Shown piece after piece: positions 1 to 64,000 of a DNA stretch of 64,000 nt. Each line of letters opens with the position of its first letter. The stretch's first letter is position 1. The notes beneath the pieces were generated by a model. It saw only the letters and a list, made by a program, of their open reading frames with translations. It made no database searches and was not told where the DNA came from. Where the stretch lies: the NCBI GenBank assembly GCA_026398275.1, contig JAPLTF010000018.1, positions 62,001 to 126,000 of the forward strand, in the 5' to 3' direction. Both the position numbers and the translations under genes were made by a program. This stretch comes from Verrucomicrobiota bacterium (GTDB taxonomy: Bacteria; Verrucomicrobiota; Verrucomicrobiia; Chthoniobacterales; Terrimicrobiaceae).

Positions 1-261
1 GAGATCATCGACATGGCGATCATCCTCACGATCCTCCCCTACATGTATACCGGGATCGCGTTCCTGAAGATCGGAAAGCTCGCCCGAACGAACCGCTGGC
101 ACCACTACCTCGTGGTCTCAATCGTCGCCGTGGTCAGCATCTACTGCCTCTGGGTCGTCGCGGGCTCCGATGCGACCCTCACCCGCAACGCGATGATCAT
201 CCTCTTCGCCAGCGTCCCCCTCTACCCGATGATCGCAAAGGGATTTGAAGAGGAGAGTTGA
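1..261 (+). CDS. Amino-acid/polyamine permease, C-terminal end (5' truncated by window)
   Basis: The reading frame is open from the first base and ends at 261, so only the last 86 codons are present. They contain two hydrophobic segments (roughly residues 3-20 and 33-50, then 60-78) and the charged tail IAKGFEEES. The pattern of two C-terminal helices joined by a short basic loop fits the end of an APC-superfamily permease of the arginine/agmatine or basic amino-acid type. That family call is inferred from general resemblance, because no diagnostic N-terminal motif lies in the window. It is followed by about 315 bases before the convergent defence operon. Confidence 0.5.
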   Translation, partial: EIIDMAIILTILPYMYTGIAFLKIGKLARTNRWHHYLVVSIVAVVSIYCLWVVAGSDATLTRNAMIILFASVPLYPMIAKGFEEES

Positions 262-299
262 GAATATTACCGCCGAAGGTTTGGCCGCAGATTAACAGG

Positions 300-575
300 A
301 TTTGCACGGATTTCCGACTTGCCGTCAGGTCAAGCCCTGTGAATCCGCGCCTGTGCGAGCTTGGATTCCTTGCGTTCCTTTGCCGTGCCGGGCGAAACCC
401 CAGTTGGCGGAGACGGGCATCGAACTCGGCTTCCGTTGGAAACGGTCCGCGCAGCAACGGGACGTTGACCATGCGCGACTTGCTGGCCTTTTTTGTAGGT
501 GCGCAGGTAGTGCTCATGGTTTTCCAGAATGTCGAAGTAAGCCGCCTCAAATGCAAGGGTGAGGGCTGTAGCGAT
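300..575 (-). pseudogene. Decayed or frameshifted cistron downstream of the GIY-YIG gene
   Basis: This is a stretch of about 300 bases without an intact gene. Just past the stop of the GIY-YIG gene one minus-strand frame encodes a protein-like peptide (AFEAAYFDILENHEHYLRTY). Its continuation lies in the neighbouring frame as SRMVNVPLLRGPFPTEAEF. The two frames meet at a run of six A's (489-494 on the plus strand), and removing one A would join them. The frame has no ATG, GTG or TTG start, although a GGGGGAGG stretch lies six bases before an ATC codon. I do not recognise the family. Near 280-315 it runs into a sequence resembling a dispersed repeat (GCAGATTAACAGGATTTG). Confidence 0.3.
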
Positions 576-576
576 T

Positions 577-1446
577 TTATTCCTCCCCCGCCCCCTGCCG
601 CTTCACCGCATCAAGTGTTTTTCCACCTTTGGTTTTCCATTCAGTCCACCCGTTGGCGGTTCGGCCGAGGAGAGATTGGGCGGCCATGCTCGCGGAGCTA
701 AAAAGATGATCCTTCTCGAAGATTAAGGATTTGCCTTTTTTCTTCATCACGCCGGCTTCGATGAGCTTTTGGCGTCTCAGGTAGCCGCCGGTTCCGATAT
801 AGTGAGGCACGCATTTAAGGCGAGCGACAGAAGCTTTTAGAACAACGAATCCCTCGGCTGAATAGATCCCCCGCCCATCCGCTCCCGGGCCTTTGCAATA
901 AAACATCTCGTCCCCCTTCGTTCCGGCCACCGGCTTTGCCACGGCATCGAAAAGCGGATATCCGAGCGTCGCGAGCAGATCCCTCCCGGTCTCAAAGATT
1001 TCCACGCACTCCGCATGGAGTGGCGCGAGCGTGTGGGGTTTACCCGGACAGTTTCCGTTGGCATCCGCATAACGCGCGGCCTTCCGGACCTCCTGCAGGC
1101 AGTGCCACTCTAAAAATTGCGCGTGTGTTTGCGTGAGGCTTTGGGTGCGGGAAATCAGAACCAGCGCGCGCTCCCAGAATCCTTTTTCCTTGTTATGATT
1201 GCCCAACCGCGCCCGCAGGTCACTGGTTTGACCGACATAGACTTTTGACTCGGCTCCGTCCTCCGATTCGCCAAAAAGAAAATACACGGCCACCTGCCCG
1301 CTCTCCGGCATTTTGAGAAATTCCCCCAGTAGGCTTCGCGGCACTTCGAGGACTTGAACAATCCGCGTCGTGACTTCAGCCACACGGATCCCGCGCGGAT
1401 CACCTCCGGGAAGAAAAATTTGAATTGTCTTTGGGGTTAAGCTCAT
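577..1446 (-). CDS. GIY-YIG nuclease with C-terminal DUF4357 domain
   Basis: The 289-residue protein starts at the ATG whose first bases overlap the Res stop (ATGA, 1443-1446); an upstream in-frame ATG would extend into Res and is rejected. Residues 50-110 carry the GIY-YIG pattern: VYFLFGE, then VYVGQTSDLRARLGNH with the usual arginine, and a later Glu in the FLEWHCLQ segment. The last 100 residues (GRGIYSAEGFVVLKAS through the lysine-rich end) match the DUF4357 pattern. GIY-YIG/DUF4357 proteins are commonly found beside restriction systems. It is the last cistron of the type III R-M operon and is probably an accessory nuclease. Its exact role is unknown. Confidence 0.85.
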   Translation of the reverse strand: MSLTPKTIQIFLPGGDPRGIRVAEVTTRIVQVLEVPRSLLGEFLKMPESGQVAVYFLFGESEDGAESKVYVGQTSDLRARLGNHNKEKGFWERALVLISRTQSLTQTHAQFLEWHCLQEVRKAARYADANGNCPGKPHTLAPLHAECVEIFETGRDLLATLGYPLFDAVAKPVAGTKGDEMFYCKGPGADGRGIYSAEGFVVLKASVARLKCVPHYIGTGGYLRRQKLIEAGVMKKKGKSLIFEKDHLFSSASMAAQSLLGRTANGWTEWKTKGGKTLDAVKRQGAGEE

Positions 1447-4094
1447 CCGTTGCCCTCCACCAACTTGGCCTCGATCCAATCCCAGCGTTTGTCTTTGACC
1501 ATCACGAAAAGGCATTTCCCTTCGCTGAGTTCCGCCCAGAGCTCGCCGACTTTGCGGTCGGGTTCGGCATTGAGCCAGCGATCTCCCCCCTTATATTCGA
1601 CAACGAGCGTCCGCCCGTCGGGCAGGCGGCAGAGAAAGTCCGGGTAGAATGGCCCCGTCGCCGTGGGCAGGAAGAACGAGCAGGTGGGTTTGCGGACGAG
1701 GTTCCGCACCCAGAACCGGATGAGTCCCTTTTGCGCCGCGCGGTCGAGCCATTGGGCGCAGGCCTCCTCCTCCGCGCTGTCGAAGTCGCCGACGCGCGGG
1801 TAGTAGTGCTTGTGAAATTCCCCCGCCCTCGGGTAGTCGCGGCTGGGTGCATAGGCGTCAGGATGAAATTCAAACTCAAATTCCTGCCCGACGGTGGCGC
1901 GATCCTTCACGCCATCCGAAAACAGGAACTGCTGGTAAGCCGCACCGACGGCCTGCCTGCGGAGCGCGCCGATTTTTTGTTCGAGAATCGTGCGGAGTAG
2001 GAATTTCTGCCGATTGGCAATCGAGAGGTCAGATGCCTGCACGATGCCGGAGAGAAATGCGCTTGTGAAAGCCATCATGCTTTGCTGCGTGATGTAGGGC
2101 TCGCGCACATTCCGGCAGAGCCATGCCGCCAGTTTTGCCTCGGTCCAGTGCTCGGGCGTGTAGCTGAGATGGAGATCCCGTTCGAGATTATGAACGAACG
2201 TCACCTGCACCTTGCCCGCCTCGACATCGATGGTTCCTGCCTCGGCGGCGCGTTCCGCCGAGCGCAATTGGGCGGCCTCTTCGGTTGTCGGAACCGACTG
2301 GTAGGCGGGCAGGTCCCAAGGATAATCCAAAACCTCCGGATCATCGAAAAGCTGAAGCTCCCCGTGCACGCGGACTGCAAGCTGCGGCACGCGAAAATCC
2401 AAACCCAGCTCGCTGGGGCTCCGAAAAATCTCGATGGCTTCTGTCCGGCTTTTTTCCGCCGCCACAGCGACCGCATTTTGCGATTCCTCCCACACGACGA
2501 TTTTCCGGAGGTCGGCATCCTCGTCTGGTGCGATGGGACGGACGATTTTGAGGGTTTTCCCCTTCGCGTCCCATTCCAGCTTCTTTTTCAAGGCCGCGGG
2601 CAGCTTCGTAAAATCTGGCTTCTCGGGAAGTTCGACGATCACCGGACGCATTTCGACGCGGCGAATGGGCGTTAGGTCGAGTTTATCCTGTGCCTCGTTC
2701 GCGGCCGCCAGAAACTGCCAGGCGTCCGCCTTTTCGAAGCCAGCGCCCTCGACGAGCCGGTCGCGCAGGGCGGCCGCCGTCGCTCCGAAATCCCGCGAGG
2801 CCACAAATGCATACGAGCGGTTCAGCTCCGGCGTGGCGCGGGGTTCCGCTCCCGGCTGGCGGAGGATCCGGCCGAGCAACTGCTCGACGCGCGTCTCGCT
2901 GCGGAGTTCGGCCACGCTGGCGAGCACGTAGGCGAACGAGCAATCCCAGCCCTCGGCCAGCGCCTGCTGGGTGATGATGTATTTGACCGGGCAATCCTTG
3001 GCGAACAAGTCGATGTCTTCGAGGTCGCGCGTCTCCCCGGTCGCGACGGCAATTTCCGCCTCCGGGATGTGGTGGTTGTTGAGGAGTTCCGCCTTGATCG
3101 CCTCCGCGTGGAGTGTCTCTTTATCTTTGCTGCGCGGCTGGGACTGGATGAGGGCGATCGGGCGGAGGTAGGGTGCGCCGCCGATGTGTTCGCGGTCCGC
3201 GAGCACCTGCAGCTGGTTCCGCTTGTCGATGGCGTAGGCGATCACCTTCTGCCAGTCCGGCTCGGTTTCGAGCAGGATCGGGAGCTTGATCATGGACTCG
3301 GCTTTCAGCTCCGCCGCCGAAATGCTGTGCAGGACGTTGCTTGGCGTCTGCGTGGTATCGGGAGTTGCCGTCAGCTCCAGGATCCCCGAGGGGCGGAACC
3401 GCGCGAGCATTTCAAATTGCAGCTCGGTCCGCGCGTTGTGCGCTTCGTCCACAATGACGAATGGCCGGCGCAGGCGGAGCACGTTGGCGAAGGAATAGGG
3501 AATCGTTCCCTCCGGCCCTTGCAGGAGGTTCGCGCGAAGCTCGGGGGCAATCCCATCGAAATGGTGCTGGAGTGCCCCGCTGCTCTCATAGACCTTCAAT
3601 TTGTCCATGTCCTGCTGCCGGAACGATTGCGCCGTGGCGACGATCACGACGGTCGAGGTATCGAGCGTCGGGCGGGTGATGGACTTCGCTTCATCGAGGT
3701 CCATCACCGTCACCGGTCCGGCTTCGAGCAGGTCGGCATGATACGGGTGTTCCCGGTCGCGGAAGGCCTTGATCGTCTGCTCGCGGATCGCATTCGATGG
3801 CACGAGCCATAGGATCACGCTATGGCCGGATTCGAGCAGGTAACGGTTCACCAGCGGCACACTTCGAGCGCCGAGCCGCGTCTTCCCCCCGCCGGTCGGC
3901 ACGCGCAGGCAAAAATACGGCATGCCTTCGTCAAATCCCGGGAGCGGATGGTAGCTCCCCGGCTCGCCCCAGAGCCCATACATCGTTTCATAGAACGCGC
4001 GCTTCGCGTCCTGCTTCTCCCGGCACGAGCGGAAATACTTCTCCACGCTCGCAAGGAGCGCGCCCTGGTAGGCTTTGGGAGTGAGCGTCTTCAT
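1443..4094 (-). CDS. res: Type III restriction enzyme, Res subunit (helicase/endonuclease)
   Basis: 883 residues, from an ATG that overlaps the ORF6N stop by four bases. Superfamily 2 helicase motifs appear in order: Walker A RVPTGGGKT (64-72), DEAH (216-219), LTATPDT (241-247) and motif VI RVEQLLGRILRQPG. The C terminus has a PD-(D/E)XK nuclease core, with YPDF near 817 and VVEYKGG near 831-837. In type III systems Res needs Mod for target recognition and uses ATP hydrolysis before cleaving. The length is slightly under the usual 900-1000 residues but all key motifs are present, so the subunit looks intact. Confidence 0.95.
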   Translation of the reverse strand: MKTLTPKAYQGALLASVEKYFRSCREKQDAKRAFYETMYGLWGEPGSYHPLPGFDEGMPYFCLRVPTGGGKTRLGARSVPLVNRYLLESGHSVILWLVPSNAIREQTIKAFRDREHPYHADLLEAGPVTVMDLDEAKSITRPTLDTSTVVIVATAQSFRQQDMDKLKVYESSGALQHHFDGIAPELRANLLQGPEGTIPYSFANVLRLRRPFVIVDEAHNARTELQFEMLARFRPSGILELTATPDTTQTPSNVLHSISAAELKAESMIKLPILLETEPDWQKVIAYAIDKRNQLQVLADREHIGGAPYLRPIALIQSQPRSKDKETLHAEAIKAELLNNHHIPEAEIAVATGETRDLEDIDLFAKDCPVKYIITQQALAEGWDCSFAYVLASVAELRSETRVEQLLGRILRQPGAEPRATPELNRSYAFVASRDFGATAAALRDRLVEGAGFEKADAWQFLAAANEAQDKLDLTPIRRVEMRPVIVELPEKPDFTKLPAALKKKLEWDAKGKTLKIVRPIAPDEDADLRKIVVWEESQNAVAVAAEKSRTEAIEIFRSPSELGLDFRVPQLAVRVHGELQLFDDPEVLDYPWDLPAYQSVPTTEEAAQLRSAERAAEAGTIDVEAGKVQVTFVHNLERDLHLSYTPEHWTEAKLAAWLCRNVREPYITQQSMMAFTSAFLSGIVQASDLSIANRQKFLLRTILEQKIGALRRQAVGAAYQQFLFSDGVKDRATVGQEFEFEFHPDAYAPSRDYPRAGEFHKHYYPRVGDFDSAEEEACAQWLDRAAQKGLIRFWVRNLVRKPTCSFFLPTATGPFYPDFLCRLPDGRTLVVEYKGGDRWLNAEPDRKVGELWAELSEGKCLFVMVKDKRWDWIEAKLVEGNG

Positions 4095-4702
4095 TCGTTG
4101 TGGAATCCGATGCGCGGCTTCTTGGGCGCGGGCGGCGGAGCCAGGAGCGGCTGGAGCTGGGTCCAGATGACTTGCAGCGCCTTGTCGTGCTTGAGTAGCG
4201 ACTGGTCGATCTCCGCCAGCCGTCGGAGGATTTCCCTGTTCGCAGCGATCTGCTCCCGCATCTGCACAAATGCCCGGACGACATACACGCTCATCGTCAC
4301 CGCCTCCGGGCTGTTGAGCACGGTCGCGGCCATGATGGCCCCGTGCTCGGTGAAGGCGTATGGGAGCGTGCGGCGGCCACCGTGGGAACCGGTCGCATTT
4401 TGCGACCGGTTCGGCGTAACTTGCTGATCCTTTGAACTCTCTGAACTTGAAGTCGCAAATTGCGACCTTAAAACTTTGGGTTTCTCGATTTCCAAACTTG
4501 AGGTCACAATTTGTGACTTCAAGTTTTCCCACTCCACCGCAGTGAGCTGAAACCGGAAGTCCTCGGGAAACCTTTTTGCATTGCGCTTCACCGCCTGATT
4601 GAAAACCTTTGTCGGCACGCCGTAAATTTCCGCGAGATCGGCGTCGAGGAGGACTGTTTGGTCGCGGATCGTAAGGATGAGGGTTTCTATCGGCTTTTTC
4701 AT
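4091..4702 (-). CDS. ORF6N-domain DNA-binding protein
   Basis: 203 residues. The start at 4702 overlaps the Mod stop by four bases, and the stop overlaps the Res start by four. The N-terminal half is a clear ORF6N domain: LLDADLAEIYGVPTKVFNQA, NAKRFPEDFRFQLT, and after a spacer PYAFTEHGAIMAATVLNS. The C-terminal third (REQIAANREILRRLAEID) is a coiled-coil-like helix, then a Pro/Ala-rich tail. ORF6N domains occur in phage antirepressors and mobile-element regulators. Placement between mod and res suggests regulation or partnership with the R-M complex, which is inference. The segment before PYAFTEHG holds three copies of an RSQxxTSS-like unit encoded by palindromic DNA. Confidence 0.85.
   Translation of the reverse strand: MKKPIETLILTIRDQTVLLDADLAEIYGVPTKVFNQAVKRNAKRFPEDFRFQLTAVEWENLKSQIVTSSLEIEKPKVLRSQFATSSSESSKDQQVTPNRSQNATGSHGGRRTLPYAFTEHGAIMAATVLNSPEAVTMSVYVVRAFVQMREQIAANREILRRLAEIDQSLLKHDKALQVIWTQLQPLLAPPPAPKKPRIGFHNE
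4386..4518. repeat. Three spaced palindromes inside the ORF6N gene
   Basis: Three perfect palindromes lie inside the coding region: an 11-bp stem with a TTT loop at 4387-4411, a 7-bp stem around one base at 4452-4466 (GTCGCAA/TTGCGAC), and a 7-bp stem at 4503-4517 (GTCACAA/TTGTGAC). Their centres are 50-60 bases apart. Each lies in a copy of the peptide unit K/R-SQ-xx-T-S/G-S, so the palindrome and the peptide repeat coincide. Confidence 0.75.
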
Positions 4703-7023
4703 GGCACTTGCAGGTCGTAGGGCGTCTGCTTGAACGTGATTTGCTCCTTGTCGAGCCTCGCCCGGCCCATCCGGCACGCGGCGGCATAGATCACCTTCGG
4801 CCCCGCGTGCGGCGGCAGTTCGGCCAGCACCGGGCCGGTGAGCACGTTCCCGCCATCCACCGAACGGTCGCCAAGGATTCCGTTGAAAAGCAGGTAAACC
4901 GCCCGCCCATCGTGACTCCCGAGCAACGGCGTCCGCTTCCCGCGTGTCGCCTTCGGCAGCGGTCGCCCGGTTTCGCGGAAAAACACGAACTCCGCCAGTT
5001 CCGCAAATTTCACGTCGCCCCGGATCTGCCCGCTCTCGTCGAAGAGCGGCTTGCCGAGCTTCGCAAACTGGAATCCGCCCCCGAGCCCGGCCACCTCCTC
5101 GCCTTTCGCGGTCTTGTATCCCCGCGCCACCCGGCGCACCCGCTCGGCCGTGATGTCTGCCGCGATCTTCTCATCAATCTCGCATAGGATGAAGCGGCGC
5201 GCCGTAGAAGACGCGTCCCGCGTCTTTTCTTCCAATCCGCAGGACGGACCCGTAGAAGACGCGTCCCGCGTCTTTGCTCCAAAGCGGCGGGACGCCGCTT
5301 CTACGGCGTTCGGATTGTCCCGGATGTATGCCTTGATTCGTTCCATCTGATCCGGGCTGCGCACGATGTGATCGAACGATTCCTTTTGCCAAAAATGTCC
5401 CGTCTCTCCGATGAGCCGATTGATTTCCTTTGCCGTGAAAGATTTCCATGCCTGGAGGATGTCCGAAAGCTCATGGTCGCCCAGTGGCGATACCAGCACA
5501 TGGACATGGTTGGGCATCACGACATACTCTCCGAGCCGGTAGCGGCTGCCGTTGAAGTGACTCAAGGCGTTTTCCACAACCGCCTTCACGTCGGATCTCG
5601 CGAGCTGGCAGGCTCCATATCCCGCATCCAGCCACTCTTGAAACCTTTGTGGGAAAAGCTTTGTGTATTCCAATCGTTCGGCGGCGGTGTGGGGCTCCGG
5701 GTGTTCCTCCATCCATGTCTTGCGCTCATCCAACCACTGCTTGAGTTTGGTCTGAGGCATCGAATCGGCTGTCCGGAATGTCACAAAATATGTTGCCCCG
5801 TCCTGCCTCCAGTGCGGCAGGTTTCCGCTCAAATGCGCCACCGATTCGGACGGGTCGAAATAGTTCACCGTAGAAGACGCATCCTGCGTCTTTGCTTCCA
5901 AGCGGCGGGACGCCGCTTCTACGGCGTTCATCTTCAAAACCGCATGCGCCGTCGTCCCGCTCCCGGCGAAACTGTCGAGGATCAGATCGCCGGGGTTGGT
6001 GGAGATTTCGATAAATTTCGCCACTAGATCAGGGGGCTTTGGGAACGCAAAACTTTTCCCGTCTCCAAAAATTGCAGCTACCTCATTGGTTCCTCTCTGC
6101 GTGTAAATGCCATCAATGATCGAATACATTTTGCTCGCACGTTCTTCACCATCCTGATCCCGAAGATATTGCTTATAGTTGATCGACCATTTCCCCTTTT
6201 TCTTAGCAATTACCAAGCAGTCGTCAGCAAGTGCTGCAAGTGCTCTTTCCTTCGACCATTGCCACTGTTTTTCTGGCCATATCTCCTCGCCTTGAAATGG
6301 AATGGGAAAGCGCAAATTCGGGCGCTCGTCCATGCTGTTAGTTGCCAGAGGTTGCAAACGAAAAGGGCCACGATCTTCATGCTTTGAATCCTTGAATTTA
6401 TAATACCGCAACACGGACTCGTCTGGCGGCAGTTCTAGATTTCCAATGCGCTCCTTGTTCAGCGCAAAGCACAGGACATATTCGTGCAGATTGACGATGT
6501 GCTTCGATTTCGATCCGCCACCATAACTTTTCTTCCAGATCAAGGTGCATATCCGATTCAATGCCCCAAACACCTCGTCCAACAACAATTCCGCATACCG
6601 ATGCTCGTTTTCGTCTATACTTACAAATATCACCCCATCCTCCCGCAGAAACTGCCGGAGGAGCACAAGCCGGGGATACATCATGCAGAGCCATTTGTCG
6701 TGGCGGGAGAGGTCTTCCGCTTCTTTGCCCACGGTCTTGCCGAGCCACTGGCGAATTTCGGGAGAATTGACGGCGTCGTTATAGACCCAGCCCTCGTTGC
6801 CGGTGTTGTAGGGCGGGTCGATGTAGATGCACTTGACCTGCCCGGCGTAGCGCGGGAGCAGGGCCTTGAGGGATTCGAGGTTGTCGCCTTGGACGATGAG
6901 GTTTTCGGTCTCGCCCTCCGCCGGCGGACACGAAAGGCCCGGCACCTCCTCGAGCAGGCGGAACGGGACTTCCGCGTGATGCCTAACCACCGCCTCTTTG
7001 CCAATCCAGTTCAGTGTGGGCAT
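4699..7023 (-). CDS. mod: Type III DNA methyltransferase Mod carrying an in-frame RAYT transposase insertion
   Basis: 774 residues. The order is that of a beta-class N6-adenine methyltransferase: motif IV DPPYNTG (69-75), a target-recognition region (about 135-320), then motif I FAGSGTT (352-358). After LKMN (366) about 241 residues of RAYT/REP origin (367-607) interrupt the protein. Mod sequence then resumes at ARRFILCEIDEK, the strand that normally follows motif I after a short loop. The frame stays open throughout. Without the insert Mod would be about 533 residues. The start at 7023 lies four bases after the stop of the DUF1828 gene. The recognition region is visibly AT-richer than its flanks. 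Whether the fused enzyme still methylates is unknown; the insertion site is a surface loop in related enzymes. Confidence 0.92.
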   Translation of the reverse strand: MPTLNWIGKEAVVRHHAEVPFRLLEEVPGLSCPPAEGETENLIVQGDNLESLKALLPRYAGQVKCIYIDPPYNTGNEGWVYNDAVNSPEIRQWLGKTVGKEAEDLSRHDKWLCMMYPRLVLLRQFLREDGVIFVSIDENEHRYAELLLDEVFGALNRICTLIWKKSYGGGSKSKHIVNLHEYVLCFALNKERIGNLELPPDESVLRYYKFKDSKHEDRGPFRLQPLATNSMDERPNLRFPIPFQGEEIWPEKQWQWSKERALAALADDCLVIAKKKGKWSINYKQYLRDQDGEERASKMYSIIDGIYTQRGTNEVAAIFGDGKSFAFPKPPDLVAKFIEISTNPGDLILDSFAGSGTTAHAVLKMNAVEAASRRLEAKTQDASSTVNYFDPSESVAHLSGNLPHWRQDGATYFVTFRTADSMPQTKLKQWLDERKTWMEEHPEPHTAAERLEYTKLFPQRFQEWLDAGYGACQLARSDVKAVVENALSHFNGSRYRLGEYVVMPNHVHVLVSPLGDHELSDILQAWKSFTAKEINRLIGETGHFWQKESFDHIVRSPDQMERIKAYIRDNPNAVEAASRRFGAKTRDASSTGPSCGLEEKTRDASSTARRFILCEIDEKIAADITAERVRRVARGYKTAKGEEVAGLGGGFQFAKLGKPLFDESGQIRGDVKFAELAEFVFFRETGRPLPKATRGKRTPLLGSHDGRAVYLLFNGILGDRSVDGGNVLTGPVLAELPPHAGPKVIYAAACRMGRARLDKEQITFKQTPYDLQVP
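5202..5228 (+). repeat. Single REP hairpin (half of the mod-flanking unit)
   Basis: CCGTAG is followed by an eight-base stem AAGACGCG, loop TCC, and CGCGTCTT. It matches the first half of the 62-bp units at 5250 and 5868 and marks the junction where Mod sequence resumes. Confidence 0.85.
5250..5311 (+). repeat. Two-REP (BIME-like) unit, copy A
   Basis: A 62-bp unit with two inverted REP hairpins. The first is AAGACGCG/CGCGTCTT with loop TCC (5256-5274). The second is AAGCGGCG/CGCCGCTT with loop GGA (5282-5300). An outer CCGTAG/CTACGG pair closes both, and each hairpin has GTAG at its foot on its own strand. Confidence 0.9.
5868..5929 (+). repeat. Two-REP (BIME-like) unit, copy B
   Basis: Direct repeat of the 5250 unit in the same orientation, 618 bp away, with four substitutions. 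Two of them (G to A at 5881, C to T at 5885) are compensatory, giving AAGACGCA/TGCGTCTT, so the stem is kept intact. The other two lie in the linker between the hairpins. Confidence 0.9.
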
Positions 7024-7027
7024 CGGA

Positions 7028-7807
7028 TCAAATCTTCCGCTCCGCCCGCAACCGCTCGACCCCTTCCTCGCGCTTCGACCAGCGGAGCGGGCGGATGTTG
7101 TAGGCGGTGAGGGCGTCGATGTGATCGGAATTCAGTTCGTTTCCCTCGTCATTGAGGAAGGCGTAGGCGACAAGCGCCCCCTCGCCACGCGCGCGCATCA
7201 CGTCGGAAACCATGAAGGCGATTGAGGCCGCATGGTCGCGGGTGAGGCGGTTGACCGCCTGGAGAACGGCCTCCGATTCGCTGCCGGGTATGCCGAAGTC
7301 GAATTTGTGATCGAAGCCGCTGTGCCCGCTGAGTTTCAGATCGCGGAAGACGGGGATGTGATGCTGGCGGAGGAGCTTTTCGACATCCTCCTTGAAGAGT
7401 TGAAGGACCGATTCCTCGCCCATGACGAACATGTCATTGATCGTGAGGATCGCCTGGATGAGGTTGTGCTTGCGCTGGGGAAAGTCCTTCGCGCTGGTGT
7501 GGACATGGAGTTCGTCGCCCGAGAGGCGGACGCCGAAGCCGTTCAGGATCTTGTCGAGATGGGCCTCGCGCTTGGCGGTATCGAGTTCCACCCCGCAATG
7601 CCGGAGGTCGGAGAGCGTGTAGCCGTCATCGGTGAGGAAGAGTTGTCCGTCGTCGTGTTTTTCGACATAGACCTCGATCTCGTCGTTGTGCCGGTCGAGG
7701 AACGGGGTCGAGATGACACAGGATGTCCCGAGTTCCTCAACGCGGAGTTCCTCGTTGAGCCACGAGACGTAATTCCCGATCAGGATTTTGCACTCGGCCT
7801 TCGTCAT
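7028..7807 (-). CDS. DUF1828/DUF1829 protein in type III R-M operon
   Basis: 259 residues from the ATG that overlaps the preceding stop (ATGA at 7804-7807). The N-terminal part (STPFLDRHNDEIEVYVEKHD, then LFLTDDGYTLSDLRHCG) is the DUF1828 signature. The middle and C-terminal parts (LRQHHIPVFRDLKLSGHSG, DHKFDFGIP, then RPLRWSKREEG) fit DUF1829. No enzymatic motif was recognised. DUF1828/1829 genes occur in defence and mobile-element contexts; the molecular function is not established to my knowledge. The tight coupling just before mod suggests co-expression with the methyltransferase. Confidence 0.75.
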   Translation of the reverse strand: MTKAECKILIGNYVSWLNEELRVEELGTSCVISTPFLDRHNDEIEVYVEKHDDGQLFLTDDGYTLSDLRHCGVELDTAKREAHLDKILNGFGVRLSGDELHVHTSAKDFPQRKHNLIQAILTINDMFVMGEESVLQLFKEDVEKLLRQHHIPVFRDLKLSGHSGFDHKFDFGIPGSESEAVLQAVNRLTRDHAASIAFMVSDVMRARGEGALVAYAFLNDEGNELNSDHIDALTAYNIRPLRWSKREEGVERLRAERKI

Positions 7808-8271
7808 ATCTCGATTTGGATTTCGGGGACGGTGGCCGGATTGACACGGCAGAAATTCAGAAAATCCATGAGCCATGACGTGCCGTTGTCGTAATCCGAA
7901 ACATTGTAGCCGGGGACATCTTCCAGCGCGTAGGCAATGCCGTCGCCAAATTTTTCATGGTAGATGTGCAGGTGCGGGCAGAGGAGGCGTTCGCCGGGCC
8001 GGTGGGGAGAATTGCGAGGATTCCGATGAGCCGGGCCGTCGATGTCGAGGCGGGCGAGAACGACGATCTTCCGCGCGCGGGTCTGGTATTTCAACCGCGC
8101 CCGGCGGCGGCGTCCGCGTTCGATCGTCAAAATGAACTTCTCGCGGCGGTCCGTAGAAAGAAGGTCCCGCTCCAGATCAAAGGCACGGGACAGGGCAAAG
8201 GGCAGAACTTCGCTCGACTCGAATTGCTTTTCGAGGGAGTGCAAGAAGTCCGCTTCGCCTTGGGTGAGCAT
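7804..8271 (-). CDS. Small unknown protein, first cistron of the defence operon
   Basis: 155 residues starting at MLTQGEADFL (ATG at 8271); upstream in-frame residues look non-coding. The N terminus is helical and acidic. A basic middle (ERGRRRRARLKYQTRARK) precedes a strand-rich part with LARLDIDGPAHRNP and CPHLHIYHE, and the end is a helix (NGTSWLMDFLNFC). I have a weak recollection of such proteins being filed as DUF6978, often next to DUF1828 genes, but cannot verify this. The histidine-rich HLHIYHE segment could bind metal, which is speculation. It overlaps the DUF1828 gene by four bases. Confidence 0.65.
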   Translation of the reverse strand: MLTQGEADFLHSLEKQFESSEVLPFALSRAFDLERDLLSTDRREKFILTIERGRRRRARLKYQTRARKIVVLARLDIDGPAHRNPRNSPHRPGERLLCPHLHIYHEKFGDGIAYALEDVPGYNVSDYDNGTSWLMDFLNFCRVNPATVPEIQIEI

Positions 8272-8403
8272 GAAGCGTGGATTTATTGCAGAAGCGAAGG
8301 ATGATGGGGAGAAGAAAAGCCCGGTTCGAGGGATTTCGCTGAGCACAAAATCCTGAGTGGGCTTCAGCTCGCAGCGACCGCCCTGCGGGAGACGCGCGGG
8401 CGT

Positions 8404-9217
8404 TTACCCGGCAGCCGGGCGCCTGCGTCGGAGAACAGCGACCGCGCCAAGGCCGGCCAGCACGAGCGCTGCCACAGAGGGCTCCGGAACGGCTGTGAAA
8501 AACAGCCCGACTTCCGAGTGGTCGGCCGCACGATACCAGTTGAAGTTCCCGGAATCCCAGCTCCAGTTCTCGATCGAGAGGCCGTCACCGGTGAATGCGC
8601 CCGAATTGCCGCTGGCAAATATCCACTGGTGGTTTGTGTCCCAAAATGCGTTTCCGCTCGATGGGTCGAGCGACTCGGGGATGTTCAGAAACATGGTGAC
8701 CGCCTTCGTAGGTGAAGTTATCCGATGTGCCGTTCCTCCCATACCAACTGACCCCGGCCAGCGTGACGGTGTTGGCGTCATTGTGGTCGGCAAACCACTG
8801 AATGTCGGGATTGCCGCTGGTCGCCCATGTGCGCTGCGCGGCGGAGACTCCCTTCGCCTTCAAATACACATCCAATCCGTCCATGTAGTTGGAGTTAAAC
8901 GTCCCCCCGGTCGCGCTCGTCTGCACGAGTCCGCCGAGAACGCGGTCGAGATTCAGGCCCTCGGACAGCGTGTAGCCAGGCGCGAGCTGGGAATACCCGT
9001 TTGCCCCAAGCCAAAAAAACAGCATCGTCGCCGTCGTCGGGTAGCAGTAGTCCTGTCCATCCCCGGGCAGGTGCGATCCATACGGGCCGAAGTCGATCTG
9101 GATGATGGACGGCGTTCCGGTCTTCGCCACCTGCTGCGCCGGTGCCGCCGCCACAAAACAGGATAGGACAAGGGCCGTGAGAAACGGCAGGCCGGCAGCA
9201 GGGATCGCGCGCGTCAT
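8404..9217 (-). pseudogene. PEP-CTERM C39-like peptidase, frameshifted
   Basis: The first frame starts with a signal peptide (MTRAIPAAGLPFLTALVLSC) and a probable catalytic segment DYCYPTTATMLFFWL, resembling C39-type cysteine peptidases. It reaches NFTYEGGHH, where the frame is lost near 8696-8704. The second frame continues with VTMFLNIPESLDPSSG and ends in a canonical PEP-CTERM sorting tail: VPEPS, a hydrophobic helix, then RRRRP. The junction GGCGGTCACC can be explained by loss of one copy of an 8-bp GCGGTCAC direct repeat, restoring GGHAVTMFLN. PEP-CTERM proteins are exported and processed by exosortase. Sequencing error is possible. Confidence 0.75.
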
Positions 9218-9341
9218 TCGTCCGGAAATGTAGCAGACAGGAAAAGAGTTCAAGCGGAATATCAGCCCGAACGGGCGGGCATTCCCGCGGAACTGCTCAA
9301 GCCGGGCACAATTCATTGACTCGCTTCCCAGCCGGGCATCC

Positions 9342-9467
9342 AGGCTAGGTCCAATGCTGTTCACTTTGCTGCAAAAAGGAGCGTGGGCGTCCCGCCCGCA
9401 ACCGAAAAAACAGCGGGCGGGACGCCCGCGCTCCCGTCTTAAGTGAACAGCATTGAGGCTAGGTCCA
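9342..9467. mobile_element. MITE-like palindromic element with 12-bp flanking direct repeat
   Basis: The direct repeat AGGCTAGGTCCA occurs at 9342-9353 and 9456-9467. Between the copies are 15-bp inverted arms (CAATGCTGTTCACTT at 9352-9366 and its complement at 9441-9455). Inside them is a G+C-rich core, 9378-9434, made of GTGGGCG-TCC-CGCCCGC and GCGGGCG-GGA-CGCCCGC hairpins. The second direct repeat contains the stop codon of the methyltransferase gene. The core recurs at 45776-45831 with different arms. Confidence 0.75.
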
Positions 9468-10283
9468 GCCGTGGACGAGAAAGTTTGCGATCTGGTGGGC
9501 GAGGCACTCCCGGCCAAAAAATGTCGGACGCTTGGCCTGGGCCTGCATCAGGTAATGGAGCCGCAGGCTCAAGGGCAGGGCTTCGTAGGAGAACCCGGCG
9601 ATCACGTCGGCGGGGATCTCCCTCGTATTGACGAAGAGCACGCTGTTCTTCATCGTCTCGCCGGCGTAGGCGAAGTAGTCGGCGAAGTGCTCCATTAGGA
9701 CGACGCTGTAGGGCGGCGTCGCATGGTAGTTGTAATCCTGCATGATGATCAGGCTCCGGCCGGTCTGCAGGCAGGGGAAAAACGCTTTCACCACCGGGTC
9801 CACCGTCTGCCGGGCTTTGAGCACGTCGACAAAAAGGATCTCGATGGGTTCGCCGCTCCACCGGGCTGCGGTGATGTCGCCGGGATTAATGCCGACGCAC
9901 TCCCGGTAGGCGGCGATGTTCTCCTCGTAGATGGAGAGAAAGCTTCCGTTGGCATCCACCTCCCGGCCATGCCGCTCGCGGAGGGCCTTTGTTTCGTGCT
10001 CCCCGGCAAAACGATCGAAGGCATGGATGCGCTTCGCCTTGTTCCGCACGGTCTTGTTTCGCTCCAGACCTGAAGCCAGCGAGACGGTCGAGGAGCCGAT
10101 GAAGACCCCGAGTTCAACAATTTCCCCGTTGCCCTGGTAGGCGTGTTCGGCCAGCCAGGAGAGCATGATGCGTTCGTCCCAGGACATCATTCCCGGAGCT
10201 TTGAGCGCGGATTCGGGCGGGGTGAAACCCACGCTGATCCATGGGGCGGTCTGGAGAAATTGCGGCTGATAGAGGTTGGGCAT
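9459..10283 (-). CDS. Class I SAM-dependent methyltransferase (TylF/glycan-cluster type)
   Basis: 274 residues starting at MPNLYQPQFLQ (ATG 10283), 43 bases after the glycosyltransferase stop. The SAM-binding motif I is GEIVELGVFIGSSTVSLASG (about 57-76), and an acidic strand end follows in RIHAFDRFAG. Later IEILFVDVLK and SLIIMQDYNYH resemble the metal/substrate-binding region of macrocin-type O-methyltransferases, though the identification is only to the broad fold. The neighbours are glycosyltransferases and a sulfotransferase, so a surface glycan or its lipid carrier is the likely substrate. The stop codon lies inside the flanking repeat of the MITE-like element. Confidence 0.75.
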   Translation of the reverse strand: MPNLYQPQFLQTAPWISVGFTPPESALKAPGMMSWDERIMLSWLAEHAYQGNGEIVELGVFIGSSTVSLASGLERNKTVRNKAKRIHAFDRFAGEHETKALRERHGREVDANGSFLSIYEENIAAYRECVGINPGDITAARWSGEPIEILFVDVLKARQTVDPVVKAFFPCLQTGRSLIIMQDYNYHATPPYSVVLMEHFADYFAYAGETMKNSVLFVNTREIPADVIAGFSYEALPLSLRLHYLMQAQAKRPTFFGRECLAHQIANFLVHGWT

Positions 10284-10326
10284 GGTTTTGGTTGGTGAAG
10301 GATCCGGTGCCTGCGCAGGCTGCACA

Positions 10327-11604
10327 TCAAGGGCCGGCCGGGCCGGAAGTCGAGGACAATAAGCCCTTGAGCCTCTCGACTTCCCCGGCCTGGCGGTCGA
10401 ACTGCCATTTGAGCGAATAATACGCGTCGGGTGATATTTGCAGGCGGGCGGGAGGGACCACATCCCCGGTCCAACTGCCCGGACGATGAACCGGAGGGCG
10501 CGCCCATGCTCCTGCAGCGGCGCTGGCCAGACAAGCCTGCGCAATGGCTTCATACCGCGCGCAAACGTGGTCGATGGAAAAGGCTCCGCCACTGATCGTC
10601 TCGAAGGCCGCAGCGGACATCCGCTGGCGCAGGGTCCGGTCGCCTTGGAGCGCGGCCAGCCCTGCGGCAAATCCGCTGATGTCCCCGACCGGGACGACAA
10701 AGCCGTTGAGTCCGTGACGGATGACGTCGGGAATCCCGCTGGGAATGTCGCTGGCCACGGGAATGCAGCCCGAGGCCATGGATTCCAGCAGAGCGAGCGG
10801 CAGCCCCTCGTAGGCCGAAGGCAAAAGCAGGCAGTCGAAATCGCGATACATCGCGAGCACCTCGTCGTGGCCGGCGGCCTCGAGAATCCGGATGTGGCCG
10901 CTGCCCATGAAGGGCGCGCAGTCCCGCCTCAGACGCTCCTCCCCGGGGCCGTTGCCCACCAGAGTGAGCTGAAAAGGAATGCCGTTGGCGTGGAGTTGCC
11001 GCGCAATTTTCGGCAGGTCCGGGACGCGTTTCTGCTGCTCGTTGAAGCGACCGGCGTAAAGAATCCGGAGCTCATCCGTCGGCGTCCGCATCGCCTGCGG
11101 ATTCGCCCCCTCGATCGGAACCCCGTAGGGGACGAGGTGTGCGCGCGACTGAACCTCCGGCGCAAGGCGAACCATCTGATCGAAGAGGTGCCGCGACACG
11201 GCGAGAGCGGCGTCCCAGAAGCGCCCGCAGCGCTGGAGGTGCTCAAAGTGATCGGGGTCCTCGCTGTGGACCACGCCGATCACGGCGACCCCGGGATCGA
11301 GCGCGGCGGCCACGCCGGCATTCTCAAAGTCGTAGTTGGGAAAATAGACAGCGGGAGCCCGCTGGTTCAGGTAATCCCGCAGGGCCTCCCAGCGGGACTG
11401 CCACCAGCTCCGGGTGTTGTCAAAGGCCAGATGCTGCACGTTCACATCGCCGGGCAGCGGAAGTTCGCACGAGTCCGCCGGACCCTGTCGAATGACCAGC
11501 AACTCGACCTCATGCCCGCGGCGGGACAAGCCCTGCATGAGGCGGCGGGTGAAGGAATTGACGCCGGAGACGACCCAGGTCGGCGTGGAAAAAATAATCT
11601 TCAT
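10327..11604 (-). CDS. Glycosyltransferase family 4 (GT-B fold)
   Basis: 425 residues from MKIIFSTPTWVVSGVNSF (ATG 11604). The N-terminal glycine-rich acceptor region is followed by the GT4 donor domain: RILYAGRFNEQQKRVPDLP, then LLLPSAYEGLPLALLESMAS with the ExxxxxxE-type motif. The C-terminal 60 residues are an extra region without a recognised domain. It probably transfers an activated sugar onto a surface polysaccharide. It is divergent from the sulfotransferase gene, with about 165 bases between the two starts. Confidence 0.9.
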   Translation of the reverse strand: MKIIFSTPTWVVSGVNSFTRRLMQGLSRRGHEVELLVIRQGPADSCELPLPGDVNVQHLAFDNTRSWWQSRWEALRDYLNQRAPAVYFPNYDFENAGVAAALDPGVAVIGVVHSEDPDHFEHLQRCGRFWDAALAVSRHLFDQMVRLAPEVQSRAHLVPYGVPIEGANPQAMRTPTDELRILYAGRFNEQQKRVPDLPKIARQLHANGIPFQLTLVGNGPGEERLRRDCAPFMGSGHIRILEAAGHDEVLAMYRDFDCLLLPSAYEGLPLALLESMASGCIPVASDIPSGIPDVIRHGLNGFVVPVGDISGFAAGLAALQGDRTLRQRMSAAAFETISGGAFSIDHVCARYEAIAQACLASAAAGAWARPPVHRPGSWTGDVVPPARLQISPDAYYSLKWQFDRQAGEVERLKGLLSSTSGPAGP

Positions 11605-11768
11605 CGCCACGCCCGGAGACTGGCAAAGCGGGGATGGAGAGTCAACCACCGCGATCGTGCACTCCATTTCGTGATGCGGGCGCGCCGCGAGCCCCCGCAA
11701 AACCGGTTCGAAACTTGACCTCCTTCGGGGATTCCCCTACGGAACATCCGTCGTCCGCCACGCAGATT

Positions 11769-12569
11769 ATGCCACTCGCCTTTCTCCTCTCCATGCAGCG
11801 CTCGGGCACAAACTTCTTTCGCGGCATCCTCGAGTCCCATCCCGACCTCGTCCCTTACCCGGAAGTCTTCGAGGAGTTCCCGAGTCAATCTCCGTTTCCC
11901 ACCCGCATCTTCTGGGATTTCTACCTCGAGCGCGTGAAGGCCGACCCGCTGGCAGCGCTCCCGCAACCCCGGCCGGAGCTGGTGGAAGAATACTTTGCCC
12001 AGGTGGAAGCGGCCCACCCCGGACAGACGGCGGTGCTCGATGTCAAACATAACAGCCTGCACCATGCCAATGGAATCTGGCACAGGTCCGGTGGCCGCCC
12101 GGAGCTTGCGGAGATCATCCGCCGCCGGGGCGATGCCGTGATTCTGCTGATCCGCCGCAACATTCTGCGCATGCTTGTTTCGCTCGATCGGGCGCTTGCG
12201 GTGAAGTATTACCACGCCTATTCCGGCGACGAGGTGCCCCGGATGAAGATCCGGATGGGCACAGAGCACTTGTTGGCGACCATCCGGTGCTGGCAAAACG
12301 ACCAGTGCTACATGCAGGAGATTTTCAGCTCCCACCCACGCAGCATCACCCTGGTCTACGAGGACTTCTGGGAGGACTATCCCGGCGGCATGCTCAAGCG
12401 GGAACCCTTTGAACAGGTCGCCGCTTTCCTCGGCATTCCCCCGGCCTTCGACCTCACTCCGACGATGGTGAAATTCACGCCCAATGATCTGCGGGAAACG
12501 GTGGCCAATCTGGACGAGGTGGACGCCGCCTTGCGCGGGACCGAGGTCGGGTGGATGCTGGATTCCTAA
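11769..12569 (+). CDS. Sulfotransferase (PAPS-dependent)
   Basis: 266 residues starting at MPLAFLLSMQRSGTNFF. The 5'-phosphosulfate-binding loop is SMQRSGTNFF (8-17), and the 3'-phosphate-binding region is probably around ILLIRRNILRMLVSLDRA. The C-terminal part (SITLVYEDFWEDYP) matches Stf0-like or carbohydrate sulfotransferases. It would sulfate a glycan using PAPS in the cytoplasm. A TTGACC box 49 bases upstream of the start, with a weak -10, is the only visible promoter candidate. It heads a plus-strand run of glycan genes and may act on the polysaccharide they assemble. Confidence 0.85.
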   Translation: MPLAFLLSMQRSGTNFFRGILESHPDLVPYPEVFEEFPSQSPFPTRIFWDFYLERVKADPLAALPQPRPELVEEYFAQVEAAHPGQTAVLDVKHNSLHHANGIWHRSGGRPELAEIIRRRGDAVILLIRRNILRMLVSLDRALAVKYYHAYSGDEVPRMKIRMGTEHLLATIRCWQNDQCYMQEIFSSHPRSITLVYEDFWEDYPGGMLKREPFEQVAAFLGIPPAFDLTPTMVKFTPNDLRETVANLDEVDAALRGTEVGWMLDS

Positions 12570-12639
12570 TCATCCCGGCGTGTGCACCCCGGAACTTGAC
12601 GGTGCAGGGGGATCTCCTCATCCTCCCCACCACCACCGC

Positions 12640-13407
12640 ATGGCGACCGGCTCAAACATCAACGTCCCGATTCTTGACACGACCAAACCGGCCCGGCGCG
12701 GCGTGCGGCTGAAGCCTGGGATCGCAGACGCGCTGGAGCCCGCCCGCGGCCGGGATATCGCCATCCTCCTGAGCACCGAATTCGAAGGGCTCTACCGGAA
12801 CGGGGGCATCGGGACGTATTACCGGGAACTGAACCGCGTCCTTCGCGGGGCCGGTTGGTATACCATTCTGTTCGATCTCAACTATGAGCCGGTAACGGGG
12901 GCTGGCTCCGCCGCGCTGGGCCTTGACCATTTGTTGTGCGCGGACGACTTCGAACGGATTCTGGACCTGGACCACGTGCATGCGTGCATGCTCGCTGCTG
13001 CCCGGCATTCGCATCTCGAAATGCGCGGGCTCCAGTGCATGCTCCTGATTCAGGCTCTGTCGAATGCCTTCCCCGGCCAGCGCCTCTACGCCGAGTTCCA
13101 TGAGATGTGCGGCTTCGGCTACCATTCGGCCAAAGCCAAAGAGAGCGGGTGGATGGACCCCGAGGTCGTGGTGGCGGTCACCATGCACAGCGGTCATGAG
13201 TGGCTCCACGAGGCGAACCGCGCGCTCATCTCGCAGAGCAACGAATACTTTATCAACGCCGCCGCCCTGGAGGAGCATTCCTTCCGGTCTGCGGATCTGG
13301 CCATGTTTCCTTCCGAATCGCTGCATGCCATCGTTCAGAGCTATGGATGGCGAACGGAGGGCTCAGTCAAAATTCCCTACAACATCCCCGTGCAGGACCA
13401 CGCATGA
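12640..13407 (+). CDS. N-terminal half of a two-piece GT-B glycosyltransferase
   Basis: 255 residues. After a variable start, IAILLSTEFEGLYRNGGIGTYYREL matches the acceptor-side first Rossmann domain of GT4/GT5 enzymes (glycine-rich GGIGTYY), and the domain runs to SEYGW-like SYGWRTEGSVKIPYNIP. This is exactly where a single-chain enzyme would enter its second domain. The stop overlaps the start of the next ORF (ATGA, 13404-13407), whose first recognisable sequence is the missing donor domain. Either a heterodimeric enzyme or a frameshift is possible. A start at 12640 leaves 70 bases after the sulfotransferase. Confidence 0.7.
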   Translation: MATGSNINVPILDTTKPARRGVRLKPGIADALEPARGRDIAILLSTEFEGLYRNGGIGTYYRELNRVLRGAGWYTILFDLNYEPVTGAGSAALGLDHLLCADDFERILDLDHVHACMLAAARHSHLEMRGLQCMLLIQALSNAFPGQRLYAEFHEMCGFGYHSAKAKESGWMDPEVVVAVTMHSGHEWLHEANRALISQSNEYFINAAALEEHSFRSADLAMFPSESLHAIVQSYGWRTEGSVKIPYNIPVQDHA

Positions 13408-14933
13408 CGAGCGCGCCACAAACATCCGCGCAGGCGGCAGGCAAGCCGGAGGCTGCAGGCGCAAACCCTGAGATCATCTTCTTCGGACGCCTCGAGGAGC
13501 GGAAAGGATTGATCGAGTTCGTTGAGGCTTTGATCGCATTGGCGGGAAAGGGGATGACCGGATTTTCCGTCACCTTCCTGGGCAAGGAAATCCGCCTGTA
13601 TTCCTCCCTGGGCGGCCGGGTCAGCAGCGGCGAATACATCAGCAGGAAGCTGGACGGCCAGGGATTCCCGTATCAAATCCTCTCCGATCTCTCGAGCCAG
13701 GGGGCGATCGCCCACGTGAGGCGGAGCCGGTCGGCGATCGTTTGCCTGGCCAGCCCGACCGACAATTTCCCCAATACCGGGCTGGAAATGGCGCAAGTTC
13801 CGGTTCCCCTGGTCCTGAGCGACACCATCGCCTTCCGGCAGACGCAGGAGTTGGTCGGCCGCAAGGAAGGTGTGTTTTGGTTCAAGCCGGAGTCCGTGGA
13901 GTCGCTCTGCACCCAGTTGGGCAGGGCCTTGGAGGGGCTCCCGGCGAAGATCACCGTGCCGGAAATGGCGGCTATCCAATCCATCAACGATGGCCTGGCC
14001 GCACAGCGGTTGCGCCTGATCGAGGAGACGTTTGCTTCGGTGCATCCCTACCGGCCGCAGGTCAACACCAGCGTCCGTGTCTGTATTCTATCAAACGGGG
14101 AAGCCGGAGCGGTCCAAGCCTCGTTGCGGTCGCTCCAGTGCGCAACGGCGGAGATGGCGGAAATCCTGGTGTGGTCGCCGGAGGAATTGACGCCCGAAGC
14201 CGCCGCCGACGTTAAGAGCGCATCCCCTCGCGCCACCTTCGCACAGGAGATCGCATCGCCGTCTGACGGGCCGGAATTCCTGCTGCTTCTATGCGCGGGG
14301 GCGACCCTCCAGCCCGCCTGCCTGGAAAATTTTGTGGAGGCGGCGACCAGGTCGCAGGCAGGGCTGGTCGTCTCCGCCGGGTGGGGAGGGCTGCAGGGAA
14401 AAGAGGTCCGGTCCTTCACCCCGGGATCCGCCTCCCAGCTGCTGCAGGCCAACCGCTCCAGCGGCGGATGCATTTTCCTTTCCAGGAAGTTCTACGAATC
14501 CCTGCCCGCTCCCACCGCCGATACACCGCATCTGATGATCTGGCAGCTGACTTTGGCCGCAGCCATTACCGGAGAAAAAACCGCCTATCTTCCCTATCCG
14601 CAGTATTGCATGCCGCCGGCCGCCGAGCCCGACTGCGCCGAAGCCCGCTCCGAAAAGAACCTGGCCCTCCTGAGCCGCTATGCGACGAGCATCCCCCCAG
14701 GCCAGTGGGCGCGCCGGGAAATCTTCGGCATGGCCCTGTCCAACCAGCAGCTGGCGGCAAGCCTGCACCGGGCACGGGAGTCCCTCGTCCAGGCGGAGCA
14801 GCAGAGCGCACAGGCGAAGCGGGAACTGGCCTCGGTCCATGCCTCAGGGGCATGGCGCTTGGTCGCCTGGCTCAGAAAACCGCGCCGTGAATTCCAGGCA
14901 TTCATGGCGAGAAGGAAAGCCTCTGCACCATGA
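13404..14933 (+). CDS. GT-B donor domain fused to a second glycosyltransferase-like region
   Basis: 509 residues, translationally coupled to the preceding ORF. After a 21-residue low-complexity linker it shows the donor domain of GT4 enzymes (IIFFGRLEERKGLIEFVEAL, then CLASPTDNFPNTGLEMAQ), ending near residue 215. The next portion (NTSVRVCILSNGEAGAVQASL, EFLLLLCAGATLQPACLENF) looks like a GT-A family 2 fold. A C-terminal coiled coil (NQQLAASLHRARESLVQAE) and an arginine-rich end follow. The donor domain lacks its own acceptor domain, which is supplied by the previous gene. Likely role: assembly of surface polysaccharide. Confidence 0.7.
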   Translation: MTSAPQTSAQAAGKPEAAGANPEIIFFGRLEERKGLIEFVEALIALAGKGMTGFSVTFLGKEIRLYSSLGGRVSSGEYISRKLDGQGFPYQILSDLSSQGAIAHVRRSRSAIVCLASPTDNFPNTGLEMAQVPVPLVLSDTIAFRQTQELVGRKEGVFWFKPESVESLCTQLGRALEGLPAKITVPEMAAIQSINDGLAAQRLRLIEETFASVHPYRPQVNTSVRVCILSNGEAGAVQASLRSLQCATAEMAEILVWSPEELTPEAAADVKSASPRATFAQEIASPSDGPEFLLLLCAGATLQPACLENFVEAATRSQAGLVVSAGWGGLQGKEVRSFTPGSASQLLQANRSSGGCIFLSRKFYESLPAPTADTPHLMIWQLTLAAAITGEKTAYLPYPQYCMPPAAEPDCAEARSEKNLALLSRYATSIPPGQWARREIFGMALSNQQLAASLHRARESLVQAEQQSAQAKRELASVHASGAWRLVAWLRKPRREFQAFMARRKASAP

Positions 14934-15613
14934 AAGCCATCCTGCGCGCCATCCTCAACTCCAAGCAGCTCAACCCCTCGCTGGACACATCCGAAATTTT
15001 CCCTTCGCTGGAGGACGAGCTCGGCTCCTGCAGGCAACTGCTCAAGGGAAGGGTTCTCAATGCGGGTGCGGGAAACCGCGATCTCTCGGCCTGTGTGGAC
15101 GGGGAGCTGACCAACCAGGACATCCCGCAGGGGCTCCATAACAGCAACATCCACATCTCCTCCCCGCTGCACCTGATCCCGCGGGAGGACGGATACTTTG
15201 ACGTCATATTTTGCAACGCGGTCCTCGAACACGTGGAGAATCCCGATGTGGTGGTTGAGGAATTTTCCCGGGTGTGCCGCGCCGGCGGGCTGCTCTATCT
15301 GGCCGTCCCCTTCCTGCAGCCGGAGCACAAGGATCCGACGGATTTCCAGCGCTACACGGCGGATGGGCTGGCCGCGCTGGTGGAGAGCCATGGGTTTGCT
15401 GTGGAAAAAGTCGAGCCCCTGCACAACATCTACACCACGCTGAGCTGGATCATCACCACCTGGCTTTCGCAGGATCAGCGGCCGCGCAACCTCATCCTCA
15501 AGTGGATGCTCTATCCCGCCCTGCGTTATCTCTGCCGGCACAGCAAGGAGCAGGTTTTCGCCGCAGCCTCTGCCTACCGGCTGATCGCCCGGCGCAAGCC
15601 GTCCATTCAGTAG
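14930..15613 (+). CDS. Class I SAM-dependent methyltransferase (Methyltransf_11 type)
   Basis: 227 residues; the start overlaps the previous stop (ATGA). Motif I is GRVLNAGAGNRDLSA (about 40-54). The post-motif DVIFCNAVLEHVENPD and LPREDG-like LIPREDGYF are typical of Methyltransf_11 proteins, and VCRAGGLLYLAVPFLQPEHKDP is the substrate-side strand. The end (HSKEQVFAAASAYRLIARRK) is basic. It probably methylates a sugar or lipid intermediate of the glycan made by this cluster. It is the last intact gene of that cluster. Confidence 0.8.
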   Translation: MKAILRAILNSKQLNPSLDTSEIFPSLEDELGSCRQLLKGRVLNAGAGNRDLSACVDGELTNQDIPQGLHNSNIHISSPLHLIPREDGYFDVIFCNAVLEHVENPDVVVEEFSRVCRAGGLLYLAVPFLQPEHKDPTDFQRYTADGLAALVESHGFAVEKVEPLHNIYTTLSWIITTWLSQDQRPRNLILKWMLYPALRYLCRHSKEQVFAAASAYRLIARRKPSIQ

Positions 15614-15707
15614 CAGCCCGGGCGCCCCGCTGCTCCCGCGGAGGTCGGGCATCGCCGCCCCCCCTCGCCCAGGGCGAAAGGTCACGGCCAAGGAAGCGGC
15701 CGAGGGA

Positions 15708-15770
15708 CAGATTCTCGTAAAGCCAGGTTGTCCCGCTTTTTTGCGCCCCGATACATACGAAATGCAGCAT
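15708..15770 (-). pseudogene. Fragment of a sulfotransferase N terminus
   Basis: The gap 15614-15968 holds no intact gene. On the minus strand an ATG at 15770 encodes MLHFVCIGAQKSGTTWLYEN, the start of a sulfotransferase with the PAPS loop GAQKSGTTW. Homology ends after about 21 residues, where the frame runs into G+C-rich repeat-like DNA with a TCGCCC/GGGCGA palindrome. The full enzyme would be about 280 residues, so this is a truncated relic, possibly of an additional sulfotransferase of the glycan cluster. Confidence 0.65.
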
Positions 15771-15968
15771 GCTGGAATTTCCCGGAGACAATGGTCAGCA
15801 CGAACCGCTGCCAACTCCTGGCAATTTCAGCGGGGGAGTTTGATTTTGGAAGCTTTGATTTGAGGAAGAATCGAAGAATCGGAGCCCCAAGAAAGAGAGT
15901 TGAGATTCGCACAGGGACAGGGCATTCTTATCGGCTGCATCGCCTCCGGGCATGCGGACCAACTCACC

Positions 15969-16841
15969 ATGAAGATCTATATTGACGGGGAATTTTACGA
16001 CAAGGAGAACGCGAAGATCTCGGTCTTCGACCATGGGCTGCTCTATGGCGACGGGGTTTTCGAGGGGATTCGATTTTATAACGGCCGGGTCTTCCGCCTC
16101 GAGGAGCACATCGCCCGGCTGTTCGATTCCGCAAAGGCGATCTGCCTCGATGTCGGGATGGGAGCCGCGGAGGTGTCGGAAGCGCTTCTGGAGACAATCC
16201 GCCGCAACGAACTCCGCGACGGATACGTGAGGCTGGTGGTGACCCGCGGGGTCGGCGACCTGGGCCTCAACCCCGCCAACTGCCCGCGCGCGACCGTCTT
16301 TATCATCGCCTCAAAAATCACGCTCTATCCGCCGGACAAATACGAGAACGGCCTCCACGTGGTCACCTGCGCGACGAGGAGAATCCCTCACGGTGCCCTG
16401 AGCCCGATGGTGAAGTCCCTGAACTACCTCAACAACATCCTCGCCAAAATCGAAGCCCAGCAGGCCGGGGCGGGCGAAGGGCTCATGCTCAACGAGCAGG
16501 GCTACGTCGCGGAGTGCACGGGGGACAATATCTTCACCGTGAAAAACGGCCGGATCTTCACCCCGCCGATCTCATCGGGCGCGCTCGCCGGGGTCACCCG
16601 CGCGGTGGTCTTCGAAATCGCCGCCGAACTCGGCATCCCGATCAGCGAGCCGGAGATGACCCGCTACGACATCTACACCGCGGACGAGTGCTTCCTCACC
16701 GGCACCGCCGCCGAGGTGATTCCGGCCGTCCGCCTCGACAACCGCGTCATCGGCACCGGGACCCCCGGACCTGTGACCAAACGCATGATCGCGCGCTTCC
16801 ATGAGTTGACAGCGGCCACCGGCACGGTGATTGATAAGTAG
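15969..16841 (+). CDS. ilvE: Branched-chain-amino-acid aminotransferase (class IV PLP enzyme)
   Basis: 290 residues starting at MKIYIDGEFYDKENAKIS. The fold-type IV signatures are FDHGLLYGDGVFEGIR (20-35), LEEHIARLFDSAKA, the PLP lysine K149 in MVKSLNYLNN, and the phosphate-binding region GALAGVTR. It transfers the amino group between branched-chain 2-oxo acids and glutamate; D-amino-acid or aminodeoxychorismate variants of this fold cannot be fully excluded. It stands just before mcsA with one base between stop and start, so it may be co-transcribed with the protein-quality-control operon. Confidence 0.85.
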   Translation: MKIYIDGEFYDKENAKISVFDHGLLYGDGVFEGIRFYNGRVFRLEEHIARLFDSAKAICLDVGMGAAEVSEALLETIRRNELRDGYVRLVVTRGVGDLGLNPANCPRATVFIIASKITLYPPDKYENGLHVVTCATRRIPHGALSPMVKSLNYLNNILAKIEAQQAGAGEGLMLNEQGYVAECTGDNIFTVKNGRIFTPPISSGALAGVTRAVVFEIAAELGIPISEPEMTRYDIYTADECFLTGTAAEVIPAVRLDNRVIGTGTPGPVTKRMIARFHELTAATGTVIDK

Positions 16842-16842
16842 T

Positions 16843-17334
16843 ATGCAGTGCGATGTCTGCCAGTCGAAAGAAGCCACCGTCTTTCTCACCCAAATCGTCG
16901 AGGGGAAGATGCAGAAGGTCAACCTCTGCGAGTCCTGCTCGAAGGAAAAGGGCGTGAACGACCCGACGGGCTTTGCCCTGGCGGACCTGCTCATGGGGCT
17001 GGGTGCCGCTCAGGAGATCGACAAAAATCCGGGCTCACAAAAATGCCCGGTCTGCGGGTTCACCCAGGCGGACTTCAAAAAAACCGGGCGCCTCGGCTGC
17101 AGCGCATGCTATGCCGTCTTCGCGGACGGGCTCTCGGGGATGTTGAAAAACATGCACAAGGGCACCGCCCATACCGGCAAAGCCCCGGCGGAATTCCATA
17201 AAATCCGCGAGCACAGCGAAAAGATGAAAACCCTCCAGGACCGGCTCAACCAGGCGGTCGCCGCCGAGGAATACGAGCGGGCGGCGGATCTCCGGGACCA
17301 GATCCGCAGGATTGAATCCGGGATCACCGCATGA
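16843..17334 (+). CDS. mcsA: McsA, zinc-binding activator of the arginine kinase McsB
   Basis: 163 residues. Two zinc knuckle sets are visible: CDVC...CESC (3-31) and CPVC...CSAC in the middle. A C-terminal UVR motif (QAVAAEEYERAADLRDQIRR) is present. In Firmicutes McsA activates McsB and helps target proteins to ClpC. The start is ATG at 16843, two bases after the ilvE stop. The stop overlaps the mcsB ATG (17331-17334). Confidence 0.93.
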   Translation: MQCDVCQSKEATVFLTQIVEGKMQKVNLCESCSKEKGVNDPTGFALADLLMGLGAAQEIDKNPGSQKCPVCGFTQADFKKTGRLGCSACYAVFADGLSGMLKNMHKGTAHTGKAPAEFHKIREHSEKMKTLQDRLNQAVAAEEYERAADLRDQIRRIESGITA

Positions 17335-18452
17335 AATTCTCCCGCATCATCGCCAATACCGGGGAATGGCTCTCGGGCGACGGCCCGCACAGGAACATCG
17401 TCGTCAGCAGCCGGGTCCGCCTCGCCCGCAACCTCCGCGAAAAACCGTTTCCGGGCTGGGCGAAAAAGGCCGAGCGCCTCGATGTCATGCGCCTGGTGAA
17501 GGACGCCGTGGAGCACCTCCCCGAGATGGCGGAATCCTACTCGGAGAACCTCGAAGCCCTGTCGCCTCTCGAGAAGCAGGTCCTCGTCGAGCGGCACCTG
17601 ATCAGCCGCGAGCATGCCGCAAAGGGCGTCGGCAGCGCGGTCGTCATGAATGCCCCGCAAACCCTGAGCGTCATGATCAACGAGGAGGACCACCTCCGGA
17701 TGCAGGCGATCTGCTGCGGGCTCCAGCTCACCAAAGTTTTTTCGATGATCGACCGCGTGGATTCCGAGCTCGAGGAGGTGCTCGACTACGCGTTCGATGC
17801 CGAGCTGGGCTACCTCACCGCCTGCCCGACCAATGTCGGCACCGGCATGCGGGCCTCGGCAATGCTGCACCTGCCGGGCCTCGTCATGAGCGAGCAGATC
17901 AACAAGATCGTCAACTCGGTCAACAAGATCGGCCTGGCCGTCCGCGGCCTTCACGGCGAAGGAACCGAGGCCATGGGCAACCTCTTCCAGGTCTCGAACC
18001 AGACCACGCTCGGGGAAACCGAGGAGGAGATCATCGGCCGCCTCAACCGGGTGATCGAGCAGATCCTCGAGCACGAGCAGAACGCCCGCGCCCTCCTCGC
18101 CCAGCGGAAGGCGGTCACCCTCTACGACCAGATCGGCCGCGCCTACGGCGTCCTCTCCCACGCCTACTCGATGAGCTCGAAGGAGGCGCTGAATTTTCTC
18201 TCGGTGCTCAAGCTGGGCGTCGACCTCGGGGTTTTCCCGGAACCCTGCCGGTTTCCCGTGGACGAGCTGTTCATCGAGACGCAGCCGGCCCACCTTCAAA
18301 AGGGGGCCGGAACACAAAAAATGTCGGCGGATGAAAGGGACTCCTTGCGCGCGACCATAATCCGCGCGAAATTGGGCCAGGTGGCGGAACCGGATATCGC
18401 GAATTTAAAGGCGCGCACGCCGGAGGCCACCGAAGAAAGACATGATGAATAA
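17331..18452 (+). CDS. mcsB: McsB, protein-arginine kinase
   Basis: 373 residues, the usual length. The guanido-phosphotransferase fold is shown by SSRVRLARNLREKPFPG, the catalytic acidic loop MINEEDHLRMQ, and CPTNVGTGMRASAMLHLPG. Near the end, ERDSLRATIIRAKL contains the RDxxRA element that forms the allosteric phosphoarginine pocket in characterised McsB. The kinase phosphorylates arginines to mark proteins for ClpCP. The order mcsA-mcsB-clpC with overlaps matches Bacillus, but no ctsR repressor gene precedes it. Confidence 0.95.
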   Translation: MKFSRIIANTGEWLSGDGPHRNIVVSSRVRLARNLREKPFPGWAKKAERLDVMRLVKDAVEHLPEMAESYSENLEALSPLEKQVLVERHLISREHAAKGVGSAVVMNAPQTLSVMINEEDHLRMQAICCGLQLTKVFSMIDRVDSELEEVLDYAFDAELGYLTACPTNVGTGMRASAMLHLPGLVMSEQINKIVNSVNKIGLAVRGLHGEGTEAMGNLFQVSNQTTLGETEEEIIGRLNRVIEQILEHEQNARALLAQRKAVTLYDQIGRAYGVLSHAYSMSSKEALNFLSVLKLGVDLGVFPEPCRFPVDELFIETQPAHLQKGAGTQKMSADERDSLRATIIRAKLGQVAEPDIANLKARTPEATEERHDE

Positions 18453-20922
18453 CTTCACTCCACGCGCACAGCAGGTCCTCGCTCTTGCCCGCAAAGAGGC
18501 GGACCGTTTCAACCACAACTACGTCGGCACCGAGCATCTTCTGCTCGGGCTCATCAAGCTGGGACAGGGAGTGGCGGTCAACGTCCTCCAAAAAATGGGC
18601 CTCGACCTCGAGACGGTCCGCATGGAGGTGGAGAAGCAGGTCGGCTCGGGTCCCGAGACGAAGATGGTGGGAAATATTCCCTACACCCCGCGCGTGAAAA
18701 AGGTTCTCGCGCTCGCCGGCAAGGAAGCCAAGAGCCTGCAGCATTCTTATGTCGGCACCGAACACATTCTCCTCGGCCTCCTTCGCGAGGGCGAGGGCGT
18801 CGCGGCGCGCGTCCTGAAAAACCTGGAGGTCGACATCGAGCGCACGCGCAACGAAATCCTCCGCGAGCTCGATCCGAATTTTTCACCGCAGGAGGAAGGC
18901 GATGCCGTCCCCGCGGAAGCGGGCGGAAAAAAAGACAGCAAGACCCCGGCCCTGCGCGCATTCGGCCGCGACCTCACCGAGCTGGCCAAAAAGGGCGAGC
19001 TGGATCCGGTCATCGGCCGTGCCGATGAAATTGAGCGCGTGGTGCAAATTCTCTGCCGCCGCAGCAAGAACAACCCCGTCCTCATCGGAGAGGCGGGCGT
19101 GGGCAAAACCGCGATCGCCGAGGGCCTCGCCCAGGAAATTGTCGCCGGCAACATCCCGGAGCTCCTCCACGATAAAAAAGTCATCACCCTCGACCTCGCC
19201 CTCATGGTCGCCGGCACGAAATACCGCGGCCAGTTCGAGGAGCGGATCAAGGCGGTCATGGATGAGATCCGCCGCAACAAGAACGTGATCCTCTTCATCG
19301 ACGAGCTGCACACGATCGTCGGCGCGGGCTCTGCGGAGGGGGCGATGGATGCCTCGAATATCATCAAGCCGGCCCTCAGCCGCGGCGAGCTCCAGTGCAT
19401 CGGCGCCACCACGCTGAACGAATACCGGAAATACATCGAAAAAGATGCCGCGCTCGAACGCCGGTTCCAGACGGTCAAAGTCGAGGCCCCCTCGGTCGAG
19501 GAGACGATCCTCATCCTCAAGGGCATCCGCCCGAAATACGAGGCACATCACAAGGCCAGAATCCTGGACGAATCCCTCGAGGCGGCCGCGAAGCTCACCG
19601 ACCGCTACCTCACCGGCCGGTTCCTTCCGGACAAGGCGATCGATGTCATGGACGAGGCCGGCTCGCGCGCCCGCATCGCCGCCATGTCCCGCCCGCCGAA
19701 CGTGAAGGACGTGGAGGCGGAAATCGAGCGCACCCGTCTCGCAAAGGAGGCCGCCATCAAGGCCCAGGACTTTGAAAATGCCGCCGCCCTCCGCGACAGC
19801 GAGAAGCAGTCGAAGGAAAACCTCGACGCCATCCTCGCCGAGTGGAGGACGAACAAGGACGAAAAGGAAGTCGTCGTCACCGAGGATGACATCATGCACG
19901 TCATCTCGAAGTGGACGGGGGTTCCGCTCTCCCGCATGGAGCAGCAGGAGACCGCGAAGCTGCTCGCCATGGAATCCGAAATGCAGGGCAAGGTCATCGG
20001 CCAGAACGAGGCGGTCACCGCCATCAGCAAGGCCTTGCGCCGGTCGCGCGCCGACCTCAAGGATCCCCGCCGGCCGATCGGCTCGTTCATCTTCCTCGGA
20101 CCCACCGGCGTCGGAAAAACGTTCCTCGCCCGCACGCTTGCGGAGTTCATGTTCGGCGATGCCGATGCGCTCATCCAGATCGACATGAGCGAATACATGG
20201 AGAAGTTCACTGCCTCCCGCCTCATCGGCTCGCCTCCGGGATACATCGGATACGAGGAGGGCGGCCAGCTCAGCGAGGCGGTCCGCCGCCGACCATACTC
20301 CGTCGTCCTGTTCGACGAGATCGAAAAGGCCCACCCGGATGTCATGCACCTCCTCCTCCAGATCCTGGAGGAAGGAAAAATCACCGATTCGCTCGGCCGC
20401 AAAATCGACTTCCGCAACACGATCATCATCATGACCTCAAACGTCGGGGCCGAGCTGATCAAAAAGCAGACGACCCTCGGATTCGGCGCCCCGAACCTCG
20501 ACGACAACCACGAGGGGATGCGCGGAAAAATCCTCGAGGAAACCAAGCGGGTCTTCAAGCCCGAGTTCCTCAACCGCCTCGACGACATCATCGTCTTCCA
20601 CACGCTCACCAAGCCGGACCTCATCAAGATCGTGAACCTCGAGATGAGCAAGGTCATCGAGCGCATCCGCACGAAGGATGTCCATATCTCGCTTGATATC
20701 TCGGCGGAAGAATTCCTCGTGGAAAAAGGCTACGATCCAACCTACGGGGCCCGCCCGATGCGGCGCGCCGTCGAGCGCTACCTGGAGGACCCGATGGCCG
20801 AGGAAATCCTCCGCGGCAACATCAAGCCGGGCGACACGGTCACCGTCAAACGCGATGGAGAAAAGCTGGCCTTCGCCGTGGAGAAGTCCACAGCGGAACC
20901 CGTCAGCGAGCCCGCCGCCTGA
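18442..20922 (+). CDS. clpC: ClpC, AAA+ unfoldase of the ClpCP protease
   Basis: 826 residues. Two N-terminal Clp_N repeats (FTPRAQQVLALARKEA and YTPRVKKVLALAGKEA), Walker A1 GEAGVGKT (216-223), a UVR-type middle region (AIKAQDFENAAALRDSEKQ), Walker A2 GPTGVGKT (553-560), and an LGFG loop near 679 that docks ClpP. ClpC unfolds substrates for ClpP; with McsB it would recognise arginine-phosphorylated proteins through the N domain. It begins at 18442 or 18445 (tandem ATG), inside the mcsB 3' end. No clear terminator follows; about 30 bases separate it from a small convergent ORF. Confidence 0.97.
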   Translation: MMNNFTPRAQQVLALARKEADRFNHNYVGTEHLLLGLIKLGQGVAVNVLQKMGLDLETVRMEVEKQVGSGPETKMVGNIPYTPRVKKVLALAGKEAKSLQHSYVGTEHILLGLLREGEGVAARVLKNLEVDIERTRNEILRELDPNFSPQEEGDAVPAEAGGKKDSKTPALRAFGRDLTELAKKGELDPVIGRADEIERVVQILCRRSKNNPVLIGEAGVGKTAIAEGLAQEIVAGNIPELLHDKKVITLDLALMVAGTKYRGQFEERIKAVMDEIRRNKNVILFIDELHTIVGAGSAEGAMDASNIIKPALSRGELQCIGATTLNEYRKYIEKDAALERRFQTVKVEAPSVEETILILKGIRPKYEAHHKARILDESLEAAAKLTDRYLTGRFLPDKAIDVMDEAGSRARIAAMSRPPNVKDVEAEIERTRLAKEAAIKAQDFENAAALRDSEKQSKENLDAILAEWRTNKDEKEVVVTEDDIMHVISKWTGVPLSRMEQQETAKLLAMESEMQGKVIGQNEAVTAISKALRRSRADLKDPRRPIGSFIFLGPTGVGKTFLARTLAEFMFGDADALIQIDMSEYMEKFTASRLIGSPPGYIGYEEGGQLSEAVRRRPYSVVLFDEIEKAHPDVMHLLLQILEEGKITDSLGRKIDFRNTIIIMTSNVGAELIKKQTTLGFGAPNLDDNHEGMRGKILEETKRVFKPEFLNRLDDIIVFHTLTKPDLIKIVNLEMSKVIERIRTKDVHISLDISAEEFLVEKGYDPTYGARPMRRAVERYLEDPMAEEILRGNIKPGDTVTVKRDGEKLAFAVEKSTAEPVSEPAA

Positions 20923-20955
20923 TTCATCCCCGCCCCAGAGCGCACCTTTCGCGCT

Positions 20956-21093
20956 TCAGAGAAACCGCAGAGCGGAGCCCGCAATCCGATCAAGCGCGGC
21001 CTTGCGTTTGGCATCGGATGTAAGATTGCTGCTGAAGACAAACTCCAGGATCAGTCCGGCCACAATGATCGCGAGGATTGTTTGCGTTCTCAT
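20956..21093 (-). CDS. Possible 45-residue single-pass membrane peptide
   Basis: An ATG at 21093, 14 bases after the HAD phosphatase stop, opens 45 codons to TGA at 20956. The product starts MRTQTILAIIVAGLILEF, a hydrophobic stretch of about 17 residues, then a short basic tail (SDAKRKAALDRIAG). The topology suits a small anchored peptide. No good ribosome-binding site is visible and no family is recognised. Confidence 0.4.
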   Translation of the reverse strand: MRTQTILAIIVAGLILEFVFSSNLTSDAKRKAALDRIAGSALRFL

Positions 21094-21106
21094 CGTGTTG
21101 ATTGTT

Positions 21107-21859
21107 TCAGGTGGAAAATCCGCAGACAAGTTCCCTGAGTTCCTCCGGAGCCTCGATCAGGTGGTCCGGGTTCAGCTCGCTGATCGATTTCCGGCTGTTG
21201 TATCCCCAGGTGACGGCCGCCATGTGGATCCCGGTCTCCTGGGCGGCCTCGATGTCGCGGACCTCGTCCCCGACCAGCAGGACATGCTTGGGCTTCAGCT
21301 TGTGCTCCTTGAGAATCTTTCGGACCACGCGCGCTTTGCCGGTGAGTTTGGAGGAGGTGTGAACAAAATCAAAAATCTCGATGCTGTATTTTTTCAGGAA
21401 CACGGCGACATTTTCCTCCGAATTTGAGGTGAGGATTCCCAGCCGGAACCCGTCCGCATGAAGGCTCCGGAGGATGTCCACCATCCCATTGAAAGGCTGG
21501 ATGCTGTCCATCCTCAGGTTGAGCTCCTCCTTCCCGCGCTGCGAAATCTTCGGCAGGCGCGTGGCCGGGATTCCCAGGAATTTGATCAGCTCGCGGGTCC
21601 GCATGTCGCGTGCGAGAGGCACGTCGGGCTCCTCAAGGCGGCGGAATCCGAATTCCGGAGCCATCGAGTTGAGGATCTCCAGCCCGCACTGGAAGGTATC
21701 CGCCACGGTCCCGTCAAAATCAAACAGCAGAAGCTTCGGCCGCGACAGCAGCCTGCCGGCGGCACCCGCCCTCCGCCGCCCCCCGCGCATCACGAAGCGC
21801 GCGAACCGCTTGACCCGGGAGCCTCGCCCGGCAACACCGTGTTTCCTTTGAATTTTCAC
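21107..21859 (-). CDS. HAD-superfamily hydrolase, phosphoglycolate phosphatase-like
   Basis: Up to 250 residues from a GTG at 21859 directly following AGAGGA; an internal ATG at 21790 would give a shorter form. HAD motif I is LLLFDFDGTVADTF (about 43-56). Motif II is ILTSNSEENV, the lysine lies in SKLTGKARVVRKIL, and motif III is LLVGDEVRDIEAAQ. The cap domain is of the small helical type between motifs I and II, as in Gph/PgmB-like enzymes. The basic N-terminal 40 residues are unusual and may not be translated. The GTG overlaps the stop of a short upstream ORF (GTGA). Confidence 0.85.
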   Translation of the reverse strand: MKIQRKHGVAGRGSRVKRFARFVMRGGRRRAGAAGRLLSRPKLLLFDFDGTVADTFQCGLEILNSMAPEFGFRRLEEPDVPLARDMRTRELIKFLGIPATRLPKISQRGKEELNLRMDSIQPFNGMVDILRSLHADGFRLGILTSNSEENVAVFLKKYSIEIFDFVHTSSKLTGKARVVRKILKEHKLKPKHVLLVGDEVRDIEAAQETGIHMAAVTWGYNSRKSISELNPDHLIEAPEELRELVCGFST

Positions 21860-21999
21860 TCCTCTGGCTCGGGTGCAATCACGAGGCGGAACCTATCTGC
21901 TATTCGCAGGCTCGACCAGCATTTCATGCCTGCGACAATGACATCATCCTCCAGATTCATGGGAGCAGGTTGGCCCAACAGAGCACATGAAATGATCAT
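21856..21999 (-). CDS. Possible 47-residue upstream ORF coupled to the HAD gene
   Basis: An ATG at 21999 opens 47 codons beginning MIISCALLGQPAPMNLEDDV and ending APEPEE. Its TGA overlaps the GTG start of the HAD phosphatase by four bases, the same coupling used throughout this window. No family is recognised and no ribosome-binding site is seen. Confidence 0.35.
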   Translation of the reverse strand: MIISCALLGQPAPMNLEDDVIVAGMKCWSSLRIADRFRLVIAPEPEE

Positions 22000-22119
22000 T
22001 TTCAATCGCCGGCCTTTGTTCCGAACGGAACGGAGGGCCGCTCGCAGGAATTGACCTCCCGCGCGCCCGCTGGCAGACTGCCGCGAACATAGGCGGCTTG
22101 AGCTGCCTCCAGAAAATCC

Positions 22120-23004
22120 ATGAAAAATCGCAAGGGCATCATTCTGGCCGGCGGATCGGGAACCCGCCTGCACCCGATCACCCAGGCTGTCTCCAAGCAG
22201 CTCCTTCCGGTTTACGACAAGCCGATGATCTACTATCCGCTGAGCACGCTCCTGCTCGCGGGCATCCGGGAAATACTCATCATCTCCACCCCTCACGACC
22301 TGCCCTCGTTCCGGCGGCTCCTCGGCGATGGCTCCCGCTTCGGCGTTTCCTTCTCGTTCTGTGAGCAGCCGAGCCCGGACGGCCTGGCCCAGGCGTTCAT
22401 CCTCGGGGAGGCGTTTCTGGCCGGGAGCCCGGCGGCGCTCGTTCTCGGCGACAACCTTTTCTACGGAAGCGAGCTCACCCAGGTGCTCCTCGAGGCCGAT
22501 GCCTGGCGTGAGGGCGCGACGATTTTCGCCTACGAGGTCACCAATCCCTCGGATTACGGAGTGGTCGAATTTGACGCGGAGGGCCGGGCCATTTCGCTCG
22601 AGGAAAAACCCACCGATCCCAAAAGCCGCTGCGCCATCCCGGGGCTCTACTTCTACGATGAGCGCGTCGCCGCGCTGGCCTGCTCGCTCAAGCCCTCGCA
22701 CCGCGGGGAGCTCGAAATCACCGACCTCAACCGGCTCTATCTCGCGGAGGGAACGCTCCGGGTCAAACGCTTCGGCCGCGGCACCGCCTGGCTCGACACC
22801 GGCACCCACGACTCCCTGCTGGAGGCCGGCGACTTCGTGCGCGCCATCCAGAACCGTCAGGGCCTCCAGATCGCCTGCCTCGAGGAAATCGCCTTCAGCA
22901 AAGGCTGGCTGAGCGAGGACCAACTCGCGGAAATTGCTGCACGCTTTGGAAAATCCTCCTACGGCACCTACCTGAAAAGCATTCTCGAACGAACCCGCCC
23001 ATGA
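22120..23004 (+). CDS. rmlA: Glucose-1-phosphate thymidylyltransferase
   Basis: 294 residues. The nucleotidyltransferase signature [16 protein letters not shown] (6-21) and the following [19 protein letters not shown] are diagnostic of RfbA/RmlA. The active-site region VLGDNLFYG and the C-terminal [17 protein letters not shown] are also present. It makes dTDP-glucose from glucose-1-phosphate and dTTP, the first step toward dTDP-rhamnose. The next gene (rmlC) overlaps by four bases; rmlB and rmlD are not in the window. Confidence 0.95.
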
Positions 23005-23600
23005 GAACCGAACCACTGAAAATCGAGGGGGCATTGCTCCTGCAGCCCCAGCTCTACGGCGACGACCGCGGGTTCTTCCTGGAAACCTGGAACCGCAAGG
23101 TCTTCGCGGAGATCGGGCTCGACTGCGACTTCGTCCAGGACAACCACAGCCGATCGTCAAAAAATGTGCTGCGCGGCATGCATTATCAGGTCAATGGAAA
23201 AGCTCAGGGGAAGATCGTGTGGGTGTCGAGCGGAGCCGTCTTCGACGCGGTGGTGGACCTCCGAGAGGACTCCCCGACATTCGGCAAATGGGACGGACGG
23301 CTGCTCACCAGCGTCTGCCACGAGCGGCTCTGGGCACCGCCGGGATGCGCCCACGGGTTCCTCGTCGTCAGCGAACACGCCGACTTCCATTACAAATGCA
23401 CCGACTACTACTCGCCGCAGGATGAGAGGATCCTTCGCTGGGATGATCCGGAAATCGGCATCTACTGGCCGGTCCCGCTCGGGCTGAAGCCCCTGCTGAA
23501 TCCCCGCGATGCGGGCGGTCCGGGGTTTTCCTCATGCGAGAAGTATCCGGCAGGAATGGATCTGGGGCGCGGATTTCCGGCGCGGCAGCCCGGCCGCTGA
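23001..23600 (+). CDS. rmlC: dTDP-4-dehydrorhamnose 3,5-epimerase
   Basis: 199 residues. The cupin RmlC signatures are [27 protein letters not shown] (with the catalytic His following RG), [23 protein letters not shown], and [10 protein letters not shown]. The C-terminal 25 residues after LLNPRDA are a divergent glycine/arginine-rich tail. It epimerises C3 and C5 of dTDP-4-keto-6-deoxyglucose on the way to rhamnose used in surface glycans. It is coupled to rmlA by an ATGA overlap. Confidence 0.94.
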
Positions 23601-23675
23601 AGCACTGGAGGGCGTAGCCCTGCGGCATTCCCTTCTCGCCGAGTGCATGCGGGGAATGGTAGGAATGGACACCGT

Positions 23676-26255
23676 ATGGAACCCATCCTCACCTACAATG
23701 TCATCCCCAAGCTCCCGGACGGACTCGAACCCCTCCGGGAGCTGGTCTACAACCTCTGGTGGACGTGGGAGCCCTCCGCGAGGCGGCTGTTCCGGTTTTT
23801 GGATATTCCGCTCTGGGATGCCACAAACCACAACCCGCTGAGAATGCTGCAGACCTGCCGGCAGGCGCGGCTGACCGAGGTGGCCGGGGATGAGCATTTT
23901 CTCAAGGACCTCCACTCGGTGTATTCGAGGTATCAGGCCTACATGGCGAGGAGCGATACCTACGGAAAACTGCGCCGCGAGACGACCCCGCTCCAGCATC
24001 CGGTGGCGTATTTCTCCGCCGAATACGGGTTCCACGAATCGTTTCCCAATTATTCCGGCGGGCTCGGCATCCTCTCCGGGGACCACTGCAAATCCGCCTC
24101 GGACCTCGATCTCAATTTTGTGGCGGTCGGCCTCCTCTATCGCGACGGCTATTTCAAGCAGGAGATCAACAAGGACGGCTGGCAGGAGGCCGTGAGCCTC
24201 AACCAGAATTTCCACCATCTTCCGGTGCAGGAGGTCAAGCTCGACGGGACCCCGCTCAAGGTTTCGGTTTCATTTCCGGACCGGGAAGTCCGGGCCAAGG
24301 TCTGGCGGCTCGCGGTGGGGAGGATCAACCTCTACCTCCTCGACACGGCGCTGCCGGAGAACGCCCCCGAGGACCAGCTCATCACCGCGCAGCTTTACGG
24401 CGGGGATCAGGAGTTCCGGATCCGCCAGGAAATCGTCCTCGGCATGGGCGGCTGCCGCGCCCTGCGGGCGATGGGGATCGAGCCCCAGGTCTTCCACATG
24501 AACGAGGGGCACTCGGCATTTCTTGTCCTGGAGCGGATGCGGGAATACGTGCGGAAGGAGGGCCTCGATTTCAGCTCGGCGCTCCAGGTCGTCGCGGCAT
24601 CGAGCATCTTCACCACCCACACGCCGGTCCCGGCGGGCAACGACGCGTTCTCCCACGCACTCATGGCCAAATATTTCGCGGCCTATCCGCAGCAGGTGGG
24701 GATCACGTTCGACAAGCTTTTTGCGCTCGGCCAGGCGACGGTCGATCCCGAGCACACGTTCAGCATGACCGTCCTTGCCTTGAGGACGAGCCGGTTTGCA
24801 AACGGGGTCAGCAAGCTCCATGGCGAGGTCAGCCGAGGGATTTGGAAGAATGTCTGGAAGGATGTGCCGGAAGCCGAGGTTCCCATCACGAGCATCACGA
24901 ACGGCGTCCACATCAAGACATGGGCGGCCGGAGAATTCCACGATCTCTATGAGAAATACCTCGGGAAAGACTGGGAGGACCAGCTCACCAACACGGACTA
25001 CTGGCGCGGGGTCATCGACATTCCGGACGAGGTTCTCTGGAACCTTCACCAGACGCTCAAGCAGCGCACGATCGACTTCCTGCGGGAGCGGATCCACGCC
25101 CAGCGCCTCCGCAACGGCGAGCCGCCGGAGGAGGTCCGCCACGCGAACAGGCTGCTGAACAACGAGGTCCTCACCATCGGCTTCGCGCGGAGGTTTGCGA
25201 CCTACAAGCGCGGAACCCTCCTGTTCCGCGACATCGACCGGCTCCTGAAGCTGGTCACGAACCACGAGCGCCCGGTCCAGTTCGTGTTCGCCGGAAAATC
25301 CCATCCCGCCGATGACGGCGGCAAGAAGCTGATCCAGGAGGTCTACCAGCATTCGCGGGATCCGCGGTTCGAGGGCCGGATTGTTTTTATCGAGGACTAC
25401 GACACGAACGTCGGCCGGCGCCTCTCCCAGGGGGTCGACCTCTGGCTCAACAACCCACTCCGCCCGCTCGAAGCCAGCGGCACCAGCGGGATGAAGCTTC
25501 CGCCGAACGGCGGGCTCAACTTCAGCGTGCTCGACGGCTGGTGGCTGGAAAGCTGGAACGGCAAGAACGGCTGGGCGATCGGCCCGGAGATCACCGCCGG
25601 CTCCGAGGCTCTCCAGGACCAAGTGGATATCCAGAGCCTCTTCCATGTCCTCGAGAACCAGATCATCCCGCTCTATTACGCCAAGCCGGATGGCCGGCTT
25701 CCGCTCGCCTGGATCCAGCTCATGCGGGAATCCATGCGGACCATCGTTCCGGTTTTCAACACCTACCGCATGGTGTCGGAATATAATGAGCGGCTTTACG
25801 AGCCCTCCGCGTCGGCGTTTGCCGCGCTCAGCGCGAAGCATTGCTCCAACGCGGTCGCGCTCAGCAAATGGAAGGCCGAAATCCGCGCCCAATGGGCGCA
25901 GGTCCGCGTCCTCGATTACCAGATCGCCTACCAGATCCCGGATGGCAAAACCGCCCGCGAAATCTTCTTTGTCGGCGAGCAGATGACGGTCTCGGCCAAC
26001 GTCCACCTCGGCCCCGTGAAACCGGATAACGTGCGCGTCCAGGCGTATTACGGCCTCGTCGACAAGAACCGGATCAAGGATGCCGCCTTCACCGATCTCG
26101 CGATGGAAAAAAACACCAGCGACGGAAATTACCTGTTCTCGGGCCGGATCCCCGCGAGCGAAAGCGGCAGCTACGGTCTGAACGTGCGCGTGATCCCGAC
26201 CCATCCGCACCTTACGCAGGACCACGAGCTGCGCCTGATCACCTGGGCGCGATGA
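23676..26255 (+). CDS. glgP: Alpha-glucan (glycogen/maltodextrin) phosphorylase
   Basis: 859 residues starting at MEPILTYNVIPKLPDG; a GTG 33 bases upstream would add a non-conserved leader. The N terminus (LRELVYNLWWTWEPSARRLF) is the DUF3417 domain of the short bacterial alpha-glucan phosphorylases. AYFSAEYGFHESFPNYSGGLG and the PLP site EASGTSGMKLPPNGG follow, the lysine being the cofactor anchor. It releases glucose-1-phosphate from alpha-1,4-glucans, which is also the substrate of RmlA upstream. The stop overlaps the following epimerase gene by four bases. Confidence 0.93.
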   Translation: MEPILTYNVIPKLPDGLEPLRELVYNLWWTWEPSARRLFRFLDIPLWDATNHNPLRMLQTCRQARLTEVAGDEHFLKDLHSVYSRYQAYMARSDTYGKLRRETTPLQHPVAYFSAEYGFHESFPNYSGGLGILSGDHCKSASDLDLNFVAVGLLYRDGYFKQEINKDGWQEAVSLNQNFHHLPVQEVKLDGTPLKVSVSFPDREVRAKVWRLAVGRINLYLLDTALPENAPEDQLITAQLYGGDQEFRIRQEIVLGMGGCRALRAMGIEPQVFHMNEGHSAFLVLERMREYVRKEGLDFSSALQVVAASSIFTTHTPVPAGNDAFSHALMAKYFAAYPQQVGITFDKLFALGQATVDPEHTFSMTVLALRTSRFANGVSKLHGEVSRGIWKNVWKDVPEAEVPITSITNGVHIKTWAAGEFHDLYEKYLGKDWEDQLTNTDYWRGVIDIPDEVLWNLHQTLKQRTIDFLRERIHAQRLRNGEPPEEVRHANRLLNNEVLTIGFARRFATYKRGTLLFRDIDRLLKLVTNHERPVQFVFAGKSHPADDGGKKLIQEVYQHSRDPRFEGRIVFIEDYDTNVGRRLSQGVDLWLNNPLRPLEASGTSGMKLPPNGGLNFSVLDGWWLESWNGKNGWAIGPEITAGSEALQDQVDIQSLFHVLENQIIPLYYAKPDGRLPLAWIQLMRESMRTIVPVFNTYRMVSEYNERLYEPSASAFAALSAKHCSNAVALSKWKAEIRAQWAQVRVLDYQIAYQIPDGKTAREIFFVGEQMTVSANVHLGPVKPDNVRVQAYYGLVDKNRIKDAAFTDLAMEKNTSDGNYLFSGRIPASESGSYGLNVRVIPTHPHLTQDHELRLITWAR

Positions 26256-27166
26256 CTCCCGCACTGTCGACGTGCTGGAATTCCAGCCGTCACAAAAACG
26301 GGCTCGCCATGGTGGAGGAGATTCTGGCTCTCGGCTTCGATCGCATCGAGCTCAGCCATGGAATGCCGGCCACGCTGTTCGAGGGCGTCCTGGAGGCCAG
26401 AAAAAAACACCGCTTCTCCATCAGCAGCGTTCATAATTTCCTACCCTCGCCGGTGGAGATCCGCGCCGACGATCCGGACTGCTACGAGTTCACCTCCCAC
26501 CGGCCGACCGACCGCGAGCGCGCCGTCCGCCTCACGCGCCAGACGATCGACTGGGCGGCGAAGCTGGAGGCTCCCTTCGTCGTCGTCCACTGCGGCCGCA
26601 TCCGCTCGCTGGACCTCACCGCCGGGCTCCGCGAAATGGTCGCGGATGGAAAATACCTCGGGCGCGAATACGTCCGGAGCAAGCTCGCCGCGGTCCAGAA
26701 GCGCGAGCGGATCGGCGAGATCTACCTGCAGCGGGTTCTCGAATGCCTGACCGATGTCGTCGATTACGCGGGCTCGAAGGGGATCAAAATCGGGATCGAG
26801 AACCGGGAATACTACGAGGCGGTCCCGACCGAGCGCGAGCTGGTCACGTTCCTCCGCCGCCTGGATTCCGCGCATGCCGGATACTGGCACGACTTCGGCC
26901 ACGCCCAGATCAAGCACAACCTCGGCCTCCTCAACCACCGGCAGTGGCTGGAGACCGCCGCCCCGCTCGCGCTCGGCTGCCATGTCCACGATGTCAAATG
27001 GCCGTTCCGCGACCACTGCGCACCGTTCGCCGGGGAGATCGATTACGAAAACCTTCTTCCTCTCTTCCCAAAATCCTGCGTCATGGTATTTGAGCTCTCT
27101 CCCCGCACGCCCGTCGGGGATGTCCGCCCGGCGCTTGAGCGGTGGACAAAAACCTTTACCCAATGA
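26252..27166 (+). CDS. Sugar-phosphate isomerase/epimerase-like TIM barrel
   Basis: 304 residues of the AP-endonuclease-2 / xylose-isomerase-like TIM fold: STCWNSSRHKNG at the start, GFDRIELSHGM, VVVHCGRIRSLDLT, KIGIENREYYE and YWHDFGHAQIKHNLGLL supply the carboxylate and histidine ligands of a metal centre. The substrate is unknown. It is coupled to glgP upstream and to the flippase downstream (both ATGA), so a role in processing a sugar intermediate of storage or surface glycan is inferred from context only. Confidence 0.75.
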   Translation: MTPALSTCWNSSRHKNGLAMVEEILALGFDRIELSHGMPATLFEGVLEARKKHRFSISSVHNFLPSPVEIRADDPDCYEFTSHRPTDRERAVRLTRQTIDWAAKLEAPFVVVHCGRIRSLDLTAGLREMVADGKYLGREYVRSKLAAVQKRERIGEIYLQRVLECLTDVVDYAGSKGIKIGIENREYYEAVPTERELVTFLRRLDSAHAGYWHDFGHAQIKHNLGLLNHRQWLETAAPLALGCHVHDVKWPFRDHCAPFAGEIDYENLLPLFPKSCVMVFELSPRTPVGDVRPALERWTKTFTQ

Positions 27167-28206
27167 AAAAAATCCTTCTGCCCGTCATTCAAATCCTGAT
27201 CACCATCGGCCTGCTCTGGTGGATTTTCCGCGACCCGGAGCAGGACCGGAAGATGATAGAGGCGATCGGAAAGGCGAAAGCTGACGGCGGGCTGTGGTGG
27301 TTCCTTCCCGGCATCGCCGCCCTCGGCGGGGCCCTCCTGCTCCAGACCCAGCGGTGGATGATCCTCCTCCGGGTCCAGGACATCACGATCACATTCTGGC
27401 GGGCCCTCCGGATCATGCTCTCGGGGATGTTTTTCAACCTCTTCCTCCTCGGCTCGACCGGCGGGGATGTCATCAAAATCTTTTTCATCATGCGCGAGAC
27501 CCCGGATAAAAAGGCGGGAGCGCTCCTCAGCGTGTTCATCGACCGCGTGGTCGGCGTGCTCGCCCTGGCCACCGTCTCGGCGGTCGTCATCCTGGCCCGC
27601 TGGAGCGAGCTGTGGAGCTCCGCGCGCATGGGCGTGCTCACCGTGGCCCTCATCCTGGGCGGATCGCTCGGGTTCATCGCCGCGGCGTGGCTTGTGGACA
27701 GGCTCAACCTCACCTCGAAACTGCCGCACTGGCTGCCGATGCACGCGAAGATTGCCGAGGCCGCCGCCGCATTCTCGCAATACGCCAAGGCCGGCGGTGC
27801 TGTCGGCCAGGCGTTCCTTCTTTCGGTCCCCGCCCACCTTCTGATCTTTTCGACCTTCTACTTCGCCGCAAGAGCATTCAGCGCCGGGCTCAGTCTGATC
27901 GGCGTCTTCTGTGTGATGCCGGTCGTTTCGACCGTGACGGCGCTCCCGATCAGCCTCGGCGGGGCGGGGGTGCGCGAGGGCCTGTTCATCACGCTCCTCG
28001 GCGCCCTCTACCGGACCCCGAAGGAAATCGCCATGTCGATCTCGATTTCCGGATTCCTGATGGTCGTCTTCTGGAGCCTCGTCGGCGGCCTCGTCTACCT
28101 CCTCTACCGGTCCAGCTCGCCGGGCACCGCATCGCTTTCCGAGATGGAGAAGTCGGTCGAGGAGGAGGAGCGCATCATCGAGAAAAATGCCGAACAGGGG
28201 AAATAA
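27163..28206 (+). CDS. YbhN/AglD-type membrane protein (lysylphosphatidylglycerol synthase TM region family)
   Basis: 347 residues beginning MKKILLPVIQILITIGLLWW, with about eight hydrophobic segments and the family features QTQRWMILLRVQ, GSTGGDVIKIFFIMRET, FIDRVVGVLALAT and LPISLGGAGVREGLF. Members are UPF0104 integral membrane proteins implicated in lipid or glycolipid transport or flipping. The cytoplasmic end is acidic (EEEERIIEKNAEQ). It is coupled to the epimerase by ATGA. An A/T-bounded hairpin without a T-run follows before the sigma-factor operon. Confidence 0.85.
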   Translation: MKKILLPVIQILITIGLLWWIFRDPEQDRKMIEAIGKAKADGGLWWFLPGIAALGGALLLQTQRWMILLRVQDITITFWRALRIMLSGMFFNLFLLGSTGGDVIKIFFIMRETPDKKAGALLSVFIDRVVGVLALATVSAVVILARWSELWSSARMGVLTVALILGGSLGFIAAAWLVDRLNLTSKLPHWLPMHAKIAEAAAAFSQYAKAGGAVGQAFLLSVPAHLLIFSTFYFAARAFSAGLSLIGVFCVMPVVSTVTALPISLGGAGVREGLFITLLGALYRTPKEIAMSISISGFLMVVFWSLVGGLVYLLYRSSSPGTASLSEMEKSVEEEERIIEKNAEQGK

Positions 28207-28304
28207 ATTCGTCTATCGCAAACAATCCGGAGACTCAGCGATCCATTCCGGAAAAAATCCCCCAAACTCCGAGGGATTTCTGGTAGTCTCTCGTTCAAGA
28301 AGTC

Positions 28305-28622
28305 ATGAAGACACGCCATTTCGACGAATTGCTGGCGGACTACCGGGGGGCAGCCATCCCCGGGCTTCCCGCTTCGTTTTCCACCAATGTCCTCCGTGAA
28401 ATCCGGCTGCGAGTCTCGGAGGCCAAGAAGGACCCCGGCTGGCTTGCCCTGCTGCTGTCCTGCCTGCGCCCGGGAATGGTTGCCGCAAGTCTAAGCATCG
28501 CGCTGGTCGTGGGCGTGCTTGTTCCGGAACTCACCCGCGGAACTGGCAACTCCCTGGCGGCGCACGGGCTCGGGCTCGATGTCTTTTCCACCTCGAACAT
28601 GCCTTCCGGGCTGCTCAAATGA
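28305..28622 (+). CDS. Small anti-sigma-like membrane protein (CnrY-like position)
   Basis: 105 residues. A charged cytosolic part with LPASFSTNVLREIRLRV is followed by one transmembrane helix (about 55-73: PGMVAASLSIALVVGVLVP) and a short periplasmic tail. No database family is recalled with certainty. It heads a three-gene operon whose other members are a metal-sensor-like periplasmic protein and an ECF sigma factor. Size, topology and position equal those of CnrY, the anti-sigma of the cnrYXH system, so an anti-sigma role is inferred. The stop overlaps the next start (ATGA). Confidence 0.6.
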   Translation: MKTRHFDELLADYRGAAIPGLPASFSTNVLREIRLRVSEAKKDPGWLALLLSCLRPGMVAASLSIALVVGVLVPELTRGTGNSLAAHGLGLDVFSTSNMPSGLLK

Positions 28623-29074
28623 AAAAGCTCGCCGCGGCCCTGCTCTTCCTGCTGCTGGTTTTTGCGGTTGCCGTTGCCGGCGCAAGGCTTTCCTGCGCGA
28701 TAAGCTGCTGGATGCGCCCGTCGCACCAGGACGCCCACGACTGGATTCACACGCAGCTTGGTCTGACGCCGCAGCAGGAGGCCGGTCTCGATGCCCTCGA
28801 GAAAAGCTACCACGAAAAGCGCCTCGGATTTGAACGCGGACTCGCCCGGGGAAACAAGGATCTCGCCGAAGCGATCCGCTCGGATGGCGGAGACTCCGAC
28901 CGTGTCCATGCCGCCATCGGAAAGATCCATTCCAACATGGGCGAATTGCAGATGCTCACGATCGGACATGTTTTCCAGATGAAGGAAATCCTGAGTCCGG
29001 AGCAGTATCAAAAGCTCCTGAATTTTACAGCGGACGCGCTCGACAACCTCAACTCCCGGCATGGAGGAGAATGA
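28619..29074 (+). CDS. CnrX-like periplasmic heavy-metal sensor
   Basis: 151 residues with an N-terminal anchor or signal (KKLAAALLFLLLVFAVAVAG) and an all-helical periplasmic domain. HxxxH (H40, H44), E61, and HxxxM (H117, M121) match the spacing of the metal ligands that I recall for CnrX of Cupriavidus metallidurans (H42, H46, E63, H119, M123), all shifted by two. Such proteins sense nickel or cobalt and control release of the sigma factor by the membrane anti-sigma. It overlaps the sigma gene by 14 bases. The Spy/LTXXQ-like pattern LGLTPQQEAGLDAL is also present. Confidence 0.75.
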   Translation: MKKLAAALLFLLLVFAVAVAGARLSCAISCWMRPSHQDAHDWIHTQLGLTPQQEAGLDALEKSYHEKRLGFERGLARGNKDLAEAIRSDGGDSDRVHAAIGKIHSNMGELQMLTIGHVFQMKEILSPEQYQKLLNFTADALDNLNSRHGGE

Positions 29075-29660
29075 CAGCGCCGATGACTGGGCACTTGCGC
29101 GTCGTGCCGCCGGCGGGGACGAAGCAGCCTACGCTGTCCTGATCGGGCGCCATCAGGGGCCGATTCATGGTTTCATTTTCCGCTCGGCGGGAGATGTGGA
29201 GACCGCCCGGGACCTGACGCAGGAAGTGTTCGTCAAAGCCTGGTTCGCGCTCGGACGGGTCCAGGAGCGCGCCCGGTTCTCGACATGGCTGTTTCAAATC
29301 GCCGCCAACCTCTGCCGCGACCATGCGAAATCGAAGGCGGCCCGCAACGCCCGCATGACGAATCCCCTCGCCCGCGATAAGGATGACGGCGGCACGGAAG
29401 AACGCGACTTCCCCCACCCGGGCCTGTCACCCGACAACCAGGCCCAGATGAATGAAACGATGACGGCGCTGCATCGTGCGATTGCCTCCCTGCCCGTCGA
29501 ACTCCGCGAGGCGTTTATCCTCGGGGCCATCGACCAGCTCCCCCACAAGGAAATCTCGTCCATCCTGGGAATTTCCCCCAAGGCGGTCGAGGTGCGGATC
29601 TACCGGGCAAGGAAATTCCTCACAGAACAGCTTGTCAGCGAAGGCGTCGTCGCGCCGTAA
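29061..29660 (+). CDS. ECF RNA polymerase sigma factor
   Basis: 199 residues. Region 2 spans about residues 25-90 (YAVLIGRHQGPIHGFIFRSA, then ARDLTQEVFVKAWFAL with the -10-binding helix). Region 4 spans 140-190 (LPVELREAFILGAIDQLPHK, then ISSILGISPKAVEVRIYRAR). The start inside the sensor gene follows GGCATGGAGGA. It completes the anti-sigma/sensor/sigma order of cnrYXH, so the likely signal is a divalent metal in the periplasm. The target promoter is not identified. Confidence 0.92.
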   Translation: MEENDSADDWALARRAAGGDEAAYAVLIGRHQGPIHGFIFRSAGDVETARDLTQEVFVKAWFALGRVQERARFSTWLFQIAANLCRDHAKSKAARNARMTNPLARDKDDGGTEERDFPHPGLSPDNQAQMNETMTALHRAIASLPVELREAFILGAIDQLPHKEISSILGISPKAVEVRIYRARKFLTEQLVSEGVVAP

Positions 29661-29713
29661 ATAATGAGCGGGCCGGGTGGGAGTGGAGATTGTGGCTGGC
29701 GCGCCATTGGCCG

Positions 29714-29743
29714 TTGACGGTAAAGCGGAGGAAACGGTATCAA
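29714..29743 (+). promoter_or_regulatory. Candidate promoter giving a near-leaderless TPR transcript
   Basis: TTGACG (29714-29719) and TATCAA (29738-29743) are separated by 18 bases. Transcription about seven bases later would begin at the ATG of the next gene. Weak, sequence-only evidence. Confidence 0.25.
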
Positions 29744-29749
29744 CAAGCG

Positions 29750-30346
29750 ATGAGAGACAAGCGCGCGCCCGAGCCCCCGACGTCCGTGATCGCCACCCAC
29801 TGGGCGGTGATTATCGCAATTCTGGCATTTTCCGCCGGCTCCGGAATGTCGTGGTTGATATTGCAGGAGCGGCATTCCAAGCCGACTGGCTCGCAGCCGC
29901 CGGCATTCCCAACCCAAACGACCGGACCCGCCGCGGGCGGTTCGAGCTTCGCCGCGCCTGATGTTTCGCAAATGTCTCCCGCGGAGGCGGCGCTGGCGCT
30001 CGGCAACTGGAATTACGATCACCAGGGATGGCAGAGGGCGATCGAGTCCTACCAGCGCGCCATCTCCCTCGGAATGGAGAGCGCCGATGTCCGCACCGAT
30101 CTTGGCAACGCCCTGCGGTTTTCCGGCGAGCCGGAAAAAGCGCTCGAGCAATACCAGGCCGCCCGGAGGCTGAATCCGCAGCACGAGAACAGCCTCTGCA
30201 ACATGGCGACCCTATACGCTCAGGTTCTCAATGATCCCGCCAGCGCAGTGGCCGCGTGGAACGAGTATTTACGCCTTTTCCCCAACGGAGAAAAGTCCGC
30301 CGTTGCCAGACAGTTCGTCGCAACGGAATCACAAAAATTGCCCTGA
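29750..30346 (+). CDS. Membrane-anchored TPR protein
   Basis: 198 residues. An N-terminal signal anchor (SVIATHWAVIIAILAFSAGS) is followed by a Pro/Gly/Thr-rich linker. Tetratricopeptide repeats run from about residue 78 (AALALGNWNYDHQGWQRAIE, DVRTDLGNALRFSGEPEKAL, NSLCNMATLYAQVLNDPASA), so the TPR domain faces the periplasm. TPR proteins scaffold protein complexes; partners are unknown. It follows the sigma operon after 89 bases and may or may not be regulated by it. Confidence 0.75.
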   Translation: MRDKRAPEPPTSVIATHWAVIIAILAFSAGSGMSWLILQERHSKPTGSQPPAFPTQTTGPAAGGSSFAAPDVSQMSPAEAALALGNWNYDHQGWQRAIESYQRAISLGMESADVRTDLGNALRFSGEPEKALEQYQAARRLNPQHENSLCNMATLYAQVLNDPASAVAAWNEYLRLFPNGEKSAVARQFVATESQKLP

Positions 30347-30407
30347 AGATATCCGGCCCGCCCGGCCCGCAGATCTCGCACTTTTCGATGTGGAGCGCGG
30401 CTTATCT

Positions 30408-30530
30408 GGGGAGCGCACGCGCCCCCGCGTGCGGGCGGCAGCGCCTCGCTGCCGCGAACTTATCGCTTCGTGGAACATCCGTCGTTTCGGCGAGGGCGCC
30501 GAAACCAGCACGCGAGGCGCGCGCTCTCCC
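30408..30530. repeat. Cluster of three perfect hairpins (REP-like) between convergent genes
   Basis: The 280-base gap between the convergent TPR and DUF3347 genes holds CGCACGCG/CGCGTGCG with loop CCCC (30414-30433), GCGGCAGCG/CGCTGCCGC with loop CCT (30435-30455) and GTTTCGGCG/CGCCGAAAC with loop AGGG (30484-30505), bounded by a near-palindromic GGGGAGCGC ... GCGCTCTCCCC. No gene is seen here. It may act as a bidirectional barrier. Confidence 0.7.
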
Positions 30531-30628
30531 CGGAACACGCTCCGTGCTTTCTCGGAACCGTGAGATTTTCGGGCTAAGACCCGCAGCAGCCCATGCCGCC
30601 AGATGTCGCGCGGCTTTTCCTGATGATT

Positions 30629-31096
30629 TCACAGGTTCTGAGGGCTGCCGCCAAGCGGCTTCCGGATCTCCCCGCAGCCCAGCATGTCCGCGCCGAAATA
30701 GGGGTTCGCGATCTTTTTTCCGATCTGGATCCACGAGGCTTTGGCCATCGGGCAGAACGCCTCGTAATACTGGCCGGCGATCGATTTTTGTGACAAGAGC
30801 GCCGTGATGAGGGCGGCGCTGAGGGGCTTGAACGCTTCGCGGGCCGCCTGGATGTCTGCGGCCTTCGCCAGCACCCCGGCTTGCACAGCCACGGGAACGG
30901 CTCCGTCGCTGGCCTTCGCGATGGAGGCAATTTCGGCGGCCGCCTCCGGGACGCCTTTCAAGGAATCGCCGGCCAGAGCGGTCTGGATCTGAATGTATTT
31001 GTCGAGGGCGGCTTGCAGCGGGGCAGCCGCCGGTGCGGCCTGCAACGAGGCGGCGGCCGCGATGGCAATGACGGAGAGGATGGCGCGATATTTCAT
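30629..31096 (-). CDS. DUF3347 periplasmic protein
   Basis: 155 residues from MKYRAILSVIAIAAAASLQA, a signal peptide. The mature part is helical, with ALDKYIQIQTALAGDSLKG, and ends with the family signature YYEAFCPMAKASWIQIGKKI then NPYFGADMLGCGEIRK. DUF3347 domains occur alone or fused to RND-type metal efflux adaptors (CusB-like); the Cys-Pro-Met segment suggests metal or redox chemistry, which is inference. It lies near a CnrX-like operon, so a metal-stress role is plausible. The ATG has no Shine-Dalgarno site. Confidence 0.8.
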   Translation of the reverse strand: MKYRAILSVIAIAAAASLQAAPAAAPLQAALDKYIQIQTALAGDSLKGVPEAAAEIASIAKASDGAVPVAVQAGVLAKAADIQAAREAFKPLSAALITALLSQKSIAGQYYEAFCPMAKASWIQIGKKIANPYFGADMLGCGEIRKPLGGSPQNL

Positions 31097-31197
31097 AACA
31101 GGAGGTGCAACGAGAGCTTTTGCGGAATCCCTCAAAAGAGTTTTCCCCCGCATTTTCGTTTCGCCCTCCGGCACCGGATGGCCCACAGTGGCGGCAT

Positions 31198-31869
31198 ATG
31201 TCGATTCAGCTCAAAGCAGAAAACCTCGAAAGGTCTTTCCGGATCAGCAGGACAACCATCCAGGTCCTGCGGGGCGTGAGCCTCGGGATTTCCAGCGGCG
31301 AGGCCGTCTTCCTGTGCGGGGCGAGCGGTGCCGGGAAGACCACTCTCCTCTACACGCTGGCAGGCCTCGAGACGCCGGAATCGGGGAGCGTCGAATTTGA
31401 AGGCCATTCGCTCTACACCATGGGCTCGGACCGGCTCACCCAGCTCAGGAACAGCCGGATGGGATTTGTCTTCCAATCGTATTTTCTTCTGCCGGAGCTG
31501 ACCGCTCTGGAAAATGTCCTCGTCCCGTCGATGATCGCCGGAAAGGCCTCGCCGGAAAAAGGCATCGAGCTTCTCAAGCGCGTCGGCCTTGCCGAACGCC
31601 TGCACCACCTCCCTGCGGAACTGAGCGGCGGCGAGCAGCAGCGCGTGGCCATCGCCCGCGCGCTCATCAACGATCCGGCCATCCTCTTCGCGGATGAGCC
31701 GACCGGAAACCTCGATTCCCACACCGGCGAGGCGATCATCGAACTGCTCCTCGGGGTCACTCGCTCCGAGAACCGGACGCTCGTCGTCGTCACCCACGAT
31801 GAGCATCTGGCGCGGCGCGGAGACCGCCTCCTGCGGATCGAAGACGGCCGGCTCGCCTCCTCCCAATAA
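31198..31869 (+). CDS. ABC transporter ATP-binding protein, LolD/MacB type
   Basis: 223 residues. Walker A GASGAGKTT (about 41-49), Q-loop FVFQSYFLLPELTALENV, signature LSGGEQQRVAIARALI and Walker B ILFADEPTGNLDS are intact. The LLPELTALENV plus EPTGNLDS combination is typical of the LolD/MacB/FtsE subgroup, which works with a two-subunit or homodimeric permease. No LolC/E permease is adjacent, so the partner must be elsewhere. Five bases separate it from recR. Confidence 0.88.
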   Translation: MSIQLKAENLERSFRISRTTIQVLRGVSLGISSGEAVFLCGASGAGKTTLLYTLAGLETPESGSVEFEGHSLYTMGSDRLTQLRNSRMGFVFQSYFLLPELTALENVLVPSMIAGKASPEKGIELLKRVGLAERLHHLPAELSGGEQQRVAIARALINDPAILFADEPTGNLDSHTGEAIIELLLGVTRSENRTLVVVTHDEHLARRGDRLLRIEDGRLASSQ

Positions 31870-31874
31870 GCGAC

Positions 31875-32486
31875 ATGGCCTTCGACTACCCGGCTCCGTT
31901 CCTCCTCCTCGCGCGCGAACTCCGCCGCCTGCCGGGCATCGGCCCCCGCAGCGCCGAGCGGATCGCTCTCTGGATCCTTTCCAACAAGGATGCCCGCCCG
32001 GCCCAGCTCGCCGGGGCGCTCACGGCCGCAGCGACATCCATCCACCCCTGTGCCGAGTGCGGATTTTTTGCGACGCACGACCTCTGCGAGATCTGCCTCC
32101 AGCCCTCGCGCAGCGGGCGCGAGATGTGCGTCGTCGAGCTGGCGACCGACATCCTGCCGCTCGAAAAAACCGGCTCCTTCCGCGGCCTCTATCACGCCCT
32201 CGGCGGACGCCTCGCCCCGCTCGACCACGTCGGCCCGGAACAGCTCCGCATCGAACCGCTCCTCCAGCGCATCCGCACCGGAAAACCCACGGAGATCATT
32301 CTCGCGCTCAGCGCCGACGTGGAGGGCGAGGCGACGACAAATTACCTCGTAGAAATTCTGGAGCCCCTTGGCCTTCCCCTGACCCGCATCGCCCACGGCC
32401 TGCCTGCGGGCGGCGGGCTCGAACACGCGGATCAGATCACCCTGCAGCGGGCGCTTTCCGGACGCCGGCCGGTGGCGGAGAGGTGA
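31875..32486 (+). CDS. recR: Recombination mediator RecR
   Basis: 203 residues, the standard size. The N-terminal helix-hairpin-helix (LARELRRLPGIGPRSAERIA), the C4 zinc finger (CAECGFFATHDLCEIC) and a TOPRIM domain (CVVELATDILPLEKTGSFRG, YHALGGRLAPLDHVGPEQL) are all visible. It works with RecF and RecO to load RecA on single-stranded gaps. It follows the orphan ATPase gene after five bases. Confidence 0.96.
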   Translation: MAFDYPAPFLLLARELRRLPGIGPRSAERIALWILSNKDARPAQLAGALTAAATSIHPCAECGFFATHDLCEICLQPSRSGREMCVVELATDILPLEKTGSFRGLYHALGGRLAPLDHVGPEQLRIEPLLQRIRTGKPTEIILALSADVEGEATTNYLVEILEPLGLPLTRIAHGLPAGGGLEHADQITLQRALSGRRPVAER

Positions 32487-32495
32487 TCGCGAATC

Positions 32496-33224
32496 ATGTC
32501 GTCAATTCAGGCTTGCCAGAGCGCATCCGTCAAAGGGAAATGGACGGGTATGCTCCACAGCTTCGACCTTCACGTGCATTCTTTTTTCTCGAAAGATGCC
32601 ACCGGCTCGCCCGAGTCGCTGTTCGCCGCGGCCAAGGCCAGGGGGCTCAGCGGAATCGCGATCACCGACCATGACACCTGCGAAGCCCATGAGTATTTGA
32701 AAGACCACCCGGCTCCCGCCGGACTCCTTGTCGTGCCGGGAGTCGAGGTCAGCACGGCCGAGGGACACCTGCTCTGCCTCGGCCTCACCCTGCCAAGGCT
32801 CAAGGGAGCCCCGGCCAGGGAGGTCATGGAGCAGGTCAAGGCTGGCGGCGGCCTTGCGATTCCGGCCCATCCGTTCGACCAATGGCGCGCTGGAATCCGC
32901 CCGGCCGTCCTGGATACGCTCGACCTCGAGGCGATCGAAGTTTTCAACGCGGCCGTCACATCGAGGAGCTACAACGACAAGGCCCTCGCCTACGCCACAA
33001 ACCGCGGCCTGAAAATGACCGCCGCCAGCGACGCGCACCACAGCTCGGCCGTCGGCGCCAGCACCACAGTTTTTGAAATGGACGAACTCACGGTCCCCGC
33101 CCTCCTCGCGGCCATCCGCCGGGGAGGACAGCCGGACGGCCACTACCTCTCGTTCCGCGAAGGCATGAAAAAGCACTTTGCCAACTGGTTCCGAAAGGTG
33201 AACCCGCGCCCCGCGCGTTCATGA
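32496..33224 (+). CDS. PHP-domain phosphoesterase
   Basis: 242 residues if started at 32496, where GGAGAGGTGA lies upstream; an ATG at 32550 just before the conserved LHSFDLHVHSFFS is the alternative. The PHP metal-binding signatures are DLHVHSFFSKD, GIAITDHDTCEA, VVPGVEVSTAEGHL, GGLAIPAHPFDQW and the final TAASDAHHSSAVG. Members hydrolyse nucleotides or other phosphoesters with two or three metals (for example TrpH/YciV). The physiological substrate is not apparent. Confidence 0.85.
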   Translation: MSSIQACQSASVKGKWTGMLHSFDLHVHSFFSKDATGSPESLFAAAKARGLSGIAITDHDTCEAHEYLKDHPAPAGLLVVPGVEVSTAEGHLLCLGLTLPRLKGAPAREVMEQVKAGGGLAIPAHPFDQWRAGIRPAVLDTLDLEAIEVFNAAVTSRSYNDKALAYATNRGLKMTAASDAHHSSAVGASTTVFEMDELTVPALLAAIRRGGQPDGHYLSFREGMKKHFANWFRKVNPRPARS

Positions 33225-33302
33225 AGCCCAGAAGGAAGCGAAGTAACGGCGATCGCGTTCGCCGAGGTCTTTCCGTAGATAAACATCGGCCCACACTCTG
33301 CC

Positions 33303-34955
33303 TTACGCTTTCAGACAGTCAATCAGATCAGCCTCAGCCGTCGTGATCGGCAGCAGGTTGAACTTCTCCTGGAGGGCCGCCACGATCGCCGGCGTCGCAA
33401 AGGCCGGCAGCGTCGGCCCGAGGCGGATGTTGCGCACGCCCAGATGCAGAAGCGTCAGCAGGACGGCCACCGCCTTCTGCTCATACCACGAAATGTTGAG
33501 AGAGAGCGGAAGATCGTTGATGCCGCAGCCGAAGGCCTCGGCCAGCGCGGAGGCGATCTTGATGGCCGAATACGCGTCGTTGCACTGCCCGCAATCGAGC
33601 AGCCGCGGGATGCCCCCGATCGTGCCAAAGTCGTTCCGGTTGAAACGGAACTTTCCGCACCCGAGCGTGAGGATCACGCAATCGGAGGGGATCTGCTCGG
33701 TGAATTCGGTGTAGTAGTTGCGGCCGGTTTTTGCCCCGTCGCACCCGCCGACAAGGAAGAAATGCCGGATGGCACCGGATTTCACCGCAGCCACAACCTG
33801 ATCGGCAACACCGAGGACGGCATTGTGACCGAATCCGAGCGTGAGGGTTTTGCCATCGACGTCGGCCGGAAACCCGGGCGAGCGCAGGGCGGTCTTGATG
33901 ACTGCCGAAAAATCCCGCCCGTCCAGATGTCGGATCCCCGGCCACGCCACGAGCCCGCAGGTGAAGAGCCTCTGGAAATAGCTCTGCTTCGGAAGCTGGA
34001 TGCAGTTCGTCGTCATGAGGATCGCTCCGGGAAACCGGTCAAAATCCCGCGCCTGGTCCTGCCAGGCTCCACCGTAGTGGCCGGCCAGATTCGGAAACTT
34101 GTGGAGCTCCGGATACCCGTGCGCCGGGAGCATCTCCCCATGGGTATACACGTTGATCCCGGTCCCTTGTGTCTGTTCGAGAAGGGACATCAAATCCTCC
34201 AGGTTGTGCCCGGAAACCAAAATGCACGGGCCGGCGACCGGATCGAGGCGGACGTGCGTCGGCACCGGATGCCCGAAGCGTTTCGTGTGCACGCCGTCGA
34301 GGGATTCCAAAACCTTGAAGTTGGCCTCGCCGCACCTCATGCACAGGCCGAGCAGTTGGTCGATGGTCGTCGCCTCGCCCGGCGCAATGGCCGCAAGGGC
34401 TTCAAAAATAAAGAGCGATGTCTCCCCCGTGTCGCCTCCCGCATCGCGAACGTGCCAGGCATAGGCCGCCATGCCTTTCAGCCCGTAGGTCAGCAGTTCC
34501 TGCAGGCCGAGCAAATCCGCCCCGATGTCCTCCTGCCGGCTCTCGATCCCCGCATCCTCGCCCTGGCGAATCAGGTCGTCCAGGTTTCCAGCCGGAACAA
34601 AACACGTCGCGCCGTTGAACGATGCGGGATCGAGCTCTCCCCGGACCCCGGCATAAAGCTTCCGCGCCGCATCGAGGTGCCGCCCCGCCTCATCCAGCAT
34701 GCCCTGCAGCCGGACCGGATCGAAGTTCACGTTCGTCACCGTCGTGAACAGCGCGTCGAGCGCGAACCGCTCCAACGCCTCCGACCGCGACCCCGCCTCC
34801 GCCGCACGGTGCGCAAAAACGCTCACCCCCTTCAGCGCGTGCAGCAGCAGGTCCTGCAGCGCCGCCGTCTCGGGATTTTTTCCGCAGACCCCAACGGCCG
34901 TGCAGCCGGTGCGTTGCGACGATTGCTCACATTGATAACAAAACATGGAACTCAT
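33303..34955 (-). CDS. hcp: Hydroxylamine reductase (hybrid cluster protein, class I)
   Basis: 550 residues. The N-terminal cluster ligands CX2CX8CX5C are C6, C9, C18 and C24 in FCYQCEQSSQRTGCTAVGVC. The hybrid-cluster region has LGLCMRCGEANF, VSGHNLEDLM and HGEMLPAHGYPELHKF, then TNCIQLP, LVGGCDGA and LTLGCGKFRFN. Hcp reduces hydroxylamine in vitro and acts on NO or S-nitrosothiols in nitrosative stress. The reductase partner Hcr is not adjacent. The start is 34955 or the ATG three codons later. An AT-rich promoter region precedes it. Confidence 0.96.
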   Translation of the reverse strand: MSSMFCYQCEQSSQRTGCTAVGVCGKNPETAALQDLLLHALKGVSVFAHRAAEAGSRSEALERFALDALFTTVTNVNFDPVRLQGMLDEAGRHLDAARKLYAGVRGELDPASFNGATCFVPAGNLDDLIRQGEDAGIESRQEDIGADLLGLQELLTYGLKGMAAYAWHVRDAGGDTGETSLFIFEALAAIAPGEATTIDQLLGLCMRCGEANFKVLESLDGVHTKRFGHPVPTHVRLDPVAGPCILVSGHNLEDLMSLLEQTQGTGINVYTHGEMLPAHGYPELHKFPNLAGHYGGAWQDQARDFDRFPGAILMTTNCIQLPKQSYFQRLFTCGLVAWPGIRHLDGRDFSAVIKTALRSPGFPADVDGKTLTLGFGHNAVLGVADQVVAAVKSGAIRHFFLVGGCDGAKTGRNYYTEFTEQIPSDCVILTLGCGKFRFNRNDFGTIGGIPRLLDCGQCNDAYSAIKIASALAEAFGCGINDLPLSLNISWYEQKAVAVLLTLLHLGVRNIRLGPTLPAFATPAIVAALQEKFNLLPITTAEADLIDCLKA

Positions 34956-35028
34956 GATGATGGATTTTCTTTGGCGTGTTGGTTGGATGGAAACGCCATT
35001 CGTGACAGGCCCGCGCCTGAAGGCAAGA

Positions 35029-35052
35029 ATAAAAGGTAGTTATTTCTTTTAT
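35029..35052 (-). promoter_or_regulatory. Candidate hcp promoter/operator in an AT-rich island
   Basis: The inverted repeat ATAAAAG (35029-35035) and CTTTTAT (35046-35052) lies in the only AT-rich stretch of the hcp/oppC intergenic region, about 75-95 bases ahead of hcp. It could bind a regulator; it does not match NsrR or FNR boxes that I know. Confidence 0.35.
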
Positions 35053-35090
35053 ATATTTACGGAGCGGATGGAAACCGTGCGTGCGGGGGC

Positions 35091-35981
35091 TCACCCCCGA
35101 GGGTCGAACGCGTCGCGCATGGCGTCGCCGAGGAAGTTCAGGGCGAGCAGGGTGAGCGACATGGCGGCGGCCGGAAAAACCAGCAGCCACCAGAAGCTTT
35201 TGAGCGGGTTGATCGCGCCGGCCCCGTCGGAGAGGAGCGATCCCCAGCTTGCCTGCGGGGCCTGGATTCCCAGCCCGAGGAAGCTCAGGAAGGATTCGTC
35301 GATGATCACTGCGGGGATGGTGAGCGTGAGGTAGATCAGGATGATTCCGCTCAGGTTCGGCAGAAGATGCCGCAGGAGGATTTTGACATGCGACTGGCCG
35401 AGCACCCGGGCCGCAGCGATGAACTGCCGCGACTTCAGCGAGAGCACCTGCCCGCGGACGATCCGCGCCATGGTCAGCCACTCGATCACGCCGAGGGTCA
35501 GGATCAGAATCGCGATCTGAGAGGACTGGACGAGCCATTCCCACCCGAGCCCGGAGGCAAATGTCTGGAGCTGTTTGTTGAACGCGCTGATCGCGATCAG
35601 GATGAAAATCAACCGCGGCACGGAGTAGAGGATGTCCACAAGGCGCATCATGAAGCCGTCGACCACGCCGCCGGCGTATCCGGCGACAAGCCCCCAGGCG
35701 GTGCCGATGAAAAGGCTCACGAGGGCACCGCAGAGCCCCACGGCCAACGAAATCCTGCCGCCGGCCAGCACGCGGAGGAGCAGGTCGCGGCCGTTGAGGT
35801 CGGTGCCGAACGGGTGCTCCCAGGAGGGGGGCGCATACTGGTTCGGCCCGGGATCGCCGAGCGAGGCGGGAAGAAAGCAGGGCCCCGCCACACAGGCCAG
35901 CACGACAAGGAGCAGGACCGCCGCGGAAATCCACGCCGAGGGGTTGCGCAGCAGGCGGCGGACGGCGCGCGGGTCAGCCAC
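35091..35981 (-). CDS. Peptide/nickel-type ABC transporter permease (OppC/DppC family)
   Basis: 296 residues using a GTG at 35981 that overlaps the upstream permease stop by eight bases; an in-frame ATG at 36023 lies inside that gene. Six hydrophobic helices are visible. The cytoplasmic EAA-like loop is ARVLGQSHVKILLRHLLPNL, and the family features HPFGTDLNGRDLLLRVL and ESFLSFLGLGIQAPQASWG are present. With its partner it forms the channel of an oligopeptide or glycoside importer. No solute-binding protein or ATPase is encoded nearby. Confidence 0.9.
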   Translation of the reverse strand: MADPRAVRRLLRNPSAWISAAVLLLVVLACVAGPCFLPASLGDPGPNQYAPPSWEHPFGTDLNGRDLLLRVLAGGRISLAVGLCGALVSLFIGTAWGLVAGYAGGVVDGFMMRLVDILYSVPRLIFILIAISAFNKQLQTFASGLGWEWLVQSSQIAILILTLGVIEWLTMARIVRGQVLSLKSRQFIAAARVLGQSHVKILLRHLLPNLSGIILIYLTLTIPAVIIDESFLSFLGLGIQAPQASWGSLLSDGAGAINPLKSFWWLLVFPAAAMSLTLLALNFLGDAMRDAFDPRG

Positions 35982-36888
35982 GGATCCTCCGATCCAGCAG
36001 GCCGTATGCCACATCGACCGCAAGGTTGAAAAGCACGAGGAGCACGCAGTAGACGATCACCATCCCGCCGATCAGAAACCCGTCGCGATTGAGAATCGAA
36101 TTGACGAAAAATCCGCCCGCCCCGGGGATGTGGAAGATCGTCTCGACGATGATCGAGCCGGTGAGGAGGTGCGCCGCGAGCGGGCCGAGATACGACACGA
36201 CCGGCAGCACGGCGATCCGCAGGGCGTGCTTGTAAACCACGGCGGACTCGCGGAGCCCCTTGGCGCGGGCCGTCCGCACAAAGTCCTGCTGGAGCGTCTC
36301 GACCATGCTCCCGCGCATGAGTCGCGCGATCGCGGCCATCGCCGGCGCGGCGAGCGTGACGGCGGGGAGGATCAGCTCCTGCCAGCTCCCCCAGCCTCCG
36401 ACCGGCAGCCAGTGGAGCTCGAGGCCGAAGAAAAGGATGAGCAGCGGCCCGACGATGTAGGCGGGCAGCGAGATCGCCGCCAGCGCAAGAAACATTGCAC
36501 CGAAGTCCCTCCATGTGTGCTGGTGCATCGCGGCCAATGTCCCGAGCCAGACGCCCCCGACCGACGCCAGCAGGAACGCGACTCCCCCGAGGCAGAGCGT
36601 CACCGGCAGGGTCTGGACGAGGATCTCGTTGACCGAGCGGTTGCGGTATTTCGTCGAGAGGCGCAGGTCGCCGCGCACGAGGTCCGACAGGTAGCCCGAG
36701 TATTGCTCCCAGAGCGAGCCATCGAGCTTGTATTTCGCGAGCAGCTGCCGCTCGATCGCCGGCGGGATCTTCCGCTCCCCGTCAAACGGCCCGCCGGGAG
36801 AGAGCCGGATCAGCACAAACGTGATCGAGACCACGCAGAACAGCACCAGCACCAGCGCCCCCAAACGTCTCAGCAACGACAATCCCAT
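35974..36888 (-). CDS. Peptide/nickel-type ABC transporter permease (OppB/DppB family)
   Basis: 304 residues. LRRLGALVLVLFCVVSITFV forms the first helix. YLSDLVRGDLRLS, then MRGSMVETLQQDFVRTARAK followed by KHALRIAVLPVVSYLG (EAA loop) and FHIPGAGGFFVNSIL are OppB hallmarks. It pairs with the downstream OppC-like protein. It is transcribed away from the GH42 gene, 170 bases between starts, which suggests import of a galactoside or peptide but does not prove it. The intergenic region has a CCGCA/TGCGG hairpin and an AACATGTT palindrome. Confidence 0.9.
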   Translation of the reverse strand: MGLSLLRRLGALVLVLFCVVSITFVLIRLSPGGPFDGERKIPPAIERQLLAKYKLDGSLWEQYSGYLSDLVRGDLRLSTKYRNRSVNEILVQTLPVTLCLGGVAFLLASVGGVWLGTLAAMHQHTWRDFGAMFLALAAISLPAYIVGPLLILFFGLELHWLPVGGWGSWQELILPAVTLAAPAMAAIARLMRGSMVETLQQDFVRTARAKGLRESAVVYKHALRIAVLPVVSYLGPLAAHLLTGSIIVETIFHIPGAGGFFVNSILNRDGFLIGGMVIVYCVLLVLFNLAVDVAYGLLDRRIRG

Positions 36889-37058
36889 GGTCTTGGAAAA
36901 TCTCCCGACATGCCCGGAAGCCTAGAACACGGCGGCGGGAGTGGCCAGCGTCCAGTTTTGGTGCCCGCATCCTGTGCGGCCGGGTTTTGCCATGCCCAAA
37001 AAATGCCTTTCCCTTGTGGCGGCGGCATGAACATGTTGCGCAGGGAATACTCAAGCCC

Positions 37059-39092
37059 ATGTCCAACCCTGCCCCCCTCTCCCATCTTCGACCCAGCCCG
37101 CTGCGGGAGTTCCTCTTCGGCTCCGCCTACTACCCGGAGCACTGGGACGCCGCCATCCGCGAAGCCGATCCTGCCCTGCTGCGCGCCGCCGGATGGAATG
37201 TCGTGCGCATGGGCGAATTCGCCTGGGATCTCATCGAGCCGGAGGAGGGGAAATTCGATTTCCGCCTCTTCGACGAGACCATCGCCCGCATGGCAGCGGT
37301 TGGGATCCGAACGATCTTTTGCACGCCCACCGCAGCGCCGCCGCGCTGGCTCACAGTGAATCATCCCGGGATCGTGCGCGTGGACGCGGATGGACGGCTG
37401 ATGCAGCACGGCTCGCGCCAGCACGCCTCGTATTTCAGCCCGGTGTTCCGCGAATACAGCCGGCGCATCACCCGCGCTCTGGCCGGACATTTCGCCGGCA
37501 ACCCGCACGTCATCGGCTGGCAGACGGACAACGAGTTCCACTGCCACTTTGCATTCGACCACTCGCCCGACGTGCAGTCCGCCTTCGCGGAATGGCTTCG
37601 CGTCCGTTTCGAAAATGACATCGCCAAACTCAACGCCGCCTGGGGCACCGCCTTTTGGAGCCAGACCTATGTGCGGTTCGAGGACGTGCCCACGCCGCGC
37701 GACCACCGGCCGACATGGGCCAACCCGGCCCACGCGCTGGACTACCGCCGATTCCTCGCCGACGGGATCGCCTCCTTCCAGCGCGAGCAGGTCGAGATCC
37801 TCCGTGCCGCCAACTCCGCCTGGTGGATCACGCACAATGGCTGCCATGAGGTGAGCGATTATCGCGGCGACCTCGGCCGCGACCTGGATTTTGTCAGCTA
37901 CGATTCGTATCCGTTTTTTGAGCTGGAGCCCGCGAGCCGCGCGTCCAACCATGCGTTCCAGCTCGACCTCGTGCGTTCCTATGCCGGGAACTTCGTCGTC
38001 ATGGAGCAGCAGTCCGGGCCCGGCGGCCAGGGCGACTACTTTTTGGACAATCCCGAGCCCGGCGAGATGCGCCGCCTCGCCTGGACGGGCATCGCCCGCG
38101 GGGCCGACGGCCTGCTGCTGTTCCGTGAACGCTCCTGCCGGTTCGGTGCCGAGGAGTATTGGACCGGAGTGCTCGACCACGACAACGTGCCGCGCCGCCG
38201 CTACCGCGAAGCCTCGCAACTCGGCGCGGAGGTGGCCCGCGTCGGCCGCGAACTGCTCGGTACCACCGTGCGCTTCGACGTGGGCGTGGCCGCCGGCGAT
38301 TTCACCTGCGAGCAAGGCCACGCCCCGCTCTCCCACGGATTGCCCGACCCGCGCGCCATGGCAAAATGCATCCATGGCGTGTTTTTCCGGGCCGGCTGCG
38401 CGGTCGGCATCGTCCACCCCGAGGACACGCTTGAGGGGCTGAAAATATACATACTTCCGCATCTCGCGCTGTTCAACCCGGCCTGGCTGCCGGCGCTGGA
38501 GAATTTTGTCGCCGCCGGCGGCACGCTCGTCGTAGGCGCGCGAACCGGCTCGAAGGATCTCAATAACAACGTCAACCCGGAAACCCCGCCGGGCGCTTTG
38601 CGCGGCCTGGCCGGTGCAACGGTCGAGGAATACGGACGGCAGAACCGTCCTGAGGCCCGCCCGCTGGCCATGCGTCTGGAAGGAGCGGAATCGGATACGC
38701 CGACCACGCTTTGGTATGAACAGCTCGCGCCCGACAAGGGAACCTTGGTGGCGGGCACATGGACGACGCGCCATCTCGCCGGCAAACCTGCCATCACCCG
38801 GCGTGCGCATGGGCGCGGCCAGGTGATCTATGTCGGCACCTATCTTACGCGCGAGTTCACTGAGGGCCTTCTGCCCCTGCTCCCGATCCCCGCCCCGGGC
38901 GGGCGCAGCAGCAGCGTGGAGACCGTGCTGCGGGCGGATGCCAACCGCCGCTTCCGAATTCTGATCAACCACGGAGAAGATACGGCCCGCATCGCGGTGC
39001 CGGTCGCGGGTCGCGAGTTGCTGGACGACAAGCCCGTCTCGGGCACGCTGGCGCTCGCTCCGAACGGAGTCGCGGTGATCCGGGAGCGGTGA
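37059..39092 (+). CDS. Beta-galactosidase, glycoside hydrolase family 42
   Basis: 677 residues starting at MSNPAPLSHLRPSPLREF. GSAYYPEHW (21-29) and GEFAWDLIEPEEGKFDF are family signatures. The acid/base Glu159 is in QTDNEFHC, the nucleophile Glu316 in VVMEQQSGPG. The trimerisation domain and C-terminal beta domain follow (residues 380-677). GH42 enzymes remove terminal beta-galactosyl residues from plant oligosaccharides. No signal peptide is seen, so it acts in the cytoplasm after import, possibly by the divergent OppBC-type transporter. Confidence 0.94.
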   Translation: MSNPAPLSHLRPSPLREFLFGSAYYPEHWDAAIREADPALLRAAGWNVVRMGEFAWDLIEPEEGKFDFRLFDETIARMAAVGIRTIFCTPTAAPPRWLTVNHPGIVRVDADGRLMQHGSRQHASYFSPVFREYSRRITRALAGHFAGNPHVIGWQTDNEFHCHFAFDHSPDVQSAFAEWLRVRFENDIAKLNAAWGTAFWSQTYVRFEDVPTPRDHRPTWANPAHALDYRRFLADGIASFQREQVEILRAANSAWWITHNGCHEVSDYRGDLGRDLDFVSYDSYPFFELEPASRASNHAFQLDLVRSYAGNFVVMEQQSGPGGQGDYFLDNPEPGEMRRLAWTGIARGADGLLLFRERSCRFGAEEYWTGVLDHDNVPRRRYREASQLGAEVARVGRELLGTTVRFDVGVAAGDFTCEQGHAPLSHGLPDPRAMAKCIHGVFFRAGCAVGIVHPEDTLEGLKIYILPHLALFNPAWLPALENFVAAGGTLVVGARTGSKDLNNNVNPETPPGALRGLAGATVEEYGRQNRPEARPLAMRLEGAESDTPTTLWYEQLAPDKGTLVAGTWTTRHLAGKPAITRRAHGRGQVIYVGTYLTREFTEGLLPLLPIPAPGGRSSSVETVLRADANRRFRILINHGEDTARIAVPVAGRELLDDKPVSGTLALAPNGVAVIRER

Positions 39093-39168
39093 ACCGCAGG
39101 GAATTTTTTCCCCTTGCCGCGCTCTTCGCAGTTGCCACCACGGAATATTGGTGTAAATGCCTCCTCAC

Positions 39169-39984
39169 ATGAAAATCCCGCTCGAAGATAGCTTTGCAGA
39201 TATCGTCGGGAAAGCTCAGCGCGGACTGAAGCTTTCCGACGACGCCCTCGCCGCCGAGGCCGGGGTGCCGGCAGCGGCACTCGCCGCGGTCAAGGACGGG
39301 ACATTTGATCCCGCGACCCTCTCCGCGCTCGCGCCCGTGCTGGGCTTGAACGTGGAGGCTCTCGTCGCGCTCGGTGCGGGAACCTACCAGCCCGCCGAGG
39401 TCGCCGTTCGAGGCCTGGAGTCTTTCAATACGCCTTTCGAGGACATGACCGTGAACAGCCATCTCGTCTGGGTTGAGGCAACAAAGGAAGCCGCCGCCTT
39501 CGACACCGGCGCGGATGCCTCGCCGATGCTCGAATTTCTCCGCCAGCACGGGCTCACGTTGAAATACCTGTTCCTCACCCACACCCATGGGGACCATATT
39601 TTGGAGCTGGACCGCCTTGTCGAGAAGACCGGGGCGCACGCCTTTGTCGGAAGCCGCGAACCGTCGCTCGCAGGGGCCGAGGCCTTCGAGGCCGGCAAGA
39701 CATTCCCACTCGGCAGCCTTTCGATCAAAACCCGTCTGACATGGGGGCATGCCCATGGAGGCATCACGTATGTGATCGCCGGCCTGGAAAAGCCGCTCGC
39801 CGTTGTCGGAGATGCGGTTTTTGCCGGGTCGATGGGCGGCGGTGCCGTCTCCTACGCAGACGCCCTCCGCACAAACCGCGAAGAGATCCTCACGCTCCCA
39901 AATGACACCGTCCTGGCACCCGGTCACGGGCCGCTCACGACCGTGGCAGAACAAAAGAAATCGAACCCGTTTTTGGCCTCCTGA
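39169..39984 (+). CDS. MBL-fold metallo-hydrolase with N-terminal HTH-like segment
   Basis: 271 residues from MKIPLEDSFA; an ATG 12 bases earlier (39157) is the alternative. Residues 12-65 (GLKLSDDALAAEAGVPAAAL, then FDPATLSALAPVLGL) read like a Cro/XRE helix-turn-helix. The rest is metallo-beta-lactamase fold: TGADASPMLEF, the metal motif LTHTHGDHILELDRL, GHAHGGITYVI, VVGDAVFAG and VLAPGHGPLTT. Glyoxalase II-type hydrolases share these. The HTH plus hydrolase combination is uncommon and may be a regulatory or substrate-capture module. Three bases separate it from the next gene. Confidence 0.8.
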   Translation: MKIPLEDSFADIVGKAQRGLKLSDDALAAEAGVPAAALAAVKDGTFDPATLSALAPVLGLNVEALVALGAGTYQPAEVAVRGLESFNTPFEDMTVNSHLVWVEATKEAAAFDTGADASPMLEFLRQHGLTLKYLFLTHTHGDHILELDRLVEKTGAHAFVGSREPSLAGAEAFEAGKTFPLGSLSIKTRLTWGHAHGGITYVIAGLEKPLAVVGDAVFAGSMGGGAVSYADALRTNREEILTLPNDTVLAPGHGPLTTVAEQKKSNPFLAS

Positions 39985-39987
39985 TTT

Positions 39988-40851
39988 ATGAAAAAACCAC
40001 CCGCCATCCACCACATCGCCGCCCTCTGGTCGCTGCTGGATTACCCCAGCGAAAAAAGCCCCTGGTCGATCGAGCGCCAGCTCACCGATGTGAAAGCCGC
40101 CGGCTTCGATGGCTTCGCAACCTTTCCGGAAAAAGAACATGCCCGACTCGCAGAGAAGCTGGGGCTGACGGTGGTCGGGTTTATCGCCTCGGCCAAGCCG
40201 GCCGAATTCCGCGACCTCATCCAGAAAAACGTTGAGAACGGTGCGGTCCACATCAACGTCCAGCTCGCCGACCATGACACCCCGGTTGAAAAGTCGATCA
40301 AGATGGCGGTCCAGATCGTCGAGCTCGGCGCGAAGCTCGGCGCCAAGTGCTCGATCGAGGTCCACCGCGACACCTGCACCGAGACGCCGGAAAAAACCTA
40401 TGCGATTGCCGAGGGCTACCGCAGGGCCACCGGGCAGCTCATGCCGACGACATGGGATTTTTCCCACCTCTCGGTCGTCAAGCACCTCGCGCCGCCCTAC
40501 TGGGAGCGGCTCCTCGTGGCGCCGAAGCTCGTCCAGCGGGCGGAGCAGATCCACTTCCGGCCGTTCAACGGCCACCACTGCCAGATCCCGGTCACCGACG
40601 GAAGCGGAAAACTGAGCCTGGAGCTCACGCAATGGCTCCCATTCCTCGACAAGACCCTCGAGATGTGGCTCGCCGGCCAGCAGGACGGACGCGACCTTTT
40701 TGTCGTTCCGGAAATGGGCCCGGTGCGCGGCGGATATAACTTCGCTTCGCTGCCGAACAGCTGGGAGGAGGCCAAGGTTCTCCGCAAGATCATCGGGAAG
40801 GCCTGGAAGAAGGCGCTCGGCGCACAACCAAAATACGCAAAATCCAAATGA
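39988..40851 (+). CDS. Xylose-isomerase-like TIM-barrel protein
   Basis: 287 residues. AAGFDGFATFPEKEHARLAE, VVGFIASAKPAEFRD, HINVQLADHDTPVEKS, KCSIEVHRDTCTETPEKTY and MPTTWDFSHLSVVKHL give the metal ligands of the sugar-phosphate isomerase/epimerase superfamily. The substrate is unknown. It lies between an MBL hydrolase and a 3-hydroxyisobutyrate-type dehydrogenase (ATGA overlap with the latter), an arrangement resembling small hydroxypyruvate or keto-sugar pathways (inference). Confidence 0.75.
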   Translation: MKKPPAIHHIAALWSLLDYPSEKSPWSIERQLTDVKAAGFDGFATFPEKEHARLAEKLGLTVVGFIASAKPAEFRDLIQKNVENGAVHINVQLADHDTPVEKSIKMAVQIVELGAKLGAKCSIEVHRDTCTETPEKTYAIAEGYRRATGQLMPTTWDFSHLSVVKHLAPPYWERLLVAPKLVQRAEQIHFRPFNGHHCQIPVTDGSGKLSLELTQWLPFLDKTLEMWLAGQQDGRDLFVVPEMGPVRGGYNFASLPNSWEEAKVLRKIIGKAWKKALGAQPKYAKSK

Positions 40852-41744
40852 GCAAATCCATCGCATTCGTCGGCGTCGGCCGCATGGGCGCCAACATGGC
40901 CCGCCGCCTCAAATCCCAGGGCTTCGCCGTCACGGCGGTTTACGACTCCCACCGCCCGGGGGCCGAGACCCTCGCGGCGGAAATCGGGGCAAAGGCCCCC
41001 GCGACTCTCGCCGAAATCACCGCGGCCGCCGACATCATCATCACCGTCGTCACCGATGACGCCGCCCAGCTCGGCATCTTTTCCGAAACCGGCGATTCCC
41101 TGCTCGCCGGGGCCGGGGGAAAAACCTTCATCAACTGCGCCACCGTTTCGCCCGCGACCCATCGCGAAATCGAAAAGCGAGCGGAACAGGCGGGCGCGCA
41201 TTCGCTCGAAGCCTGCATGGCCTCGAGCATCACCCAGGCTCTCAACGGCACGCTCTACCTCATGGCCGGCGGAAAAAAAGCGGTCTTCGACAGCGTGCAG
41301 GATGTCCTCCTCCCGCTTTCCGACGACGGGAAATTGCTCCGCTACATCGGCACCTCCGGGCAGGCCGCACAGCTCAAGGCCCTGGTGAACATGGTCATGA
41401 ACATCAACACCGCCGGCCTCGCAGAGGGCCTCGGCCTCGCATCCTCGCTCGGCCTCGACCTCAAAACCGTCATGGAGGTCTTCTCCCAAACGGGCGCGAA
41501 CTCGCGCGTCCTCGCCACCGACGGCGAAGACATGGTGAACCGCGACCACGCCTGCTTCTTCTCCGCCGCGCACGCCGCGAAGGACAGCGGAATCGCGCTC
41601 TCGCTGGCCAGGGAGCAGGACCTCAACCTGCCGTTGGCGGCAGCGGCCAAAGCCCAATACGACCGCATGGTCGCAGAAGGCCTCGGGCTCCTGGATAAGA
41701 GCGGCATCGCCGAACTCACGTTTCCCGGCCGGGCAAACGCGTAA
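40848..41744 (+). CDS. NAD(P)-dependent beta-hydroxyacid dehydrogenase (GarR/MmsB/GlxR family)
   Basis: 298 residues. The Rossmann start IAFVGVGRMGANMARRLKSQ (5-24), the substrate-binding NCATVSPATHREIEKRAE, and the catalytic-lysine region GQAAQLKALVNMVMNINTAG are diagnostic of 6-phosphogluconate dehydrogenase-like enzymes acting on 3-hydroxyisobutyrate or tartronate semialdehyde. The glycine-rich loop before MASS is replaced by LEACMASSITQALNGTLYLM. Its start overlaps the preceding TIM-barrel gene by four bases. Substrate remains open. Confidence 0.88.
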   Translation: MSKSIAFVGVGRMGANMARRLKSQGFAVTAVYDSHRPGAETLAAEIGAKAPATLAEITAAADIIITVVTDDAAQLGIFSETGDSLLAGAGGKTFINCATVSPATHREIEKRAEQAGAHSLEACMASSITQALNGTLYLMAGGKKAVFDSVQDVLLPLSDDGKLLRYIGTSGQAAQLKALVNMVMNINTAGLAEGLGLASSLGLDLKTVMEVFSQTGANSRVLATDGEDMVNRDHACFFSAAHAAKDSGIALSLAREQDLNLPLAAAAKAQYDRMVAEGLGLLDKSGIAELTFPGRANA

Positions 41745-41769
41745 AATATCGCTGCGTTCCGGGGAGTGC

Positions 41770-41870
41770 GCGCGACTCGCGTGCCGTGAATGGCGGCACG
41801 CCATTCACCCCGTTTTCCTCCGGGGCTCGATCCGGCCGGCGGGCCGCCGGCCACCACACGCGGGTCGCGC
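41770..41870. repeat. Cloverleaf-like element: long outer stem with two inner hairpins
   Basis: Outer arms GCGCGACTCGCGTG (41770-41783) and CACGCGGGTCGCGC (41857-41870) pair at 13 of 14 positions. Inside are GTGAATGGCG/CGCCATTCAC with loop GCA (41786-41808) and GGCCGGC/GCCGGCC with loop GGGCC (41834-41852). It occupies the gap between convergent genes; the remainder of 41745-41969 holds no gene that I see. Confidence 0.75.
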
Positions 41871-41969
41871 GTCCCGCCTGTTTGGAGACTGAGCGGCGGA
41901 GCCAGAGCCGCACACGGGCATGGCACCCAATGCTCCCTTGCCAGCACTGCGCGCCAACCGCACCCGCTT

Positions 41970-42938
41970 TTAATCGCGGCCGTCCAGGAACGGCTCGACT
42001 TCCAGCAGGGTTTCGCGCAGGGCGCGGTAGCCGAAGTGGCCCTGGCGGACGCGCAGCAGCCGGGAGCCCTTCCAGCGGGACGTGAGCAGCTTGAGTTCCT
42101 CGAGCGGGGAGACGCGGTCGTACAGGCCCGCGGTGATGATGATCTTTCCCGGATTGCAAAGCGGGACCCCGTGCAGCGGGGAGATCAGGTGGTCGTGGCG
42201 GACGATCTGGTTGCGCACATGGCCGAGCGCCCGCAGCGAGCGGCGCATCGAGGAGGCGCCGGGATTTTCCCAGATCGCCTTCTCGACGTTGACGATCGGC
42301 TGGACGAGGGCCATGAAGCGGAAATCGTGTTCCAGAAAGGAAAGCAGGGCGCCGGTCCATCCACCGTAGCTGGTGCCGATGATCGCGAACTCGCGCGTCC
42401 CCCGCGTCCGGAACAGGGCCATGAGCTGCCGCAGCTCGACCACCGCCTGCCGGAGCCCCTCGGCATTGCGCACGAGATCCGCAGTAATCGCCAGCTCGCC
42501 GTTCAGCGTGGATTTCGGAGTCCGCGAGTAGTGGTAGGGGAGGTGGGGGAAGGCGACCGACCATCCGCGCCGGTTGAACGTGGCGGCCACCCGCCGGTAA
42601 CCGACATCGCTCGCGCTCATGAGCGCATGCAGCAACAGCAGGACCGGGGCGTTCTTTTTTTCGGCGGGATAAAAGTGGACGCGCACGCGGTCATTTTCCG
42701 GGAACCCGCTCGGGAGCGGCGTCTTCCACTCGATCCAGCCGCCGTGCTGCCGGTGGCTCGTGGTCTCGGGAATGCGGAAGTATTCCTCACGGGTCATCGG
42801 CGAGAACGCATCGAGATAGTCGGCCAGTTCCTTTTTGGTGCAGCTGTCCGCTCGCCGCCGCCACTGCAGGGCATTCATCATGCCGCACATCGCACCGTCC
42901 ATCCCCCACGATGCGGTCTTTTCCACGAGGCGCCTCAT
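41970..42938 (-). CDS. Alpha/beta-hydrolase family protein
   Basis: 322 residues from ATG 42938, which overlaps the plsC stop (ATGA). The alpha/beta-hydrolase core is seen in APVLLLLHALMSASDVGYRR, the nucleophile elbow GTSYGGW, and IIITAGLYDRVSP with a candidate catalytic Asp. The final His is in RQGHFGYR. The N-terminal 100 residues, before the hydrolase core, carry PLPSGFPENDRVRVHFYP. The substrate is unknown; coupling to an acyltransferase suggests lipid or ester metabolism. Confidence 0.8.
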   Translation of the reverse strand: MRRLVEKTASWGMDGAMCGMMNALQWRRRADSCTKKELADYLDAFSPMTREEYFRIPETTSHRQHGGWIEWKTPLPSGFPENDRVRVHFYPAEKKNAPVLLLLHALMSASDVGYRRVAATFNRRGWSVAFPHLPYHYSRTPKSTLNGELAITADLVRNAEGLRQAVVELRQLMALFRTRGTREFAIIGTSYGGWTGALLSFLEHDFRFMALVQPIVNVEKAIWENPGASSMRRSLRALGHVRNQIVRHDHLISPLHGVPLCNPGKIIITAGLYDRVSPLEELKLLTSRWKGSRLLRVRQGHFGYRALRETLLEVEPFLDGRD

Positions 42939-43678
42939 GGTTCGGACATCCTTTCGCGCGGTGAGTGCGGGAGATCGTTTTCTCCGAGCCCGCACTCGCG
43001 GACGAGATCGTCTTTCAGCCGCACGATGGCGGCGGCAAGGTCCCCGCGCATCTGCTCGCGCGCGGCCCCTCGGGATTTTTGGGCCGGCGGGTGGATCGCG
43101 GTGCCGACGGCGATATAGACCCGCGCCCTCCGCCACGGAATCCAGTTCTTTGCGTTGTAGAGGCGCTCGCTTCCGAGGATGACCACCGGCACAATCGGGC
43201 AGCCCGCATGCACGGCCAGCATGACCGCGCCGTCCCGGACCGGGGCTCCGGCCAGCATGGATTTCTCGCCGTCGCGGATGCCGCCCTCGGGAAAGACCCC
43301 GATGACCCGGCCGATCGAAAGCCGCCGGAGCGCCTCCCGCAGCGCATGGCGGTCATCTCCGCCGCGGTCCACCGGAATGACATCCAGCCAGTTGAACCCT
43401 GCCTTCGACCATCCGGTGCCGAAAAGTTCGGACATCGCAATCCAGTCGATCTTGCGCGGCAGCCATCCGCTCAGGAACGGCGGGTCGAAATGGCTGATGT
43501 GATTCGAGGCCATGACAAAGGCCCCCGGGGGAGGCTTGTGAAAAATGACCCGCTTCACCCGCGCTCCCGTCGTGAGCAGGATCCGCAGCGAACCGACGAC
43601 CAGGCAGTAGAAGAAAAGGTGGAAAAACGCGCTCAATCTGCCGGCGAAAATAGCCGACGATCCTCCATCGTGCCACAC
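42935..43678 (-). CDS. 1-acyl-sn-glycerol-3-phosphate acyltransferase (PlsC family)
   Basis: 247 residues. The acyltransferase motif I is NHISHFDPP with H60 and D65, motif III is VFPEGGIRDGE, and IVPVVILG is motif IV. A hydrophobic N-terminal segment (FFHLFFYCLVVGSLRILL) anchors it to the membrane. It would acylate lysophosphatidate or a related lipid. It stands upstream of the alpha/beta hydrolase, overlapping by four bases, and is divergent from ligA with 69 bases between. Confidence 0.9.
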   Translation of the reverse strand: MWHDGGSSAIFAGRLSAFFHLFFYCLVVGSLRILLTTGARVKRVIFHKPPPGAFVMASNHISHFDPPFLSGWLPRKIDWIAMSELFGTGWSKAGFNWLDVIPVDRGGDDRHALREALRRLSIGRVIGVFPEGGIRDGEKSMLAGAPVRDGAVMLAVHAGCPIVPVVILGSERLYNAKNWIPWRRARVYIAVGTAIHPPAQKSRGAAREQMRGDLAAAIVRLKDDLVRECGLGENDLPHSPRERMSEP

Positions 43679-43723
43679 GGAATCTCCGGAGATTTTCTCA
43701 TGTGCGCGGGCGGAGGATTTTGA

Positions 43724-45736
<2,013 letters not shown>

Positions 45737-45740
45737 GGGG

Positions 45741-45858
45741 CGCATCTCCCGAAAGTTGCAAACACGCTTCTTGCGGGAGCGTGGGCGTCCCGCCCGCATG
45801 CCCAACCGAGCGGGCAGGATGCCCGCGCTCCTTTGGTTTGCAACTTTCGGCGATGCGT
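45741..45858. mobile_element. MITE-like element, second copy of the 9342 core with different arms
   Basis: The 15-bp arms CCGAAAGTTGCAAAC (45749-45763) and complement (45836-45850) extend as GCGCATC ... GATGCGT. Inside is a core of 56 bp (45776-45831), GGAGCGTGGGCGTCCCGCCC through GGATGCCCGCGCTCC, nearly identical to that at 9378-9434. The arms are unrelated to those of the first copy. The remainder of 45737-45927 contains no gene. Confidence 0.75.
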
Positions 45859-45927
45859 CCCCGCCCGAGCATGGAGATGATAAATGGTTTGATGATCCCT
45901 TGTCCGGGGGTTACTGAATAGCCGTCC

Positions 45928-47112
45928 ATGCACCCGACTCCGTTTCAAAAGAAGCTATTCTGGGCGGCGCTCACGGCGGTCTCGGCCTATGTGATCGGGT
46001 ATATCCTGTTCCGGGTGGGGGGCATCCTAGTCGAGGCCATATCCTTTTTGCAGCCGGTCCTGATCCCGGTGGCGATCTCTGCGATCCTCGCCTTCCTCCT
46101 CGAGCCGGTCGTCCAATGGCTCATGCGTTTCCGGATTTCGCGGATCTTCAGCATCATCATCGTGTATCTGGCAGTGATAGCCATTTTTGCGGGCATCCTG
46201 ATCTGGATCCTTCCGGCCGCCTACCGCCAGGGCAACGTCTTCCTCAAGGACTTTCCGTCCTACTCGCAAAAAGCCCAGAAGCTCGCGATCTCCGCGATGG
46301 ACCGCCTGCACACGCTTTCGGAGAATCCGCTCTTCAAGAGCCCCGATGATCCCACGCAGAGCAGGGACCAGTTCACCGCGTTTGCGGCCAAGAGCATCAG
46401 CGAGGCCGGAACATGGCTCCAGCAGAAGGTGCCGGATCTGGCGCTGGAGTCGGGGAAATTCGTGCAGCGAAGCCTGGGCGGATTCCTCGGCGTGTTCGGA
46501 TTTCTCCTCAGCCTGATCCTCGTCCCGATCTTCCTGTTCTTCTTTTTAAAGGAAAGCCCGTCGATCACGAGCAACTGGAGCCAATACCTTCCGATGCGGG
46601 CCTCCCCGCTGAAAATCGAGATCGTCTCGCTCGTGGGCGAGATCAACTCCTACCTCGTCAGCTTTTTCCGCGGCCAGTTGATCGTGAGCATGATCGACGG
46701 GGTGATGATCGCGACCGCCCTTCTGGTGATGGGCCTCGATTTCGCGGTCCTCATCGGCCTCATGGTCGGCGTCCTCGGGCTCATCCCCTACCTTGGAATG
46801 ATGATCACATGGATTCCCGCCGTGATCATCGCCGGGGCGCAATTCCAGGACTTCGCGCATCCGTTCTGGGTCACGGTGATCTTCATCGTCGCCAACAACA
46901 TCGACGGCATGGTGGTCGCCCCGAAGATCGTGGGCGACTCGGTCGGCCTGCATCCGCTGACGGTGATCCTCTCGGTGCTTGCTTGGAGCCTGATACTCGG
47001 GGGGCTTCTCGGAGCCCTGCTGGCGGTCCCGCTGACGGCCACATTGAAGGTGCTGCTGAAGCGCTATTTCTGGGACAAACCGCTTGCGCCGAATTCCCCC
47101 TCATCGGCCTGA
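45928..47112 (+). CDS. AI-2E/PerM-type membrane transporter
   Basis: 394 residues with about eight transmembrane helices. ILVEAISFLQPVLIPVAISA, the hallmark QLIVSMIDGVMIATALLVMG and GVLGLIPYLGMMITWIPAVI, and NNIDGMVVAPKIVGDSVGLH are the family signatures of the AI-2E transporter family (formerly UPF0118/PerM). Substrates differ among members (autoinducer, sodium, unknown), so no specific role is assigned. The gene ends five bases from the convergent GT39 gene. Confidence 0.85.
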   Translation: MHPTPFQKKLFWAALTAVSAYVIGYILFRVGGILVEAISFLQPVLIPVAISAILAFLLEPVVQWLMRFRISRIFSIIIVYLAVIAIFAGILIWILPAAYRQGNVFLKDFPSYSQKAQKLAISAMDRLHTLSENPLFKSPDDPTQSRDQFTAFAAKSISEAGTWLQQKVPDLALESGKFVQRSLGGFLGVFGFLLSLILVPIFLFFFLKESPSITSNWSQYLPMRASPLKIEIVSLVGEINSYLVSFFRGQLIVSMIDGVMIATALLVMGLDFAVLIGLMVGVLGLIPYLGMMITWIPAVIIAGAQFQDFAHPFWVTVIFIVANNIDGMVVAPKIVGDSVGLHPLTVILSVLAWSLILGGLLGALLAVPLTATLKVLLKRYFWDKPLAPNSPSSA

Positions 47113-47117
47113 GAAGC

Positions 47118-48548
47118 TCAGAGCGGCAGCGTCTCATACCCGAGGCAGAGGTAAATCGTCATCTCGCGGCCGTCGGGCGTCGCAATTTTGCGGTAGGGCT
47201 GAACATCCTGGAACGCCCCCTTGATCGTCTGCGGCAGCTCGCGTCCGAGAAAAACCGCATTCCGTCCGATGAAGGGATTCACCCCCTTCTGTTCCTGAAA
47301 ATACTCATCGGCGACCCGATCGCTCTCGACAAAGTCGGCATACGACGGCCAGACGCCGAACTGGTTCGATAGGTCGGGGGACTCCGGGACGAATACCGGC
47401 GGATACGCCCCATCCCCCGGAAGATAATACCCCAGCACCGCGGCCAGGTTCGCATCCTCCGCAATAAAAAATCCTCCGCCCTCCGCCGCCGGAAGGTCAC
47501 GGGCCGCGGCATGGATTTCCCCAGCCATCTCTTTCCACGAAATCCGCCCGCCCGCCCAGAGCACATACCCGCAGGTCAGCAGCGAGACCGCCGCCACAAA
47601 TCCCCCGAGGGGAGCCGCGAACGACTTTTTCCGAATCGAGGAGATCCCGAATGCGGCCAGCGGAACGAAACCGAACAAACCCGCTGGAGCAGCATCTCCC
47701 CCCCGCAGCAGGACGTAAAAGCTCCAGGCCCAGGCCACCCCGCAAGCCGCAACGACAAATGCGGCCCGCCCGTGCCGCCGGGCATCGTGGATCAGAAACC
47801 CCAACCCGATGACGATGGCCGCGAAGACCGGCACCGAGAACGCCATCGCAAAACCACCGAGGCTTTCAAGAAAAGGAACCGCCCGGAATTCCCACGCCGT
47901 CTTCCAAGTCCCTCCCGCAACCGGAATCCATTCGAGCGAGGCATTCCAGATGAGAGCCGGAAGCAGGGCGAGGACGCAGGCGCCCACGACAAACACAAAG
48001 CCGAAAAGATCCGCAGGCGTGCGGTGCCGGGCACTGGAGAGCCCTCCTATCAGAAGCCCCGCCGGCACCAAAACCGCCTCGTATCGGAACAGCAGCCCCA
48101 CTCCAAAAAAAAGCCCCGCGCCCGCCCAGGCCCACCGGTTGCCGTCCCACGCCACCCGCGCAAAGACCAGGCCCGCCAGAACGGAGACCAGCGCGGGCAT
48201 CAGGGGGCCGATCTGCGCGGCGGAGATGTTGAAAACCGGAAGCACGTTGAGCAGGACCACGCACCAGCCGGCGATGGGCGCATCGTAAATCCGGCGCACG
48301 AAGAGCCAGGCCGTGCAGCTGCAAAAAAATCCGAGCACCGGCCAGAACAGCCGCGCGACCTCGAAGCTCTCCCCGAACGCCCGCACCAGAAATGCGGTGC
48401 CGGCCGGCCCGTCGAAATACCCTGCCGCCAGGCGGTGCGAGCACATCCAATAATACGCCTCGGAGGGCGCAACCTCATGGGTCAAAATCCACGCCGCGCG
48501 CAGCGCGGTCGCCAGCAGGAGGAGGGGCAGCAGATATTTCGTCTTCAT
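47118..48548 (-). CDS. GT39-like membrane glycosyltransferase
   Basis: 476 residues from MKTKYLLPLLLLATALR (ATG 48548), whose last A is shared with the PAP2 stop (TGATG). The early extracytoplasmic loop with acidic residues and aromatic motif (HEVAPSEAYYWMCSHRLAAG) fits PMT_2/GT39 enzymes such as ArnT. About ten hydrophobic helices follow, then a C-terminal periplasmic domain. Such enzymes transfer sugars from polyprenyl phosphate donors to lipid A, glycan or protein. Coupling to a PAP2 phosphatase suggests recycling of the lipid carrier. Confidence 0.8.
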   Translation of the reverse strand: MKTKYLLPLLLLATALRAAWILTHEVAPSEAYYWMCSHRLAAGYFDGPAGTAFLVRAFGESFEVARLFWPVLGFFCSCTAWLFVRRIYDAPIAGWCVVLLNVLPVFNISAAQIGPLMPALVSVLAGLVFARVAWDGNRWAWAGAGLFFGVGLLFRYEAVLVPAGLLIGGLSSARHRTPADLFGFVFVVGACVLALLPALIWNASLEWIPVAGGTWKTAWEFRAVPFLESLGGFAMAFSVPVFAAIVIGLGFLIHDARRHGRAAFVVAACGVAWAWSFYVLLRGGDAAPAGLFGFVPLAAFGISSIRKKSFAAPLGGFVAAVSLLTCGYVLWAGGRISWKEMAGEIHAAARDLPAAEGGGFFIAEDANLAAVLGYYLPGDGAYPPVFVPESPDLSNQFGVWPSYADFVESDRVADEYFQEQKGVNPFIGRNAVFLGRELPQTIKGAFQDVQPYRKIATPDGREMTIYLCLGYETLPL

Positions 48549-49192
48549 CAGGCCAGAAGCGAGGGGTGTTTGACATGCCACGACGGAAACCATCGCGCCC
48601 CCCATTTGCGCCAGGAGGCCTCCAGAACGGCAACGACAAAAAGTGCAATGCCGGCCCCCAGAAAACACGAGACCGCGACATCCACCGGCCAGTGCGAACC
48701 CACGTAGATCCGGCTGTAGGCCACGAGCGATGCCGGCAGAAACGCCAGCCATCCCCACCTGCGGTAAAAGAGCGCGACGACCATCGCCAGCGCAAAGTTG
48801 TTCGAGGCATGGCCGGACGGAAAGGAGTTCCCCTTCGAGGGCCGGATGCCGGGTTGCGAATACTCCTCCTTCAGCGGCTTTCCCACCGCGAGAAACCGGG
48901 GCGTCGCCTTCGCAAGGTCCAGCGTGCGGGCTCCGACGAGCTCTTCATGCGGGCGTGGCCGCCCGATCATGTTCTTCAACGAATCCACGACCACCCCATC
49001 CGTGATGCCGACCGACAGCCCGACGGCCAGCAGCATCGCCCTGGCCCGGAATCCCCCGAAGACCAGAATCGCAAGCCCCCCCGCAACCATGAACGGCCAC
49101 CAGAAATCCCAGCTCGATGCCACCGCCATCACCATGTCCAACGCAGGGTGCGCCCAGGAATGGTTGATGAGGTAGAACGCTTCCGTGTCCAT
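48548..49192 (-). CDS. PAP2-family membrane phosphatase
   Basis: 214 residues starting at MDTEAFYLINHSWAHPALD. The three-part phosphatase signature is complete: KNMIGRPRPH (C1), FPSGHASNN (C2) and SRIYVGSHWPVDV (C3). Five to six transmembrane helices are seen. It probably dephosphorylates undecaprenyl pyrophosphate or a similar lipid phosphate. The gene is divergent from fabG with 128 bases between the two start codons. Confidence 0.9.
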   Translation of the reverse strand: MDTEAFYLINHSWAHPALDMVMAVASSWDFWWPFMVAGGLAILVFGGFRARAMLLAVGLSVGITDGVVVDSLKNMIGRPRPHEELVGARTLDLAKATPRFLAVGKPLKEEYSQPGIRPSKGNSFPSGHASNNFALAMVVALFYRRWGWLAFLPASLVAYSRIYVGSHWPVDVAVSCFLGAGIALFVVAVLEASWRKWGARWFPSWHVKHPSLLA

Positions 49193-49320
49193 GCAGGTTC
49201 CCACTGTGGCCGCTTCAAACGAAAATGTGAAATAAATCCGGCGGAGGCCGCGATCCACCAATTTCTCCAAAAAAGAGATTTCCAACCGCCGGCCGGAAGT
49301 GTCCTCTGTTGTCTGAACTT

Positions 49321-50067
49321 ATGAACAGATTTGAGAATCAGGCAGCCATTGTCACGGGAGCAGGCCGGGGGATCGGCGAAGCCATCGCGAAGCGCCTCGC
49401 CGGCGAAGGAGCGAAGATTGCAGTCGTCAGCCGCACGGAATCGAATTCCGTCAGGACGGCGGAGGCGATCAATGCGGCGCACCCGGGATGCGCGCGGCCC
49501 TACGCGGTGGACGTGGCGGATTTTGATGCCGTGCAGAAAACCGGCGAGCAGATCATCGCCGACTTCGGGCGCTGCGACGTCCTCGTCAACAATGCCGGGA
49601 TCACCCGCGACACGCTCGCCATGCGGATGTCGAGCGAGGATTGGGATGTCGTCCTCGACACCAACCTCAAGGGCGCTTTCAATTTCATCCGCTCGATGCT
49701 CCGCCCGATGGTCAAGCAGCGGTCCGGCCGCATCATCAACATCAGCTCGGTGAGCGGGCTCATGGGCCTCGCAGGGCAGGCGAATTACGCCGCCAGCAAG
49801 GCCGGGCTCATCGGCATGAGCAAGAGCATCGCCCGAGAAATCGCCAGCCGCGGCATCACGGTCAACGTCATCGCCCCGGGATTCATCGAGACCGATATGA
49901 CATCGGTCCTCGGCGAAGAGGTCCGCAAGGGCGCCCTCGCACAGATCCCGCTCTCGAAATTCGGTGCCGGGGAGGACATCGCCGCCGCGGTCGCGTTCCT
50001 CGCCAGCCCGGAAGCCTCGTTCATCACCGGGCAGGTCCTCGCGGTGGACGGCGGGATGAGCATGTAG
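49321..50067 (+). CDS. fabG: 3-oxoacyl-[acyl-carrier-protein] reductase
   Basis: 248 residues. NAD(P)-binding TGAGRGIGEAIAKRL (13-27), NNAGITRDTLAMRM, the catalytic SSVSGLMGLAGQANYAASKA (Ser, Tyr and Lys in YxxxK), and VIAPGFIETDMT are characteristic of FabG. It reduces 3-oxoacyl-ACP in fatty-acid synthesis. No acpP or fabD lies adjacent, so it is outside the canonical fab cluster. It ends 376 bases before xylB. Confidence 0.92.
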   Translation: MNRFENQAAIVTGAGRGIGEAIAKRLAGEGAKIAVVSRTESNSVRTAEAINAAHPGCARPYAVDVADFDAVQKTGEQIIADFGRCDVLVNNAGITRDTLAMRMSSEDWDVVLDTNLKGAFNFIRSMLRPMVKQRSGRIINISSVSGLMGLAGQANYAASKAGLIGMSKSIAREIASRGITVNVIAPGFIETDMTSVLGEEVRKGALAQIPLSKFGAGEDIAAAVAFLASPEASFITGQVLAVDGGMSM

Positions 50068-50285
50068 GGCGGCTCAGCCTGTTCAGCAAAATGCTCCAGC
50101 AACGCGGGGGGCGAAGTTGTCCGTCTTCTTTTCCTTCACCGCTCATACGCCCCGGCCTTTGATTTGGTTCAAGAGCACGTGACGGGTCCACCCGCATTGT
50201 CCGGTGGCCCGAAGAGATACTGCCCGGCAAAACAACCCGGGATAGCGGTGTGGTGATGCGACCGAAAAATAATGGAAAAAACTTC

Positions 50286-50313
50286 TTGCCCATCCGGAAA
50301 ACCTGAATATGGT
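50286..50313 (+). promoter_or_regulatory. Candidate promoter of the small RNA
   Basis: TTGCCC (50286-50291), 16 bases, then TATGGT (50308-50313). The transcript would start near 50320 and run into the strong terminator. Sequence-only evidence. Confidence 0.3.
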
Positions 50314-50319
50314 GGACAG

Positions 50320-50376
50320 CGTTCTGGGGGGAACAGTAGGCCGTCGTAACATTCGTTGCGGCGGCCTACATTTTTT
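50320..50376 (+). ncRNA. Candidate small RNA ending in an intrinsic terminator
   Basis: The fabG-xylB gap (50068-50442) has no gene. About 57 bases before and including the terminator could form GTTC/GAAC with a GGGG-containing loop followed by a 15-bp terminator stem. There is no open reading frame in it. It may be an independent small RNA or the end of an unseen longer transcript; the function is unknown. Confidence 0.35.
50336..50376 (+). terminator. Strong intrinsic terminator
   Basis: A stem of 15 pairs including two G-U wobbles (GTAGGCCGTCGTAAC with GTTGCGGCGGCCTAC), loop ATTC, then A and TTTTTT. It is one of the two strongest terminators in the window and is 270 bases from the fabG stop. 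Confidence 0.8.
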
Positions 50377-50442
50377 ATGGCGTGAAGTCTTCATCGACGA
50401 AAGTTGATCGGACGCTATGCTGGGAGCCGATCTTCACCACCC

Positions 50443-51929
<1,487 letters not shown>

Positions 51930-51930
<1 letters not shown>

Positions 51931-52496
51931 TGCGCGTCGTTTTGGCAGCGACCGGAGCAAGCGGCACGATCTATTTGCAGCGGCTCCTGGATTACCTCTC
52001 GGGCCCGGAGCACGAGTTGCATCTGGTGCTCACCCCGTATGCCAAACAGGTCGTCCACGAGGAGGCCGGCGAGCTGCGACTGCCGCCAAATGTCACCGAA
52101 CATTCCGACAAGAGCATGAACGCGCCGTTCGCCAGCGGCTCGGCGCTTTTTGATGCGATGGTCGTCTGCCCGTGCTCGATGGGAACCCTTGGCCGGATCG
52201 CAGCCGGCACGAGCGAGACGCTCACCCTCCGCGCAGCCGATGTCTTTTTGAAGGAGCGCCGCAAGCTCATCCTCGTGCCCCGGGAAACCCCCTGGAGCCT
52301 GATCCATGCTAAAAATGCGCTGACGGTGATCGAGGCAGGTGCCATCCTGCTCCCTGCCATGCCCTCGTTTTACAGCAGGCCAAAGACGTTCGAGGAACTC
52401 GCGGACACCGTCGTCTGGAGGATCCTCGACCAGATCGGCATCCACCCGCCGAATGCCCGCAGGTGGCAGGAGACCGGAGATGAAAACGGAATATGA
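51930..52496 (+). CDS. ubiX: Flavin prenyltransferase UbiX
   Basis: 188 residues. MRVVLAATGASGTIYLQRLL is the FMN-binding N terminus. TPYAKQVVHEEAGELRLP, then VCPCSMGTLGRIAAGTSETL and RKLILVPRETPWSLIHAKN complete the family pattern. It attaches dimethylallyl phosphate to FMN to make the cofactor of UbiD decarboxylases. No ubiD gene is in the window. It shares a base with xylB and overlaps the FAD oxidoreductase by 17 bases. Confidence 0.93.
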
Positions 52497-53730
52497 TGTC
52501 GCGGTGATCGGCGGGGGGCCGGCGGGCAGCACCGCCGCCACCCTGCTCGCCCGGTCCGGTCGCAAAGTCGTCCTCTTTGAGAAGGACCGCTTCCCGCGTT
52601 TCCATATCGGCGAATCCCTGCTCCCGCGATCGATGTCCACCTTCGCCAGATCCGGGGTGCTGGAAAAAATCGAGGCGGCCGGGTTTGTGAAAAAATTCGG
52701 AGCCCAGATCGCATCCGGCTGCGGAAGCGGGGAATCGAAGTTTTATTTCAAGGACGGGTTCCGTCCGAAGGGCGACCATGCGTTCCAGGTCGAGAGGGCG
52801 GAGTTCGACAAAATCCTGCTCGATCATGCGGCGGAAAACGGGGTGGAGGTTCACGAGGGAACGAAAGTCGAGGGAGTGGAATTTCCGCCCGGCGGAGTCC
52901 TGCTGCGGACCTCAAAAACCTCATACCCGGCCTCGTATGTCCTCGACTGCTCCGGAAGGAACACGCTTCTCGCCTCGAAGCTGGATCTGAAGACGACCTA
53001 CGACGGCCTCCATAAATTCGCCCTTTACGCCCACTATGAAAATGTGGACCGGCCGGACGGCATGGATGGCACGCTCACCCGGATGGTGCGCGCGAAGGAT
53101 CGCTGGTTCTGGATGATCCCGCTCAGCCCGACAAAAATGAGCATCGGGGTGGTCATGGACACCGCGGCCGTGCGGGCCATGCCGCAGACGCCGGAGGCGA
53201 TCCTGCAGGAAAGCCTGGACAGCCTCCCGGTCATGAAAAACCGCATGGCCAGGAGCACCCGCTGCACGCCGGTGTATGCCAGCGGGGACTACTCCTACAG
53301 GATCACCTCGCTTCACGGCGACCGCTGGCTTCTCGCGGGGGATTCCGCGGGATTCATCGATCCGGTTTTCAGCAGCGGGATTTTCCTCGGCGTCCTCGGG
53401 GCAGAGCAGGCGGCCGGCGCGCTCAACGCGGCGCTCGACCATCCCGGACTCCGGGCAAAAAGTTTCGACCTCTACCAGCGCAAGATGCAGAAGGTGCTGA
53501 AAATCTACCTCGCCTTCGTCCGGGCCTGGTATCGACAGGAATTCGTGGAGACGGTCCTAAGCCCTGCAAACATCCTCGAAATTGTTCCCGCCGTGAACGC
53601 CGTGCTCGCCGGAAATATCGGAGACTCGTTCTCGCTCACCTGGCGGCTCGCGCTCTTCCGCACGATCGTCGGCATCCAGCGCTTCGTTCCGCTCTGCCCC
53701 CGCCTCACCCTCCAGCCGGATTCCCCATGA
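52480..53730 (+). CDS. FAD-dependent oxidoreductase (geranylgeranyl-reductase/halogenase-like)
   Basis: 416 residues. The dinucleotide-binding VIGGGPAGSTAATLLARSG is near the start (9-27), FEKDRFPRFHIGESLLP follows, and the motif GDSAGFIDPVFSSGI is a second FAD-binding site. The pattern is that of flavin-dependent halogenase-like and geranylgeranyl-reductase-type monooxygenases; the halogenase WxWxIP site appears as WFWMIP. The substrate is not evident. It starts inside the ubiX 3' end and overlaps the lipoprotein gene by four bases. Confidence 0.85.
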   Translation: MKTEYDVAVIGGGPAGSTAATLLARSGRKVVLFEKDRFPRFHIGESLLPRSMSTFARSGVLEKIEAAGFVKKFGAQIASGCGSGESKFYFKDGFRPKGDHAFQVERAEFDKILLDHAAENGVEVHEGTKVEGVEFPPGGVLLRTSKTSYPASYVLDCSGRNTLLASKLDLKTTYDGLHKFALYAHYENVDRPDGMDGTLTRMVRAKDRWFWMIPLSPTKMSIGVVMDTAAVRAMPQTPEAILQESLDSLPVMKNRMARSTRCTPVYASGDYSYRITSLHGDRWLLAGDSAGFIDPVFSSGIFLGVLGAEQAAGALNAALDHPGLRAKSFDLYQRKMQKVLKIYLAFVRAWYRQEFVETVLSPANILEIVPAVNAVLAGNIGDSFSLTWRLALFRTIVGIQRFVPLCPRLTLQPDSP

Positions 53731-54218
53731 AAAAACTCCTGCCCCTCCTGCCCCTCCTGCTCCTGCTCGCCGGCTGCGCCTCGCAGCCGGATGCCGCCAA
53801 CTGGACTCCCCCGATCCAAAACTCCCGCGCCACATTCCTCTGGAAGCACCGCGGAGGAACGCTCGCAGGCGAGGCGGACATCACGAATGACGTGCGCGGA
53901 AATGTCGAGATCCGCCTCACGAAAGACCTTCCCAAACCGCTCCTCGAGATCACCTCGATGACCGACGGCCACTTCTCCGCCACAGGGCCGCTCGCCGGTG
54001 GCGGATGGTCGGGGGACGCCTCCCGCTCCCCGGTCCGCTTCAGCCTCTGGACCGCCCTTGCAGCCGCATGGCGGGGCGCTTACCCGGCGCGGGACGGACG
54101 GCAGGAAGTCCACACCGACAGCTACCGCGCCGCCGTCTGGAAGGAATCCGGACGGATCCGCGAGCTCAGCGTCAGCTCCAGCGACAACGGCGAAGTCATC
54201 CGCCTGGTTTTTCGCTGA
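53727..54218 (+). CDS. Small lipoprotein of unknown function
   Basis: 163 residues. MKKLLPLLPLLLLLAGCASQ is a type II signal with lipobox LAGC (Cys17). The mature part is beta-rich (SRATFLWKHRGGTLAGEAD, then RPVRFSLWTALAAAWRG-like segments) and ends in RIRELSVSSSDNGEVIRLVF. No family is identified with confidence; LolA/LolB-like or DUF3261-type outer-membrane lipoproteins look similar. It is coupled to the FAD oxidoreductase gene by an ATGA overlap. Confidence 0.65.
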   Translation: MKKLLPLLPLLLLLAGCASQPDAANWTPPIQNSRATFLWKHRGGTLAGEADITNDVRGNVEIRLTKDLPKPLLEITSMTDGHFSATGPLAGGGWSGDASRSPVRFSLWTALAAAWRGAYPARDGRQEVHTDSYRAAVWKESGRIRELSVSSSDNGEVIRLVFR

Positions 54219-54270
54219 TCCCGCTCCGGCGCGCCCGGTATACCCCATTTTCAGCGCAACAGATTTTCCC

Positions 54271-55689
54271 ATGAACGCACTCGAAAAGGCATTCGATCCG
54301 GAGAGGTTCCGGGCCGAGGGACACCGGGTTGTTGACCTGCTCGCGGACATGCTCCGCTCCGAGGCGGCGGGAGAGGCGGCGGTCCTGCCGTGGGCCTCCC
54401 CGGAGGACGAGCTGGCACACTGGGAGGGGCGCATGGCGGGGCCCCCACAGCCCCCGTCGGATTTCATCGCGGAGGTCATCGCGCGCAGCATCAAGCTCCA
54501 CCACCCGCGCTACATGGGGCATCAGGTGTGCGCCCCGGCCCCGGACTCGGTTCTCGCCGGCCTCGCCTCGGAACTCCTCAACAACGGGATGGCCGTCTAT
54601 GAGATGGGGCCGGCATCCAACGCGCTCGAACAATGGATCATCCGGCAAACCTGCGGGAGGATCGGGTTCTCGAACGGCGATGGATTTCTTACGTCCGGAG
54701 GCACGCTCGGAACGCTGACCGCCCTCCTCGCCGCCCGGTCAAAAATGGCCGCCCACGGGCAGGAGACCGCAGTCATCGCCTCGGAGGAGGCCCACTACTG
54801 CACGGCGCGCGCTGTCGAGATCATGGGCGGAGACCGGCATGGGCTGGTGACCGTCCCCGTGGACGATCGGTTTAAAATGCGCACGGACCTCCTCCGGGAC
54901 GCGCTTGAGGAAGCGGCGCGCCGCGGGCGCAGACCGGTCGTTCTCGTCGCCAGCGCGTGCTCGACCTCGACCGGGAGCTACGACGACATCGGCGCCTGCG
55001 CGGATTTCTGCGAACGCCACGGCCTCTGGCTGCATGTGGACGGCGCGCACGGGGCGGCAGTCGCGTTCCACCCCGGACTGCGCGACCGGATCGCAGGGAT
55101 CGAGCGCGCGCACTCGGTCGTTCTCGATTTTCATAAATTGCTGATGACCCCGGCCCTCGCCACAGCCGTGATGTTCCGCGAACCCGGAGACTCGTGGGCC
55201 GCGTTTCACCAGCAGGCCCGGTATCTTTTCAAGGAGGGCGATTCTGATTCATGGAAGGATAGCGGCCGCCGCACGCTCGAATGCACGAAGCTCGGCATGA
55301 GCCTCAAAATCGCCGCCCTCTGGCGCGCCTCGGGGGAGGAGGTTTTCCGGGAACACCTCGCCGCCGTGCACGCCCTCGCGAAGGATTTCGCGGCGATCCT
55401 GCGGTCAAGGCCGCCATTCGAGGTCGTCGTCGAACCCGAGTCCAACATCGTCTGCTTCCGCCTCAACCCGCCGTCGTGCGATGACCGGACAGCGGACGCA
55501 TTGAACGCCAGGGCCCGCAGAGAAGTGGTGGAGTCGGGCGGGTTCTACATCGTCCAGACGGTCCTGCGCGGGCGGACCTGGCTCCGCGCGGCGCTCATGA
55601 ACCCGTTTACGACACCCCGGGATCTTTCCGCCATGCTCGATGCGCTCGAGGTGGCCGCCAGCGTGCACGAAACAGAGCCCTCGCGGTAG
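54271..55689 (+). CDS. Pyridoxal-phosphate-dependent group II decarboxylase
   Basis: 472 residues starting at MNALEKAFDPERFRAEG. MGHQVCAPAPDSVLAGLASE, NGDGFLTSGGTLGTLTALLA, the substrate loop HVDGAHGAAV, and the Schiff-base lysine K289 in DFHKLLMTPALATAV establish the aspartate aminotransferase fold, group II decarboxylase family (aromatic-amino-acid, glutamate or diaminobutyrate). RYMGHQ resembles diaminobutyrate decarboxylase and PvdH-like enzymes, but specificity is not certain. The gene follows the lipoprotein by 52 bases. Confidence 0.88.
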   Translation: MNALEKAFDPERFRAEGHRVVDLLADMLRSEAAGEAAVLPWASPEDELAHWEGRMAGPPQPPSDFIAEVIARSIKLHHPRYMGHQVCAPAPDSVLAGLASELLNNGMAVYEMGPASNALEQWIIRQTCGRIGFSNGDGFLTSGGTLGTLTALLAARSKMAAHGQETAVIASEEAHYCTARAVEIMGGDRHGLVTVPVDDRFKMRTDLLRDALEEAARRGRRPVVLVASACSTSTGSYDDIGACADFCERHGLWLHVDGAHGAAVAFHPGLRDRIAGIERAHSVVLDFHKLLMTPALATAVMFREPGDSWAAFHQQARYLFKEGDSDSWKDSGRRTLECTKLGMSLKIAALWRASGEEVFREHLAAVHALAKDFAAILRSRPPFEVVVEPESNIVCFRLNPPSCDDRTADALNARARREVVESGGFYIVQTVLRGRTWLRAALMNPFTTPRDLSAMLDALEVAASVHETEPSR

Positions 55690-55788
55690 GCGAGGCAAGG
55701 GCTCGCGCGGCTGCAAGAGACCCGCCCTCCGCTGATCCGAACTTGACGGCCGCAGCCTTCACGGGCTTATTGACCTCCATTTCCAGCT

Positions 55789-56403
55789 ATGAACAACCGC
55801 CTGCATTCCACTCTTCTCATCCTCGGTCTCGCCGCCCTGTCGGGCTGCACCTCCTACGACACCCGCCTCACCAGCACCTCGACGAAATACCTTGGCCAGG
55901 ACGGCTCGATCATCTCGCGCTCGAGCGCATCCACGCTGGCCGATAAAAACTCGTATTGGGACGGGGACGGGGTTTCCGGGGCCCCCTCGATTTTGATCGA
56001 CCTCTCCGACCAGACGGCCTCGTTTTACAAAGGGGACAAGCTCGTGGGCGTCTCGGCGATCTCCAGCGGGCGCGAGGGGTTCGGCACCCCGGTGGGAAAC
56101 TACAAGATCCTCGCCAAGGAGCCGCACCACCTCTCGAACCTCTACGGCGACTATGTGGATGCCAGCGGCAATGTGCTCGTCCGCAATGTCGATGCGAAAA
56201 AGGATCCGAAGCCGCCGGGCGCGGTTTTTGCGGGCGCTCCGATGCCCTTCTTCCTGCGCCTCAGCAACGCCGGGGTCGGCATGCACCAGGGATTTCTTCC
56301 CGGGGTTCCGGACAGCCACGGATGCATCCGCATGCCCGAAAAAATGGTCAAGATCTACTACGACAATGTCTCGGTCGGGACGCCGGTCCGGATCGTGAAT
56401 TGA
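55789..56403 (+). CDS. L,D-transpeptidase lipoprotein (YkuD domain)
   Basis: 204 residues. The lipobox LSGC places the lipid at Cys20. The YkuD domain spans about residues 67-204, with YKILAKEPHHLSNLYGDYV and the catalytic motif SHGCIRMP (H177, C179). Such enzymes crosslink peptidoglycan or attach lipoproteins to it. The gap to the previous gene (about 100 bases) shows no clear promoter. A TTGACC/GGTCAA palindrome follows the stop, ahead of eno. Confidence 0.92.
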   Translation: MNNRLHSTLLILGLAALSGCTSYDTRLTSTSTKYLGQDGSIISRSSASTLADKNSYWDGDGVSGAPSILIDLSDQTASFYKGDKLVGVSAISSGREGFGTPVGNYKILAKEPHHLSNLYGDYVDASGNVLVRNVDAKKDPKPPGAVFAGAPMPFFLRLSNAGVGMHQGFLPGVPDSHGCIRMPEKMVKIYYDNVSVGTPVRIVN

Positions 56404-56413
56404 CCGCACCCAA

Positions 56414-56427
56414 TTGACCACGGTCAA
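56414..56427. promoter_or_regulatory. Palindrome upstream of enolase
   Basis: TTGACC AC GGTCAA, a 6-bp dyad 86 bases before the eno start. It may be an operator or chance; no regulator was identified. Confidence 0.25.
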
Positions 56428-56476
56428 ATCTTCCCCGCATTTCTTCTTGTCAGCGACTGGAGTGTGGAGATTCTGA

Positions 56477-57793
<1,317 letters not shown>

Positions 57794-58406
57794 AGCGGTT
57801 TATGTGATTTGATTTACCAAGCAGCTTGGTGGAATTTTCAGCCATGACAACGAGCAGCCGCAATACCCTGATCGGCCGGAAGGGAGGAAAGGCCCGATCC
57901 GAGCAGAAATGCAGAGTGTGCGCCTGCGCTGGCACGGCAGGCGGGCAGATGGGGTCATTCCCGTGGCCGCTTTGATCGACGGTGCGTGGTATCGCGGCAA
58001 TCGCCGATGATTTCTGAACTCTGGGATCCCTTACGGTGACTTTGAGGACACCGCAGCAAGCTCCCCCATTTCGGTTTTTAGGGGATGGCGCGCTCTTCCA
58101 AGAAGCCGAGCAGCGCCTTGTCAAAGAACCCGCTGTCAGCTCTCACGCAGCGAAGCTTCCAGTCGCCGGGCAGCAGAGCCAATGCCTCGGAGAGGAATGA
58201 CACCATCCCACCGAAGGGTGTCACCGCCTTCGACGTGCTACTCATTTTAATCTCGCCTCCGCCCATGAGTGGGGCAAAGTTGCGTGTATCGTTTTGTGTG
58301 GTCGCGGAAGTGCTGGTTTTTTTCACACATCACTGCGCATCACCCCTCCGCGCAAAACGACTTCCTTTTCCTATCGCCGTTTAAGGCCAGCCGCACCCCT
58401 CTCATC
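57794..58406. other. Decayed intergenic region holding IS remnants
   Basis: About 610 bases after eno without an intact gene. Apart from the transposase fragment (58078-58326) there is an ACCAAG/CTTGGT palindrome near 57817-57832 and a 33-codon ORF at 57909 that is not recognised. The mixture of frames suggests decay. Confidence 0.5.
58078..58326 (-). pseudogene. IS1380-like transposase remnant with internal deletion
   Basis: An 82-codon minus-strand ORF encodes SSTSKAVTPFGGMVSFLSEA, which resembles the N terminus of IS1380-type transposases, followed directly by LRCVRADSGFFDKALLGFLE, which resembles the middle DDE-associated VRADSGF segment. Roughly 180 residues between them are missing, as is the C terminus. 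The relic cannot encode an active enzyme. No terminal inverted repeats were found. Confidence 0.65.
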
Positions 58407-58445
58407 GCGGCGCGGGGACAAAAATCCCCGCGCCGCTTTTGTTTT
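58407..58445 (+). terminator. Strong intrinsic terminator, probably originally of eno
   Basis: Perfect 12-bp stem GCGGCGCGGGGA/TCCCCGCGCCGC with loop CAAAAA followed by TTTTGTTTT. No gene immediately upstream on the plus strand except eno 614 bases away. Confidence 0.8.
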
Positions 58446-58563
58446 CCCGCTCAAGCCCGAAAGCGGCGATTCTTGTGGAGGTTGCGGCGCAGGACACGAA
58501 GCGTCCGGGCGTTCCACTCAGAAGAATTTCTCAATCGCCGGAACCGGACTCGGGCCGCCTCCG

Positions 58564-59862
58564 TCACCCCTCGATGCCCAGGGCGCGGAACTTGTCGTCA
58601 ACAAACCGGAAGTGCCGCTCGGGCGCGCAGGCTTTTTCGATGTCCGACGCGCTGAGGTGCCTGGAGACCGTGGGTTCCTCGGAGAGATTTTTCGCGAGCC
58701 CGCCGCCGTCCTTCCAGGTTTTCATCGCCGCCCGCTGCACCGCCTCGTAGGCGTCTTTGCGATCCAGACCTTTTTCCGTGAGCATGAGGAGGGCGGACTG
58801 GCTGGCGTAGAGGCCGCCGGTGAGCTCCATGTTGCGCCTCATGTTTTCCGGATAGACCAGCAGGTTGGCGACGAGCTTCGTGAGCGTCACGAGCATGTAG
58901 TCGAGCAGGGTGCAGCTGTCGGGAAGGATGATCCGCTCGACCGAGCTGTGGCTGATGTCGCGCTCGTGCCAGAGCGCCACATTTTCCAGCGCGGCCATCG
59001 CGTTGCCGCGGATCACTCGGGCCAGCCCGCTGAGGCGCTCGCCGGTGATCGGGTTCCGCTTGTGGGGCATGGCTGAACTGCCTTTCTGTCCGGGGCTGAA
59101 ATACTCCTCGACCTCCAGGACCTCGGTCCTCTGGAGGTGGCGGAACTCCGTCGCCCAGCGGTCCACGCTCGAGGCCACAAGCGCGAGCGTCGTCATGAAC
59201 TCCGCATGGCGGTCGCGCTGGATGATCTGCGTCGAAAGGTCGGCCGGCTTCAGGCCGAGCTTCTCGCAGACGGATTTTTCAACCTTCGGGTCGAGGTGGG
59301 CGTGGGTGCCGACCGCCCCGCTGATCTTTCCCACCCGGATCCGCTCGCGCATCTGCCCGATCCGTTCGAGGGCGCGTGAAAACTCGTCATACATCAGCGC
59401 CAGCTTGAGCCCGAACGTGATCGGTTCGGCATGGATCCCGTGGCTGCGCCCGATCATCGGGGTGAACTTGTGCTCGACCGCGCGCTTGGCCACCGCCTCG
59501 CGGAGCTTGCGGATGTCGCCGGCCAGGATGTCGCACGACTGCAGCATCTGGACGGCAAGCGTCGTGTCGAGGAGGTCGGATGACGTCAGCCCCTGGTGGA
59601 TCCAGCGCGCGGCGGGGCCGACCCGCCAGGCCACATCCTCCAGAAATGCGATGACATCGTGGTTCGTCCGCTTTTCGATCTCGAGGACGTTGGCGATGTC
59701 GAACGCCCCCTTGGCCCGGATCTGCTCCGCATCCTCGCGCGGGATCTGCCCGATGTCCGCCATCGCCTCGCAGGCGAGCGTCTCGATCTCGAGCCAGATT
59801 TCAAGTTTGCGCTGCTCGGTCCACACGGACCGCATCTCGGGAAGGCTGTATCGTTCGATCAT
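58564..59862 (-). CDS. purB: Adenylosuccinate lyase
   Basis: 432 residues. IHQGLTSSDLLDTTLAVQML, MIGRSHGIHAEPITFGLKLA, the signature GSSAMPHKRNPITGERLSGL, and HERDISHSSVERIILPDS are invariant features of the fumarase/aspartase superfamily, PurB branch. It cleaves adenylosuccinate and SAICAR in purine synthesis. The start is the ATG at 59862, 81 bases downstream of uxaC. A repeated ACACAGAGG-type motif occurs between them. Confidence 0.96.
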   Translation of the reverse strand: MIERYSLPEMRSVWTEQRKLEIWLEIETLACEAMADIGQIPREDAEQIRAKGAFDIANVLEIEKRTNHDVIAFLEDVAWRVGPAARWIHQGLTSSDLLDTTLAVQMLQSCDILAGDIRKLREAVAKRAVEHKFTPMIGRSHGIHAEPITFGLKLALMYDEFSRALERIGQMRERIRVGKISGAVGTHAHLDPKVEKSVCEKLGLKPADLSTQIIQRDRHAEFMTTLALVASSVDRWATEFRHLQRTEVLEVEEYFSPGQKGSSAMPHKRNPITGERLSGLARVIRGNAMAALENVALWHERDISHSSVERIILPDSCTLLDYMLVTLTKLVANLLVYPENMRRNMELTGGLYASQSALLMLTEKGLDRKDAYEAVQRAAMKTWKDGGGLAKNLSEEPTVSRHLSASDIEKACAPERHFRFVDDKFRALGIEG

Positions 59863-59943
59863 GTTGAGAAATGTGAAGGGGGGAAATTAACCACAGAGGA
59901 CGCGGAGAACACAGAGGAAATGATGGGAATCTTTTTCGCCGGC

Positions 59944-61356
59944 TCAATTCACATCGAGCCCGAAATACCGTTTGGCGTTGTCGAAGCAGACGTCGCGGAC
60001 GAGACCGGCGAGGAGTTCGATGTCCTTGGGGAGCTCACCGCGGTCGGCTTCCGTGCCGATGAGGTTGCAGAGGATCCTGCGGAAATATTCGTGGCGCGGG
60101 TAGGAGAGGAAGCTGCGCGAGTCGGTGAGCATGCCGACGAAGCGGGAGAGAAGGCCGAGGTTCGAGAGCGCGTTGATCTGCCACTGCATCCCCTCCTTCT
60201 GGTCGAGGAACCACCATCCGCCCCCATACTGGATCTTGCCCGCGACCGAGCCGTCCTGAAAATTCCCGGCCATCGTCGCCATCAGGTAGTTGTCGGCGGG
60301 GTTGAGGTTGTAGAGGATCATCTTCGGCAGCTCGTTCGTCTGGTCGAGCGCGTCGAGGTAGCGGGCGAGAGATTCCGCCTGCGGCCAGTCGCCGATCGAA
60401 TCGAAGCCGGTGTCCGGCCCGAGCGCTTTCATCAGCCGGGAATTGTTGTTTCTCTGGGCACCGAGGTGGAGCTGCTTCACCCAGCCGCGCCGGGCGTCGA
60501 GGCGTCCGAAAAAGATCATAAGGAATGCGGCAAACGCCTGCTGTTCGGGATCCGTGACCGTCTTGCCGTCGCGCGCCTTCGCGTAGATGGCCGAGGCTTC
60601 GTCCGGCGTGCAGGGATCGCCGAAGCAATGCGAGAGCCCGTGGTCGGAGAGCCGCCCGCCGTTCTCGTGGAAAAACGCATGCCGGCTGTCGACGGCATCC
60701 AGGAAATCCGCGAGCGCCGCGCAGCTGGATCCGCTGATCGCGCAGAGCTTTTCGAGCCACGGCCCGAAGACCTCCGGCTGGTTGACCGCGAGCGCCTTGT
60801 CCGGGCGCATTGTCGGGTAGACCTTCGTCGCGAGCGTGCCGTCGTCGCGGATCCGGCGATGAAATTCCAGGGTGTCCGTCGGGTCGTCCGTCGTGCAGAC
60901 GACCGCCACGTTGCTCCGCTTGAGCAGGCCGCGCACGGAAAACTCCGGCGTGGCGAGCATTTCGTTCGCGCGCTCCCAGACCTCGTCGGCTGTGGATTCG
61001 TTCAGGAGCAGATCCATTCCGAAATAGCGCAGCAGCTCGAGGTGGGTCCAGTGGTGGAGCGGGTTGCGCAGGGTCGCCGGAACCGTCCGCGCCCACGCAT
61101 CGAACTTTTCGCGAGGCGTCGCATCGCCGGTGCAGAACCGCTCCGCAATCCCGTTCGTGCGCATCGCGCGCCATTTGTAGTGGTCGCCCGCCAGCCAGAT
61201 CTCAAAAAGATTTTCGAACCGCCGGTCCCCCGCAATCTGATCCGGAGGGAGGTGGGTGTGGTAGTCGTAGATCGGGAGGGCGGATGCCGTCCCGTGATAA
61301 AGTTCGCGCGCTGTGGGTGAGTGCAGCAGGAAGTCTTCGCCGATGTATATTTGCAC
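59944..61356 (-). CDS. uxaC: Glucuronate (uronate) isomerase
   Basis: 470 residues. The metal-binding YDYHTHLPPDQIAGDRRFEN, HHWTHLELLRYFG, TDDPTDTLEFHRRI, and the C-terminal FVGMLTDSRSFLSYPRHEYF and RILCNLIG are hallmarks of UxaC. It converts D-glucuronate to fructuronate, and galacturonate to tagaturonate. It fits the plant-polymer theme of the window (xylB, GH42). The gene is divergent from the deaminase gene, 113 bases between the starts. Confidence 0.95.
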   Translation of the reverse strand: MQIYIGEDFLLHSPTARELYHGTASALPIYDYHTHLPPDQIAGDRRFENLFEIWLAGDHYKWRAMRTNGIAERFCTGDATPREKFDAWARTVPATLRNPLHHWTHLELLRYFGMDLLLNESTADEVWERANEMLATPEFSVRGLLKRSNVAVVCTTDDPTDTLEFHRRIRDDGTLATKVYPTMRPDKALAVNQPEVFGPWLEKLCAISGSSCAALADFLDAVDSRHAFFHENGGRLSDHGLSHCFGDPCTPDEASAIYAKARDGKTVTDPEQQAFAAFLMIFFGRLDARRGWVKQLHLGAQRNNNSRLMKALGPDTGFDSIGDWPQAESLARYLDALDQTNELPKMILYNLNPADNYLMATMAGNFQDGSVAGKIQYGGGWWFLDQKEGMQWQINALSNLGLLSRFVGMLTDSRSFLSYPRHEYFRRILCNLIGTEADRGELPKDIELLAGLVRDVCFDNAKRYFGLDVN

Positions 61357-61469
61357 CAGCGCAGCATCCCTTCACGCTCCGCCCATGGCAACCCAGATCC
61401 TCCGGGCGCGGCATTTTCCCTCTGCTGACAGGGCTTGTTTGTCAGCGGGCGCTTTGGCAGATTCCCGCC

Positions 61470-61910
61470 ATGCGCGATCCATTTATGCAGGCGGCGGTTG
61501 ACGAGGCATACCAGGGGCTTTCCGAGGGCGGCATCCCCATCGGGTCGGTTCTCGTTCATGAAGGAAAAATCATCGGCCGCGGGCACAACATGCGCATGCA
61601 ATCCGGCAACCCGCTGTTGCACGGCGAGATGAGCGCATTTCAGGATGCCGGCCGCCAGCCGGCCTCCGTCTACCGGGGCTGCGTTCTTTATACCACGCTC
61701 TCCCCGTGTCCCATGTGCAGCGGGACGGCTCTCCTATATAAAATCCCCAGGATCGTCATCGCGGAAAATGTCACATTTCTCGGAGCGGAAGACTGGTTGC
61801 GCCATTGCGGAGTGGAGCTGCAGGTTCTGAAGGATCAGGAGTGCATTCAGCTCATGCAGGACTTCATTGCGGCGCATCCGGTTCTCTGGAATGAGGATAT
61901 CGCGGAATAA
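61470..61910 (+). CDS. FCY1-like cytosine/nucleoside deaminase
   Basis: 146 residues. The zinc site is H51-G-E53 in LLHGEMSAF and C80-P-M-C83 in LSPCPMCSG. GGIPIGSVLVHEGKIIGRGH, YTTLSPCPMC, YKIPRIVIAENVTFLGAEDW and the C-terminal WNEDIAE align closely in my memory with yeast cytosine deaminase rather than with TadA. It would deaminate cytosine or a related base. The start at 61470 removes a leader that overlaps the uxaC promoter region. Specificity needs assay. Confidence 0.85.
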   Translation: MRDPFMQAAVDEAYQGLSEGGIPIGSVLVHEGKIIGRGHNMRMQSGNPLLHGEMSAFQDAGRQPASVYRGCVLYTTLSPCPMCSGTALLYKIPRIVIAENVTFLGAEDWLRHCGVELQVLKDQECIQLMQDFIAAHPVLWNEDIAE

Positions 61911-62015
61911 TCTCACGCAACAATTTTGCGCGGCGTGATTGACAGGCGGGAAATATTTTGTGAATATCTCGACCCGCTGCAACCAAGCCGCTCCTCAACC
62001 CACTCCGAACAGAAT

Positions 62016-62750
62016 ATGGCCGAACCAAAGAAGGAAACTGTAAGAATCGTTCTCCCTGCGCGCCGCGATGGCTCACCCATCGCCTCCAGCCCGCGGGAAA
62101 CGGCAATGATCAACCTGCCGCCGAAGCCGGTTCCCGTTTCCGCAGGATCAGCTGTGATTCCTCCTCCTCCGGCTGCGCCGGGCGGATTGAAGGCCCCTTC
62201 TTCGGTGCCCGCAGCTCCCGCAATTCCGCGGCCGCCTGTGCCCCCGTCCATTCCCAAGCCACCATCGGCTGGCGGAGCGGTTATTCCTCCGGCACCGCCC
62301 TCGGCTCCCGGTGTCCCGGCAGTGCCTGCGTTCCCGAAGCCGCCCGCGGCAACCGTTCCGCCCATGGCCCCGAAGCCCCCGGTTCCTCCGTCCACTGTGC
62401 CCCCGTCAGCTCCCGTGCCGCCGTCCGCATCGGCTCCCAAGGCGCCTGCGCCTCCCGCCGCGCCCGTGGCCCCGGCGAAACCGGTCGCTCCCGCACCCCT
62501 CCAGGGCGAAGCCAAAAAGGAAACCGCCAAGGTTCCCGCATCAACTCCCGGCTCGAAAGTCCTGCCGCAGGCAACCGTCCAGCTTCAGAAAAAACCGGAC
62601 GCTTCCACGCCCAAGTCGGTGTCCGGGGCGATCACGATCGCGGTGCCGGAATCCGCTGCTACCAGCGATCTGAGCCCGGTGCTCGGAATTGCAGCGCTCG
62701 TCCTGGCCCTCGCCTCACTTGCCATGCAGGTGTGGATGTTCATCAGCTGA
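62016..62750 (+). CDS. Proline/alanine-rich tail-anchored protein
   Basis: 244 residues. The N terminus has two related units, KKETVRIVLPARRDG and RETAMINLPPKPV. A long Pro/Ala-rich part follows (about 40-160; Pro near one third), then AKPVAPAPLQGEAKKETAKV and a C-terminal transmembrane helix (LGIAALVLALASLAMQVWMF) that ends two residues from the stop. This is tail-anchored topology, with the bulk in the cytoplasm. No domain is known. It lies 31 bases before a thioredoxin gene. Confidence 0.7.
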   Translation: MAEPKKETVRIVLPARRDGSPIASSPRETAMINLPPKPVPVSAGSAVIPPPPAAPGGLKAPSSVPAAPAIPRPPVPPSIPKPPSAGGAVIPPAPPSAPGVPAVPAFPKPPAATVPPMAPKPPVPPSTVPPSAPVPPSASAPKAPAPPAAPVAPAKPVAPAPLQGEAKKETAKVPASTPGSKVLPQATVQLQKKPDASTPKSVSGAITIAVPESAATSDLSPVLGIAALVLALASLAMQVWMFIS

Positions 62751-62781
62751 TTTCCAATCGCATTTCTTAAAGCGCCCGCCT

Positions 62782-63111
62782 ATGTCCAGCCCGCACGTCA
62801 CCGAACTCAAGGATACCGATTTCGAATCCTTCATCAAAAATGCCGCCACTCCTGTCCTCTTGGACTTCTGGGCGACATGGTGTGCGCCCTGCCGGATGCT
62901 GACCCCGGTCGTTGAGGAAATTGCCGCCGAAAATGCCGGAAAGTTCACCGTCGCGAAGGTGAATGTGGACGACTGCCCGGCGGCTGCATCCCAATTCGGC
63001 ATCAAGAGCATCCCGACCCTGATCTTTTTCAAGGGCGGCGAAAAAAAAGACCAGACCGTCGGTGTTTCTGGAAAGGCGGACATCGTCCGCCGCCTTGAAG
63101 CGCTCGTCTGA
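62782..63111 (+). CDS. trxA: Thioredoxin
   Basis: 109 residues starting at MSSPHVTELKDTDFES. LLDFWATWCAPCRMLTPVVE holds the active site C34-A-P-C37. KVNVDDCPAAASQFGIKSIP (cis-Pro) and LIFFKGGEKKDQTVGV complete the fold. The length equals classical thioredoxin 1. It reduces protein disulfides. It shares a probable transcript with the upstream tail-anchored protein (31-base gap). Confidence 0.95.
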   Translation: MSSPHVTELKDTDFESFIKNAATPVLLDFWATWCAPCRMLTPVVEEIAAENAGKFTVAKVNVDDCPAAASQFGIKSIPTLIFFKGGEKKDQTVGVSGKADIVRRLEALV

Positions 63112-63154
63112 TCGGGGCTCGTTGTGTGTTCGCTGTGGCACGCCTTTCGCCGGC

Positions 63155-63220
63155 GTGGAGCAGGCGTCCCGCCTGCTATTCCCACTGCAAGCAGGCAGCC
63201 GGTATGGCCGCCCCACGTCT
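63155..63220. repeat. REP-like hairpin pair after trxA
   Basis: The perfect stem GCAGGCG/CGCCTGC with a TCC loop is at 63160-63176, followed by a degenerate second hairpin (GGCAGCC with GGCCGCC) and an outer CGTGG/CCACG pair. The TCC loop matches the REP hairpins in mod and in the MITE-like cores. The rest of 63112-63317 has no gene. Confidence 0.6.
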
Positions 63221-63317
63221 GGAACCCGCCTTATGCTAGCGCCATTCGTTCCGGCCATTGCTGCCGGCCGGCTGGGTTTGCAGGGATCGGTTTGATTTTT
63301 CCCCCAATAGCCATTCC

Positions 63318-64000
63318 ATGAAAATCCCTGTCGTCGCATTGCTTTGCATCGCCATGCTTGCGTCCTGCAGCAGGACTTCACCGCAGAAGCCCTCTGAGCC
63401 TCCCCCCGCGCCGGTCGAGGCCGCAACCGTCGCGACGCGCAACATGCCGGTCGAGATGCGGGCGATCGGAGCCGTGGAGCCGGTCGCATCGGTGCAGCTC
63501 AAGTCAAAGGTGCAGGGAGAAATTCTTGAAGTTCATTTTGCGGATGGCGCGCAGGTGAAGGCCGGAGATCCGCTCTTCAGCATCGATCCGCGACCCTTTC
63601 AGGCCGCCTTGAAGCGGGCGGAGGCCAACCTGTCGATCGCGCGGTTCGCCGCCTCAAATGCCATCGAGCAGGCGGACCGCTACAGCGCCCTCATCAAGAG
63701 CGGCGTGGCCTCGAAGGAGCAGACATCCCAGATCCTCTCCACCGCCGAATCCCTGAAATCCGGACTCGCCGCACGCCAGGCCGATCTGGACGAGGCCCAG
63801 CTTTCCATCGAGTGGTCCGACGTCCGCGCGCCGGTCTCCGGGCGTGCGGGAGCCGCCCTGCTCAAGGCGGGAAATATTGTCCAGCCGAACGTGGATACCC
63901 TCGCGGTCATCAACCAGATGCAGCCGATTTACGTCGCCTTCTCACTTCCGGAAAACTCGCTCGCCGATGTCCGGAATTGGATGACCAAGTCAAAGGCATC
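63318..64000 (+). CDS. RND efflux periplasmic adaptor subunit (3' truncated by window)
   Basis: The first 227 residues are visible. The lipoprotein signal MKIPVVALLCIAMLASC has lipobox LASC (Cys17). A Pro-rich linker and the barrel-sandwich half (EPVASVQLKSKVQGEILEVH, then FADGAQVKAGDPLFSIDPRP), a helical hairpin (about 85-150), and the return ARPAPVSGRAGAALL-type strand follow. This is the HlyD/AcrA membrane-fusion-protein family. The efflux pump gene should follow outside the window. No metal-specific motif is seen. Confidence 0.93.
   Translation, partial: MKIPVVALLCIAMLASCSRTSPQKPSEPPPAPVEAATVATRNMPVEMRAIGAVEPVASVQLKSKVQGEILEVHFADGAQVKAGDPLFSIDPRPFQAALKRAEANLSIARFAASNAIEQADRYSALIKSGVASKEQTSQILSTAESLKSGLAARQADLDEAQLSIEWSDVRAPVSGRAGAALLKAGNIVQPNVDTLAVINQMQPIYVAFSLPENSLADVRNWMTKSKA

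Follow-up and report, generated by a model that had tools for sequence, protein, structure and literature searches.

Which metal activates a CnrYXH-type sigma factor operon in a member of the Verrucomicrobiota, and can the answer be read from the ligands of its sensor? CnrX is a structurally well-studied metal-sensing sigma regulator that has been taken as a nickel/cobalt device, and the preliminary description of the present locus likewise called its sensor nickel/cobalt-type. The operon belongs to a Verrucomicrobiota metagenome-assembled genome of the family Terrimicrobiaceae and lies in a stretch of 64,000 nucleotides, hereafter the window, where it occupies positions 28305-29660 of the + strand. 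It comprises genes for a CnrY-like putative anti-sigma factor (28305..28622, +; 105 amino acids with a short cytoplasmic part, one predicted transmembrane segment and the short periplasmic tail LDVFS..MPSGLLK), a CnrX-like periplasmic metal sensor (28619..29074, +; 151 amino acids with an N-terminal transmembrane segment) and an ECF sigma factor (29061..29660, +; 199 amino acids). The likeness to cnrYXH in order and topology proposed earlier thus holds for the three reading frames, their strand, their overlaps and the membrane segment of the sensor. The first two genes overlap by ATGA and the last two by 14 nt, as would be expected of translationally coupled partners, and the sensor is single-copy in the source genome.

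The sensor was assigned to Pfam Metal_resist (PF13801, E 1.9e-15, over the gathering score), and in a phmmer search against the PDB the best six sequences were CnrX (E 2.8e-9 to 5e-8) and the seventh NccX (3e-7). The alignment with CnrX is gap-free across query residues 35-140, and therefore all five metal ligands pair with those of CnrX at an offset of +2, just as the preliminary description had counted them: H40 (codon 28736..28738, +) with H42, H44 (28748..28750, +) with H46, E61 (28799..28801, +) with E63, H117 (28967..28969, +) with H119 and M121 (28979..28981, +) with M123. A structural alignment with CnrX had been suggested as a check, and it gave the same register. In an AlphaFold model of the sensor, built from three sequences (pLDDT 84.9), the best Foldseek matches were CnrX, and VIA-align paired model residues 39..144 with residues 41..146 of 4wwb, i.e. 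again at +2; the Z score of 11.6 is for helical bundles not strong alone, but CnrX rows lead the matches. The membrane segment, read from the sequence and from model helix 2-31, is followed by a periplasmic helical domain as in CnrX. Among 13 verrucomicrobial homologues of the sensor, H40, H44, E61 and H117 are invariant and M121 is kept in nine, being replaced by Leu in one clade of four; at 30-60% identity few columns are invariant, and the ligands belong to them. A chance match of the ligands is ruled out by the gap-free alignment, and as judged from these comparisons the likeness to CnrX is homology. Outside the five ligands, most verrucomicrobial sensors and the copper-linked ones of alphaproteobacteria have His at column 104. 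CnrX has Glu there, and a branch that adjoins TonB receptors has Asn or Ser. The column could be a lead towards a specificity determinant, one that is confounded by descent.

For the 105-residue protein encoded upstream, no Pfam match was obtained, and a profile of 11 anti-sigma factors did not find CnrY in the PDB, so its putative role as anti-sigma factor rests on position, size, the one hydrophobic segment and conservation (V29, R31, I33 and F94). The only feature in common with CnrY is P-x-x-L-L in the tail. The periplasmic tails (window 28562-28619 and relatives) have LDVF and P-S-G-L-L in the window protein, L-A-P-S-x-L-L in most sphingomonad copies and S-P-F-G-L-L in CnrY, and this part of the protein is possibly a docking site for the sensor. 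A universal PSxLL tail was considered and dropped, as the motif is present in the order of the source genome, in the alphaproteobacteria and loosely in CnrY, and missing from the rest of the phylum.

The third protein has both sigma domains (Sigma70_r2, 1.7e-15; r4_2, 1e-16) and matches CnrH in the PDB (4cxf, 1.7e-16), although AlgU, RpoE and SigW outscore CnrH in pairwise comparison. In a sigma factor tree with thin outgroup sampling, the window sigma groups with three family members (99/97) and falls, together with CnrH and all proteobacterial YXH sigmas, into a starred clade (95/94) made up of 21 YXH-type rows only, which places it in the CnrH lineage as far as the outgroup allows. Within this clade, CnrH and a near copy branch among copper-linked rows (94/83, not starred). 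Such a topology would fit a copper-sensing ancestor of CnrYXH, short of showing one.

The genes that this sigma factor may control were sought through its putative promoter. A GAGGGA-N15-CGTT element at 28271..28295 (+), 9 nt before the ATG of the anti-sigma gene, is conserved in relatives, and a second copy at 31109..31133 (-) precedes a gene for a periplasmic DUF3347 protein. These two exact copies in the window compare with 0.15 expected, and none of 100 shuffles reached two. The same element is common to the upstream regions of the operon in relatives and was found at 13 of 18 further operons across the phylum, mostly 9-10 nt before the ATG; on several alphaproteobacterial plasmids it reads GAGGG[AG]-N15-CGTA, a form that also suits the promoters of cnrC and cnrY in CH34 (GAGGGG/AGGGGG-N15/16-CGTA). 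By its sequence elements and position, the operon has a predicted autoregulated promoter of the CnrH type. Start sites of cnr in CH34 are reported to lie 23-25 nt before the genes (PMC9045368), i.e. about 9-10 nt after CGTA; equal spacing in the window leads to 28304-28305, the start codon, and the operon mRNA would, on this calibration with mapped CnrH start sites, be leaderless. In two relatives (L022:1179-1234 and L032:5168-5223), back-to-back promoters face the operon and a divergent gene for a secreted protein of about 140 amino acids. Near 28260 of the window, the minus strand has a GGGGGA half without a -10, which looks as if it were the remnant of a lost divergent promoter.

Across the source genome the motif has 11 matches, against three for a reversed control. 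Three of the 11 sit 9-12 nt before a start codon, namely those of the sigma operon, of the DUF3347 gene and of the outer-membrane gene of an RND operon, and for the other eight, rough ORF calls gave no such gene start. In relatives that have the sensor the motif is clustered at metal genes, and two congeners without the sensor had no excess over the reversed control (6 vs 6 and 1 vs 0). The predicted target within the window, at 30629..31096 (-), encodes 155 amino acids (MKYRAILS...), and its ATG lies 12 nt after CGTT. Its assignment to DUF3347 is by PF11827 at 25.8 bits against a cut-off of 25.5; DUF3347 also matches the C-terminal part of a CusB of one relative at 21.9 bits, under the cut-off, and NCBIfam names (LIC13259 family) were below cut-off and set aside. 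The other predicted target is on contig C14, where an OMF-CusB-CusA operon begins 12 nt after the motif. Its pump is the sole match in the genome over the TIGR00914 cut-off, and the operon is its only heavy-metal RND operon; the pump scores 1148 bits against CusA and 509 against ZneA, and keeps methionines at the positions of CusA M573, M623 and M672. It also carries AIGAMVDAVIIMIEN, almost unchanged in the CusA alignment and which we take to be typical of Cu/Ag pumps. The adaptor is best matched by CusB (PRK09783, below its cut-off with 180 of 390 bits) and has a heavy-metal-binding domain. Membership of the CusA family, the HME4-type motif in TM4, the three pore methionines and the CusB metal-binding domain together mark this as a predicted CusCBA operon, linked to the sigma operon, which is on another contig, by one 10-base pattern and its position.

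Some further candidates were left aside. The TPR gene at 29690-30346, 3' of the sigma gene, is without a GAGGGA-N15-CGTT promoter and is therefore not in the target list, and no such site was found upstream of the CopA ATPase gene of the genome (C65). A Cu-oxidase_3 search returned no multicopper oxidase in the source genome. A gene for a hybrid-cluster (prismane) protein at 33303-34955 (-) of the window (PF03063, E 1.3e-152) showed no link to the sigma operon.

The neighbourhoods of related sensors extend this picture. In 43 of 387 genomes sampled from the phylum, the sensor profile found a match, strongly so in 21 (E < 1e-19); an ECF sigma gene follows just downstream in 19 of 19 strong loci checked, and the HHEHM site is kept in 16 of these. 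Within the stretches retrieved, ten other verrucomicrobial sensor loci have a CusA with Met triad; several loci adjoin genes for multicopper oxidase (PcoA), CopB or a heavy-metal ATPase. HHEHM is also the site of copper-linked alphaproteobacterial sensors, and in 10 of 10 non-Cupriavidus plasmid records from sphingomonads and Caulobacter, picked from the top of the match lists and not a random sample, the operon lies among copAB, copCD, cueR or copper ATPase genes. Several relatives lie next to an RND pump of the DDAIVDVEN type, which lacks the Met triad, or next to a TonB receptor. The clade with Leu for M121 (HIFEL; L027-L030, in G019, G016, G011 and G020) precedes an RND operon; TM4 of the pump there reads DDAIVDVEN and the Met triad is absent, so that ligand and pump type change together. 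In one family (L147-L150) it is a TonB-dependent receptor of 686-707 amino acids, not efflux genes, that stands beside the sensor and sigma genes; here column 104 is Asn or Ser, and the GAGGGA-N15-CGTT promoter was not found. At L024:3372-3953 (G042), a second ECF sigma gene lies directly 3' of a CusA gene, near the sensor operon.

Taken together, the operon is probably a CnrYXH-type system that copper, possibly also silver, activates from the periplasm, a reading of the metal that comes from the neighbours and the predicted targets. Copper is probably sensed rather than nickel or cobalt because the predicted promoters precede copper/silver export genes. The nickel/cobalt assignment of the preliminary description was thus not borne out: it had followed the ligands, and HHEHM occurs in copper-linked sensors, which means that the metal cannot be told from the ligands. 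Crystals of CnrX itself have been obtained with copper (3epv), as well as with Ni, Co and Zn, and copper upregulates the cnr cluster of CH34 (PMC7563307). On the other side, CnrX with identical ligands serves nickel and cobalt, the genome's own CopA is without a site, a Cu-oxidase_3 protein is absent and some of the relatives' pumps lack the Met triad. A plain CnrYXH orthologue, sensing nickel and cobalt and controlling their efflux, would agree with the retention of all five CnrX ligands, among them the methionine that Ni/Co signalling requires (PMC7689651), but we regard it as unlikely: the genome has no CnrA/CzcA-type (DFG) pump above the TIGR00914 cut-off, its one match there being CusA-type, and across two phyla operons with the identical ligand set adjoin copper genes.

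We likewise give little credence to a sensor for a broad range of divalent metals (Cu, Ni, Co and perhaps Zn) that is not truly selective and whose specificity would lie in which metal reaches the periplasm. The four metals bound in CnrX crystals, the upregulation of the cnr cluster of CH34 by copper (PMC7563307) and the differing pump types beside relatives would all suit such a sensor, but the copper genes consistently found nearby point to selection on copper, and Zn-CnrX is non-functional (PMC7689651). It is highly improbable that the protein is an envelope-stress regulator of the Spy/CpxP/ZraP kind, acting on the sigma factor without metal and with merely inherited ligands; it belongs to the same helical family and has weak profile matches to LTXXQ (1.3e-4) and Spy (2.9e-5), yet its ligands stand out as invariant among diverged homologues and the predicted regulon is one of metal genes.

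Under the copper reading, and by analogy with CnrYXH, the anti-sigma factor, held by its one membrane segment, would sequester the sigma factor at rest, while the membrane-anchored sensor would touch it in the periplasm. Metal binding at H40/H44/E61/H117/M121 would alter the sensor, upon which the anti-sigma factor would free the sigma factor. The latter could then direct RNA polymerase to GAGGGA-N15-CGTT at its own operon, the DUF3347 gene and the unlinked cusCBA-like operon.

Compared with CnrYXH of Cupriavidus metallidurans CH34 (pMOL28), gene order, overlaps, sensor fold, the five ligands, promoter architecture, autoregulation (predicted here) and an RND target are alike. The pump, however, is CusA-type and unlinked, whereas CnrCBA is adjacent in CH34; the -10 is CGTT instead of CGTA; the inferred leader has about 0 nt where that of CH34 has 23-25 nt; column 104 is His instead of Glu; and the anti-sigma factor has no detectable sequence similarity to CnrY. 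CnrYXH and NccYXH systems are characterised by a CnrCBA/NccCBA-type RND pump for nickel and cobalt, while the promoter-bearing RND operon here is CusA-type, and we therefore speak of a CnrYXH-type operon and not of a Cnr/Ncc nickel system. The plasmid YXH operons of sphingomonads and Caulobacter share the three-gene order, the HHEHM site and the copper-gene neighbours, and several have a GAGGG[AG]-N15-CGTA promoter like that of the window, but their targets are usually copAB (multicopper oxidase and CopB) directly downstream instead of cusCBA and DUF3347. SigAb-AabA-AabB of Acinetobacter baumannii is also a copper-induced ECF sigma factor with two small anti-sigma factors, one of them modelled like CnrY, but there the sigma gene comes first, metal genes are indirect targets and CnrX is not mentioned (PMC12153292). 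CorE of Myxococcus xanthus is a copper-responsive ECF sigma factor as well, but senses via its own cysteine-rich C-terminus and has no anti-sigma factor (PMC10141476). In a literature search that was thin on subscription journals, we found no paper on CnrX in Verrucomicrobia, in line with the earlier remark that the sensor is little known in the phylum, and none describing a copper-linked CnrYXH; because of this coverage, the novelty of the copper-linked operon is provisional.

If sensors of two phyla indeed use these five ligands for copper, the metal is not determined by ligand identity alone, and near-identical metal sites become directly comparable. The Verrucomicrobiota would also gain a copper-responsive sigma system whose regulon is compact and predictable and whose promoter layout is unusual and apparently leaderless. 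More tentatively, and with the odds somewhat against it, CnrYXH-type signalling may be primarily copper-sensing across Verrucomicrobiota and Alphaproteobacteria, the Ni/Co CnrYXH of Cupriavidus being a derived re-specialisation that keeps the five ligands and has its specificity outside the first shell, e.g. at column 104. The same families also have, next to ECF sigmas, a second type of sensor (L034, L035, L036, L037 and L016), in which conserved cysteines (MC.RI, ECR) take the place of the His ligands; its sigma factors form their own clade in the tree.
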